A stretch of 42,198 nt of DNA from NCBI GenBank assembly GCA_001779925.1, contig MFEK01000006.1, forward strand, positions 38,201 to 80,398, given 5' to 3'. The translations under genes were made by a program, and so were the position numbers. The stretch is from Candidatus Doudnabacteria bacterium RIFCSPHIGHO2_01_FULL_46_14 (GTDB lineage Bacteria; Patescibacteriota; Doudnabacteria; UBA920; 2-01-FULL-46-14). This document shows positions 1 through 42,198 of the stretch, piece by piece. Numbering within the stretch: the stretch's first letter is position 1; every line of letters begins with the position of its first letter. The notes beneath the pieces were generated by a model. The model was given only the letters and a program-made list of their open reading frames with translations, searched no databases and was not told the origin of the DNA.

Positions 1-303
1 ATTCGCAGCGCGGATTGATTGCAGAGCGGCTTCGTATTCCCGCCGCTGTTTTTCGTCGTTGCGATGCGCGTAGTGTATGAGCAGTCGCCAGGTTGGGTGA
101 TCAAGGCGGCGCATTTGGTCATTGGCACTAATCAGCATGTCCGCGAAGCGGCGGCGCAACCATGGTAGTTCTGCTGACATGATTTTGAAAACATTTGGGT
201 CCAGCAGCACCATCCGATCGCCGCATTCGTGAACCCTAATCTCCAGCAGTTGTTGAACAGTAGCTATAGGGCCAGGGTCAAAACCGAGATTCTTATCAAA
301 CAC
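1..303 (-). CDS. Hypothetical protein, 5' part of a gene cut by the window edge
   Basis: The frame is open from a GTG at 303-301 to the first base of the window, giving 101 codons with no stop, so the C-terminus lies outside. The start is supported by AGGAGGG at 314-308, four bases before the GTG, and by a promoter at 412-384. The visible product begins MFDKNLGFDPG and is rich in Arg, Leu and charged residues, with no signal peptide or membrane segment. I do not recognise the family. Gene structure (strong Shine-Dalgarno, leader of about 73 nt, own promoter) matches the other orphan genes in this window. A very short open frame (MITIYKPRN) follows a GGAGGA in the leader; whether it is translated is unknown. 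Confidence 0.7.
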   Translation of the reverse strand, partial: MFDKNLGFDPGPIATVQQLLEIRVHECGDRMVLLDPNVFKIMSAELPWLRRRFADMLISANDQMRRLDHPTWRLLIHYAHRNDEKQRREYEAALQSIRAAN

Positions 304-383
304 AGATCCCTCCTATACCAGAAATTCAGCCGTTTCAGTTTCGTGGTTTGTAGATTGTTATCATTCCTCCGTTCAGACAGCGT

Positions 384-412
384 ATCTTACCATTCACATG
401 ACCGAAAGTCAA
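384..412 (-). promoter_or_regulatory. Promoter of the truncated orphan gene
   Basis: On the minus strand TTGACT (412-407) and TAAGAT (389-384) are separated by 17 bases. Transcription would start near 377, about 73 nt before the GTG at 303. Confidence 0.6.
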
Positions 413-428
413 GTATTTGAGAATGGGA

Positions 429-434
429 TATAAT
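429..434 (+). promoter_or_regulatory. -10 box TATAAT, apparently leaderless promoter
   Basis: TATAAT ends six bases before the ATG at 441, so the transcript would begin at or next to the start codon. No Shine-Dalgarno is present. Confidence 0.55.
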
Positions 435-440
435 CAAGTA

Positions 441-1100
441 ATGCAAGCCAGGCTGATAAACAGAGACATATTGATCCAATGTATAGTTTGCGAATTCGAG
501 GCAAGCGACCCTGCTTTTATTTTTCAAGCAGGGGAGTATGTTCAGATCGTGCTTGAAGACGGGTTGAAGCATTATTTTTCCGTTATGAGTTCGCCGAATG
601 AACTGCCGGTTTTGAAAATTGCCACGCGGCCCAGCCAGAGTGAATTTAAAAAAACCCTGTTACAGATGCCGATTGCTTCAGAGGTCGAGATAAACGGGCC
701 GTGGGGTGATTTGTTTCTGCCGGAAGATGGAAAAGAACGGACATATTATTTTGTCGCGGGCGGCATTGGCATCACGCCTTTCATGAGCATGATCAAATAC
801 AAGGTCGAGGAGAATCTGCCCTATGATATTACGCTTTTATATTTTGCCGATCCGGATCCGATTTTCCGAATGGACCTGGAAAACTATGCCAACAGAAGCC
901 CTCACGTAAGAATTCTTTTTATTCATGAAAAAATCAGCGCAGAGTCAATTAAATCAAAAATCCTTGACGATGCTCGGAACGCGACATTTATGGTTGCTGG
1001 CCCGCCGGGGTTTGTAAATATGGCCGTGCATACGCTTGTTGATTTGAAAATTCCGCAAAAAAATATCATACTAGAAAGCTACACTGGTTATACAAACTGA
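441..1100 (+). CDS. FAD/NAD(P)-binding oxidoreductase, ferredoxin-NADP reductase type
   Basis: A 219-residue flavoprotein reductase of the ferredoxin-NADP+ reductase superfamily. The N-terminal half is the FAD-binding barrel, with the flavin motif as HYFSVMSSP instead of the usual RxYS and a GPWGDLFL loop. The C-terminal half is the NAD(P) domain, with FVAGGIGITPFMSM as the pyrophosphate loop and VAGPPGFV near the end. No 2Fe-2S cluster domain is attached, so it must use a separate redox partner, which is not visible here. I chose ATG 441 over the upstream TTG at 417 because TATAAT at 429-434 fits a leaderless start there. The partner and the physiological reaction are unknown. Confidence 0.85.
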   Translation: MQARLINRDILIQCIVCEFEASDPAFIFQAGEYVQIVLEDGLKHYFSVMSSPNELPVLKIATRPSQSEFKKTLLQMPIASEVEINGPWGDLFLPEDGKERTYYFVAGGIGITPFMSMIKYKVEENLPYDITLLYFADPDPIFRMDLENYANRSPHVRILFIHEKISAESIKSKILDDARNATFMVAGPPGFVNMAVHTLVDLKIPQKNIILESYTGYTN

Positions 1101-1127
1101 TTGATCGCAATCGAAAAAGGAGGAAAA

Positions 1128-1733
1128 GTGAAAACGACAGTCTTTGTTATTGCCCTAGTATTTTGTTCCTGCGTTGCTCCAAAGCGGTCGGTTCAGCCGC
1201 GGACCATGACAACCCTTGTCGAGGTCATTAGGCTGCAGCGGCCGGGGGAAGTTCCGTCGGTATCCAAGCTGTTCGAGAAGACGACTTTGCGCGGTATGGT
1301 AGTTGGCAGAATCTCAGTCGTACCCAAAGACAGCGCCAGATGTCCGGATGAGCGCTACATCGAGCAGGATCTTGAGAAGCGTCTCATTGCTGCCGGAGCC
1401 AGGAAAGCCAAGATATCAGACAAAAAAGAAAAGGTGACGGATTTTTCGATTCACCTAACTTGTTTTTATCAAGGCAATAGCTTTCAAGAACTCTATGTGC
1501 TTGTCGATATGGAGAAGCCAAATATGGGCGGCACAGGGAGCGCTTACGGCAAAACATTCAAGGAAGCAGTCAGTGAAGCGCTCGATGAGGTGATGGAGTC
1601 CATCGTCCCAGAGTACAATGAATCGCTTCATCCTAAAATCGGGGTTCGCCCCGATTTTTTTGCCAAAAAAATCTCCCCAACACTGGTTAGGGAGATTTTT
1701 TTGAAGCTGTTTAGAAATTTGCTTTTGAGGTAA
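1128..1733 (+). CDS. Putative lipoprotein of unknown function, aberrant 3' end
   Basis: GTG 1128 is preceded by AGGAGG (1118-1123), so it is preferred to the TTG at 1101. The product begins with a short basic N-region, a hydrophobic stretch and FCSC, which resembles a lipobox, so it may be lipid-anchored. The body (about residues 30-170) has no motif I recognise. The last 35 or so codons are odd: the frame passes through two strong intrinsic terminators (1635-1661 and 1665-1702) and stops only at 1731-1733, inside a foldback repeat. A transcript ended at the first terminator would have no stop codon. A different frame meets TGA at 1619, so a small indel near the 3' end of the gene, or an assembly error, is likely. 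The true protein may be about 165 residues. Confidence 0.6.
   Translation: MKTTVFVIALVFCSCVAPKRSVQPRTMTTLVEVIRLQRPGEVPSVSKLFEKTTLRGMVVGRISVVPKDSARCPDERYIEQDLEKRLIAAGARKAKISDKKEKVTDFSIHLTCFYQGNSFQELYVLVDMEKPNMGGTGSAYGKTFKEAVSEALDEVMESIVPEYNESLHPKIGVRPDFFAKKISPTLVREIFLKLFRNLLLR
1635..1661 (+). terminator. Intrinsic terminator
   Basis: AAAATCGGGG, a TTCG tetraloop, then CCCCGAT and a run of T. It is a textbook Rho-independent terminator, yet it lies inside the annotated frame of the preceding gene. Confidence 0.85.
1665..1702. terminator. Bidirectional intrinsic terminator
   Basis: AAAAAAATCTCCC and GGGAGATTTTTTT form a stem flanked by A and T runs, so it can act on both strands. On the minus strand it is the first strong terminator downstream of the RNase P RNA gene. 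Confidence 0.75.
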
Positions 1734-1863
1734 AATTTCAGAATTTTGAGCGAAAAAACTTAAACATACGGAAACGATGTGATTGCATCGTTGAGTACTG
1801 TTGAAGATTTTGCAGCCAACAATTCTGAGATTTTAGCTAAATATGAAATTTTTAAACAGCTTC
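1703..1863. repeat. Imperfect long palindrome (MITE-like foldback element)
   Basis: The sequence from 1703 aligns with the reverse complement of the sequence ending at 1863 over nearly its whole length. The ends are GAAGCTGTTTA and its complement. Inner matches include TAAAAT and TCAGAATT, and the tip is a short perfect hairpin (AACGATG/CATCGTT, 1771-1790). The arms are roughly 75 nt and mostly identical. No reading frame or clear target duplication was seen. It could be a miniature inverted-repeat element or the 3' trailer of the RNase P RNA transcript. Confidence 0.6.
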
Positions 1864-1866
1864 GAA

Positions 1867-2462
1867 GCCCAAAGCAAGTCTATAAGCCGAATTCTGTGTT
1901 TGTGTAGCTATCTATCTTGGCTGTCTGTTGCCAGTCAGCTCATGCACCCTACCTAATTTGGGTTTGCACTCAAGTAAGAGTTTAGCCGTTTCACTCCCTA
2001 CGTTACCGTAAGGACTTCCCGACCTGAGTCGGGATCCCTCGGCTTTCGCCTCAGGACGTCTCTGTTCGCATCTCGCGCCTTACGGCGGACGGGAATTACC
2101 CGCTACCCTTGAAATTGATCACTCATATGAGGTTATCAATCCCGGAGTGTTCGGACTTTCCTCCCCGTGAGATAGCTATATACTATTTTTGATTCGATTT
2201 TTTAAATATCGCTTTCCCCAAGCTGACTTTAAATATTTTTCTCGAATCAATGCGTCTGTCTTCGACTCGCAAGCTTCGTAATAAACTAGCTTTAATGGTC
2301 GCCGATTTTTAGTGCTGAGAGTGTCACCTTTTTGATGGTTTAAAAGCCTTTCACGCAGATCGCTAGTTGATCCCGTGTAAAGGTTGTTATCCTTCAAACT
2401 TCTCAACACATAGACGTAATACATAAGTATCTCACGGGGCAGCTACCCGACTTACTTTGGGC
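1867..2462 (-). ncRNA. rnpB: RNase P RNA with a protein gene inserted in helix P3
   Basis: RNase P RNA is the catalytic subunit that trims tRNA 5' leaders. Hallmarks on the minus strand are GAGGAAAGTCCGAACACTCC near 2160 and ACAGAATTCGGCTTATAG near 1890, the two conserved strands of the P4 core. P1 is GCCCAAAGTAAGTC (2462-2449) with GACTTGCTTTGGGC (1880-1867), fully paired with one G-U. P2 is GTAGCT (2446-2441) with AGCTAC (1909-1904). P3 is a perfect 12-bp helix between 2439-2428 and 2174-2163. The loop of P3 holds the whole GIY-YIG gene (2424-2176). Without that 249-nt gene the RNA is 347 nt, normal for a bacterial A-type RNA. A consensus promoter places the transcript start at 2462, the first base of P1, which independently fixes the 5' end upstream of the insert. 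Confidence 0.92.
2176..2424 (-). CDS. GIY-YIG nuclease encoded in the P3 loop of RNase P RNA
   Basis: An 82-residue single-domain GIY-YIG protein of the UPF0213/YhbQ-like type common in Patescibacteria. The motif is read as VYVLRS (residues 4-9) and LYTGST (15-20), followed by the catalytic Arg in DLRERL, His/Asn in NHQ, and the metal-binding Glu in LIREKYLKS. The C-terminus is basic. All key residues look intact, so it is probably an active endonuclease. The ATG lies 3 nt after the 5' strand of P3 and the TAG ends 1 nt before its 3' strand, so the gene fills the loop exactly. There is no Shine-Dalgarno and no promoter of its own, so it must be translated from the RNase P precursor. It could be a homing-type selfish gene or a stand-alone repair nuclease captured there. 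Confidence 0.88.
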   Translation of the reverse strand: MYYVYVLRSLKDNNLYTGSTSDLRERLLNHQKGDTLSTKNRRPLKLVYYEACESKTDALIREKYLKSAWGKRYLKNRIKNSI

Positions 2463-2469
2463 AATGAGA

Positions 2470-2498
2470 ATCTTATCACTCTTGAATTTGTTTGTCAA
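2470..2498 (-). promoter_or_regulatory. Consensus promoter of the RNase P RNA gene
   Basis: TTGACA (2498-2493), 17-base spacer, then TAAGAT (2475-2470) preceded by TG. Seven bases further is 2462, the first base of helix P1. Confidence 0.85.
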
Positions 2499-2525
2499 GC
2501 TGTTTTATGGCATAATAAAACCATG

Positions 2526-2573
2526 AACCCAGTAATACAACTTTGAGTTATTGTTGTAAATACGTGGGTTTTT
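2526..2573 (+). other. Terminator-like hairpin in the gap before the envelope operon
   Basis: AACCCA (2526-2531) pairs with TGGGTT (2565-2570), followed by TTT, with an inner stem TACAAC/GTTGTA (2536-2541 and 2553-2558). It could end a short leader transcript or act as an attenuator. The interval 2463-2647 holds no clear gene apart from the short frame noted for 2604-2651. Confidence 0.35.
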
Positions 2574-2603
2574 CACTCATTAGATTTATTTATCACTAAC
2601 GTC

Positions 2604-2651
2604 ATGAAAAGGCAACTTTTGTTCGTCCGCAGGACGAACTCCCAAAGTTGA
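2604..2651 (+). CDS. Possible 15-codon leader peptide overlapping the next start
   Basis: ATG 2604 to TGA 2649-2651 encodes MKRQLLFVRRTNSQS. Its stop overlaps the TTG start of the sugar transferase as TTGA, the same arrangement seen at 9433. No Shine-Dalgarno is visible. A perfect hairpin (2621-2639) lies inside it. Confidence 0.2.
   Translation: MKRQLLFVRRTNSQS
2621..2639. repeat. Short palindrome GTTCGTCC-GCA-GGACGAAC
   Basis: A perfect 8-bp inverted repeat with a 3-base loop, 8 bases before the sugar transferase start. It may be a dispersed small repeat or a leader hairpin. Confidence 0.5.
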
Positions 2652-4069
2652 TATACCGGGTGAAAAAATCCGAACTAGCGTTCAATGTCATCTCTGTTCC
2701 GGTTGATTTTTTGATGATTTTTTTGGCCGCCTCACTGGCATATTTCTTCCGATATAAGGTAGAAACCTTGCCAGTGCTTTTCGATTTGTCTTACCTGCAA
2801 TATCTGCAACTAATCCTCATCGCCATTCCCTTTTTGCTTTTGCTTTTTGCTCTCAACGGACTTTACGCGCAAAAAAGCACGCACGGCATCTGGCGCGAGT
2901 TTCTCAAAATCGCGGGCAGTGTTTCAGCAGGCCTCATGATTGTGGTTGTCTTGTTTTTCTTTAACAAAAATCTGTTTCCCTCGCGCCTCATCATTTTGAT
3001 GAGTTGGATATTTATTATTCTCTTTGTCAGTTTGGGGCGATCGATTTTGCTCATTGTCCAGCGTGAAATGCTCTCGCGCGGTACCGGCCGGCATCGGCTG
3101 GTGCTGGTAACCGGAGATGAAACAAATCCAATCAGCCGAGAGATAGAACAGAATGCAGTGCTCGGTTACGAGATTGTAGCGGACATTAAATATTCAGACG
3201 ACATTTGGAGCAAGGTGGAAGAAATGCACCGTAGGCACCGTATTGATGAGCTTTTGCAGGCAGATACCAAGCTTGGTAATGAACAGGTTTTAAATCTCGT
3301 AAACATGTGCGAAAATCTTGGAATCAAATTTAACTATCTCCCGAGCATTTTGGAGAGCCACCGCGCCAATATTGAGATAGATGTGATTGGCAACATGCCG
3401 GTTATCCGGCTCCAATCAACGCCGCTCGACGGCTGGGGGAAGGTTATAAAGCGCATTATTGATGTCATCGTTTCAATATTCGGACTTGTTTTATTCTCGC
3501 CGTTCTTTGCCCTTGTTTCAATGATCATCAAATTCGATTCCCGCGGGCCGGTATTTTTTCATCAGCGCCGGGGGTCGTCTTTTCACAGCTTTGAATTTTA
3601 TAAATTCCGCACCATGCACGCCGACCTTTCCGAAGGTTCAGAGGAGGGGGATAGAATCAGAAGAGAGCTTGAGGAAAAAAACGCGCGCCTCGGCCCGTAT
3701 GTAAAAATCAAAAACGACCCGAGAGTTACAAGGGTAGGGAAATTTCTGCGGCGCACCAAGCTTGATGAACTGCCGCAGTTTTGGCATATTCTGCGGGGGG
3801 AAATGTCGCTTGTTGGACCTCGTATTCACATGGTCAAAGAGGTGGAGAAATTTGAAAGCTCGGATAAATACAAGAAAATTTTTGTGATCAAACCGGGCGC
3901 CACCGGCCTCGCGCAGTTAAACCAATTTACCAATCCGGAACTGCCGTTTGAGGAAGAAATCAAGCTTGATCTGTTTTATATTGAGAACTGGTCAGTGAAG
4001 CTCGATCTTTATATTATTGCCAAGACGGTTTATTCCCTGCTGACGCGGAGAATAAGTGCGGATTATTAA
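2648..4069 (+). CDS. Polyprenyl-phosphate sugar-1-phosphate transferase (WcaJ/WbaP type)
   Basis: A 473-residue initiating enzyme of surface polysaccharide synthesis. It moves a sugar-1-phosphate from a nucleotide sugar to undecaprenyl phosphate in the inner membrane. The N-terminus (about 10-140) has four or five hydrophobic segments, then a soluble CoA-binding-like region, then the conserved C-terminal transferase domain from about 260: a membrane hairpin in KRIIDVIVSIFGLVLFSP, RGPVFFHQRRGS, FEFYKFRTMHAD, RRTKLDELPQFWHILRGEMS and LVGPR. The start is uncertain between TTG 2648 and GTG 2660; neither has a Shine-Dalgarno. It opens an operon in which the next gene begins directly after its TAA. 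The exact sugar cannot be read from sequence. Confidence 0.9.
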   Translation: MIYRVKKSELAFNVISVPVDFLMIFLAASLAYFFRYKVETLPVLFDLSYLQYLQLILIAIPFLLLLFALNGLYAQKSTHGIWREFLKIAGSVSAGLMIVVVLFFFNKNLFPSRLIILMSWIFIILFVSLGRSILLIVQREMLSRGTGRHRLVLVTGDETNPISREIEQNAVLGYEIVADIKYSDDIWSKVEEMHRRHRIDELLQADTKLGNEQVLNLVNMCENLGIKFNYLPSILESHRANIEIDVIGNMPVIRLQSTPLDGWGKVIKRIIDVIVSIFGLVLFSPFFALVSMIIKFDSRGPVFFHQRRGSSFHSFEFYKFRTMHADLSEGSEEGDRIRRELEEKNARLGPYVKIKNDPRVTRVGKFLRRTKLDELPQFWHILRGEMSLVGPRIHMVKEVEKFESSDKYKKIFVIKPGATGLAQLNQFTNPELPFEEEIKLDLFYIENWSVKLDLYIIAKTVYSLLTRRISADY

Positions 4070-5200
4070 ATGAGAGTAGCGCTGGTCCACGAATTTTTGA
4101 TTCAAATGGGCGGAGCAGAAAAAGTTTTGCAGAATTTTCATGAAATTTTTCCAACAGCTCCGGTTTATACTTTATTTTATGACCGCGCACGTACCGGCGG
4201 CGTTTTCGATGGCTGGGATATTAGAACCAGCAAACTTCAAAAATTCAAACAGCGCTACAAATGGACCTTGCCGCTAATGCCGCGAGCAATAGAAAGTTTT
4301 GATTTCTCCGGCTACGATGTTGTTCTTTCCGATTCCTCGGCTTTTGCAAAGGGTATTATTACAAAAAAACCAACTGTTCATATTTGCTATTGTCACACGC
4401 CGACGCGTTATCTCTGGGAGTCCATGGATGAATATGCGGCAAATCTGGCATATCCGAGCTTCATAAAGCTGGCATTGAAGCATTATTTAAAATTCAATCT
4501 TAAAAAATGGGATTACAAATCCGCACAAAGACCGGATTATTTTATTGCCAACTCCAAGACAGTGCAGGGCAGGATAAAAAAGTATTATGACAGAGATTCA
4601 ACTGTGATTTATCCGCCGGTGGATACGGATTTTTATAATCGGAAGAAGGGGGGTAAAGGGGAATACTTTCTCACTGGTTCGCGACTGGAGCCGTACAAAA
4701 AAATTGATTTGGTTGTGCAGGCGTTTAACGAATTAAAACTGCCGTTGAAAGTCGTCGGCACAGGGACCGAACTTGAGAAGTTGAAAACCACGGCCAAATC
4801 GAATGTAGAATTCGTCGGTAGAGTCAGCGATGAGCAATTAAGGGATTTGTATTGCGGCGCGCAGGCATTTGTTTTTCCGGCAATCGAGGACGCAGGCATC
4901 ATGGTTTTGGAAGCGCTTTCCTCCGGAACGCCTGTCATCGGATTAAATCGCGGCGGCACGGCAGAGTTTGTCGAGGACCCTGAAAATGGGGTTTTGTTTG
5001 AAAATCAAACAATCAAGGACATCCTGGCTGCAGTCAAAAGATTTCAAGATATGCAATTTGATTCGGAAAAAATTAGAGAGACCGCGCTGCCATTTGATAA
5101 GAAAGAATTTAAGAGGAAAATTACAGAATTCATCTACCTCTCCCTTAATCCCTCCCTTCTCAAGGAGAAGGATAGAGAACCGCATGCGTATAGCAATTGA
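4070..5200 (+). CDS. Glycosyltransferase family 4 (first of three)
   Basis: A 376-residue GT-B fold transferase expected to add a sugar from a nucleotide donor to the lipid-linked glycan started by the preceding enzyme. N-terminal acceptor domain with GGAEKVL (14-20), CYCHTPTRYLWE near 105-116, and C-terminal donor domain with GEYFLTGSRLEPYKK and the EX7E-type motif EDAGIMVLEALSSGTPVIG. The ATG follows the previous TAA directly. The last 20 residues are coded by a short palindromic repeat (5136-5178) and are unlikely to belong to the fold. The 3' end overlaps the next gene by 17 bases. Substrate unknown. Confidence 0.88.
   Translation: MRVALVHEFLIQMGGAEKVLQNFHEIFPTAPVYTLFYDRARTGGVFDGWDIRTSKLQKFKQRYKWTLPLMPRAIESFDFSGYDVVLSDSSAFAKGIITKKPTVHICYCHTPTRYLWESMDEYAANLAYPSFIKLALKHYLKFNLKKWDYKSAQRPDYFIANSKTVQGRIKKYYDRDSTVIYPPVDTDFYNRKKGGKGEYFLTGSRLEPYKKIDLVVQAFNELKLPLKVVGTGTELEKLKTTAKSNVEFVGRVSDEQLRDLYCGAQAFVFPAIEDAGIMVLEALSSGTPVIGLNRGGTAEFVEDPENGVLFENQTIKDILAAVKRFQDMQFDSEKIRETALPFDKKEFKRKITEFIYLSLNPSLLKEKDREPHAYSN
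5136..5178. repeat. GC-rich palindromic repeat at the 3' end of a glycosyltransferase gene
   Basis: A CCTCTCCCTTAATCCCTCC module followed by the palindrome TTCTCAAGGAGAAGG. It is related to the copies inside other genes listed below and forms the C-terminal tail of the upstream protein. Confidence 0.6.
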
Positions 5201-6278
5201 TATCAGGGCGCTTATGGAAGGGAAAACCACGGGCATTGAAGTTTATCTGATTAATTTGCTGAATAGTTTGTTTGTACTCGATGAGAAAAATGAATATATT
5301 TTGTTTGCAAATTCGTTTCGCAAAATTGATTTGCCGAAATTTAACCATCCCAACGTGAAGACTATCGTAACCAGATATCCCAATAAGTTTTTTAATCTTG
5401 CGCAAAAGATGGGCTTTCCTAAAATTGAAAGATTGCTGGGAAAAATTGATCTGTTTTTTTCGCCGCATTGGCGAGTCGTGGCTCTGCGGGAAACCACGCC
5501 GCTCGTCATGACTTTTCATGATTTATTTTTTGAGATTATGCCCGAGTTTTTTACCTGGCGGAGGAGAATATGGCATTGGTTTATGAATTACCCGACGGCG
5601 GCAAAAAGGGCTGATAAAATTATCGCAGTATCAGAGAGTACAAAGAAGGATTTGGTGGAGATGTATGGGATTGAGGAAAATAAAATCGAAGTGATTTACC
5701 CAGGGGTCACACCCTCAACTCACTCCTCTCCCCTCAAGGGAGAGGAAGAAAAACCCTATTTTCTCTATTTCGGGACGTTTGAGCCTAGGAAAAATATTGA
5801 AACAGTTTTGATGGCTTATGCTGCTTATTATGCCCAAAGCAAGATTAAAAAATCTCTGATAATTGCTGGCTCGGAAGGTTGGAAAATAAAAATTGCAATT
5901 CCGGCTGGATTGAGAGGTAAAATCACAGTGAAAAAAAATGTTAGCGAGGAGGAAAAATCTCAGCTTTACCAAAATGCGTTTGCTTTTATTTTTCCAAGCT
6001 TCTATGAAGGTTTTGGTTTTCCCATTTTGGAAGCAGCGAGTTTTGGTCTACCTGTTATTGCCAGTTACAATTCAAGCCTTGCGGAAATTGGAAAAGATTT
6101 TGCCTTGTTCGCAAATCCGTTTCGACCGGAGCAGTTTACAAACCAGATGCTGCGACTCGAACAAGATGAAACGTTTTGGGGAGATTTGGGAGATAAGGGA
6201 TATAGGGTGGCGAAGAATTTTGAGTGGCTGGAGACTGCCCGCAAAACCCTTCAACTTTTTGAGGAGATTGCTGCATGA
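5184..6278 (+). CDS. Glycosyltransferase family 4 (second of three)
   Basis: A 364-residue GT-B transferase. I chose ATG 5184 (MRIAIDIRAL) because residues encoded further upstream are an out-of-frame reading of the previous gene. The N-terminal domain begins with the typical IDIRALMEGKTTGIEVY. The donor domain has PYFLYFGTFEPRKNI and PSFYEGFGFPILEAASFGLPVIAS with the EX7E motif. Between the domains, where relatives have a short linker, the protein has THSSPLKGEEE, translated from a palindromic repeat at 5708-5748. It overlaps the next gene by 4 bases (ATGA), indicating translational coupling. Acceptor and donor unknown. Confidence 0.88.
   Translation: MRIAIDIRALMEGKTTGIEVYLINLLNSLFVLDEKNEYILFANSFRKIDLPKFNHPNVKTIVTRYPNKFFNLAQKMGFPKIERLLGKIDLFFSPHWRVVALRETTPLVMTFHDLFFEIMPEFFTWRRRIWHWFMNYPTAAKRADKIIAVSESTKKDLVEMYGIEENKIEVIYPGVTPSTHSSPLKGEEEKPYFLYFGTFEPRKNIETVLMAYAAYYAQSKIKKSLIIAGSEGWKIKIAIPAGLRGKITVKKNVSEEEKSQLYQNAFAFIFPSFYEGFGFPILEAASFGLPVIASYNSSLAEIGKDFALFANPFRPEQFTNQMLRLEQDETFWGDLGDKGYRVAKNFEWLETARKTLQLFEEIAA
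5708..5748. repeat. GC-rich palindromic repeat inside a glycosyltransferase gene
   Basis: CTCTCCCCTCAAGGGAGAG core with a CCCTCAACTCA flank. It is in frame and lies in the interdomain linker. Confidence 0.7.
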
Positions 6279-7381
6279 GGATTGGCATTGATATGAGAAT
6301 GGCGGGAACAGGGGAGGGGATAGGGAGATACTGCGAGGAATTGGTAAAAAATTTGGCTGAGATTGACAAGGTGAACGAGTATTATTTGATTTTTAATGAT
6401 CACACGACTAGTTTAAAGTTTAAATTTAAAAATGAAAAGTTTAAGAATATCATCGTCAAATCAAAATACTATTCATGGATGGAACAGACGTTTTTTATTT
6501 ACGAGCTGAGCAAATTGAATCTGGATCTTATGCATTTCACGAATTTTAACATTCCTGTATTTTATCAACGGCCATTCGTAGTCACCATCCATGACTTGAT
6601 TCACCATCGGTTTCCGGGCCGAAAAAAATCGCGTTATCTGCACCGTGTCGCATACCGCACGGTCATATGGACAGCTATAAAAAGAGCAGAGACCATCATT
6701 ACCGTATCTGAAGCAACAAAAAACGAGGTAGTAAACATTTTTTCCATTGATCCTAAAAAGGTAAAGGTAATATACGAAGGCGCAAAAGCCTTGCTTGCCG
6801 TGACCGCGAATTCTGAACAAATACTCAAGCGCTATGATATTACCAAGCCATTCCTGCTTTTTGTTGGCGTATGGCGGCAATATAAAAATTTGCCCCGGCT
6901 CGCCGCGGCTTTTGATATACTAAAGCGGCGGCATAACGTTGATGCTCACTTGGTACTCGTTGGCAAAATCGATCCGTTTTATCCGGAAATCCGAGAGGCG
7001 GTTTTTAAAATCCAAAATCATCATGGCATCAGGGCGTTGGGTTTTGTCCCGGATGATGACCTGTCCGCGCTCTACAGCAAAGCGAAGATTTTCGTTTTAC
7101 CGTCTCTTACCGAAGGTTTTGGGCTCATCGGCCTGGAAGCGCAAGCCGCAGGATTGCCAGTTGTCGCGTCTGATATCACGGTTTTGAAGGAAGTATTGGC
7201 AGACGGTGCGGTTTATTTTGACCCCCGGAGCGCGGATGATATGGCGGCCAAAATTTTTGAAATTTGGAACGATCCGGCGGCGGCCCAATCCCTTGCCAGC
7301 ACTGGCGCGGCGAACGCCAGCCGATTTGACTGGCAAAAATGCGCTCGCGAGACTTTAGCATTATATAGACAAGCGATATGA
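6275..7381 (+). CDS. Glycosyltransferase family 4 (third of three)
   Basis: A 368-residue GT-B transferase. N-terminus MRIGIDMRMAGTGEGIGRYCEEL is the usual glycine-rich acceptor-domain loop. TIHDLIHHRFP and ITVSEATKNEV are typical of the subfamily. The donor domain has FLLFVGVWRQYKNLPRL and PSLTEGFGLIGLEAQAAGLPVVASD with the two glutamates of EX7E. It overlaps its neighbours on both sides by ATGA (6275-6278 and 7378-7381), so it is translated in series with them. The order transferase-transferase-MurG-like suggests that surface glycan and peptidoglycan precursor steps are co-expressed. Confidence 0.88.
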   Translation: MRIGIDMRMAGTGEGIGRYCEELVKNLAEIDKVNEYYLIFNDHTTSLKFKFKNEKFKNIIVKSKYYSWMEQTFFIYELSKLNLDLMHFTNFNIPVFYQRPFVVTIHDLIHHRFPGRKKSRYLHRVAYRTVIWTAIKRAETIITVSEATKNEVVNIFSIDPKKVKVIYEGAKALLAVTANSEQILKRYDITKPFLLFVGVWRQYKNLPRLAAAFDILKRRHNVDAHLVLVGKIDPFYPEIREAVFKIQNHHGIRALGFVPDDDLSALYSKAKIFVLPSLTEGFGLIGLEAQAAGLPVVASDITVLKEVLADGAVYFDPRSADDMAAKIFEIWNDPAAAQSLASTGAANASRFDWQKCARETLALYRQAI

Positions 7382-8478
7382 CAATTTTTTTGGTCGGCGG
7401 CGGAACCGGAGGGGCGACTGCGCCAGTGCTGGCGGTCGGTGAAGCGTTAAAGCAGATCAGGCCGGACGCAAAATTTTATTTTATAGGCAATAACGGCGTA
7501 GAAAAAAAGATGATTGCCAAATCAAAACTGCCGCTCGCGTATTTATCCATCCCCGCCGGCAAATGGCGCAGGTATTTTTCTTTAATGAATCTCGTAGATT
7601 TGTTTAAAACTGCCGCTGGATTTCTAAAATCGTTTTACTTAATAAGCAGATACAGCCCTGATATTATCTTTGGTGCAGGTAGTTTCGTGCAGGTGCCAAT
7701 AGTTTGGGCTGCTTTTTTTCGACGTGTTCCGGTTGTCATCCACCAGCCAGATTTTGAGCTTCTCCTGTCCACCAGGCTTGCAGCGCCGATCGCCCGGGCG
7801 ATTACTGTGAGTTTTGCCGGATCGGAAAAAGATGTACCGGAGTTTTCAGGGCTATTAAAAAAAATAAAAAAATCAAAAGTGCACGTGACGGGCAACCCGG
7901 TTCGGAAAGAGATTTTAGGAGGTTCAAAAGACAGGGCTATAAAAATTTTCAGTTTGAATAAAGATTATCCTGTAATCTTGATCATGGGCGGCAGTCAAGG
8001 CGCAGTCAAGTTAAATGATATAATCGAGAATGCCGCGACTGAGCTTGTAAAATATGTGCAGATAATTCATATAAAAGGAGGAAAGGGCAGCGGAGGGGAG
8101 GATTTTAGGAACCCGCATTATCATGCTTACGAATATCTCGGCGCGGATCTGCGCGATGCTTATGAAGCTGCTGATTTTGTGGTATGCCGCGGCGGTATTT
8201 CTACGATTGCCGAGTTGTCGCTTCTCGGGAAAGCCTCGATGGTCGTACCGCTCCCAAACAGTTCCCAGGAAACAAACGCGGAACTCCTGGCTGAGACCAA
8301 ATCAGCGGTGGTCGTATTTGAAGAATTTTTGAATCCGGAGCTGCTTGTAAAATTGGTTAGGAAAGTTTTATGGAATGTAGAGGCCATGCAAACGATGAAA
8401 GCAAATATTAGACACTTGCTACCCCGAAATGCAGACAAAAAAATCGCAAAAATTATTTTAGATATTTATGCGCAATAA
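7378..8478 (+). CDS. murG: MurG-like UDP-GlcNAc transferase, divergent active site
   Basis: MurG adds GlcNAc to lipid I to make lipid II on the inner face of the membrane. This 366-residue protein has the fold signature: VGGGTGGATAPVLAVGEAL at the N-terminus, MGGSQGA in the linker and CRGGISTIAEL, then PLPNSSQETNAE in the donor site. It departs from E. coli MurG where the GTGG loop is normally followed by His (here Ala, at residue 13) and where HEQN is normally found (here HQPD). It may be a MurG with the altered loop typical of some deep lineages, or a related GlcNAc transferase. The location just before murC and murB favours MurG. It overlaps the previous gene by 4 bases and the next by 11. 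Confidence 0.8.
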   Translation: MTIFLVGGGTGGATAPVLAVGEALKQIRPDAKFYFIGNNGVEKKMIAKSKLPLAYLSIPAGKWRRYFSLMNLVDLFKTAAGFLKSFYLISRYSPDIIFGAGSFVQVPIVWAAFFRRVPVVIHQPDFELLLSTRLAAPIARAITVSFAGSEKDVPEFSGLLKKIKKSKVHVTGNPVRKEILGGSKDRAIKIFSLNKDYPVILIMGGSQGAVKLNDIIENAATELVKYVQIIHIKGGKGSGGEDFRNPHYHAYEYLGADLRDAYEAADFVVCRGGISTIAELSLLGKASMVVPLPNSSQETNAELLAETKSAVVVFEEFLNPELLVKLVRKVLWNVEAMQTMKANIRHLLPRNADKKIAKIILDIYAQ

Positions 8479-9436
8479 CAGGCCTGCCCCACCGGCCCGC
8501 CTACCGGACAGGAATGCAGTCAGACCCAAAATTGGTTTAGCCTTTTCAGGAGGTTCAGGGAAGGCGATTTCCTACGTTGGTATCCTTGAGGTCTTTGAAG
8601 AAAATAATATTCCGATTGATTATATTACCGCTTGTTCTTCCGGGACGATTATCGCCGCCAGTTACGCCTGCGGCACCCTACAAAAATTGAAAGATGATTG
8701 GCTTTCTCTGGATAAAAAGTTTGTATTAAAAATGTTTGAATTGAATAATACTAAACAGGCATTATTCTCAACAGACAAATTCGCTGAGTGGCTTGGGCAA
8801 TATGTGAACAAGAATTTCGAGGATGTTACTCCCAGACTGGGTTTTGTCTGTGCGGATTTGAAAACAGCGACTCAGATCGTGCTGGGTTTGGGGGATATTC
8901 TCAAGGCCGGGCAGGCCAGCTGTGCCGTGCCCGGTCTTTTTTCTCCTATTCCTTGGGGCAACATGCTCCTTGCGGATGGCGGGCTGGTTTGTACTATCCC
9001 CGGGAAAGAGGCGCGGGAAATGGGCGCGGACATCGTAATCGGCGGCGATATTTTAGGGAGGCGACATGTGTTTACCAGGAAAACGATTCAATTCCGTGAA
9101 AAATATAATAATTTCAAAGAGAGTTCCTTGTTTTGGCCTTTTCGTTTTCTATCCAAGCAGTTTAATAAATTTAGAGATGCAGTATTGGTCGAACAGCGCG
9201 CTTCGCATGGCCCCAACATATTTTCTATATTAGGCAATGCCATGAATATTGTCGTTGATATTGAAAAAAATGAAATAATTGACAACGGAGGATGCGATGT
9301 TGTTTTGACCCCGGACGTGAAATTGACCAATAAAATCGGATTTTCCGATTCGAAAAACATGTACGAAGAAGGCAGGCGAGTCGCTTTGGAAGCCATTCCT
9401 CAGATTAGGAAATTAATTGCGGAGCACAAAGCTTGA
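8468..9436 (+). CDS. Patatin-like phospholipase (RssA family)
   Basis: A 322-residue patatin-family lipid acyl hydrolase. The oxyanion loop GLAFSGGSGKA is at about 24-34, and the nucleophile Ser lies in ACSSGTI, an A-x-S-x-G form of the usual GxSxG. The catalytic Asp is in LADGGLV. No signal peptide, so cytoplasmic or membrane-associated. The first 20 or so residues (RNNRPAPPARLPDRNAVRP) are encoded by a palindromic repeat and are probably not part of the fold. It overlaps murG by 11 bases and ends in a TTGA overlap with the next gene. A role in phospholipid turnover, together with the adjacent glycerophosphodiesterase, is an inference from position. Confidence 0.82.
   Translation: MRNNRPAPPARLPDRNAVRPKIGLAFSGGSGKAISYVGILEVFEENNIPIDYITACSSGTIIAASYACGTLQKLKDDWLSLDKKFVLKMFELNNTKQALFSTDKFAEWLGQYVNKNFEDVTPRLGFVCADLKTATQIVLGLGDILKAGQASCAVPGLFSPIPWGNMLLADGGLVCTIPGKEAREMGADIVIGGDILGRRHVFTRKTIQFREKYNNFKESSLFWPFRFLSKQFNKFRDAVLVEQRASHGPNIFSILGNAMNIVVDIEKNEIIDNGGCDVVLTPDVKLTNKIGFSDSKNMYEEGRRVALEAIPQIRKLIAEHKA
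8481..8512. repeat. GC-rich palindromic repeat at the patatin-like N-terminus
   Basis: CCTGCCC...CCGGCCCGCCTACCGGACAGG. It belongs to a second repeat type rich in CCGCC and related to those at 16850, 21151 and 38875. Confidence 0.5.
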
Positions 9437-10185
9437 AAATTTTTGCGCATCGCGGCGGCATGGGGCGCGCCCCCGAAAATTCTCTCAAGGCTTGGCAGAC
9501 CGCGCTGGCCGACGGAGCTGACGGATTTGAGTGCGACGTGGTCTTCACGCGCGATCGCGAGCCAGTCATCATGCACGTCCCAATGCGCAGTTTTAATGTG
9601 CACCGCCAAACCGGGTACAGGCTGTTCCTTGACCGCATTGATTGGAAGGATTTGTGCAGGTATAAAACCCTTGGCGAACCGATTGTCCATCTTGACGAGC
9701 TTTTGCAGTTTTTATCGCAAAACCAGATTTCGTGCGTGATTGAACCGAAAAGGACTGACAGACTGCTCGTGGAAAAAATTGTCGCGGGAGTAAAAAAATT
9801 TCATGTTGAAGACAAGGTGGAGATGATCGGTTTTTATTCCCGGCGCGAGAACCTCATCTGGGCGAAGCGGCTTTTACCGTCTATGCGCACCAGCGTTATT
9901 ACTCTGTGGCCTTTCGGTGATTGGCCGGAGCTTTGCCGTACGGCCCGCGCGGACGCAATTGTTGCGGGTTGGAAATTTGCAAACCACTGGCTGACGGCAG
10001 ATAAATTATTGAGGCATCTCAAAGAAAAGATCGGGGCCGCTCAGGCTGCGGGCATAGAGGTGCATTTGGGTCTGGCAAACAGCGAAACTGATATAAAATG
10101 GGCATTTGATCAATGCCCGGATCGGATTTACAGTGATGATATAAGGTTTCTCAAACAAATTTTAAAAAACCATGTTCACAGCTAA
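9433..10185 (+). CDS. Glycerophosphodiester phosphodiesterase
   Basis: A 250-residue GDPD-family TIM-barrel enzyme that cleaves deacylated phospholipids to glycerol-3-phosphate and an alcohol. Motifs: FAHRGG (4-9), PENSLKAW (14-21), GFECDVVFTRD (32-42) with the metal-binding Glu and Asp, VIMHV with the catalytic His, and CVIEPKR (101-107), where K is at the usual place. There is no signal peptide. The start is TTG 9433, overlapping the stop of the patatin-like gene as TTGA; the HRGG motif begins a few residues later, so the start is well constrained. It overlaps murC by 14 bases. Paired with the phospholipase it could recycle membrane lipids (inference). Confidence 0.87.
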   Translation: MKIFAHRGGMGRAPENSLKAWQTALADGADGFECDVVFTRDREPVIMHVPMRSFNVHRQTGYRLFLDRIDWKDLCRYKTLGEPIVHLDELLQFLSQNQISCVIEPKRTDRLLVEKIVAGVKKFHVEDKVEMIGFYSRRENLIWAKRLLPSMRTSVITLWPFGDWPELCRTARADAIVAGWKFANHWLTADKLLRHLKEKIGAAQAAGIEVHLGLANSETDIKWAFDQCPDRIYSDDIRFLKQILKNHVHS

Positions 10186-11434
10186 AAAAATTCATATCAT
10201 TGGGATTGGCGGAGTCGGCATATCGGCGCTGGCAAAAGTTTTGGAAGCACAAGGCGCAATTATTTCCGGTTCAGATCTTGAAGCTGGCGGGCATAGAGCG
10301 GAAAATGTGGCGGAAAATACGCAGCTCGTGATTTATTCCAATGCAGTACCTGAGGATAATGTGGAACGCGCCAAGGCGCGCAGGCTTGGTATCAAGGAAT
10401 TATCTTATCCCGAAGCGCTCGGAGAATTTTGTAAAAGCAAAAAAATCATTGCAGTGGCCGGAACCAATGGCAAGACTACCACCACAGCCATGGTTGGCTG
10501 GATCATGCAGCAAGCAGGTCTCGATCCTACGGTGGTCGTAGGAAGCAAGGTTTTGGATTGGGACTCCAATGCTCGGACAGGAAAAGGAGAATATGTTGTT
10601 TTGGAAGCCGACGAATACCGGCGGGCTTTTTTAAACTATCAGCCGGATATTGCCGTGATTACAAATATCGCCGCAGATCACATGGATTATTATAAAAACC
10701 TGGACGACATCAAGACCGCATTTTTTCAATTCACCCAAAAAATCAAGCCCGGCGGCACGCTGATTTTCAATGTCGCTGATGGGAATACTGCATCGGTTGC
10801 CGAGAAATTCGAGGGCGAGGCTATCGGATTTGCCAGCGCTGGTAATTTTCGGCTGTTGGTGCCCGGCGATTTCAACCAAGCGAACGCTCAAGCGGCCGCT
10901 GCCGCAGCGAGAGTGCTGGCAGTTCCCCAAAACACAATTGAAAAAGCACTGGCGGAATTCTCCGGCACATGGCGTCGGTTTGAAAGAATCGGGAAATTAG
11001 GCAGAGCGCAAATTATTTCCGATTATACACACCATCCGGACGGAATCGTGGTGACATTGAAAACTGCCAATGAGTTATACGGAGATGCAACTTTGGCAGT
11101 TTTTCAGCCGCACCAGCACAACCGAACAAAAAAATTATTTAAAGAATTTGTAAAAGCTTTTTGCAAAAGTTCCGTCCAGGATGTCATTATTTCCGAAATT
11201 TTTGAAGTGGCAGGACGAGAAGACCGAGAGGATCAGGATATCAGTTCGCGGGATCTTGTCCGCGAAATCAAGAAATGCGGCAAGAATGCAATGTATTCCC
11301 GGGATTTAGCAGAATGTGAGAAAAAAATCAGAGGAATTGCAGAGAAGTACAAAGCTGTTGTAATTATGGGGGCAGGGGATATATATAAAATGGCTGATCA
11401 GCTTGTAGCTGATAGGAGTAGCTTGAAGATATGA
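10172..11434 (+). CDS. murC: UDP-N-acetylmuramate--L-alanine ligase MurC
   Basis: The first ATP-dependent ligase of peptidoglycan stem-peptide synthesis. The 420-residue protein has the N-terminal nucleotide-sugar fold with HIIGIGGVGISALAKVL (8-24), the ATP loop AGTNGKTTT (96-104) with Lys101, VLEADEYRR, ITNIAADHMDYY, and the C-terminal Mur ligase domain with ISDYTHHPDGI and FQPHQHNR. It is slightly shorter than the usual 450-490 residues, as is common in small genomes. It overlaps murB by ATGA (11431-11434). With murG and murB in the same operon it shows that this organism makes peptidoglycan. Confidence 0.95.
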   Translation: MFTAKKIHIIGIGGVGISALAKVLEAQGAIISGSDLEAGGHRAENVAENTQLVIYSNAVPEDNVERAKARRLGIKELSYPEALGEFCKSKKIIAVAGTNGKTTTTAMVGWIMQQAGLDPTVVVGSKVLDWDSNARTGKGEYVVLEADEYRRAFLNYQPDIAVITNIAADHMDYYKNLDDIKTAFFQFTQKIKPGGTLIFNVADGNTASVAEKFEGEAIGFASAGNFRLLVPGDFNQANAQAAAAAARVLAVPQNTIEKALAEFSGTWRRFERIGKLGRAQIISDYTHHPDGIVVTLKTANELYGDATLAVFQPHQHNRTKKLFKEFVKAFCKSSVQDVIISEIFEVAGREDREDQDISSRDLVREIKKCGKNAMYSRDLAECEKKIRGIAEKYKAVVIMGAGDIYKMADQLVADRSSLKI

Positions 11435-12348
11435 AGATAAAAAAAGACTTTCCTCTGAAAAAATTTACTACCATTAGCATTGGCGGGGCAGCCAAATATT
11501 TTGTTGTGATAAAAAAAGAAAACGAGCTAGTGGCCGCAATCCAGTCTGCTAAAAAATTCAAACTGCCCTGGTATGTCGTAGGGGAGGGTTCAAACCTGAT
11601 TGTTTCTGATACAGGATACCAAGGGGTAATCATTCAGAACCAGATTAAGGATTTTGAGCAAAAGGGTTTAAATACTTTTGTTGGGTCCGGGTATTCGCTA
11701 CTTAGGTTTGTCCTCGAGGCCGATAAACTAGGAATGGCAGGCATGGAGCGGATGGCAGGCATACCGGGAACAGTTGGTGGCGCAATCTACGGCTGCGCGG
11801 GCGCGTACGGTCAGGAAATAAAAGATCATCTGGTTTCTGTGAGATTTTTTGATGGCAAAGAATTCCGAAATTTAACAAAACACCAATGCCGGTTTCGATA
11901 CCGCAGCAGTATTTTCAAAAAACATAAGAACTGGGTAATCGTCGGCGTGGAATTCGAACTGGAAAAAGGCAACGCGAGGCAACTTCTCAAAATTTCTCAC
12001 GATATTATTAAGCTTCGCGCCATAAAATACAAGTCTGGACTGAAATGTCCGGGTAGTTTCTTTAAAAATCTGATTGCCGCAGAAATCAAAGTGCCTGCTG
12101 TGCTGAAAGACCAAATCGTGTACGGGAAATTGCCAGCCGGGGTTTTGCTTGAGCAAATCGGTGCCAAAGGCATGCATGAGGGGAATATACGGGTTGCTGA
12201 TCATCACGCCAACCTTATCTACAATCCTGGCAACGGGCTTTGCTCGGACGTAAGAAAATTATCAACAAGGCTAAAAACCCTTGTCAAAAAGAGATTTGGC
12301 ATTATAATTGATGAGGAGGTTCAGTACCTCGGCTTTACGAATAACTAA
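11431..12348 (+). CDS. murB: UDP-N-acetylenolpyruvoylglucosamine reductase MurB
   Basis: An FAD-dependent reductase that converts UDP-GlcNAc-enolpyruvate to UDP-MurNAc. It has 305 residues. FAD-binding motifs: SIGGAAKYFV (16-25), GEGSNLIVSD (51-60), AGIPGTVGGAIYGCAGAYGQ (109-128). Catalytic residues: Arg158 in FRYRSS and Ser209 in CPGSFFKN. ADHHANLIYNPG is the C-terminal substrate motif. The frame's last residues (GFTNN) are encoded by the left arm of an AT-rich palindrome, so the original C-terminus may have been replaced. It overlaps murC by 4 bases. Confidence 0.95.
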   Translation: MKIKKDFPLKKFTTISIGGAAKYFVVIKKENELVAAIQSAKKFKLPWYVVGEGSNLIVSDTGYQGVIIQNQIKDFEQKGLNTFVGSGYSLLRFVLEADKLGMAGMERMAGIPGTVGGAIYGCAGAYGQEIKDHLVSVRFFDGKEFRNLTKHQCRFRYRSSIFKKHKNWVIVGVEFELEKGNARQLLKISHDIIKLRAIKYKSGLKCPGSFFKNLIAAEIKVPAVLKDQIVYGKLPAGVLLEQIGAKGMHEGNIRVADHHANLIYNPGNGLCSDVRKLSTRLKTLVKKRFGIIIDEEVQYLGFTNN

Positions 12349-12410
12349 TCGTTACGAATATACGAATGGATTCAGAATTCGTATATTGGTACTTATTCGT
12401 AATTCGTAAA
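12332..12410. repeat. AT-rich palindrome spanning the murB end and the hpf start region
   Basis: CTTTACGAAT at 12332 is mirrored by ATTCGTAAAG ending at 12410, with ATATACGAAT/ATTCGTATAT inside. The arms are about 35 nt and imperfect. It supplies the murB stop context and the sequence just before the hpf GTG. Confidence 0.65.
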
Positions 12411-12413
12411 GCT

Positions 12414-12776
12414 GTGAATATACAAATCAAAGGAACAAATTTAGAACTGACCGGGCCGCTGAAGGCTTATGTGAACGAGAAGATCGGACATCTGGAACAT
12501 TATTCGGAAGAAATAATGGAAGCGCGAGTAGAACTGGAGACATCTACTCATCATCAGAAAGGTTTTTTTCGCTGTGAAGTGAACCTCGATTTGCCGCATA
12601 TGCAGGTCATGAGGGCTGAATCGACCGGAGACGACCTTTATGCGGCGATTGATCTAGTCGTGCCCAAGCTCCGCGAACAGATCGAGCGTCATAAGGGGCG
12701 CGCTCATGGGGAAGATCGCCGTCTGAAAAGATCCCTTAAATCCATTTTTGGCTGGCGGCCGTGGAAAAGGGGTTGA
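12414..12776 (+). CDS. hpf: Ribosome hibernation promoting factor (short form)
   Basis: A 120-residue HPF/YfiA protein that binds the 30S decoding region and silences ribosomes in stationary phase. It starts MNIQIKGTNLELTGPLKAYVNEKIGHLEHYSEE, the standard beta-alpha fold of the family, and has the MRAESTGDDLYAAIDLVVPKLREQIERHKG motif at about 60-90. The basic C-terminal tail is short, without the dimerisation domain of long HPF. I chose GTG 12414 because upstream codons come from the AT-rich palindrome. No Shine-Dalgarno is visible. The stop codon overlaps the -35 box of the speA promoter. Confidence 0.88.
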   Translation: MNIQIKGTNLELTGPLKAYVNEKIGHLEHYSEEIMEARVELETSTHHQKGFFRCEVNLDLPHMQVMRAESTGDDLYAAIDLVVPKLREQIERHKGRAHGEDRRLKRSLKSIFGWRPWKRG

Positions 12777-12800
12777 CAGGCGGAGCGAGCGTGGTATGAT
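12773..12800 (+). promoter_or_regulatory. Consensus promoter of the polyamine operon
   Basis: TTGACA (12773-12778), 16-base spacer, TATGAT (12795-12800). Start expected near 12807, giving a leader of about 33 nt with AAGGAA at 12821. Confidence 0.75.
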
Positions 12801-12839
12801 TCGTCTTGTAATTTTTTAAAAAGGAAATTCTGCGCTAAA

Positions 12840-14219
12840 TTGACTGCTAAAAAAAATTGGAAAAGGTTTTGGAAACTGGGCGTCGAAGAGTTTAACACTC
12901 AGTTTTTCGACATTACACGTGACGGCGAGCTCACGGTTAGAGAAGGCAATTATATCTACAACCTCAATGATTTGGTGAAAAAATACGGCTCACCTCTGGA
13001 GGTTGTTTTCCCTTTTATTTTGGAAGAGAGACTGGAAGACCTTCAGGATTATTTCCGGGCATATATGAAGATCCAAGGGTATAAAGGCAAATTTTTCTAC
13101 CATTACCCGATGAAGGTCAACCAAAATAAGGAATTCGTTATGCCTCTGATTTCCGAAGGCGCGCACATGGAGGTCGGATCGGTAAATGAGCTTTGGTTGG
13201 TTAAAAAACTCTGGGAGGGAGAGAAATTCCACGCCAAGCTTCGCGTACTTTGTAATGGCCCGAAAACTGATGCGTACCTAAAACTTGTTGACGAATTGCG
13301 CAGCAAAGACCTTGCCATCATGCCAATCATCGAAGACGAACATGAACTGGATAAGCTCTATAAATACAAAGGCGATGTGGGGATCCGCGTTAACCTGGAT
13401 ACCAAAGCAGACACGCACTGGGATAAAAAGATTGACCGATTTGGACTGACGGCCAAGCAGATTCTTGCTTTACCGCGGATGAAAAACCTCAAGCTTCTGC
13501 ATTACCATATCGGCTCGCAGATTGTTACCGCTGGAAGCGTGATTAAACCGGTAGAAGAGGCAATGGATCTTTATATCAAGCTGTCCAAAATCCAACCCGG
13601 TCTCGATACACTCGATATTGGCGGCGGTTTCGGAGTGCCTTATGAAAAAAAGCCGTTTTATACAGCCAAGGAAATATCGGAGAGAATCGTGAAGCTCCTT
13701 AAAAAAATGAGCGACGAGGCCGGCATTCGACATCCAAATCTTGTCGTGGAATGGGGCAGATACGTAGTCGCACCGGCTCAGGTGACGATTTACAATGTCA
13801 TAGCCGAAAAGCCGATTCCTAAGGCCAATGCCAAATCGTGGTATGTCATCGACGGCAGTTTTATGAACGACCTTCTGGATACCTGGGCCATTCACCAGAA
13901 ATGGCATGTGGTCCCGGTAAACAACGCCAATACCCGCGACCTGAAAAGCGTATGGCTTGCCGGATCCTCGTGCGATTCAGACGATAAATACACTGCCGGC
14001 GGAAATTATATCCTGCTTCCAAAACTCCGAGAAGGCGAGCCGCAGCATTTTGCCGTGTTAGATTCCGGGGCTTACCAGGATGCACTGGCTTCTCATCATT
14101 GCTTGCTTTCCAGCCCTGCCAAACTCATTGCCCAGGACGGGACGATCAAGATCGCCCGCAAGCGCGAGAGCTCGGAAATGGTGGGCAAACTGTTCGGTTG
14201 GGGCAACGGGGAGCACTGA
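12840..14219 (+). CDS. speA: Biosynthetic arginine decarboxylase, short form
   Basis: A PLP-dependent fold-III enzyme converting arginine to agmatine. The PLP lysine is Lys92 in YPMKVNQ, which is the SpeA form of the motif. LHYHIGSQ, LDIGGGFGVPY (phosphate loop), VEWGRYVVAP, SCDSDDKY (active-site Cys and Asp) and DSGAYQDALASHHC follow in family order. At 459 residues it is much shorter than the roughly 630 of E. coli SpeA, so inserted and C-terminal helical regions are missing. The start is TTG 12840, the only candidate after an in-frame stop. The ATG of aguB follows the TGA by one base. The two genes that process agmatine lie directly downstream, which supports the substrate. Confidence 0.88.
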   Translation: MTAKKNWKRFWKLGVEEFNTQFFDITRDGELTVREGNYIYNLNDLVKKYGSPLEVVFPFILEERLEDLQDYFRAYMKIQGYKGKFFYHYPMKVNQNKEFVMPLISEGAHMEVGSVNELWLVKKLWEGEKFHAKLRVLCNGPKTDAYLKLVDELRSKDLAIMPIIEDEHELDKLYKYKGDVGIRVNLDTKADTHWDKKIDRFGLTAKQILALPRMKNLKLLHYHIGSQIVTAGSVIKPVEEAMDLYIKLSKIQPGLDTLDIGGGFGVPYEKKPFYTAKEISERIVKLLKKMSDEAGIRHPNLVVEWGRYVVAPAQVTIYNVIAEKPIPKANAKSWYVIDGSFMNDLLDTWAIHQKWHVVPVNNANTRDLKSVWLAGSSCDSDDKYTAGGNYILLPKLREGEPQHFAVLDSGAYQDALASHHCLLSSPAKLIAQDGTIKIARKRESSEMVGKLFGWGNGEH

Positions 14220-14220
14220 C

Positions 14221-15150
14221 ATGGCAAAGAAACAGCTCGTCAAAATTGGATTAGTGCAGATGGCGGTTCCTGCAACAAAAAAGGCGGCTTTGGAAAAAGC
14301 CGCTCGATTAATTACGCAAGCTGCCAAGAAAGGCGCAAAGATTATTTGTCTACCCGAATTGTTCAACACGCCGTATTTCCCCCAAAAAGATAAGCTTCCT
14401 AAAAAACAGTACGCTGAGACCGTTTCCGGAGTAGTTATGCGTTCTCTGGCCGCTCAGGCAAAAAAATTAAAAATTACTTTAATCGTTCCGATCTATGAGC
14501 TGCGCGATACAAAATACTACAATACAGCCGTGGTATTTAGCGAGCAGGGAAAGTTTTCCGGTCAGTATGACAAGATCCATATTCCTCATGATCCGGGTTT
14601 TTACGAGAAGAGTTATTTTGAGCAGGGAAAAGGCGATTATAAAATTTTTAAATCTCCGTATGCCAAATTTGCCGTTTTGATTTGCTATGACCAGTGGTAT
14701 CCGGAAGCAGCCAGGGCGGCGCGGCTGAATGGCGCGGAAATAATTTTTTACCCGACAGCTATCGGCGACATTATCGGATACAAGACGGAAGGGGATTGGC
14801 ACAATGCCTGGGAAACCGCCCAGCGCGGGCATGCCATAGCCAATAGCGTTTATGTTGCCGGAGTGAACCGTACGGGCCGCGAGGGGCAAATGCGATTTTT
14901 TGGACAGTCGTTCGTCTCTGATCCGTTCGGCAAAATCATAAAGCGAGCAAGCAAATCAAAAGACGAGGCAGTAGTTGTGCAAATAGATTTGGAAAGAAAT
15001 AGATTTTTTGCGGATGGCTGGGGATTTTTGCGCAACCGCCGTCCGGATACCTACAAAGCCCTGGTTGCCAAAAAACTTACGGAAAAGCACCGCGGCTTGA
15101 AAAACGTTCCGCACTACAAAGACGAAATCCGCGCTCTGGAAGGAAAATAA
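14221..15150 (+). CDS. aguB: N-carbamoylputrescine amidohydrolase
   Basis: A nitrilase-superfamily enzyme that hydrolyses N-carbamoylputrescine to putrescine, CO2 and ammonia. The catalytic triad is visible: Glu46 in CLPELF, Lys118 in YDKIHIPHD, Cys155 in LICYDQWYPE. The 309-residue length is typical. ATG 14221 is preferred to a longer frame because the upstream codons are an overlapping reading of speA. It lies between speA and aguA with 1-base spacing on both sides, so the three enzymes (arginine to agmatine to carbamoylputrescine to putrescine) are co-expressed. Confidence 0.94.
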   Translation: MAKKQLVKIGLVQMAVPATKKAALEKAARLITQAAKKGAKIICLPELFNTPYFPQKDKLPKKQYAETVSGVVMRSLAAQAKKLKITLIVPIYELRDTKYYNTAVVFSEQGKFSGQYDKIHIPHDPGFYEKSYFEQGKGDYKIFKSPYAKFAVLICYDQWYPEAARAARLNGAEIIFYPTAIGDIIGYKTEGDWHNAWETAQRGHAIANSVYVAGVNRTGREGQMRFFGQSFVSDPFGKIIKRASKSKDEAVVVQIDLERNRFFADGWGFLRNRRPDTYKALVAKKLTEKHRGLKNVPHYKDEIRALEGK

Positions 15151-15151
15151 T

Positions 15152-16159
15152 ATGCTAAGGTTACCAGCAGAATGGGAGAAACACGACGCGGTGTGGATGG
15201 CCTGGCCACATGATAAGATTTCGTTTGGCGCTTTGAACGAGCCAAAAGATTCACCTGACCATGAGCGTTTGGGTCGGATTGAGAAAATCTTTTTACAAAT
15301 TATTGACGCGCTTCAAGGTTCTGAGCAGGTGAATTTGATTGTCAGGGACAAAAAACAACATGCTGATATTCTTGAGAAAGTGAGAATGTATGAGACGAAC
15401 TATGCTGATGTATGGACTCGCGATTACGCGCCGAGTTTTGTAATCGAGGATGCCAAAAAATTAGCAGGTATTAAATGGGAATACAGTGCTTATGGTTCTA
15501 AATTTCCAGACCTCTTGAAAGATAATGAAGTATTTAAAAGTTTAGATTTGGGAATGCAGCTCGTTGAGCCTGGGGTGCTGTTGGAAGATGGAGCGATAGA
15601 AAACAATGGACAAGGAACGCTTATTACCACGCAGCAATGTTTGTTCGCTCGCAACCCGAACATGACCAAAGCAGAATTTGAAAATATTTTTCAAAAACAC
15701 CTCGGTGTGACAAAGGTTATATGGCTGGAGCAGGGGATAGTGGGTGACCATACTGACGGACATATTGATGAGGTGGCAAGATTTGTTGCTCCTCATAAAA
15801 TCGTCTGCGCATACGAGGATGACCCAAGCGATGAAAATTACCAGATTCTCCAGAAAAATTACGAAACTTTAAAAACAGCCACAGACGGGCAGTGGAGGCC
15901 TTTTGAGATCATCAAACTCCCTATGCCGCACCTGAAATATCGTGACGGACAAAAAGCCCCTGTGTCTTACGCAAATTTTTATATAGCAAATAAAGTAGTA
16001 TTGGCTGGGATTTTTAATGATCCGCACGATGCTGAGGCTTTGGAAATTTTGAAGGGCCTGTTTCCGGAGAGGCAAGTCATAGCCATTGACTCGACAGATA
16101 TCGTCTACGGTGGGGGCGGTGTCCATTGCATGACTCGCCAACAACCCGCTATAATCTAG
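15152..16159 (+). CDS. aguA: Agmatine deiminase
   Basis: Converts agmatine to N-carbamoylputrescine and ammonia. The 335-residue protein is a pentein-fold guanidino-modifying enzyme: LPAEWEKHDAVWMAWPHDK at the N-terminus, YADVWTRDYAPSFV near 88-101, GDHTDGHIDEVARF with the catalytic His and Asp, and GGGGVHCMTRQ at the end with Cys326 as nucleophile. AAGGAAAAT precedes the ATG. The frame's stop overlaps the -10 box of the following gene (TATAAT at 16150-16155), so that gene can also be transcribed separately. Confidence 0.94.
   Translation: MLRLPAEWEKHDAVWMAWPHDKISFGALNEPKDSPDHERLGRIEKIFLQIIDALQGSEQVNLIVRDKKQHADILEKVRMYETNYADVWTRDYAPSFVIEDAKKLAGIKWEYSAYGSKFPDLLKDNEVFKSLDLGMQLVEPGVLLEDGAIENNGQGTLITTQQCLFARNPNMTKAEFENIFQKHLGVTKVIWLEQGIVGDHTDGHIDEVARFVAPHKIVCAYEDDPSDENYQILQKNYETLKTATDGQWRPFEIIKLPMPHLKYRDGQKAPVSYANFYIANKVVLAGIFNDPHDAEALEILKGLFPERQVIAIDSTDIVYGGGGVHCMTRQQPAII
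16150..16155 (+). promoter_or_regulatory. -10 box TATAAT of the deoxyhypusine-synthase homologue
   Basis: It lies inside the last codons of aguA and ends seven bases before ATG 16163, so the transcript would be leaderless. Confidence 0.5.
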
Positions 16160-16162
16160 GCC

Positions 16163-17221
16163 ATGAGCAATCTACCCATCTTCGAATTTATTCTCAAAAA
16201 TTACAAAAATTTCAACTCGCGTGCGACTAGAGATGCGTTGATTTCTTATTGGCAGCATATTGAAAAGGGCGGGAAAATGCTCTGGGCTGTGGCTGGGGCG
16301 ATGTCGAGCGCGCAGATGGGCATTACCATGGCTCCTGCGATCAAATCTGGGCTTATACACGCTCTCTCTGTGACTGGGGCGAACCTTGAAGAGTCACTTT
16401 TTCGGTTGGTAGCTCATAATTCATACAAGGATTTTCCGCACTATCGCTATATGCGAAAAGAGGATGACACAAAAGTTTTGGAAGCTAGAATGCGCCGCGT
16501 GACTGACACGAGCATCCCCGAGGACGAAGCATTTCGCGCTGTTGAGAAAATCATTGTGCCAATGTGGACGGAAGCAACAAAATCTGGAACCCGCAAATTT
16601 TGGCATGAATATTTTTACGAGCTGATTCAAAAACTGGACAAAGGTTCACACGAAGGGCACCCGGAAGAATCCTGGTTACTAGCTGCCGCAGAAAAAAATC
16701 TCCCGATTGTCGTGCCAGGACACGAAGATTCCACTTTTGGCAATATCTTTGCCTCGCATGTGAAGACAGGTGATGCATCGGCAAATATTGTGAAATCCGG
16801 CATAGAATATATGGTTTGGTTTTACGATGTTTATCAAGAATTATCAAGAGGGGAGCCGCCCACCGCAGGTGGGCGAGCCTCGCCTGCTAATGCGGGCGGG
16901 GGGATTGGCTTTTTCCAGATCGGCGGCGGCATAGCAGGGGACTTCCCGATCTGCGTGGTGCCCTCGATCAAATACGACCTCCAGCAAGAGGTCATGCCCT
17001 GGGCATATTTCTGCCAGATTTCCGATTCCACGACCTCATATGGCTCATATTCCGGCGCTACGCCGAACGAAAAGATCACCTGGGACAAACTGACGGCCGA
17101 AACGCCGATGTTCGTCATCGAATCTGACGCGACAATAGTCGCTCCGCTAATGCTCACCGCGCTTTTGGAAGCCAAAGCCGATCCCAGCGGCGCAAACAAA
17201 CTAATCGAAAAATACACCTAG
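16163..17221 (+). CDS. Deoxyhypusine synthase homologue, probable polyamine synthase
   Basis: A 352-residue member of the deoxyhypusine synthase family. The eukaryotic and archaeal enzyme transfers a butylamine group from spermidine to eIF5A, but bacteria lack eIF5A; related enzymes make homospermidine. The NAD-binding Rossmann features are present: SVTGANLEE, GFFQIGGGIAGDFPICVVPS, SYGSYSGATPNEKITWDKL and VIESDATIVAPLMLTALLE. Lys309 in TWDKL aligns with the lysine that carries the aminobutyl intermediate. Position after speA-aguB-aguA, which make putrescine, points to a polyamine product such as homospermidine or spermidine (inference). A repeat-coded insert (EPPTAGGRASPANAGG) lies before the GFFQIGGG motif. 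Confidence 0.85.
   Translation: MSNLPIFEFILKNYKNFNSRATRDALISYWQHIEKGGKMLWAVAGAMSSAQMGITMAPAIKSGLIHALSVTGANLEESLFRLVAHNSYKDFPHYRYMRKEDDTKVLEARMRRVTDTSIPEDEAFRAVEKIIVPMWTEATKSGTRKFWHEYFYELIQKLDKGSHEGHPEESWLLAAAEKNLPIVVPGHEDSTFGNIFASHVKTGDASANIVKSGIEYMVWFYDVYQELSRGEPPTAGGRASPANAGGGIGFFQIGGGIAGDFPICVVPSIKYDLQQEVMPWAYFCQISDSTTSYGSYSGATPNEKITWDKLTAETPMFVIESDATIVAPLMLTALLEAKADPSGANKLIEKYT
16850..16901. repeat. GC-rich palindromic repeat inside the DHS-homologue gene
   Basis: CCGCCCACCGCAGGTGGGCG then CGCCTGCTAATGCGGGCGGG: two adjacent hairpins in frame, coding about 17 Pro/Ala/Gly-rich residues. Confidence 0.7.
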
Positions 17222-17239
17222 AAATTTTTAGTGAATTTA

Positions 17240-17268
17240 AACCCGCCGATGAGGCGGGTTGATTTTTT
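17240..17268 (+). terminator. Intrinsic terminator of the polyamine operon
   Basis: AACCCGCC, loop GATGA, GGCGGGTT, then GATTTTTT. The TTGATT at its 3' side is also the -35 box of the next gene. Confidence 0.85.
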
Positions 17269-17287
17269 GCGGGCGAAATGTTAATCT
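17259..17287 (+). promoter_or_regulatory. Promoter of the orphan two-gene unit
   Basis: TTGATT (17259-17264), 17-base spacer, TAATCT (17282-17287) preceded by TG. Confidence 0.5.
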
Positions 17288-17316
17288 GATTTTTCACATT
17301 TCCGAAGGAGGGAGTG

Positions 17317-17925
17317 ATGAGAAAACCGAAAGTTCTTAAATTCATCAACACAAGCAGTGACTGCTGGACGCCAACAGAAATAATTGCGTTCGTGCTTCTG
17401 TGCCAGAAGATGCGGTACTGCGCATCCCGAGGGCATGCTTATCCGCCGGCTGTTTTCGAGGCCCTCTGCACTATCAAGAAAAATCTCAATATCGACATTA
17501 TCTTGGAGGACAACAAGGGCCGAGTCTACCTGAGGCGGCGGCCGTCGCGAAAAAAGAATCCGCATGAGCCGTTTCCGGGCAAGCTGCATTTTCCTGGAAC
17601 GACCCAGCGGACCGAATCTTTAAAGGACGCTTGGCAACGGCTTCTTACAGGAGAGCTTCGTGGCATCGAGTTTGGGAGTGATTTGTGGTTCTGCGGTATC
17701 GTGGAGCACCGCGACAAGCCACGGGCCATTTGCCTGTCTCTACTGTTCCGTGCAACGGTTAAATATGTCCCATCGCGGTTACGCAAGCATTTCTACGAGA
17801 TCGACCAAATCCCGCTCAAAGAGCTGGTCGTGTCGCATCGAACAGTAACTCTGCCGTATTACAAAAAGGTTCGAAGAGAGAGGAGCATCCGAGAGATCCA
17901 AATTTACAAGCTGGTTGGTGTATAG
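17317..17925 (+). CDS. Nudix-fold protein with a degenerate Nudix box
   Basis: A 202-residue protein starting at ATG 17317, after AAGGAGG (17305-17311). A GTG two bases earlier than expected for that site was rejected. After a 60-residue N-terminal region, strands VYLRRRP and LHFPG lead into G94-x5-E100-x7-R108, the spacing of the Nudix box. The following residues are LLTGELRG, not the canonical EUXEEXGU, so at least one metal-binding glutamate is missing. It may have lost pyrophosphohydrolase activity and act as a binding protein. The family is otherwise unrecognised. It is followed after 8 bases by a second gene with its own AGGAGG. Confidence 0.65.
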   Translation: MRKPKVLKFINTSSDCWTPTEIIAFVLLCQKMRYCASRGHAYPPAVFEALCTIKKNLNIDIILEDNKGRVYLRRRPSRKKNPHEPFPGKLHFPGTTQRTESLKDAWQRLLTGELRGIEFGSDLWFCGIVEHRDKPRAICLSLLFRATVKYVPSRLRKHFYEIDQIPLKELVVSHRTVTLPYYKKVRRERSIREIQIYKLVGV

Positions 17926-17933
17926 GAGGCATT

Positions 17934-18413
17934 ATGGGTTTTTGTTGGGAGGTTAGACTCGAAAATGTTGCCGCTGATTCTTTACTCAGGAAGGGTCACC
18001 CAGACGCAGACGCAGAAGTAACATTCTCGCTGTATCTCGACCATGGTTCCCACAAAGAGGTCATCGGCTACGTGGCTGCGGTTATCGATGGCCGAAACAG
18101 GATCATCGACGGGACGGGTGTATTCATCCACGATTTAGAGCTGTCGCTTGAGGATGTTTTAGAGGAGCTGCCAAAAGTCCCGCACTACCAGGATGTTGCA
18201 GCGCAGCTACTCGAGCACAGGGGCAGCATCGTAAATGACGGAATAAGCGAAGAGGCAAAGCTGAGCCAACACGCGCTCAGGGTTGACGCACGAATACGAG
18301 CCAAGGCCAAAGAATGGGCCGCGGATCGTGAGCAGAAACAAATGTTAAGCCTTAAGCTCCGAGAAACTCGAACTACGATGGAGCGCCTCAATCGTCGCCG
18401 GCAAAAAAAATGA
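17934..18413 (+). CDS. Hypothetical protein, orphan
   Basis: 159 residues with AGGAGG (17926-17931 region) before the ATG. The N-terminal half looks like mixed alpha/beta (VRLENVAADSLLRKG, VTFSLYLDHGSHKEVIGYVAAVIDG). The C-terminal 50 residues are strongly basic and helical (RIRAKAKEWAADREQKQ, LRETRTTMERLNRRRQKK), probably a coiled coil or nucleic-acid-binding tail. No signal peptide. It is in a two-gene unit with the Nudix-fold protein and ends before a hairpin terminator, so the pair is an independent transcription unit. I do not recognise the family. Confidence 0.7.
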   Translation: MGFCWEVRLENVAADSLLRKGHPDADAEVTFSLYLDHGSHKEVIGYVAAVIDGRNRIIDGTGVFIHDLELSLEDVLEELPKVPHYQDVAAQLLEHRGSIVNDGISEEAKLSQHALRVDARIRAKAKEWAADREQKQMLSLKLRETRTTMERLNRRRQKK

Positions 18414-18420
18414 AGCTGAT

Positions 18421-18452
18421 AGCGGCAACTGGTTTTCATAACAGTTGCCGCT
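18421..18452 (+). terminator. Hairpin terminator of the orphan pair
   Basis: AGCGGCAACTG (18421-18431), ten-base loop, CAGTTGCCGCT (18442-18452): a perfect 11-bp stem. The T-rich tail is short and interrupted. Confidence 0.65.
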
Positions 18453-18467
18453 ATGTATTTTGTGTGG

Positions 18468-18473
18468 TAAAAT
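18468..18473 (+). promoter_or_regulatory. -10 box TAAAAT of the SGNH hydrolase gene
   Basis: It ends seven bases before the ATG at 18481; no Shine-Dalgarno is present, so a leaderless message is likely. Confidence 0.5.
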
Positions 18474-18480
18474 CTTTTTT

Positions 18481-19098
18481 ATGAAATTAAAGCTAATTAT
18501 TGCAGGAATCATTGGTATTGCTATCGCTTTGGCGATGATTTTGTTTTCTGGCCCTACCATTGTTGACAGGCCGGAGAAGGGGACTAATATAATCGCGTTT
18601 GGGGACAGCCTTGTTACCGGGTACGGTGTGACTACCCTCGGCGATGATTTTGTTTCGCTTTTATCCAAACGCACCGGAAGGACGATTATAAATGCCGGGT
18701 CAAACGGCGACACAACCGCGTCCGCGCTCGCCAGGCTCGATAGAGACGTGCTCAGTCAGGATCCGCGTATTGTCATAGTTCTTGTAGGCGGTAATGACGC
18801 GCTGCGGCAGGTGCCGGTCGAGGAAAGTTTTAAAAATCTCGTATTGATAGTTGATCGCATTCATGAAAAAGGCGCGGCCGTGATATTGCTTGGGGTGAAG
18901 GGGAGTTTGCTTGGCGATAAATATGATAGTGAATTCAAAAAGCTTGCTAAGGAGAAAAAAGCCAATTTTGTGCCAAATATCTTAAAAGACATTTTTGGGA
19001 ATCCAGAAATGCTGACAGATGGGATTCATCCGAACAACGCGGGCCACGCTATAATGGCTGACCGTATCGAACCGATTCTAAAAAAACTGTTGCAATAA
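18481..19098 (+). CDS. SGNH/GDSL hydrolase, TesA-like, membrane-anchored
   Basis: A 205-residue esterase/lysophospholipase-type protein. Residues 5-22 are a hydrophobic anchor or signal sequence, so the catalytic domain is outside the cytoplasm. Block I AFGDSLVTGYG has the nucleophile Ser43; block III is VGGNDAL (103-106 GGND); block V is TDGIHPN with Asp180 and His183. This is the TesA/arylesterase pattern. Substrate is unknown; envelope glycan deacetylation or lysophospholipid hydrolysis are both possible. I chose ATG 18481 over a TTG at 18445 that lies inside the upstream terminator. Confidence 0.88.
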   Translation: MKLKLIIAGIIGIAIALAMILFSGPTIVDRPEKGTNIIAFGDSLVTGYGVTTLGDDFVSLLSKRTGRTIINAGSNGDTTASALARLDRDVLSQDPRIVIVLVGGNDALRQVPVEESFKNLVLIVDRIHEKGAAVILLGVKGSLLGDKYDSEFKKLAKEKKANFVPNILKDIFGNPEMLTDGIHPNNAGHAIMADRIEPILKKLLQ

Positions 19099-19245
19099 AA
19101 AGCAGGGGAGCTTGAAAATAGCTCCTAAATAACTCTCATAACACGTCGCACAATATAGGTTTTATGACGTAGTATAAATAAATCCCGGAACTTCCTGCAG
19201 AAGCATCGGATCGCGCCATTCCAGACGTTAGATCATTTGGTAAGT
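19099..19245. other. Convergent intergenic region
   Basis: A small hairpin GGAGCT/AGCTCC at 19107-19125 may end the SGNH hydrolase transcript. Otherwise nothing recognised. Confidence 0.4.
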
Positions 19246-19629
19246 CTAATCGTTTGATTCGGCCTTGAAATAATAGCCGATTATAAATCCTAGTGGCCCG
19301 GACAAAATACCTGATATTGTTACTAACATATTGGTGACGTTCTCAAACTCCATTTTGCCACGGTAGAGTAAAAAAAACGAAATCAGCAGAGCGACAACTA
19401 CGATAATCATGAACCCCACGATGTAATAAAGAGCAAACCTGCCTCGGATGCGTTCGCGCTGTTCCTGAACCTGAAAACCGTATTCCTCGGCCGGTTGCTG
19501 TATGGTATCGATCTCTTCGTTCATTGAACTTATTATTGGATTGCTTGGCGGATTTACTGTTTCTGGCGCGATCGGATCAGCATCAAACCCGCCCTCAAAA
19601 TCTTTTGAGAGATCAAGTTCGTCAGCCAT
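19246..19629 (-). CDS. Small two-helix membrane protein
   Basis: 127 residues. The first 65 are acidic and likely disordered and cytoplasmic. Then two membrane segments follow: ALYYIVGFMIIVVVALLISF at about 67-87 and MLVTISGILSGPLGFIIGYYF at about 101-121. The C-terminal segment with small-residue spacing resembles those of small membrane partners found next to RHH-like proteins in other bacteria. It starts 3 bases after the stop of the 68-residue gene upstream, so the two are co-translated. Function unknown. Confidence 0.7.
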   Translation of the reverse strand: MADELDLSKDFEGGFDADPIAPETVNPPSNPIISSMNEEIDTIQQPAEEYGFQVQEQRERIRGRFALYYIVGFMIIVVVALLISFFLLYRGKMEFENVTNMLVTISGILSGPLGFIIGYYFKAESND

Positions 19630-19632
19630 GTT

Positions 19633-19839
19633 TTATATCTCTTTTACGTTGATCAGATAACGCTTGCCGTCCGGGTCTTCTTTGTAAAGCTTGCTTGCCT
19701 TGGCTACCTGCAAGAGCTTTAGGCCTTTGCCTACAACTTTATGCAGCTCAGATTCGGGTATGCCCAGATGAGTAGCCAGATCTTTGAGCTGCTGGAGAGC
19801 ACCGTCAGAGAAGGTTAAATTGTATTTATTTTCTTCCAT
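19633..19839 (-). CDS. Small ribbon-helix-helix-like protein
   Basis: 68 residues from ATG 19839; the preceding TTG is rejected because a -10 box lies eight bases before the ATG. The order strand (YNLTF), helix (SDGALQQLKDLATHLGI), helix (ESELHKVVGKGLKLLQVAKA) is that of an RHH domain, followed by a short beta hairpin with RYLINVKEI. Similar small proteins in other bacteria pair with a membrane protein, as here. The role could be DNA binding or a membrane-linked scaffold; the family assignment is by pattern only. Confidence 0.65.
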   Translation of the reverse strand: MEENKYNLTFSDGALQQLKDLATHLGIPESELHKVVGKGLKLLQVAKASKLYKEDPDGKRYLINVKEI

Positions 19840-19847
19840 AGTCAATC

Positions 19848-19876
19848 ATTATAACAATTTATTTCAAGAAATCCAA
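19848..19876 (-). promoter_or_regulatory. Promoter of the RHH-like/membrane pair
   Basis: TTGGAT (19876-19871), 17-base spacer, TATAAT (19853-19848), then eight bases to the ATG at 19839. Confidence 0.65.
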
Positions 19877-21181
19877 GGGGTTATAAGTATAGCCATAAGG
19901 GATCTGATATGGGCCATAAAGGTTTTGGTAAGCGCCTGCTTTGATGCCAAAGCCCTCCTCGTCAAAGATCGTGAAATGCAGATGGTATCCCCTCTCCGGT
20001 CCGTACAAAAGGCGGGTGGTGTTGCCGGTGTTGCCTTCAAAACCAATGATGTCCCCTGCCTTGAGGGTTTGGCCAGTGCTGACCCGAACCGAGCGCATAT
20101 GCGCATAGAGTGTATAGATGCGGAAAATTTTACCTTCTTTGGCAAGGGCGTGCTTCATAACCACCCAGTTGCCGTAGGCTGCGTTTCCTGAGCCCGTAGC
20201 GTGCACTATGCCGTCGCCTGCAGCGTAAATCGTGGTTCCTGCCGGCCCGGCAATGTCGAGGCCATTGTGGAAGCTGTAGCCGAGAGCCGTAAAACCGGTC
20301 CGGCCGTAGCTTTGCGTAAGTACCCCGGACATTGGCCAACGCAAAAGGCCGCCAGTGATGAGTGGGGCGGATTTGTCGCCAAGTCGGTCGCGGATTGCGG
20401 CCTCCAGATCGAAAATTTCGCGTTCTACCTGTTCCTGTTTTTGCGAGGCATCGGCAAGCAGTGACTGGTAGATTCGTTCCTGGCCGCGCGTCGCGGTCAG
20501 CAGGCCTGCCTTGAGGCCGCGCTGATCTTGGAGTGAAGCTTCGGCGAGCTCAAGCTCATGTTTGACCTTTTCCTCGTTGGCTAGCTCGGTCGTGAGTTCT
20601 ACGCGTTTTTCTTCGAGTTCAATCTTGAGTTCCTTGATTTCCACCAGTAGCTCTTGGGTTTTTTCCTGGAGATTTGCGGCATACGTAACCTGGTCCAGAA
20701 ATTCCGAGAAAGTATCGTTGGCCAGTGTGATTTCCAGAGTGCTGAGGTCATCATATTCATTGATCAGACGCAAAGTTTCCGAAAGAAAAATTTTCTGCCG
20801 TTCAATCTCTTCTTGTTTTTGCTGAATTTGCTTTTGGAGTTCTTCGATTTTTGCCTGAAGCTGTTCGATTTCCACCTGCGAGGCGGTGATTTTTGTCTCA
20901 GTCTGTCGGATCTGCAGATCGTAGAGCGCTATTTCGTTTTTCAATGACGCGGCTTGTTTTTGCGCGCGGTTAATCTCCTGCTGAAGCCCGTTGATCTCGT
21001 TTTGGATTTGGTTAAGTTTTTGCTGGCGCGCGGCAATGTCGTCCCGGATCTCGTCCACAGTCTGCGCAGAGGTCATGCCAAACACAACAAAAAACAGTAT
21101 TCCTGCGAAAACTGCTCTTCTCAAAAATCGTCCTGAACTCTGTTTTTGTTTCCCGCCAGAGGCGGATAAGGACTGATCCAT
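19859..21181 (-). CDS. EnvC-like M23 peptidase, peptidoglycan hydrolase or activator
   Basis: A 440-residue exported protein. Residues 23-40 are the hydrophobic core of a signal peptide ending near SAQ. Residues 42-260 form a long coiled coil rich in Gln, Glu and Lys. The C-terminal LytM/M23 domain has the zinc ligands His305 and Asp309 (HNGLDIAG), His361 (LYAHM) and His402 (YHLHF), all intact, so it should be an active endopeptidase rather than a dead activator. The architecture matches EnvC and CPR M23 proteins involved in septal wall splitting. The N-terminal 16 residues are extended by a small palindromic repeat (21151-21168). A -10 box seven bases before the ATG suggests a leaderless transcript. 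Confidence 0.9.
   Translation of the reverse strand: MDQSLSASGGKQKQSSGRFLRRAVFAGILFFVVFGMTSAQTVDEIRDDIAARQQKLNQIQNEINGLQQEINRAQKQAASLKNEIALYDLQIRQTETKITASQVEIEQLQAKIEELQKQIQQKQEEIERQKIFLSETLRLINEYDDLSTLEITLANDTFSEFLDQVTYAANLQEKTQELLVEIKELKIELEEKRVELTTELANEEKVKHELELAEASLQDQRGLKAGLLTATRGQERIYQSLLADASQKQEQVEREIFDLEAAIRDRLGDKSAPLITGGLLRWPMSGVLTQSYGRTGFTALGYSFHNGLDIAGPAGTTIYAAGDGIVHATGSGNAAYGNWVVMKHALAKEGKIFRIYTLYAHMRSVRVSTGQTLKAGDIIGFEGNTGNTTRLLYGPERGYHLHFTIFDEEGFGIKAGAYQNLYGPYQIPYGYTYNPLDFLK
21151..21168. repeat. Short palindromic repeat in the M23 peptidase N-terminus
   Basis: CCCGCCAGAGGCGG, nearly the same as the copy at 38875-38892 in reverse orientation. Confidence 0.55.
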
Positions 21182-21188
21182 TTTCTAT

Positions 21189-21217
21189 ATTATAGCATAA
21201 AAATTACAATTTGGCAA
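21189..21217 (-). promoter_or_regulatory. Promoter of the M23 peptidase gene
   Basis: TTGCCA (21217-21212), 17-base spacer, TATAAT (21194-21189) with TG before it; seven bases to the ATG. Confidence 0.7.
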
Positions 21218-22652
21218 TAGCTTTCTCTATTCGTTCGCTTATAATTTCCTTGCCCTTTGGCAATACAAGAAACAGGCTCAGGATCTCAAACGGCCCAGGA
21301 CTTGCTTTGAGGCCTGACAATGCCGCTCGTAGGGGCCAAAGCAAACCACCCTTATCCCCAGTTCCAATGTAATCAAAAAAGATTTTTTGAATATCAGCGG
21401 CCGATGCATTGAAAGCCAGTTTGGCAACTAGTTCTTTAGACGTATTGAGTGATAGCTTTATTTCATTATCAACCATGTTTTTCCAACGCAATAAATTTTT
21501 TTCATACTCGGGCACAGTAAAGAAGAAAGAAAACTCATTCTCTACCAGTTGTTCAAGGTTCCAAAAATCTTCAACGCGGCCTAGCACTAGACGGGCAATC
21601 GGATTAATTATCGCCTCTCCCCCCACCCCCCATTTATTCTTGATAATATTTTTTAAGTTCCGGTAAAAAATTGTTTGTTCTAATTCTTTTTTTCCGATCC
21701 ATTGTTTGTTCAGCCAGGTGAATTTTTTTACGTCAAAAATCGCGTTAGCACGGTTGATTTTTGGCAGGTCAAACTGCGCCATGAGATCCTCCTTGCTAAA
21801 AATTTCTTGTTCGGTTTTTGGATTCCAACCCAGAAGCGCGATGTAGTTCAAAATCGCCTCGAGTTCGAAAATTTCCAAATACAAAAGAGCGTCCGAGGCC
21901 TGGTCGCGTTTGGAAAGTTTTTTATGGTCTGGCTTGGTGATGAGCGGCAGATGCGCGAACTGCGGCACGCTCCAGCCAAGCATCTGGTAGAGAACCAAAT
22001 GTTTTGGGGTGGATGGAATCCATTCTTCGCCGCGCACCACGTGCGTGATCTCCATGTCGTGGTCATCTATGATATTAGCGAGGTGGTAGGTCGGAAAGCC
22101 GTCGGATTTGACGAGTATTTGGTCATCGAGAAATTCATTTTTTGTGACTATGCGTCCATACACAATATCCTCAAGCACGCTCTCCCCTGCCGGGATTTTC
22201 ATGCGGATCACAGGTTTGGCCGAGGCGCGTAATTTATCCTTTTCTTCGGAGGATAGATTCAGACAACGCCGGTCATATTTTGGCGCTTGTTTTTGATCAG
22301 TCTGCAGTTGCCGGAGTTTGTCGAGTCTTTCCGGCGAACAAAAACATTCATAAGCATGGCCTTGAGCCACAAGCTGGTCAGCGATCTCTTTGTAGCGCGC
22401 AAGATGTTTGGATTGAATATAGATATCATCGAAATTGTCGGGCACTATGCCGTACCGCTCCAGCGCTTGCTTGATCTGATCTACGGCGCCTTCCACGTAT
22501 CGCGCCTGGTCCGTGTCATCAATGCGCAGAAAAAATTGGCCTTGGTGCTTTTTGGCGAAAAGGTAATCAAATAGAGCGGTACGCAACCCTCCCACGTGCA
22601 GGAATCCTGTTGGCGAAGCCGCAAATCGAACTCGAACTTTGTCTTTTTTCAT
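21204..22652 (-). CDS. gltX: Glutamyl-tRNA synthetase
   Basis: A class I aminoacyl-tRNA synthetase that charges tRNA-Glu. The 482-residue protein has RFAASPTGFLHVGGLRTALF (HIGH motif as HVGG, residues 9-28), FLRIDDTDQARYVEG, a catalytic-domain GEEWIPSTPKH, and KLSKRD (KMSKS motif). The C-terminal helical anticodon-binding half is present. Whether the enzyme is discriminating or also charges tRNA-Gln cannot be read here; a tRNA-Gln gene lies at 29987. The ATG at 22652 is six bases after a TATAAT, so the message is probably leaderless. Its promoter overlaps the divergent promoter of the orphan pair. Confidence 0.95.
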   Translation of the reverse strand: MKKDKVRVRFAASPTGFLHVGGLRTALFDYLFAKKHQGQFFLRIDDTDQARYVEGAVDQIKQALERYGIVPDNFDDIYIQSKHLARYKEIADQLVAQGHAYECFCSPERLDKLRQLQTDQKQAPKYDRRCLNLSSEEKDKLRASAKPVIRMKIPAGESVLEDIVYGRIVTKNEFLDDQILVKSDGFPTYHLANIIDDHDMEITHVVRGEEWIPSTPKHLVLYQMLGWSVPQFAHLPLITKPDHKKLSKRDQASDALLYLEIFELEAILNYIALLGWNPKTEQEIFSKEDLMAQFDLPKINRANAIFDVKKFTWLNKQWIGKKELEQTIFYRNLKNIIKNKWGVGGEAIINPIARLVLGRVEDFWNLEQLVENEFSFFFTVPEYEKNLLRWKNMVDNEIKLSLNTSKELVAKLAFNASAADIQKIFFDYIGTGDKGGLLWPLRAALSGLKASPGPFEILSLFLVLPKGKEIISERIEKAIAKL

Positions 22653-22654
22653 AT

Positions 22655-22683
22655 TTGAATTATACCTGAAAGGCGATTAGAAT
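22655..22683 (+). promoter_or_regulatory. Promoter of an orphan gene pair, overlapping the gltX promoter
   Basis: TTGAAT (22655-22660), 17-base spacer, TAGAAT (22678-22683). Confidence 0.55.
22659..22664 (-). promoter_or_regulatory. -10 box TATAAT of gltX
   Basis: It ends six bases before ATG 22652 on the minus strand and overlaps the -35 box of the divergent unit. Confidence 0.55.
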
Positions 22684-22706
22684 TACAGAACCTTAAGGAG
22701 GTTACG

Positions 22707-22835
22707 ATGCGTTTCCTAAAATGCTTGTTAGTCCGTGCTGTACAGCGATTTCTCTTGATTCCGCAGGTGCAGGTGTACCTCGAAGCCCCTGTAAAAAACA
22801 ATGCTTTCAATTTCACGCCGTGGATGAACGGTTAG
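22707..22835 (+). CDS. Small orphan protein, 42 residues
   Basis: ATG 22707 follows AAGGAGG (22695-22701) with good spacing and runs 42 codons to TAG 22833. The product starts MRFLKCLLVRAVQRFLLIP: short, basic and hydrophobic, possibly amphipathic. It is followed by a second gene whose GGGGGAGG lies 7 bases after the stop. It could be a real small protein or a leader peptide; strong initiation signals favour translation. No family recognised. Confidence 0.55.
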   Translation: MRFLKCLLVRAVQRFLLIPQVQVYLEAPVKNNAFNFTPWMNG

Positions 22836-22849
22836 ATTGGGGGAGGCCT

Positions 22850-23227
22850 ATGAAGGCAATTGTTATTTTTCTCGTCCCGCAAGAGCTGGTAACTGAGTTT
22901 CTGGCACAAAACAATGTCTCGCTTCTTTTTGCAGCGGAAACAACGTTGCACGCTGAACTGAGACTCGCGGTCGATTTGCAAGGCTTTCAGATGACGGTAG
23001 CAACGGCCGTTTCCGACAAACAGAATGTTGTCGGAGTACTGTCGTTTTCACAAGCCAGGACTGGCGTTGGTGAAAGATTGCTGGCTTATCCTGTGGAATC
23101 CGCTCGGGCCATGAGCCAAGAGGCAGGTTTTGAGTTCCAGGTAATTGATCCTGAGAAACCTCTCGCTGAATCCTGCAACGCTCTTGCCCGCAAAATGCGC
23201 TTGCGGCTGTATGCCGATTGGGCGTAA
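22850..23227 (+). CDS. Hypothetical protein, orphan
   Basis: 125 residues; ATG 22850 after GGGGGAGG. N-terminus MKAIVIFLVPQELVTEF is strand-then-helix, and the rest looks like a small alpha/beta domain (LRLAVDLQGFQMTVATAVSD, VVGVLSFSQARTGVGERLL). No signal peptide, metal site or catalytic motif that I recognise. It forms a unit with the 42-residue gene before it, and a structured terminator follows at once. I rejected a longer frame that begins inside the upstream gene. Confidence 0.65.
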   Translation: MKAIVIFLVPQELVTEFLAQNNVSLLFAAETTLHAELRLAVDLQGFQMTVATAVSDKQNVVGVLSFSQARTGVGERLLAYPVESARAMSQEAGFEFQVIDPEKPLAESCNALARKMRLRLYADWA

Positions 23228-23231
23228 TAAA

Positions 23232-23293
23232 GAGTCTGACTCAAAGCCCGCGACTATCAGTCGCAGCCCGAGAGTCAGACTCGCTTTGTTTTT
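23232..23293 (+). terminator. Terminator of the orphan pair
   Basis: GAGTCTGACTC (23232-23242) pairs with GAGTCAGACTC (23272-23282), with an inner GCGACT/AGTCGC stem, then GCTTTGTTTTT. Confidence 0.75.
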
Positions 23294-23298
23294 AGAGC

Positions 23299-23367
23299 AA
23301 AAAAAAGACCTTTTATTTCGCGCACTGACTGATTCAGTGAACTCCGACGCGAGGTCGGAGAGGTCTT
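23299..23367 (-). terminator. Terminator of the minus-strand orphan
   Basis: On the minus strand AAGACC (23367-23362) pairs with GGTCTTTTTTTT (23310-23299). CTCCGAC/GTCGGAG (23342-23360) forms an inner stem. Confidence 0.7.
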
Positions 23368-23404
23368 ACGCGTGAAAGCTGAGCGATGGTTTCGATTGGC
23401 AATT

Positions 23405-23800
23405 TCATAGGGCCAACCATTTAGCTCGCTGTTTCTCGGACATTTCGGCTATCAGATCAGTGGCCCATCGAATTATCGTTTCGATTCTGACAGGCCTTTG
23501 CAGTATGCATTGTCTTATGTCTCCACTGATCAGCCTCCGTCCTTTTGAGGCAGGGCCGATTTCATCGTTGCGAATAATGAAAGTCGTGCACTTTTTTCCA
23601 GCTCGCTCTTCCACCAGATGCATATCAAGCGTGAAGTGGCAACGGTTCCGATAAGTTTCTTCCAGAGAATTGCCGTCGTCAATTGGTATCTCTTTCAATC
23701 GGAACCTGGATCGGCCCAGCTTGATAATCGCGCCTTCAAGTTTTCCATGGTAAGTCGGACTGCAATCGCAAATACCGATCCGTAATTCGAGGATTTTCAT
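23405..23800 (-). CDS. Hypothetical protein, orphan
   Basis: 131 residues from ATG 23800, preceded by AGGAGG. N-terminus MKILELRIGICDCSPTYHGKLEGAIIKLG is beta-rich with several Cys and His. The middle has RCHFTLDMHLVEE and CTTFIIRNDEIGP; the C-terminus is helical (IIRWATDLIAEMSEKQRAKWLAL). No known motif. Promoter TTGGTA-17-TATAAT lies at 23855-23827, with the -10 box overlapping the stop codon of the upstream glycosyltransferase gene, and a terminator follows. It is therefore a monocistronic unit of the orphan class. Confidence 0.65.
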   Translation of the reverse strand: MKILELRIGICDCSPTYHGKLEGAIIKLGRSRFRLKEIPIDDGNSLEETYRNRCHFTLDMHLVEERAGKKCTTFIIRNDEIGPASKGRRLISGDIRQCILQRPVRIETIIRWATDLIAEMSEKQRAKWLAL

Positions 23801-23826
23801 GCTCGCCTCCTGACTGATTTGTGAAA

Positions 23827-23855
23827 ATTATACCCTAGCTTTAACGCAATACCAA
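23827..23855 (-). promoter_or_regulatory. Promoter of the minus-strand orphan
   Basis: TTGGTA (23855-23850), 17-base spacer, TATAAT (23832-23827). The -10 box overlaps the preceding gene's TAA. Confidence 0.6.
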
Positions 23856-24682
23856 ATTAACCCCAAAACGCCCTTTGAAACCCTTACAACACGCCAGGGC
23901 TGGGTGAGGAGGCGCCAGAGCCATTCCAGGCCTAAATTTCGCCAAATTTGGGGCGCTAGCGGCACTTTAGAAGCCATGTAATCAAATGTGCCGCCGAGGC
24001 CGATGGCGAGTTTTACCTTCAATTTGGGCAGGTTCTCAGCAATCCATTTTTCTTGGGCAACCGGGCCAAGGGCGACGAAGAGGAAGTCGGCTTGGGAGGA
24101 ATTAATTCTTTCGATAATATCACCCCCACCTTTATCCTCCCCCCTCAAGGGGGAGGAAGTAGAAGATTTAGGAGGAGAAAAAGTGCCGGCGATTTTGAGA
24201 TTTGGAAATTTTGATTTCAATTTGTCCGCAGCGAGATCGGCAGTATTTCCAAAGCCGCCGAGAAGAAAAACCGAGTGTCCCCTATCAACCGCAAGCTTGG
24301 TGAGGTCCCAGATAAAATCCGAGCCGGAGATTTTTTCAGGGATGGGACTGCGCAGACTTTGAGGATTGAAAATAATCGCGAGCAAGCTTGCAATTAACTT
24401 CAAAAGTTTGCGACCTCTTCCTTGATCCCTCCCCGGGACTGGGGAGGGAAATAAAGACAAATAATGTGCTGCCCACAAAACTCCAATGCCGTCTGGAAGG
24501 GAAAAGGTCGCGGAATTTAATATATCCCTGAATCCATTGTCTTTTTGAGCTCGGACAATCATTTCTGAATATGGAGTGACAATGAAAATTCTTTGCTGTT
24601 CGGTAAGGAGTTTTTTAATGAGAAAAATTATCGTGTTTTTTGTGTCAGCATTAACGCCAACTCCGAGAACGTCAATTTTCAT
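23828..24682 (-). CDS. WecG/TagA/CpsF family glycosyltransferase
   Basis: A GT26 enzyme, 284 residues, of the family that transfers ManNAc or ManNAcA to lipid-linked GlcNAc during wall or capsule polymer synthesis. Family motifs: VDVLGVGVNADTKN-like start, FIVTPYSEMIVRAQKD, LPDGIGVLWAAHYL, ISGSDFIWDLTKLAVDRGHSVFLLGG, and ALGPVAQEKWIAEN with LAIGLGGTFDYMASKVPLAPQIWRNLGLEWLWRLL. Two palindromic repeats code Pro/Gly-rich inserts in the middle (24120-24158 and 24411-24452). It overlaps thpR upstream by 4 bases. It probably works with the sugar transferase set at 2648-7381, although it is not in that operon. Confidence 0.9.
   Translation of the reverse strand: MKIDVLGVGVNADTKNTIIFLIKKLLTEQQRIFIVTPYSEMIVRAQKDNGFRDILNSATFSLPDGIGVLWAAHYLSLFPSPVPGRDQGRGRKLLKLIASLLAIIFNPQSLRSPIPEKISGSDFIWDLTKLAVDRGHSVFLLGGFGNTADLAADKLKSKFPNLKIAGTFSPPKSSTSSPLRGEDKGGGDIIERINSSQADFLFVALGPVAQEKWIAENLPKLKVKLAIGLGGTFDYMASKVPLAPQIWRNLGLEWLWRLLTQPWRVVRVSKGVLGLIWYCVKARV
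24120..24158. repeat. GC-rich palindromic repeat inside the WecG-like gene (copy 1)
   Basis: CCTCCCCCCTCAAGGGGGAGG core; in frame, coding SSPLRGEDKGGG. Confidence 0.7.
24411..24452. repeat. GC-rich palindromic repeat inside the WecG-like gene (copy 2)
   Basis: CCCTCCCCGGGACTGGGGAGGG core; in frame, coding FPSPVPGRDQGRGRK. Confidence 0.7.
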
Positions 24683-25200
24683 GCCAGCGGAAAGCTTTCG
24701 ATCAGCCGGTGAGTCGCACTGCCTGGGGTCAGCTCGCTTTCGTAGAGATTAATCTTGTCCGCAACAAATTCTTTTTGCGAAAAATTTTCAATCACCGGCC
24801 GCATGTTGCGGCCGGTTTTGGATCGGGCAAGCAGGATGTGAGGCATATAGCTGCGGCGTTCTCGTTTACCGAGACGCGCGCCTTTCAGTTTATCTTTGAG
24901 TTCGTCCTGAAGACTGGCAAGTGTTTCATTGTCCTCCGGCAGGAGCCACAGCATGTCGCGCGAAGGCTCAACCTCAGCCAGTTTTATATTGAACGGCTGA
25001 TAAAGTGCGGCAACTTGTTTCAGCACCAATCTTGCCTCCTCGATTCGTTCGGGTTTGAGCTCTCCTAAGAAATTCAAAGTAATGTGAAAATTTTTAGGAT
25101 TTGCCCATTTGATCCAATAGATATCATGATGCGCCAGCCGTCCCAGGTATTCCTTGACCGAATTCGGCAGATCAATGCTGACAAAACAACGAGAAGTCAT
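24679..25200 (-). CDS. thpR: RNA 2',3'-cyclic phosphodiesterase
   Basis: A 173-residue 2H-phosphoesterase that opens 2',3'-cyclic phosphates at RNA ends. The first motif is FHITLNFLGEL with His39-x-Thr. The second is PHILLARSK with His121, but the usual Thr/Ser two positions later is Leu123, so the second half-site departs from the HxT consensus. Length and the RCFVSIDLP start are typical of the family. The stop overlaps the ATG of the WecG-like gene. The upstream region contains palindromic repeats at 25211-25317. Confidence 0.88.
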   Translation of the reverse strand: MTSRCFVSIDLPNSVKEYLGRLAHHDIYWIKWANPKNFHITLNFLGELKPERIEEARLVLKQVAALYQPFNIKLAEVEPSRDMLWLLPEDNETLASLQDELKDKLKGARLGKRERRSYMPHILLARSKTGRNMRPVIENFSQKEFVADKINLYESELTPGSATHRLIESFPLA

Positions 25201-25210
25201 AACCTTGCAA

Positions 25211-25317
25211 CTCTCTCCTGTCGAGGAGAGAGTTCCGCCGTACTCGGCGGGAGAGAGATCGAACGGCCATCTACCCCTCCTGCCCTGTGGGCATCCTCCC
25301 CTCTCAAGGAGAGGTTA
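25211..25317. repeat. Cluster of palindromic repeats between thpR and priA
   Basis: CTCTCTCCTG/TCGAGGAGAGAG, CCGCCGTACTCGGCGG, and CTCCCCTCTCAAGGAGAGG lie in series. This is the intergenic counterpart of the copies found inside genes. Confidence 0.7.
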
Positions 25318-25339
25318 AGTTGATTGCATCTTTTCATGC

Positions 25340-25345
25340 TAGAAT
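25340..25345 (+). promoter_or_regulatory. Extended -10 box of priA
   Basis: TGCTAGAAT, ending nine bases before ATG 25355; no Shine-Dalgarno. Confidence 0.5.
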
Positions 25346-25354
25346 TATAACAGA

Positions 25355-27406
25355 ATGAGTAATTTCAAGCGCGTCATCAATATCATACCCTTGACCTCAG
25401 TGAATTTGGGCAGTACCCAAATTTTTACTTATTTGGTGCCCTTGAACCTTCATGACCATCTGCGTCCCGGACAGCTCGTGCGCGTGCCTTTCGGCGGCAG
25501 GCGCTTGATTCTAGGTCTGGTGTCTTCAGTGGAAATGCACCGTTTGCCCAAAGAAGCCAAAGGTCTCAAAGAAGTGACAGAGCTAATTGGCGCGACTCCG
25601 GTCCTCACGGAAAAACACATTGCACTGGCGAACTGGATCGCCAAATATTATGTTACGCCCCTGGGTCTGGTTGTGAAAGCCATGCTCCCGAAATTTGTGA
25701 AGAAAAACAAGGACCCGCAGATTACCGGCTATGAGAAATTTAACCCGGACTATATACTCACTGACTATCAAAAGAACGCGGTATCGGAAATAACGCGCGC
25801 GCTCGGCTCGCCGAGTACCATCTTGCTGCACGGCATCACCGGTTCCGGGAAAACAGAGGTGTATATGCAGGTTATTGAGCGGGTGTTGTTCGCCGGCAAG
25901 CAAGTCATTATCCTGGTTCCGGAGATATCTCTCACGACACAAGCTATCGAAAGATTTGCCAGGCGTTTTGGAATCGAGAGAATCGCGCTTTTGCACAGCA
26001 AGCTTCGCGATTCGGAGCGGTTGTTTATGTGGCAGAAAATCTGGGAAAATGAAAAGCAGATCATTATTGGGCCGAGATCTGCGGTGTTTGCGCCAGTGCA
26101 GGATTTGGGGTTGATTATTATGGACGAAGAGCACGACCCTTCGTTCAAGCAGTATGACCAGCATCCGAAATATCATGCGCGTGAGGTAGCCGGAAAATTA
26201 TCCGAGTTGTGGATCTGTCCGCTGATCCTGGGTGATGCCACGCCGTCGATCACCAGTTATTTTAACGTGGCCTCGAATATTGATCAGGCCTCGATGAGCC
26301 GAGGCGAGACTGGTGGCAAATCGATTCTACTTACTCTTCCCCATCGGATTATGGCTGATGTGGGGCTACCCAAAGTACGAGTTGTGGATATGAGGAAAGA
26401 ACTCGCGGCCAAGAATTTTTCTATTTTCAGCGAAGCGCTGAAAGCGGAAATGATCATGAAGCTCAAACAGAATAAACAGATTATTTTATTTTTGAACCGC
26501 CGCGGCTCAGCAACGTTTATAATGTGTCGGGACTGCGCTTATGTCAGCACTTGTGAGCATTGCCAGGTGCCGCTTGTCTATCACCTCACCACTCAAAGCC
26601 TGGTTTGCCACCACTGCGCCCGGAACTATGATATCCCGACAGCTTGTCCGGCGTGCGGCGGAGCAAGGATAAAATATTTTGGGATCGGTACCGAAGCAGT
26701 GGAAGAAGGGCTTAAAAAATTCCTGAAAGAAGAGCTTAAGGACAAAGAGCTCCCCCTGATCGTGCGGATGGATCGCGATTCGACCGCAGTGGCGGGGGCT
26801 CACAAACAAATCTACGATGACTGGACTGCCGGCCGGACGCGAATCCTTATAGGCACGCAGATGATTTCAAAAGGCTGGGATGTGTCACGCGTTGGGCTTG
26901 TAGGAATAATTACCGCTGACACCATACTGCATTTGCCGGATTACCGTTCCAATGAGCGGACGTTTCAAATGCTTACCCAGGTCGCAGGCAGAGCGGGTCG
27001 CGGCAGTGACCCCGGTGTGGTTGTCTTGCAGACTTATAACCCGGAGAATTTTGCCATTCAGGCTGCCAAACTACATGATTATCAGGGATTTTTTGCCCGC
27101 GAAATCGAGGTAAGAAAGAAATTCGGGTACCCGCCATTTACGCGCCTCATAAAACTGGTGTTCAGCCATCCTGATCGGGAAAAAGCCCTCGCTCTTTCCG
27201 AACGTGCAGTAAATTTGTTAAGGCAGGAAGGTTCTCCCGGCATAGAAATCATTGGCCCTATCCCCTCTTTTATAATGCGACTGCGCGGGCGTTTCCGTTT
27301 CCAGGTAATATTGAAGAGTGTGGCAAACGTTGATTTCGATTTTTATCCGCTGCTGGCAAAACTGGCAGACGCGGATATTGATATTGATCCGGAAAGCTTG
27401 CTGTAG
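25355..27406 (+). CDS. priA: Primosomal protein N' (PriA helicase)
   Basis: A 683-residue SF2 helicase that reloads replication at stalled forks. N-terminal 3'-DNA-binding domain (residues 1-115), then Walker A GITGSGKTE (160-168), IIMDEEHDPSF (DEAH-type box), the zinc site CRDCAYVSTCEHCQVP ... CHHCARNY ... CPACGG, and helicase motifs IGTQMISKGWDVSRVGLVGI and FQMLTQVAGRAGR. The C-terminal domain is present. All motifs look intact. The ATG at 25355 fits the -10 box above. Stands alone, with no operon partner on its 3' side. Confidence 0.96.
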   Translation: MSNFKRVINIIPLTSVNLGSTQIFTYLVPLNLHDHLRPGQLVRVPFGGRRLILGLVSSVEMHRLPKEAKGLKEVTELIGATPVLTEKHIALANWIAKYYVTPLGLVVKAMLPKFVKKNKDPQITGYEKFNPDYILTDYQKNAVSEITRALGSPSTILLHGITGSGKTEVYMQVIERVLFAGKQVIILVPEISLTTQAIERFARRFGIERIALLHSKLRDSERLFMWQKIWENEKQIIIGPRSAVFAPVQDLGLIIMDEEHDPSFKQYDQHPKYHAREVAGKLSELWICPLILGDATPSITSYFNVASNIDQASMSRGETGGKSILLTLPHRIMADVGLPKVRVVDMRKELAAKNFSIFSEALKAEMIMKLKQNKQIILFLNRRGSATFIMCRDCAYVSTCEHCQVPLVYHLTTQSLVCHHCARNYDIPTACPACGGARIKYFGIGTEAVEEGLKKFLKEELKDKELPLIVRMDRDSTAVAGAHKQIYDDWTAGRTRILIGTQMISKGWDVSRVGLVGIITADTILHLPDYRSNERTFQMLTQVAGRAGRGSDPGVVVLQTYNPENFAIQAAKLHDYQGFFAREIEVRKKFGYPPFTRLIKLVFSHPDREKALALSERAVNLLRQEGSPGIEIIGPIPSFIMRLRGRFRFQVILKSVANVDFDFYPLLAKLADADIDIDPESLL

Positions 27407-27511
27407 AATTTTTTATATACTTAATTTCTACATAAGTACCAATGTCTAATTTGGAAATTTGGATTTTACGCCATTATTTTAGGTCAATTAGAAATTAGTA
27501 ATTAGAAATTG
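27407..27511. repeat. AT-rich repeat region before def
   Basis: Interrupted copies of TAATTTCTA and their complements (TTAGAAATTA), for example around 27423, 27449 and 27489-27508, form weak foldbacks. No gene. Confidence 0.4.
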
Positions 27512-27517
27512 TATACT
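27512..27517 (+). promoter_or_regulatory. -10 box TATACT of def
   Basis: It ends six bases before ATG 27524, consistent with a leaderless message. Confidence 0.5.
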
Positions 27518-27523
27518 GAACGC

Positions 27524-27988
27524 ATGCCCAAAACCCTTCGCCTACATACCCTTTCCCAGGATGAAGCAATCCTCCGAGCACCAAACATCGAGCTCACTTT
27601 TCCTTTGAGTAAAGACGTTCTTGAGCTTATCGAAGACATGAAGGTGACTGTAAAGAAAGCTCCGGGTATCGGCCTGGCTGCGCCGCAAGTGGGCGCAAAT
27701 CTGATGCTCGCCATTATTCATTTAGAAGAGTTTGGTATCGAGGCGTTTGCGCTAATCAATCCAAAGGTCATTTCGCGGTCAATAAAAAAGACCGCTATGG
27801 AGGAAGGCTGTCTTTCGATACCAAAAGTTTTCGGCCAGGTCAAGCGTCCTGCCAAGGTTGAGGTCACAGGGTATACCCAGGAAGGACGTAAGGTTCACAT
27901 TAAGGGCGGGAAATTACTGGCCAAAGTGCTGCAGCACGAGATCGATCATTTGAACGGAATTTTGATTGCAGATAAATTTGAGAAATAA
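27524..27988 (+). CDS. def: Peptide deformylase
   Basis: A metalloenzyme that removes the formyl group from nascent proteins. The 154-residue protein has motif 1 GIGLAAPQVG (48-57), motif 2 EEGCLSIP with metal ligand Cys96, and motif 3 QHEIDHLNGIL with His138, Glu139 and His142. All are intact. The start is ATG 27524; a TTG 15 bases earlier is inside the promoter. A hairpin terminator follows. It is not adjacent to fmt (methionyl-tRNA formyltransferase), but fmt lies about 540 bases away, with only a minus-strand gene between. Confidence 0.95.
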   Translation: MPKTLRLHTLSQDEAILRAPNIELTFPLSKDVLELIEDMKVTVKKAPGIGLAAPQVGANLMLAIIHLEEFGIEAFALINPKVISRSIKKTAMEEGCLSIPKVFGQVKRPAKVEVTGYTQEGRKVHIKGGKLLAKVLQHEIDHLNGILIADKFEK

Positions 27989-27990
27989 AA

Positions 27991-28014
27991 AAACGCGGTT
28001 TCAAAACCGCGTTT
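27991..28014. terminator. Bidirectional terminator between convergent genes
   Basis: AAACGCGGTTT (27991-28001) and AAACCGCGTTT (28004-28014), with A/T runs on both sides. It serves def and the convergent secreted-protein gene. Confidence 0.8.
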
Positions 28015-28026
28015 AGTTTAATAACT

Positions 28027-28482
28027 TTATTCTTCAGTAGTCGAGCCCGCGACATTGCTGAAGGTATTGCCGGTCGGGTACAAGGCGAGCTGGGCAGAGT
28101 CTGTGGTGACCAGGTGGTTAAACGAGTACCCTCTGCTCGTAAATGACAAGATGGAGCTAAACGGCCGTTTCTGTCCGCTTTTGATTAAATAAACAGTAGC
28201 GCTGTTTTTAGCTTTGACAAGTGTGCCTTCGGGTAATGTCATCACAGCTCCGGTGGGGAGCATGAGATCGGCATCGGTCGCTGCTCTTACCTGGGAAAAA
28301 TTAAAACCATGTGCAAAAAATACTTCTGCGTTCGAAAACGGCCTTTTTTGGCCAAGGTAATTGGTATAATAAACCGTACCCTTATCTAGGAACAAATCCC
28401 CCGCCGCAGCACTTGTTGTATTTGCGCTAAAAAACAGAACAGCAACTAGGATTAAAAATGTTTTTACTGTATTCTTATTCAT
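28027..28482 (-). CDS. Secreted protein with tandem KRPF repeats
   Basis: 151 residues from ATG 28482. A signal peptide (MNKNTVKTFLILVAVLFFSANTTSA read in two pieces: basic N-region then hydrophobic core) ends near residue 25. The mature part is two copies of a roughly 50-residue unit: VYYTNYLGQKRPFSNAEVFF...LMLPTGAV and VYLIKSGQKRPFSSILSF...LALYPTGN. Each has a QKRPF core and an LPTG/YPTG ending. Such KRPF repeats occur in surface or secreted proteins of Patescibacteria; their ligand is unknown to me. The LPTG strings fall inside the repeat and are not followed by a membrane anchor, so they are not sortase signals. Promoter and operator-like palindrome precede it. Confidence 0.75.
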   Translation of the reverse strand: MNKNTVKTFLILVAVLFFSANTTSAAAGDLFLDKGTVYYTNYLGQKRPFSNAEVFFAHGFNFSQVRAATDADLMLPTGAVMTLPEGTLVKAKNSATVYLIKSGQKRPFSSILSFTSRGYSFNHLVTTDSAQLALYPTGNTFSNVAGSTTEE

Positions 28483-28505
28483 GTGGTTATTGTAATGATA
28501 ACCAC
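28483..28505. promoter_or_regulatory. Operator-like palindrome at the secreted repeat gene
   Basis: GTGGTTAT (28483-28490) and ATAACCAC (28498-28505), spaced by seven bases. It covers the predicted start site and ends one base before the ATG, an arrangement expected of a repressor site. Confidence 0.5.
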
Positions 28506-28507
28506 GT

Positions 28508-28536
28508 ATATTATCAAATTTTTGGTCACATGTCAA
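28508..28536 (-). promoter_or_regulatory. Consensus promoter of the secreted repeat gene
   Basis: TTGACA (28536-28531), 17-base spacer, TAATAT (28513-28508) with TG before it. The -35 box overlaps the start of fmt. Confidence 0.8.
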
Positions 28537-29540
28537 GGATTAGTGTAATATTTTTTGGAACTTCAGATTTTGCCGTGCCGGCTTTAAAAAAGCTTGCCGC
28601 TGATTCCAGATATCAAATAATCGAGGTAGTCACTCAGCCAGACAAGCCTGCCGGGCGAAAGCAAGAGTTGCACTCCTCCCCTATTAAGGTTGAGGCAGAA
28701 AAATTGGGATTAAAAATCCTTCAACCCCCCCGCCTTTCCTCCCCTACTAGGGAGGAGGAAAAAGAAAGTATTTTCCCTCCCCTCGATGGGGAGGGTTCGG
28801 GAGGGGTGGATCTCTTCATCGTGGCCTCCTACGGAAAAATAATCCCGAAAAGCGTGCTTGATATTCCAAAACATGGCACGCTAAATATTCATCCTTCTTT
28901 ACTTCCGAAATACCGCGGTCCGTCCCCTATTCAGGTGGCGATTCTAAATGGCGACACTGAAACAGGCGTGACTATAATAAAGCTTGATGAGGAGATGGAT
29001 CATGGGCCGATAGTGGCACAGCGAATATTGAGTGTCGAATCGGGAATATTGTATAAGACATTGCATAATCGATTGGCTGAAGCGGGTGCAACACTATTAC
29101 TTGAATGTTTGTCCGATTATATTTCTGAAAAGACCAAGCCTACGGCACAAGATCATTCAAAAGCGACTTTCACTAAAATTATTACCAAAGATGACGGCAG
29201 AATTAATTGGCAGGATTCCGTTGAAGAAATTGATAGGCAAATTCGCGCCTATGAAAACTGGCCGGTGGCATGGACGACTCTGGATGGCAAAAAGTTAAAA
29301 ATTTTCGATGCAGCGCCATATAACCCCTCCCAACCTCCCCTTAGCTTAAGGGGAGGGGTCCCCCCTCTTAATCTAAGAGGGGGTGAGGGGGAGTTATTTT
29401 TAGCTGGGAAAGATTTAATTGTGCATTGTGCTCGAGGCAATTTAGAAATAAAAAAACTCCAGCTCGAAGGGGCAAAAAAAATAACCGCACGCGAGTTTGC
29501 GAACGGATACAAAAACCTGCTTGGCAAAGTGATGCAGTAG
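28530..29540 (+). CDS. fmt: Methionyl-tRNA formyltransferase
   Basis: Formylates Met-tRNA for translation initiation. Starting at ATG 28530 the protein has 336 residues: VIFFGTSDFAVPALKKL, VTQPDKPAGRKQELHSSPIK, LFIVASYGKIIPKSVLDIPKHGTLNIHPSLLPKYRGPSPIQVAILNGD (catalytic Asn, His and the downstream Asp in EMDHGPIV). The C-terminal tRNA-binding OB domain follows. Palindromic repeats code two low-complexity inserts: PPRLSSPTREEEKESIFPPLDGEGSGG at 28722-28808 and NPSQPPLSLRGGVPPLNLRGG at 29322-29395. Both lie in loops, so function is probably kept. Its start overlaps the divergent promoter. Confidence 0.94.
   Translation: MSRISVIFFGTSDFAVPALKKLAADSRYQIIEVVTQPDKPAGRKQELHSSPIKVEAEKLGLKILQPPRLSSPTREEEKESIFPPLDGEGSGGVDLFIVASYGKIIPKSVLDIPKHGTLNIHPSLLPKYRGPSPIQVAILNGDTETGVTIIKLDEEMDHGPIVAQRILSVESGILYKTLHNRLAEAGATLLLECLSDYISEKTKPTAQDHSKATFTKIITKDDGRINWQDSVEEIDRQIRAYENWPVAWTTLDGKKLKIFDAAPYNPSQPPLSLRGGVPPLNLRGGEGELFLAGKDLIVHCARGNLEIKKLQLEGAKKITAREFANGYKNLLGKVMQ
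28722..28808. repeat. Two palindromic repeats inside fmt (N-terminal domain)
   Basis: CCTCCCCTACTAGGGAGG and CCCTCCCCTCGATGGGGAGG in series; in frame. Confidence 0.75.
29322..29395. repeat. Two palindromic repeats inside fmt (C-terminal part)
   Basis: CCTCCCCTTAGCTTAAGGGGAGG and CCCCCTCTTAATCTAAGAGGGGG. The peptide PPLxLRGG is read from each and recurs in mnmA. Confidence 0.8.
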
Positions 29541-29549
29541 GGCTATAAT
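29521..29549 (+). promoter_or_regulatory. Promoter of the small DNA-binding-like protein
   Basis: TTGGCA (29521-29526), 17-base spacer, TATAAT (29544-29549). The -35 box is in the last codons of fmt. Confidence 0.7.
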
Positions 29550-29576
29550 AGCGAAAACACAGCAACAGGAGGTTAT

Positions 29577-29834
29577 ATGGGCGGCAGTTACGCAGCCACA
29601 AAACGCTGGCGGGAGCGATATCCGAAAAAGGATGCACTGCTTAAGGCTTCATATTACAAAAGAAGAAGCGGTAGCAATCTGCGCGAGGGCGAGCCATGGC
29701 TCCCGATAGAACTGGCTCTGATCCGAGATCCAAATAAACCAAGCGATCCTATGATCAGCAGAATGATTGCCCGTTCGATTCGGGCAATTCAAGATATGCG
29801 GAGCATTTTGAAAAATGGCCGCCGCCATTGGTAA
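29577..29834 (+). CDS. Small basic protein, possibly SANT/Myb-like
   Basis: 85 residues; CAGGAGG ends 4 bases before the ATG. The N-terminus is very basic (KRWRERYPKKDALLKASYYKRR). The second half, WLPIELALIRDPNKPSD then ISRMIARSIRAIQDMRSILK, has the Trp, the acidic-helix start and the R-S-x-x-A-I-Q-x-x-R recognition-helix pattern of small SANT/Myb-like DNA-binding domains. This is a pattern match only. It has its own promoter and terminator and lies between fmt and the tRNA-Gln unit. Confidence 0.65.
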   Translation: MGGSYAATKRWRERYPKKDALLKASYYKRRSGSNLREGEPWLPIELALIRDPNKPSDPMISRMIARSIRAIQDMRSILKNGRRHW

Positions 29835-29856
29835 ATACAACCCGTTAGCAACATTT

Positions 29857-29883
29857 GAGGGTTTTCGGGTCCCCTCTTTTTTT
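29857..29883 (+). terminator. Intrinsic terminator
   Basis: GAGGG...CCCCTC followed by seven or more T. Confidence 0.7.
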
Positions 29884-29893
29884 ATTGTCATTA

Positions 29894-29922
29894 TTGAAAA
29901 ATATAGTGCTAAGTGGTATTAT
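29894..29922 (+). promoter_or_regulatory. Promoter of the tRNA-Gln unit
   Basis: TTGAAA (29894-29899), 17-base spacer, TATTAT (29917-29922). The leader to the tRNA is about 58 nt and contains a small hairpin and a D-arm-like segment. Confidence 0.6.
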
Positions 29923-29986
29923 CCAGTTCGTATTCCTCGGTAGCCAAGTGGGCCGCTAGAGGCAGGCAAATAAGCAGTAATTTTGT

Positions 29987-30061
29987 TGGGGAGTAGCCAA
30001 GCGGTAAGGCAACGGACTCTGAATCCGTCATACGAAGGTTCGAATCCTTCCTCCCCAGCCA
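29987..30061 (+). tRNA. tRNA-Gln (anticodon CTG)
   Basis: Acceptor TGGGGAG pairs with CTCCCCA. The D arm is GTAGCCAAGCGGTAAGGCA; the anticodon stem ACGGA/TCCGT holds the loop CTCTGAA with anticodon CTG. The T loop is GGTTCGAATCC. Discriminator G and an encoded CCA end. A protein gene starts 22 bases after it with no clear promoter, so it may be co-transcribed. Confidence 0.95.
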
Positions 30062-30083
30062 CCTTGTATTTTGCAAATCCAAA

Positions 30084-30761
30084 ATGAAAACACTTTCGAT
30101 AATTATTCCCGCTTATAACGAAGAAAAAACTATTGCTAAGATTTTAGAGCAGGTCATAGAGCAGGATACTCCGGATTGGCAAAAAGAAATAATTGTTATC
30201 AATGACGGTTCGCAAGACAAAACCGAAGAAGCTTTGCAGCCGTTTTTGAATTCTATAAAGTATTTGAAAAACGAGACAAACCTCGGCAAGGGTGCGTCTC
30301 TGGCACGAGCGCTTGCTGCTGTTAGTGGCGATGCGGTGATAATCCAGGACGCTGACCTGGAATATCATCCAAAGGAATTCCCGGTCATGCTTGCCGCACT
30401 TTCTGACCCGGCGGTTGATATTGTCTATGGCTCCCGAAATCTCAAGCCCAAGCGGCGCGGCTATCCGCACTATGTGCTTGGAGTGTGGGTTTTGACCAAA
30501 CTCAACAATCTTTTGCACGGTGGCAACCTCACGGACGTCTACACAGGCTACAAGCTTTTCAGAACGCCTGTGGCCAGGTCTTTGGGGATTACCAGCTCGG
30601 GTTTTGAGGTTGAAGCAGAGATCACCATCAAGGCTTTAAAAAAGGGCCTAAACATCAAAGAGGTACCGATTGATTATTTTCCGCGGTCATTTTCGGACGG
30701 AAAAAAAATCGGTTTGTCTGACTGGTTCAAGGGTGTTTACACTATAATCAAGAATAAATAG
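30084..30761 (+). CDS. Glycosyltransferase family 2, dolichyl-phosphate-mannose-synthase-like
   Basis: A 225-residue GT-A transferase. SIIIPAYNEEKTI (5-17), IIVINDGSQDKT, VIIQDADLEYHPKE with the metal-binding DAD, and VYGSRN follow family order. There is no C-terminal membrane domain, so it would be a soluble or peripheral polyprenyl-phosphate sugar synthase. The product could supply the polyprenyl-linked donor for the GT-C-like membrane protein two genes downstream (inference). The SpoU gene follows after 5 bases. Confidence 0.9.
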   Translation: MKTLSIIIPAYNEEKTIAKILEQVIEQDTPDWQKEIIVINDGSQDKTEEALQPFLNSIKYLKNETNLGKGASLARALAAVSGDAVIIQDADLEYHPKEFPVMLAALSDPAVDIVYGSRNLKPKRRGYPHYVLGVWVLTKLNNLLHGGNLTDVYTGYKLFRTPVARSLGITSSGFEVEAEITIKALKKGLNIKEVPIDYFPRSFSDGKKIGLSDWFKGVYTIIKNK

Positions 30762-30766
30762 CCTGC

Positions 30767-31240
30767 ATGGTCGCTGTTCTTCACAATGTGCGAAGCAGTT
30801 TCAACGTTGGTTCAATATTTCGCACAGCTGATGCTGCTGGGTTCGAAAAGATGATCTTGTGCGGGATTACCCCTGCTCCAGTCGGAAGATTCGGCAAGGT
30901 TAATGCAGAGTTAGCCAAAGTCGCGCTCGGCGCGGAAAAATATATTGCTTGGGAATATAAAAAGTCTGCCATAAGCGCAATTAAAAAGCTCAAGAAACAA
31001 GGATATTATATCGCGGTTCTCGAGCAATCAAGGAATTCAGTTCCATATTCTAAATTCAATCCGTCAACCAGCGGACCAAATTCCAAATTCTGTCTTGTGG
31101 TTGGCAATGAAATTTCCGGTTTACCCCGCTCTGTTTTAAAAATGGCAGACAAAATTCTGGAGATTCCCATGCACGGCCGCAAAGAATCATTGAATGTGGC
31201 AGTCGCTTTTGGCATCGTTTCATTCAAGATCGTGGAATGA
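30767..31240 (+). CDS. SpoU-family RNA 2'-O-methyltransferase
   Basis: A 157-residue SPOUT methyltransferase. Motif 1 HNVRSSFNVGSIFRTADAAG, motif 2 CLVVGNEISGLP and motif 3 EIPMHGRKESLNVAVAFGIV form the knotted AdoMet site. There is no extra N-terminal RNA-binding domain. It could modify tRNA (TrmL or TrmH type) or rRNA; the target cannot be told. It overlaps the next gene by ATGA (31237-31240), so they are coupled. Confidence 0.9.
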   Translation: MVAVLHNVRSSFNVGSIFRTADAAGFEKMILCGITPAPVGRFGKVNAELAKVALGAEKYIAWEYKKSAISAIKKLKKQGYYIAVLEQSRNSVPYSKFNPSTSGPNSKFCLVVGNEISGLPRSVLKMADKILEIPMHGRKESLNVAVAFGIVSFKIVE

Positions 31241-32742
31241 AACACCCCTATCTTATTTTAACGCTAATAGTGCTTGCAGTGTACGGGCAGATTATTTTTT
31301 TTGACCTTACTTACCTTGACGATTACACGCTTATCGTCGCAAACTCCGAAATTTTGGGAAATCCGCAAAATTTGATCAAAGGATTTGGTGAAGATTTTTT
31401 ACGGGTCGTGTCCGGCGGATATTATTACCGCCCGCTTATCACCTTTTCATTCATGCTTAATGCCCTGATTGCGGGCACGAACCCGTTTGTGTACCATTTA
31501 ACAAATGTATTACTGCATTTGGTCACGGTTTTATTTTTATATAAATTTCTAAATGAGTTTTCCAGCAAGCTTACTGCCCTGCTTGGAGCAATTTTTTTTG
31601 CCGTGCATCCTGCTTTACTGCAAACAATAGCTTGGATTCCCGGCAGGACAGACATATTACCCGCCTTGTTTACACTTGTTTCAATTTGGGCTTTCCAAAA
31701 AGCGTGGTACGGAAAAAGCCTCGCTTATATATTTCTGCATTTTACATTTATGGCGTTGGCTCTTCTTTCAAAAGAGCTGGGCATTTTTATTCCCATATTA
31801 TGCGCAAGCTATGCGTTTTTGATAATTAAAAAATGGAACTGGAACAGACTGGCTATTTTCGTTTCGGGGTGGGCAGGGCTTATCGTTTTGTGGTTTTTCG
31901 CGCGCAGTGATTTTATCAGCCAGTCCGGAGGAGGGTTTTTTGAAATGCTTGGCTCCGGTTTGACCGGGTTGTATGCAGGCATGATTTATTATGGAAAAAT
32001 TCTCCTCCCCTTTAATCTTTCCACCTTCCCTGTGCTTTCTGATTCTACGTTGGTATACGGCCTTGTTGCGCTCGTCCTGCTTGGGACCGCTATGGTAGTA
32101 AGACAAAATAAAAATTATCACGAGATAATTTTTGGAACATTCTGGTTTGTGTTGTTTTTGTTCCCAGCTCTTGTTCGCCCAAACCCCGGCGCAGATCCTG
32201 AACTTCTGGAACACCGGCTGTATTTACCGATGATCGGGATCATCATCGTTTTATTGCAACTGGCCATCCCGCGCTTGGTGGCATATTCGGCGATTATTTT
32301 ACTTGCAATCCTAAATATTGCCCACGCTCGAAATTTCGCTGATGGTTTCAAATATTGGTCCAAAGCCGCGCAAAGCTCGCCACATTCTGCAGTTGCCCAC
32401 CGCCAGCTGGGAGTGATGCTGTACCTGCGCGGAGATAAAGCCGCGGCGCAGTATGAGTATGAAAAGGCTATTGAGCTTGATTTTCAGCAGCCAGTGGTGC
32501 ACACAAACCTCGGACTGGTTTATCAAGAGCATGGCAAACTGAAGCAGGCGGAAAACGAATTTTTATCAGAGATAAAAATTAATCCGGAATACGATCAAGG
32601 CTATTTCAACCTCGGGAACCTATATTATGAGCTTGGACGATTTGATTTAGCGAGACTCAATTGGGAAAAAACCTTGAAGATTAATCCAGGACATCAGGAC
32701 GCTCGCCGCAATCTCCACGTCTTGACTGGTATCCCAAGATAG
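31237..32742 (+). CDS. Multi-spanning membrane protein with C-terminal TPR repeats
   Basis: 501 residues. About ten hydrophobic segments occupy residues 1-365, including a first loop with YLDDYTLIVANSEI, an acidic pair (DD) as in GT-C glycosyltransferases, and YYRPLITFSFMLN. Residues 370-500 hold three tetratricopeptide units (ALELG-type: AVAHRQLGVMLYLRGDKAAAQ, PVVHTNLGLVYQEHGKLKQAE, DQGYFNLGNLYYELGRFDLA). This is the O-glycosyltransferase-like TMTC architecture. With the GT2 gene upstream, it may glycosylate surface proteins from a polyprenyl donor (inference). Confidence 0.85.
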   Translation: MKHPYLILTLIVLAVYGQIIFFDLTYLDDYTLIVANSEILGNPQNLIKGFGEDFLRVVSGGYYYRPLITFSFMLNALIAGTNPFVYHLTNVLLHLVTVLFLYKFLNEFSSKLTALLGAIFFAVHPALLQTIAWIPGRTDILPALFTLVSIWAFQKAWYGKSLAYIFLHFTFMALALLSKELGIFIPILCASYAFLIIKKWNWNRLAIFVSGWAGLIVLWFFARSDFISQSGGGFFEMLGSGLTGLYAGMIYYGKILLPFNLSTFPVLSDSTLVYGLVALVLLGTAMVVRQNKNYHEIIFGTFWFVLFLFPALVRPNPGADPELLEHRLYLPMIGIIIVLLQLAIPRLVAYSAIILLAILNIAHARNFADGFKYWSKAAQSSPHSAVAHRQLGVMLYLRGDKAAAQYEYEKAIELDFQQPVVHTNLGLVYQEHGKLKQAENEFLSEIKINPEYDQGYFNLGNLYYELGRFDLARLNWEKTLKINPGHQDARRNLHVLTGIPR

Positions 32743-32869
32743 TGTATATTTATCTGGCAAACGCGAACGATTGCACTTTAAATCTTTTAAGTTAGCACGA
32801 GTTTAGGTTCGGTCCGAAGTTCGCCTGCCTGAAATACGGCATGGGTCCCCTGCTCTGCTAAAAGGAAAC
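32743..32869 (+). other. Leader region of the RRM gene
   Basis: 127 bases with no ORF and a short inverted repeat TTCGGTCCGAA near 32809. Long leaders are known for cold-regulated RRM genes in cyanobacteria, but no motif is recognised here. Confidence 0.3.
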
Positions 32870-33139
32870 GTGGTGAACAAGAAACTCTACGTAGGGAATC
32901 TGCCCTACAAAACCACTAGCGACCAGCTGCAACAGCTGTTTTCGCAAGCCGGCAGTGTGACCTCTGCCACGGTGATTTCCGACAAATTCTCAGGCCGATC
33001 AAAAGGCTTCGGGTTCGTCGAAATGTCATCGGATGACGAGGCCTCAAAAGCCATTGAAATATTCAATGGTCAAGAGATGGAAGGCCGCAAGTTGATAGTC
33101 AACGAAGCGCGCCCCATGACCCCTCGCCCAATGAGGTAA
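32870..33139 (+). CDS. RNA-recognition-motif protein
   Basis: 89 residues, essentially a single RRM domain. RNP2 is LYVGNL (6-11) and RNP1 is KGFGFVEM, with the aromatic residues needed for base stacking. A short basic tail MTPRPMR follows. It resembles the small RRM proteins of cyanobacteria and other bacteria that bind mRNA, often in cold response. Two adjacent GTG codons (32870 and 32873) are possible starts after AAAGGAAA. A perfect terminator follows, so it is a monocistronic unit. Confidence 0.9.
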   Translation: MVNKKLYVGNLPYKTTSDQLQQLFSQAGSVTSATVISDKFSGRSKGFGFVEMSSDDEASKAIEIFNGQEMEGRKLIVNEARPMTPRPMR

Positions 33140-33141
33140 CA

Positions 33142-33175
33142 AAAATCGCTCCGATCTAATCGGAGCGATTTTCTT
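33142..33175 (+). terminator. Intrinsic terminator of the RRM gene
   Basis: AAAATCGCTCCGAT (33142-33155), loop CTA, ATCGGAGCGATTTT (33159-33172). Confidence 0.88.
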
Positions 33176-33196
33176 AATTTACCTTCCAAAATTTCT

Positions 33197-33225
33197 TTGA
33201 CCCAGCTCGCTAAATATTATACTTT
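33197..33225 (+). promoter_or_regulatory. Promoter of a small orphan gene
   Basis: TTGACC (33197-33202) with TATACT (33218-33223) at 15 bases or TACTTT (33220-33225) at 17 bases. Confidence 0.4.
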
Positions 33226-33282
33226 TTCAAGTATGCGCAGTGTATATCCTCTGAATTCAACTTCGGAAATTTAGGAGGGTGA

Positions 33283-33447
33283 ATGCACGAACATTATCAG
33301 TTCGCTTTACAATTCGACCTCCACAAACTGGAATTTTTTCTGGTCACTGCCGCGATGACATTTCATGTCATTCGTTATCGCAAGCAAATGTTTCCGTTTC
33401 TGCAAAATGCTAAACCGGAGACATCGGAGTTGCGCCGGAAGGAGTAG
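33283..33447 (+). CDS. Small orphan protein, 54 residues
   Basis: ATG 33283 follows AGGAGGG (33273-33279) closely. The product MHEHYQFALQFDLHKLEF, then FLVTAAMTFHVI, is helical and partly hydrophobic, ending with a basic tail SELRRKE. Its 3' end overlaps the convergent membrane-protein gene by 38 bases. A perfect hairpin (33355-33371) lies inside the frame. No family recognised. The strong initiation signal is the main support. Confidence 0.5.
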   Translation: MHEHYQFALQFDLHKLEFFLVTAAMTFHVIRYRKQMFPFLQNAKPETSELRRKE

Positions 33448-33781
33448 CCATGCTCTTTTTGGCAGCCATGTAGGTCCACAGACCCCAAATACCGAGCACC
33501 AGATGGACCACGCTGATCCAGCCCGGGAGATTGATTATTCCCAGGACATCCTGTGTAATCAGGAAACCGATTACAGCAAGCAAAAGACCGACAATACCCA
33601 CCCACATCGCGTAGCCGCGAGCGTGATCTTTGGCCGCCCAAATTCCCAAAAGCCCGGCAACAATGTGAACCACCGCGTGAGCCGGCATCAGATTTACGTC
33701 AAATACTGGCGTGTGGAAGAAATTTAAAACACCGACGATAACAAGAACCCATCCTACCAGCATTGCAAAAGTTTTCGCCAT
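33410..33781 (-). CDS. Four-helix membrane protein, DUF4383-like
   Basis: 123 residues from ATG 33781, after GAGGGGG at an 11-base distance (a GTG nearer to it would leave no spacer). Four hydrophobic segments occur: about 3-22, 34-50, 59-77 and 86-108. The loops have the pattern HxxxGxxGIWAAK and HLVLGIWGLW seen in DUF4383 proteins. Function unknown. Promoter TTGTAC-16-TATAAT lies at 33847-33820. Confidence 0.75.
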   Translation of the reverse strand: MAKTFAMLVGWVLVIVGVLNFFHTPVFDVNLMPAHAVVHIVAGLLGIWAAKDHARGYAMWVGIVGLLLAVIGFLITQDVLGIINLPGWISVVHLVLGIWGLWTYMAAKKSMATPSGATPMSPV

Positions 33782-33819
33782 TTTTTGTATCACCCCCTCG
33801 AAAAACTTAACTTTCCTAA

Positions 33820-33847
33820 ATTATAAGGAAGCCGTACCAAAGTACAA
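33820..33847 (-). promoter_or_regulatory. Promoter of the DUF4383-like gene
   Basis: TTGTAC (33847-33842), 16-base spacer, TATAAT (33825-33820). Confidence 0.6.
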
Positions 33848-33876
33848 CCGCCAGTGTGGATAATCAGTCTTCCGTC

Positions 33877-33906
33877 TTGCTTAAATGCCATATTTTCCGC
33901 TAAAAT
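33877..33906 (+). promoter_or_regulatory. Promoter of the pyrophosphatase gene
   Basis: TTGCTT (33877-33882), 18-base spacer, TAAAAT (33901-33906). The leader is about 23 nt, with no Shine-Dalgarno. Confidence 0.5.
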
Positions 33907-33936
33907 AGCCTAGTATTTAACCTTAATTTTCAAACA

Positions 33937-35934
33937 ATGAATGCTGTTAGTTTTGCGATAATCTGCGCTCTTGCCGCCCTGGTATACGCGGTTTTTTTGA
34001 TAATTCAGATCCTCAAAGCCTCAGCCGGCCAAGGCAAAATGCTGGAAATAGCGGCCGCCATCCAAGAAGGCGCCAGAGCCTATTTGACCCGCCAGTACAA
34101 AACCGTCGCTGTGGTGGGAATCGTTATAATAATTTTAATGTGGTTTGGGAAATTTTCTGGTCATACGATTGAAGGCTTTATCCTGGGCGCTGTGCTTTCC
34201 GCAGTGGCCGGATTTGTGGGGATGTATGTCTCAGTGCGCGCCAATGTTCGTACTGCTGAGGCTGCAAAAAATGGCTTGAGCGCCGCCTTGTCCCTTGCCT
34301 TCAAGGGCGGGTCAGTGACCGGACTCTTTGTGGCAGGTTTGGGCTTACTGTCAGTCACTGGATTTTATATTGCGACAAAAGATTTAGCCGCACTGGTTGG
34401 TTTGGCATTTGGCGCATCATTGATTTCTGTTTTTGCCAGGCTCGGCGGTGGCATTTTTACCAAAGGCGCTGATGTGGGCGGCGATATGGTAGGAAAAGTT
34501 GAAGCTGGCATTCCCGAAGACGACCCAAGAAATCCAGCGACCATTGCGGACGCTGTGGGAGACAATGTCGGTGATTGCGCCGGCATGGCCGCGGATTTGT
34601 TTGAGACTTATGTAGTATCTACTATTGCGGTAATTCTCCTCGGGTCGTTTACTTTCCCCGATAACGTGAACGCTATTGTGTACCCACTTTTGATTGGATC
34701 CGTATCAATTATTACCACAATCATCGGTACTTGGTTTGTGCGTCTCGGGAAATCGCAAAATATCATGGGCGCAATGTATAAAGGCTTTGTGGTAGCCGGC
34801 GTACTATCAGCGGTTGCGTTTTATCCAATCACGATAAAGTTAATGGCAAATAACGGGCTTTACAGTGTCGCCAATTTATTTTACTGCGCTTTGATTGGTC
34901 TCATTGTTACGGCTTTGGTTACGATTATAACCGAGTACTACACTTCAAAATCATTTTCACCCGTCAAAGCCATCGCCGCAGCTTCGACTACGGGACATGG
35001 TACTAATATAATCAAAGGGCTAGCTGTGGGAATGCAGTCTACCACTGCTCCGGTGTTTGTTATTGTCTTCGGGATTTTGGCTGCCTATCATTTTGCAGGG
35101 CTGTATGGCATTGCTCTTTCGGTTATGTCCATGCTCTCTCTGACGGGAATCGTTGTCGCAATAGACGCCTTTGGTCCTATTACCGACAACGCCGGCGGCA
35201 TTGCGGAAATGGCAGGCCTTGATAAGTCTGTACGCGGCGTTACCGACCCGCTGGACGCAGTTGGCAACACAACCAAGGCTGTTACAAAAGGTTACGCTAT
35301 AGCAAGCGCCGGACTTGCGGCAATGGTTCTATTTGCCGCATACACGCAGGAACTCGAGGCTCATGATATTTCTTCAGTGTTTGATTTATCTGACAGTAAG
35401 GTATTGGTTGGTTTGCTAATCGGCGGGTTGCTCCCCTATTTGTTTGCCTCGATTGCCATGTCTGCGGTCGGTAATGCGGCCAAAGCCGTGGTAGAAGAGG
35501 TCCGCAGACAATTCCGCGAGATTAAGGGTATTATGGAGGGAACCGCCAAACCTGATTATTCCCGCGCTGTGGATATCGTGACTAAAGCGGCAATCAAGCA
35601 AATGATTATTCCCGCTCTCATCCCGGTTCTGGCGCCGATCTTAGTAGGATTGATTTTAGGACCGGCAGCTCTCGGCGGTTTGCTCGTCGGCACGATTATC
35701 ACTGGGCTCTTTGTTGGTATAAGCATGACCACGGGAGGCGCGGCCTGGGACAATGCGAAAAAATATATTGAAGAAGGAAATTTTGGCGGTAAAGGCAGTG
35801 ACGCGCATAAAGCCGCAGTTACGGGCGACACAGTCGGCGATCCATACAAAGACACGGCGGGGCCGGCCATTAACCCCATGATTAAAATCATAAATATTGT
35901 TGCCCTGCTTATCGTCGGATTTTTGGTGAAATAA
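33937..35934 (+). CDS. hppA: Membrane-bound proton-pumping pyrophosphatase, K+-independent type
   Basis: A 665-residue polytopic enzyme that couples pyrophosphate hydrolysis to H+ export. Core motifs: [69 protein letters not shown] (read as several blocks: DVGGD, EDDPRN, DNVGD), [14 protein letters not shown], and [22 protein letters not shown]. The pair in [10 protein letters not shown] carries Lys and Thr at the two positions that define K+-independent pumps, instead of Ala. All catalytic aspartates are present. In a genome with few respiratory genes such a pump can maintain the membrane gradient (inference). Stand-alone unit. Confidence 0.95.
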
Positions 35935-35935
35935 A

Positions 35936-35970
35936 TCCAGCACCACTTTTTTCAAAAAAGTGGTGCTGGA
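35936..35970 (+). terminator. Hairpin after the pyrophosphatase gene
   Basis: TCCAGCACCACTTTTTT and its exact complement, a 17-bp stem with a one-base centre. The T run is inside the stem, so termination efficiency is uncertain. Confidence 0.65.
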
Positions 35971-35982
35971 TAAGTATAAAAA

Positions 35983-36022
35983 ATAGAGACCAGGAAGAAA
36001 AACAAATCTTTCTGGTCTCTAT
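35983..36022 (-). terminator. Terminator of the minus-strand orphan
   Basis: ATAGAGACCAG (36022-36012) and CTGGTCTCTAT (35993-35983), followed on the minus strand by a T run. Confidence 0.8.
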
Positions 36023-36037
36023 GGTCAGGCTAGCCGT

Positions 36038-36484
36038 CTAGTCGTACGGATGGCCCGCGTGAGCGTGTTCGGCCTCGTGCAGTACCACACGTGTTTCGAC
36101 CGGTGTTGATGTCGGTATGGCAGGATCAGTGTTACCGAGAGAAATTACCCAACCGCTGATCCCGCGAGTTAACTCATTGAGCGGAATCGGGTCGACTCCG
36201 AGTTGCGGAAAGTGCAGCGTGTCCACGCCATCCACAACCCGAAATATTGCATCGACACTGTGTCCGACGCCGAGACTCAGTGGAACATTGTCGAGATGCA
36301 GATGTGTTTCCCCTTGATGAGGAAGGCAAACGAATGCATTCTGATCCCTCGGTTCGCGTGATCGAAAGGTGGTCCCCGTCGGTCCAGTTGTAGGGTCAAC
36401 CCTTTTTGCGACCTTGAGCGAATGCCCTTCTCGCGCCTTAATCAACCGTTCTCCTGGTCTGCGCAGCGCGCAGCCGTTTCCCAT
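36038..36484 (-). CDS. Hypothetical protein, orphan
   Basis: 148 residues from ATG 36484, after GAGGAA. A longer frame is rejected because it lacks initiation signals. The middle has HLHLDNVPLSLGVGHSVDAIFRVVDG and the C-terminus is His-rich (VVLHEAEHAHAGHPYD), so metal binding is possible. The composition is beta-rich without signal peptide. Its leader contains a GGAGG/CCTCC hairpin around 36515-36530. A terminator follows at 36022. I do not recognise the family. Confidence 0.6.
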   Translation of the reverse strand: MGNGCALRRPGERLIKAREGHSLKVAKRVDPTTGPTGTTFRSREPRDQNAFVCLPHQGETHLHLDNVPLSLGVGHSVDAIFRVVDGVDTLHFPQLGVDPIPLNELTRGISGWVISLGNTDPAIPTSTPVETRVVLHEAEHAHAGHPYD

Positions 36485-36604
36485 AAATTCCTCGCTTTTG
36501 TTTGAACAAATTACTGTGGAGGAACCAACCTCCGAAACCCGATAGTTTCTGCCAGCTTTTCGTTCTGTCCTGATAAATTTAGCATAAAAACAGGAAATGA
36601 AGAA

Positions 36605-36632
36605 GGACCGAGTGCGCAACGCATCTCGGTCC
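36605..36632 (-). terminator. Hairpin after the larger minus-strand orphan
   Basis: GGACCGAG...CTCGGTCC stem with an inner GCG/CGC; the tail TTCTTCATTT is weakly T-rich. Confidence 0.55.
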
Positions 36633-36657
36633 GGTCTTGTTTGTAGTAATTGCCCAT

Positions 36658-37641
36658 TTAGGCGGCGTTTTGGAAAAACTTCACAATCGCTCTCCGGGCT
36701 CGCGCGACAGCCAGATGAGGAACAGAGAGCAAAGGAGCTTTCGCACGACGTTCGAGATCTGGGATTGTCCGTCCTTGTAGGCCCACGCCGTCCTTACCGA
36801 GCTTGTTTTTAGCCAACCTAGCGTGAGTTATCCCCCAATCGCACCAGGCTCGACTGATATCGTCCATTGCCTCAATTATCTCTGGATTCAGTTTGCGCTT
36901 TTTTGTTACAGCCATGAGTTCTCTAGCGCTGTTCTTTGTACCACTGGCGCCAGGTGAATCTATGCCAGAACCATTGCTGAGTTTTTCTTTTCGCAAGTTG
37001 TTGAATTCCTCAACGGAAAGAAAATCATTGAGGATTGCCAGTAGCTGGGTATTAAGCCTTAGGCATTTTGATATTCTGTTCGCCAGCATCAATGCGGACG
37101 AAACATCATCCAGACGCGAAAGCTTTCTCAGGAGGCGCGGGATTTCTATACGCAAAGGAACGAATTCTAGGAGCCTCCTCATTATCCTCGCAATGATATT
37201 GGGGTCCAGAAGTTTTGCCAGGTATTTCAAATCGATGTCGGTCCGGGTAAAGAACAGCTCGCTCGTCCAATGGGCGACTAGAAATACGAGTTCTCCAGGA
37301 AGGAGTTGCTGCCGTTCGAGCAATGAAACGAGCTTGTTTAGCTCAGCTTCTCGTTTGACTGTCTGTCTGATTGCGGAAAGCGTTTGAGGGGAGATGCACC
37401 TCAGAAAGCTATGGAGAAACGCAATGATTTCACCATAACGAGAGACTTTCTCCAGATTCCCTGTATCCATTCTCAATAAATACAGCCAGGAGCCTTCGCA
37501 TTGGTCGACAATAGTCACAAGGTGTTGGTCTCGATGGACATGATCATTAGGCATCCCTTGCAATGTCAAAACCTCGGCCAGACGCAGATACTGTTCGTAT
37601 GCCGAAACACTTACTACTGTCCCATGAAATGGGCACTTCAT
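36658..37641 (-). CDS. Hypothetical protein, orphan, largely helical
   Basis: 327 residues from ATG 37641, chosen because GGAGGAAAATACG precedes it. The N-terminus MKCPFHGTVVSVSAYEQYL has a Cys/His pair. From about residue 80 to 230 the sequence is helical and Leu/Arg-rich (LNKLVSLLERQQLLPGELVFL, IMRRLLEFVPLRIEIPRLLRKL), as in repeat-helix scaffolds. A Ser/Gly-rich linker (NGSGIDSPGASGTKNS) separates a basic C-terminal region. No catalytic motif recognised. Promoter TTGACA-17-TATTAC at 37710-37682. It is the largest of the orphan class here. Confidence 0.7.
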   Translation of the reverse strand: MKCPFHGTVVSVSAYEQYLRLAEVLTLQGMPNDHVHRDQHLVTIVDQCEGSWLYLLRMDTGNLEKVSRYGEIIAFLHSFLRCISPQTLSAIRQTVKREAELNKLVSLLERQQLLPGELVFLVAHWTSELFFTRTDIDLKYLAKLLDPNIIARIMRRLLEFVPLRIEIPRLLRKLSRLDDVSSALMLANRISKCLRLNTQLLAILNDFLSVEEFNNLRKEKLSNGSGIDSPGASGTKNSARELMAVTKKRKLNPEIIEAMDDISRAWCDWGITHARLAKNKLGKDGVGLQGRTIPDLERRAKAPLLSVPHLAVARARRAIVKFFQNAA

Positions 37642-37681
37642 CGTATTTTCCTCCAATACAGAAAATTGGGAAGGTATTTTA

Positions 37682-37710
37682 GTAATACGAAAAAAAGCTG
37701 ATTTTGTCAA
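37682..37710 (-). promoter_or_regulatory. Promoter of the 327-residue orphan
   Basis: TTGACA (37710-37705), 17-base spacer, TATTAC (37687-37682). Confidence 0.7.
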
Positions 37711-37740
37711 CTCTTTTTTGTGTGGATGACTAGATTTTTG

Positions 37741-38856
37741 TTATGCGATTATCCCGCCGCCGAGGACTTGGTCATGGTCGTAAAATACGACGGATTGGCC
37801 TGGGGCTATGGCGAATTGCGGGGATTTGAATTGAACCCTCACCCCTTCCTTTCCCTCCCCCTCAAGGGGCGGGAAAATGCTGCAAATCTGATCCGGCTGC
37901 TGGTAACGGATTTTGGCTTTACAAGATAAGGGGAATTGAGGAGGTTCGTTTATCCAATGGATATCTCTTAATGTTGCCGATTTTGAATGTAACCCTTCAA
38001 TTTCGCTCAAGGAATAATTGTTAACTGTGATTACATTATTTATGACATCTTTTTTCGTAATATAGTAAGGCTCTCCCCCGCCAAGACCCAGGCCGTGGCG
38101 TTGGCCGATCGTGTAGTACCATGCCCCTCTGTGCTGGCCGATCACGCGCCCGGATGGATCCACTATCTCCCCTACTCTTTCCGGGATGCGCTGTTTGAGG
38201 AATTCACGGATATTCACGTGACCGATGAAACAGATGCCCTGAGAGTCCTTTTTTTTGGCATTTGGCAAACCGAATTTTTTTGCCAGCTCTCGGACTTCAA
38301 TTTTTCTCAGGTGCCCAATGGGAAAGAGAGTCTTTGAAAGTTGTTCCTGCGTAAGAGTACATAAGAAATAAGACTGATCTTTTTTTGGATCAAGGCCTTT
38401 AAGGAGTTGATATAACTCCCCCGCCCCTCCTCTTAGATTAAGAGGGGGCTGGGGGGTGTTACGAATTCTTGCGTAGTGTCCGGTAGCGATGTAGTCGAAG
38501 CCGAGCTCTATAGCCTTCTCTAAAAACAGCTTGAATTTAATTTCCTTATTGCACATTATGTCCGGGTTTGGGGTGCGGCCGGCCGCGTATTCGGCGAAAA
38601 AATATTCGATGACCTTTTCTTTGTATTCTCTTTCGAAATTAAAACTGCGGCACTCTATGCCCAGGTTCTCACATACTGCGCGGACATCCACAAAATCCTG
38701 TTCCCAGGGACAGTCAGCATCCAATACTCCTTCCCAGCTTTCTGGAGAGAAATTTTTCATGAACCCGCCTAATACAAAATAACCTTGCTTTTTGAGCAAA
38801 GCCGCCGCGACTGACGAGTCTACGCCTCCAGACATTGCAACTAGTACGCGCTTCAT
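37741..38856 (-). CDS. mnmA: tRNA-specific 2-thiouridylase MnmA
   Basis: Adds sulfur to the wobble uridine of tRNA-Lys, -Glu and -Gln. The 371-residue protein has the PP-loop SGGVDSSV (9-16), the two catalytic cysteines Cys102 (NPDIMCNKEIKF) and Cys209 (DSQGICFIG), and the central YYTIGQRHGLGLGG block. Two palindromic repeats are translated: RNTPQPPLNLRGGAGELYQ at about 132-150 and CSIFPPLEGEGKEGVRVQF near 335-353. Both fall where relatives have short loops, so the fold is probably kept. It follows the TraG-like gene by 73 bases on the same strand. Confidence 0.95.
   Translation of the reverse strand: MKRVLVAMSGGVDSSVAAALLKKQGYFVLGGFMKNFSPESWEGVLDADCPWEQDFVDVRAVCENLGIECRSFNFEREYKEKVIEYFFAEYAAGRTPNPDIMCNKEIKFKLFLEKAIELGFDYIATGHYARIRNTPQPPLNLRGGAGELYQLLKGLDPKKDQSYFLCTLTQEQLSKTLFPIGHLRKIEVRELAKKFGLPNAKKKDSQGICFIGHVNIREFLKQRIPERVGEIVDPSGRVIGQHRGAWYYTIGQRHGLGLGGGEPYYITKKDVINNVITVNNYSLSEIEGLHSKSATLRDIHWINEPPQFPLSCKAKIRYQQPDQICSIFPPLEGEGKEGVRVQFKSPQFAIAPGQSVVFYDHDQVLGGGIIA
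37834..37876. repeat. Palindromic repeat inside mnmA (3' part)
   Basis: CCCTCCCCCTCAAGGGGCGGG core, in frame, coding FPPLEGEGKEG. Confidence 0.72.
38413..38461. repeat. Palindromic repeat inside mnmA (5' part)
   Basis: CCTCCTCTTAGATTAAGAGGGGG core, in frame, coding PPLNLRGG as in fmt. Confidence 0.8.
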
Positions 38857-38874
38857 CTATAGATTCTTCCAGCT

Positions 38875-38892
38875 TGCCCGCCTCTGGCGGGA
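38875..38892. repeat. Short palindrome upstream of mnmA
   Basis: GCCCGCCTCTGGCGGGAC, close to the copy at 21151-21168. Confidence 0.55.
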
Positions 38893-38929
38893 CATAGCTA
38901 CCAATACTTTTTTCACGCAAATAGAATAG

Positions 38930-40795
38930 CTAGAACTTTATTTTTTGACCAGGCTGGACCGAATTGCCCTGGGCAGGAGAGATTGGCTCCGTAGGCTTTG
39001 ACCGCGGAGATGAATCGGATTGCGGGCTAGTTGGGCTTGCGGGCGGACTGGCTTGGGGTACGCGTTCTGTTTTGACGTCCAAGCTTCCCTCAAAAACCAC
39101 TGCCTGACCAGTTTCATCACCGGCAGGCGGTTTAGGATGAGGAGCCTCTTTTTTTCCGAAATTAAACACCAATTTGTTAGCGATTTTTTTCGCAGTTTCC
39201 TCTCGTTTTTTTTCTGTTTCTTTGGCGACCTGGTTCCAGATATCAGGAGTTTTGGGTTTGGCTGGTATATTTTTGATTGATGTCTCTGGCCTTATTGGAG
39301 GCGGTGGCAATGCAGCCTTGGCCGGCGCAGATGTCTGTGGTCTAGCAGGCAGACTGGGTTGAGGCCGGGCGATTACGGTGGCAAGAGGCTTTATCGTTTC
39401 TGTAGGCGCTACCGCATCAGTCTTGCCTGTGAATATCACTCCCCCTCTTTCCGTTTCTTCTTCCTCATCGGTCAGCTCCTGGTGAGCAGCTTCTTTGTGG
39501 TATTCCTGCCCCATCCACCGGGTAATCCGTTCCTCAATGTCTTGTCGGCGATTGGCAAAGCGTTCACGGGAAACCTTGATGACTTTGTCCTCGTTGCCCG
39601 TGAGGGCGGCCAGCGGCGGCAAGGTCACGCCGCTGAATGGCTGTGATGCCACGCCATTGATCATCAGTTTGAGATAGATGTGATATTTAGTCAGGTTGAC
39701 CATGGCAGTTGGGGGGAATGTCGGATCAAATTCGCTCTCCAGATCTTCTGCGTCCGCGGCGCCGATTCGAAACAAAATAATAGTGCCTACGTTTCCAAAA
39801 ACCGCGTCTTTTATCGCAGTGTTTCCTTCTGTTATCAGTTGGCCGATGTATTGATGGGCAATGATCAAATTGAGGCGGTATTTCCTAGCCTCCGAAAGAA
39901 TGTTCGCGAACGATTCAGTGGCAAAATTTTGAAACTCATCCACGTAAAGGTAAAAATCAGCGCGCTCTTCTTCGGGAATGTCAACCCGGCTCATAGCCGC
40001 TAGCTGCAGTTTTGTGATAAACATCGCGCCCAGCAGACGCGAGTTGTCCTCGCCAATGCGGCCCTTGGACAGGTTTAAAAGCAGAATCTTTTTTTGATCC
40101 ATGAGTTCCCGCAGGTCAATAGAGCTTTTGGTTTGGCCGACAATATTGCGTATCAGGGCGGACGACAAAAACTGCCCTACTTTGTTTTGGATAGGAGCGA
40201 TCGCCTCACTGCGGAATTTGTCATTGTAATTGGCAAATTCGTCCACCCAGAATGATTTAACAACCGGGTCACGAACATTGTCGACTATGCGCTGGCGGAA
40301 TTTTTTGTCAACAAGCATGCGTGCGATCCCGAGCATTGTGTTGCCGGGAGTGTCTAGGAGCGCCAAAATCGTGTTGTTGAGGATGTATTCCATGCGCGCG
40401 CTCCAGACATTTGCCCACATTTTCGTGAACACGCCCATCAGTCCGGAAGCCACAAGGTGTTTGTATTTTGGATCTACGGATTCGAGCGGGTTAAAGGCGA
40501 TAGGGAAATCGAGGTCAGAAGGGTTGAAATAAATTACGTCATTGATCCGCGAGGATGGAATATAGTTGAGGACTTTTTCTATTGAATCACCGTGCGGGTC
40601 CACGAAAGCCACGCCATGGCCATGCTGGATGTCCTGCACGATCATGTTTTCAATCATGGTGGTTTTGCCCATGCCGGTTTTCCCGATAATATAAACGTGC
40701 CGGCGGCGGTCGTCCGGTTTTATGCCAAAAGCGATTTCCTTATTGCGGAAATTGGTTCGGGCAAATACGTTAATGTGGTCTTTTTGCGGTTCCAT
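38930..40795 (-). CDS. VirD4/TraG-like ATPase, type IV secretion DNA-binding family
   Basis: A 621-residue P-loop ATPase. Residues 1-30 contain ARTNFRNKEIAFGIKPDD; Walker A is IIGKTGMGKTT (36-46); VAFVDPHGDSIEKVLNYIP is the conserved strand after it; Walker B is FYLYVDEFQNFA near 290; LIIAHQYIGQL is the sensor region. No N-terminal membrane helix is present, unlike classical VirD4. From about residue 450 the protein is Pro-, Ala- and Ser-rich and probably disordered. Such proteins, next to the membrane protein encoded upstream, are widespread in Patescibacteria and are thought to move DNA or proteins. The motor function is well supported; the substrate is not. Confidence 0.88.
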   Translation of the reverse strand: MEPQKDHINVFARTNFRNKEIAFGIKPDDRRRHVYIIGKTGMGKTTMIENMIVQDIQHGHGVAFVDPHGDSIEKVLNYIPSSRINDVIYFNPSDLDFPIAFNPLESVDPKYKHLVASGLMGVFTKMWANVWSARMEYILNNTILALLDTPGNTMLGIARMLVDKKFRQRIVDNVRDPVVKSFWVDEFANYNDKFRSEAIAPIQNKVGQFLSSALIRNIVGQTKSSIDLRELMDQKKILLLNLSKGRIGEDNSRLLGAMFITKLQLAAMSRVDIPEEERADFYLYVDEFQNFATESFANILSEARKYRLNLIIAHQYIGQLITEGNTAIKDAVFGNVGTIILFRIGAADAEDLESEFDPTFPPTAMVNLTKYHIYLKLMINGVASQPFSGVTLPPLAALTGNEDKVIKVSRERFANRRQDIEERITRWMGQEYHKEAAHQELTDEEEETERGGVIFTGKTDAVAPTETIKPLATVIARPQPSLPARPQTSAPAKAALPPPPIRPETSIKNIPAKPKTPDIWNQVAKETEKKREETAKKIANKLVFNFGKKEAPHPKPPAGDETGQAVVFEGSLDVKTERVPQASPPASPTSPQSDSSPRSKPTEPISPAQGNSVQPGQKIKF

Positions 40796-40867
40796 TTACC
40801 CGCCTAAATTTTTAAGTGTAGTTTTTAGCATTGTATTAAATTTCTGAAAAAAATTTGGTGGGTGAAT

Positions 40868-42178
40868 TTATAGTCCTGGCACTATCGGCAAATCGGGCGG
40901 CGGTTGTTCTTTGATCACCCTGACCATGTCAATTTGCGGAACCTTCACTGTGAGCTGCGGGAAATGGATGAGAGTCGCCAGCTCTTCGGAGCTCATAATT
41001 TGCGCCGGCGGGCCGTGTAGCCAGAAACGGTTTTTCATAAATTTGAAATATTTTCTTTTACGCCAATGCAATCGAAATTGGGTTATGGGTTTTTCCCACT
41101 CTTCGAATAAATAATATTTTACTCTTGTCCAGCGCGCCAGCAAAGGCTTGAGGGCATTCATATCGTCCGAACCAAATGATTTGAGTGCGCCAATGACCGA
41201 ACGCAGCAGCAGCGTTGGCTGGTATTTTTCGCGAGGCGCAATATACATTCCGTGAATTTTTGTGTTATAGCACCATCTGGCAATTTTTGCTTCAATCTGC
41301 GTGATAACCTGTTTTTCCGTTTCTGTCAGATGCAGCATCAAGCTCGGCGGTTCTTCTTTCACGTGCCCCGCTTTAGCCTCGCTGTCAGGGCGCAATAACA
41401 CATCAAGTGCTGGTCCGATAATTTTGCCGATGATGCCCAGCATTGCGTTGCCATGCCCGTGTCCCTCTTGAAACTCCGGAACTCCTTTCAGTTTTTGTAC
41501 AAATTCTTTAGCGCGCCCTTTCCACTCATCACCTACCGGACGCATTACAAACTGCAAGATAAACATTTCATAGGGACTAATCTTGCCCATCTCCTCCCAC
41601 AGGCCGGCAATCGGATCAACCATTGTTTCCGCGGTAGGATGCTCCCAGTAGCGATAGCTTCTTATCGGGTATTCATTGCGCTGAGTATATCTCCAGGTGA
41701 GCGCGTAAATGTCGTAGGGCGATTTTTCCGGGTCATATTGTGGAAGTTTTGCAAAATAATCTTCAGCCTCGCTTATTTCCGCGGCGGGGAATTCGGAATA
41801 AATCGCAGCTTCCAAAGTATCGCGGTATTTGGGGCTGATCCTCACGTAGTTGCCGATTACTCCGCCAATACTGGTGATCTCCCATGTAAACCACATTTGC
41901 ATTTGCCCTTCCAAATGGGTTTCAGCCCAACTGAAGGTTTCCTGTATCGAATGCAGTTGTTCAAAAACGTGTTCGAATGCCAAAGGACTGCGTTCATTTT
42001 CTGGAGGGACTGTTATTTTCAGAAATACCCATTTTTGGTTGTTGTACCATTCAATCTGGATATGCTCAAGATAGAGTTCATACATCATGTAAAGCATCAG
42101 TCCGGCAAAAAGCACCCATCCGCCATGAACCAAAATCCACTCAGTTGTTTTTAGGAGTTCAACTAGTTCACTGAACAT
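40868..42178 (-). CDS. Membrane protein paired with the TraG-like ATPase
   Basis: 436 residues. One membrane segment near the N-terminus (WILVHGGWVLFAGLMLYMMY, about 14-33), then a large cytoplasmic domain with VFLKITVPPENERSPLAFEHVFEQLHSI and WFTWEITSIGG, regions seen in proteins that sit beside VirD4-like ATPases in Patescibacteria. The C-terminal part is basic (LHWRKRKYFKFMKNRFW) and ends Pro-rich. It could be the membrane anchor that the soluble ATPase lacks. ATG 42178 is 20 bases from the window edge; no Shine-Dalgarno is visible. The ATPase gene follows after 72 bases. Confidence 0.75.
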   Translation of the reverse strand: MFSELVELLKTTEWILVHGGWVLFAGLMLYMMYELYLEHIQIEWYNNQKWVFLKITVPPENERSPLAFEHVFEQLHSIQETFSWAETHLEGQMQMWFTWEITSIGGVIGNYVRISPKYRDTLEAAIYSEFPAAEISEAEDYFAKLPQYDPEKSPYDIYALTWRYTQRNEYPIRSYRYWEHPTAETMVDPIAGLWEEMGKISPYEMFILQFVMRPVGDEWKGRAKEFVQKLKGVPEFQEGHGHGNAMLGIIGKIIGPALDVLLRPDSEAKAGHVKEEPPSLMLHLTETEKQVITQIEAKIARWCYNTKIHGMYIAPREKYQPTLLLRSVIGALKSFGSDDMNALKPLLARWTRVKYYLFEEWEKPITQFRLHWRKRKYFKFMKNRFWLHGPPAQIMSSEELATLIHFPQLTVKVPQIDMVRVIKEQPPPDLPIVPGL

Positions 42179-42198
42179 TGAGATATTTGTTTTCCGCA

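Follow-up and report, generated by a model that had tools for sequence, protein, structure and literature searches.

The DNA examined here (the window) is a 42,198-nucleotide stretch of contig MFEK01000006.1 (positions 38,201 to 80,398, forward strand) of the assembly GCA_001779925.1 from Candidatus Doudnabacteria bacterium RIFCSPHIGHO2_01_FULL_46_14. Its minus strand carries a class A RNase P RNA gene (rnpB), and an ORF coding for a GIY-YIG nuclease lies wholly within the loop of helix P3, in sense with rnpB, so that helices P1, P2 and P3 all close over it (Table 1). The covariance model RF00010 matches the minus strand at 2191-1866 with a score of 81.4 bits (E 5e-25), and the P4 core motifs and the rest of the core are present in order. 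This score is below the gathering threshold of 100 bits, whereas rnpB of the sister species (genome G001), which has no insert, scores 118.2; we attribute the shortfall to the insert, which the model cannot span and which forces the P1-P3 part of the model onto the end of the ORF. Both the RF00010 match and the P4 motif are unique in the 1.08-Mb genome. In the full-length fold each P3 pair has a probability of 0.98-1.0, and the RNA as a whole has a z-score of -10.6.

Table 1. Features of the interrupted rnpB locus (positions in the window)
Feature	Position	Strand	Sequence	Remarks
rnpB, class A RNase P RNA, interrupted in P3	1867..2462	-		596 nt; about 347 nt without the ORF
P1 5' strand	2449..2462	-	GCCCAAAGTAAGTC	pairs with 1867-1880, 14 bp with one G-U
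P1 3' strand	1867..1880	-	GACTTGCTTTGGGC	
P2 5' strand	2441..2446	-	GTAGCT	pairs with 1904-1909, 6 bp
P2 3' strand	1904..1909	-	AGCTAC	
P3 5' strand; left terminal inverted repeat of the element	2428..2439	-	CCCCGTGAGATA	perfect 12-bp pairing
P3 3' strand; right terminal inverted repeat of the element	2163..2174	-	TATCTCACGGGG	
GIY-YIG nuclease ORF	2176..2424	-		82 aa; PF01541, E 2e-17
Segment absent from rnpB of G001	2168..2434	-		267 nt in place of 11 nt
P4 5' core motif	2147..2163	-	GAGGAAAGTCCGAACAC	
P4 3' core motif	1883..1897	-	ACAGAATTCGGCTTA	
Sigma70-type promoter	2470..2498	-	TTGACA (2498-2493), 17 nt, TAAGAT (2475-2470)	-10 box ends 7 nt before P1

The preliminary description of this locus, as an RNase P RNA gene with a complete nuclease gene in the P3 loop, is therefore supported. 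It did not recognise, however, that the P3 stem itself belongs to the insert, or that the arrangement recurs in other lineages. The ORF is not a chance reading frame, as its domain match scores 63.6 bits against a cut-off of 22.6 and it is under constraint, with dN/dS of 0.12 between the window and L082 (one of two GTDB-derived records, L082 and L090, with the same arrangement). The presumed catalytic residues (YVY, YxG, Arg26 and Glu62) are invariant in the alignment of these proteins. The protein also has similarity, although weak, to UPF0213 structures (1zg2, E 1e-5). No Rfam intron match was found in the locus, and a self-splicing intron was rejected.

Comparison with G001 proved informative in defining the insert. 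The reductase and sugar-transferase genes around rnpB are conserved between the two species, and rnpB of G001 aligns to window 1867-2167 (84% identity) and 2435-2478 (91%). The inserted segment thus includes most of both P3 arms and not only the ORF. The whole rnpB unit (window 1655-2498), with downstream terminator-like sequence, is inverted relative to the conserved flanking genes in comparison with G001 and two further relatives, G002 and G003.

The arrangement is not unique to this genome. We measured the distance from P1 to P4 in rnpB genes of relatives, and looked for GIY-YIG ORFs next to P4 motifs in 380 genomes of the phylum and in 80 loci from GTDB genomes. Seven further rnpB genes with a GIY-YIG ORF in the P3 loop were found, in genomes G035, G029, G025, G071 and G245 and in the records L082 and L090. 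This count is a lower bound; in the window's class at least 4 of 43 genomes with a P4 motif have the insert. In G029 the ORF has a frameshift and an early stop but the stem is kept. In genome G015, P3 has a CCCCACACCATTTCC stem like some of the element repeats described below but only a 67-nt loop without an ORF, and it is possible that this is a decayed or ORF-less copy. In seven other relatives (G027, G028, G031, G034, G039, G048 and G052) neither RF00010 nor a P4 pattern search gave a convincing rnpB, which could reflect assembly gaps or very diverged or interrupted genes.

Over the eight insert-bearing genes, 97.6% of cells in P1-P3 form standard pairs and 25 of 31 pairs have changes on both sides, while slid controls reach only 35-44% paired. 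The helix arms were picked by complementarity, which favours the structure, P3 most of all, so that part of this excess is built in, but the variety of pair types is not. In all eight genes the ORF is in sense and a sigma70-like -10 box ends 4-7 nt before P1. The weak RF00010 score could be taken to mean that the window holds a non-functional rnpB copy or an assembly chimera. This is very improbable, as no second rnpB was found in a genome that is 99% complete, the same arrangement is present in eight independent assemblies, compensatory changes and a promoter are seen, and the rnpB sequence is 84-91% identical to that of G001 on the two sides of the insert.

Of particular interest is the origin of the P3 stem. 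Relatives of the ORF outside rnpB are usually enclosed by an inverted repeat, which was found at 68% of 102 free-standing loci against 4% of 422 control ORFs in the same loci, although about a third of GIY-YIG loci show none. The repeat arms belong to a few classes, such as ACCCCGTTAGAGATA, ACCCCGTGAGATA, ACCCTGTTAAATAA and CCCCCACACCAATT, in CPR and other phyla. The P3 arms of the window are of the ACCCCGTGAGATA class, which is seen also around the free-standing elements L093 and L095 and, with one base changed, L098. The P3 stem therefore came with the insert. The boundaries of the element are sharp: genome G375 has two copies that are 89% identical over 312 nt, from repeat to repeat, with unrelated flanks, and the rnpB elements of G245 and G035 match, respectively, an element in a 16S-tRNA-Ile spacer (L209) and an intergenic element (L215), again only from repeat to repeat. 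Interestingly, in two loci (L128 1720-2000 and L216 near 1249) the terminal G-run of the element doubles as the 5' end of a tRNA acceptor stem, the same logic as its use in P3. A separate GIY-YIG clade (L055, L071 and L110, also L072) sits just upstream of intact tRNA genes and behind a truncated tRNA 5' half whose D-loop is split by a CCTGCCCGCCATCGC...GCGGGCGGG hairpin, and is perhaps a relative that targets the tRNA D-loop. In L082 an ORF-less CCCGTGAGAT...ATCTCACGGG hairpin, matching its P3 repeat, lies in the region of P16/P17 of rnpB, and L090 has a related hairpin there.

Thirteen of 78 repeat-bearing free-standing elements have an exact 4-nt direct repeat immediately outside the inverted repeats, against 0-3 off register and a mean of 1.1 for shuffled flanks, which is suggestive of target-site duplication. 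There was no signal for wider duplications of 5-6 nt or for palindromic target sites, and no 4-nt duplication is visible at the rnpB sites, so that entry into P3 may have gone by replacement or recombination rather than by simple insertion. ORF-less palindromes with CCCCGTKAGA/TCTMACGGGG arms occur 42 times in 13 of the 380 genomes, with none for the reversed pattern. Eleven of these 13 genomes hold the GIY-YIG gene, compared with 189 of 380 overall (Fisher p 0.01). No ORF-less palindrome with the exact pattern was found in the window's own genome. One relative was found in viral contigs, and only distant relatives of under 45% identity in plasmids.

In a tree of 110 GIY-YIG proteins the rnpB copies fall into two clades. 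The first contains the window, L082 and L090 with free-standing L098 nested among them (99/95), and the second contains G035, G029, G025, G071 and G245, with free-standing L128 and L156 as sisters (99/83). The rnpB label needs 3 changes on this tree, and never 1 in 200 bootstraps. At least two entries into P3 are needed, and one ancient vertical insertion is rejected by the tree and by the empty site in the sister species. Values of dN/dS for the other pairs compared were 0.35 (L082-L090) and 0.09 (G035-G025). An alternative is pure homing, in which the protein cuts only ORF-less rnpB alleles and the element spreads by repair copying without transposition to other sites. P3 borders the highly conserved P4 sequence, and the copies of the first clade share identical 12-nt arms although synonymous sites are near saturation, both of which are in keeping with such a model. 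It nevertheless seems doubtful, because the closest relatives lie in unrelated sites with the same ends, one genome holds two copies, 4-nt direct repeats flank some elements, and rnpB was entered at least twice.

It could also be suggested that the nuclease has been domesticated and is kept in rnpB because co-expression with RNase P helps the host, for example in RNA processing. The low dN/dS and constant sense orientation are in keeping with this, as is the location of many related GIY-YIG genes next to tRNA genes; 10 of 26 GIY-YIG loci in the window's class have a tRNA gene within 250 nt, far above a rough expectation of 4%, which assumes about 45 tRNA genes per genome. However, the patchy distribution of the insert, its absence from the sister species, the frameshifted ORF in G029 beside a retained stem, and the presence of related ORFs in unrelated sites make domestication unlikely.

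The explanation that we favour, and consider likely, is that a minimal mobile element of about 280-330 bp, made of one GIY-YIG nuclease ORF between terminal inverted repeats with CCCC...GGGG ends, has entered the P3 hairpin of the only rnpB gene found. Its inverted repeat replaced and lengthened the native CCCCG/CGGGG stem, so that the interrupted RNA can still fold its P1-P4 core with the ORF looped out, and one promoter just before P1 transcribes the RNase P RNA and the nuclease ORF together. Purifying selection on the ORF, its decay in one genome, its absence in close relatives and the repeated entry into rnpB suggest that it persists as a selfish passenger. It is inferred that the nuclease makes the DNA break that mobilises the element, and that P3 is chosen because the base of the native helix, for example CCCCGAC...GTCGGGG in G001, resembles the ends of the element, which may also explain why no duplication is seen there. 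In the absence of RNA data, the function of the interrupted RNA is likewise inferred from conservation, and it may work either with the loop retained or after RNase III clips the stem. In the second case, which is a variant of the same explanation at the RNA level, the ORF would be freed as an mRNA and the RNase P RNA would work as two pieces held by P1 and P2, as with the intervening sequences of 23S rRNA, for which cleavage is established (PMC11270868). The P3 stems of 12-22 bp in all eight genes and the presence of an RNase III gene are compatible with this possibility, but it remains tentative, as 12 bp is probably short for double-sided RNase III cleavage and P1 of L090 is only about 8 bp, so that a fragmented RNA would be weakly held.

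GIY-YIG ORFs in non-intron insertions of CPR 16S and 23S rRNA genes, most of the insertions lying at the tops or bases of stem-loops, have been described by Tsurumaki et al. 2024 (PMC11270868), who regarded GIY-YIG as outside spread by homing and do not mention rnpB or RNase P. Here the host is rnpB, and inverted repeats, possible target-site duplications and solo palindromes are found. The 23S rRNA intervening sequences also cap a helix with complementary ends, sometimes encode a protein and are tolerated in a single-copy essential RNA, but their protein is of the 23S_rRNA_IVP family. As with REP palindromes and REP-associated tyrosine transposases (RAYT), one small nuclease-type gene is associated with palindromes that also occur alone, although RAYTs appear to be HUH/Y1 enzymes, whereas here the only protein is a GIY-YIG nuclease and its ORF lies between the two arms. 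Insertion sequences share terminal inverted repeats and multiple copies, and possibly short target-site duplications, but no transposase family was found here in Pfam or NCBIfam scans (no DDE, HUH, tyrosine or serine transposase) and the total length is only about 300 bp. Diverged CPR RNase P RNAs that fall below model thresholds and have extended or missing helices are known (PMC8172020), with no ORF-bearing P3 described in the parts of that report consulted. Among the open-licence papers searched we found no report of an ORF in P3 or of these inverted repeats. The interrupted rnpB is thus a new host for a known kind of insertion, while the repeat-bounded element looks like a new type. It is somewhat more likely than not that it represents a previously undescribed class of minimal bacterial mobile element, with ORF-less satellite palindromes and 4-nt target-site duplications, which spreads across several phyla and settles in structured RNA genes by making its own inverted repeat replace a host RNA helix.

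An essential, usually single-copy ribozyme that carries a protein gene inside one of its helices shows how far RNase P RNA can be interrupted, and makes the role of the peripheral P3 helix testable. It also warns that RNase P RNA and other RNAs may be missed by covariance models because of such inserts. The repeat structure suggests why parasites can live in structured RNA, namely that they bring a stem that takes over a host helix, and it offers a mechanism for the unexplained GIY-YIG insertions in CPR rRNA genes.
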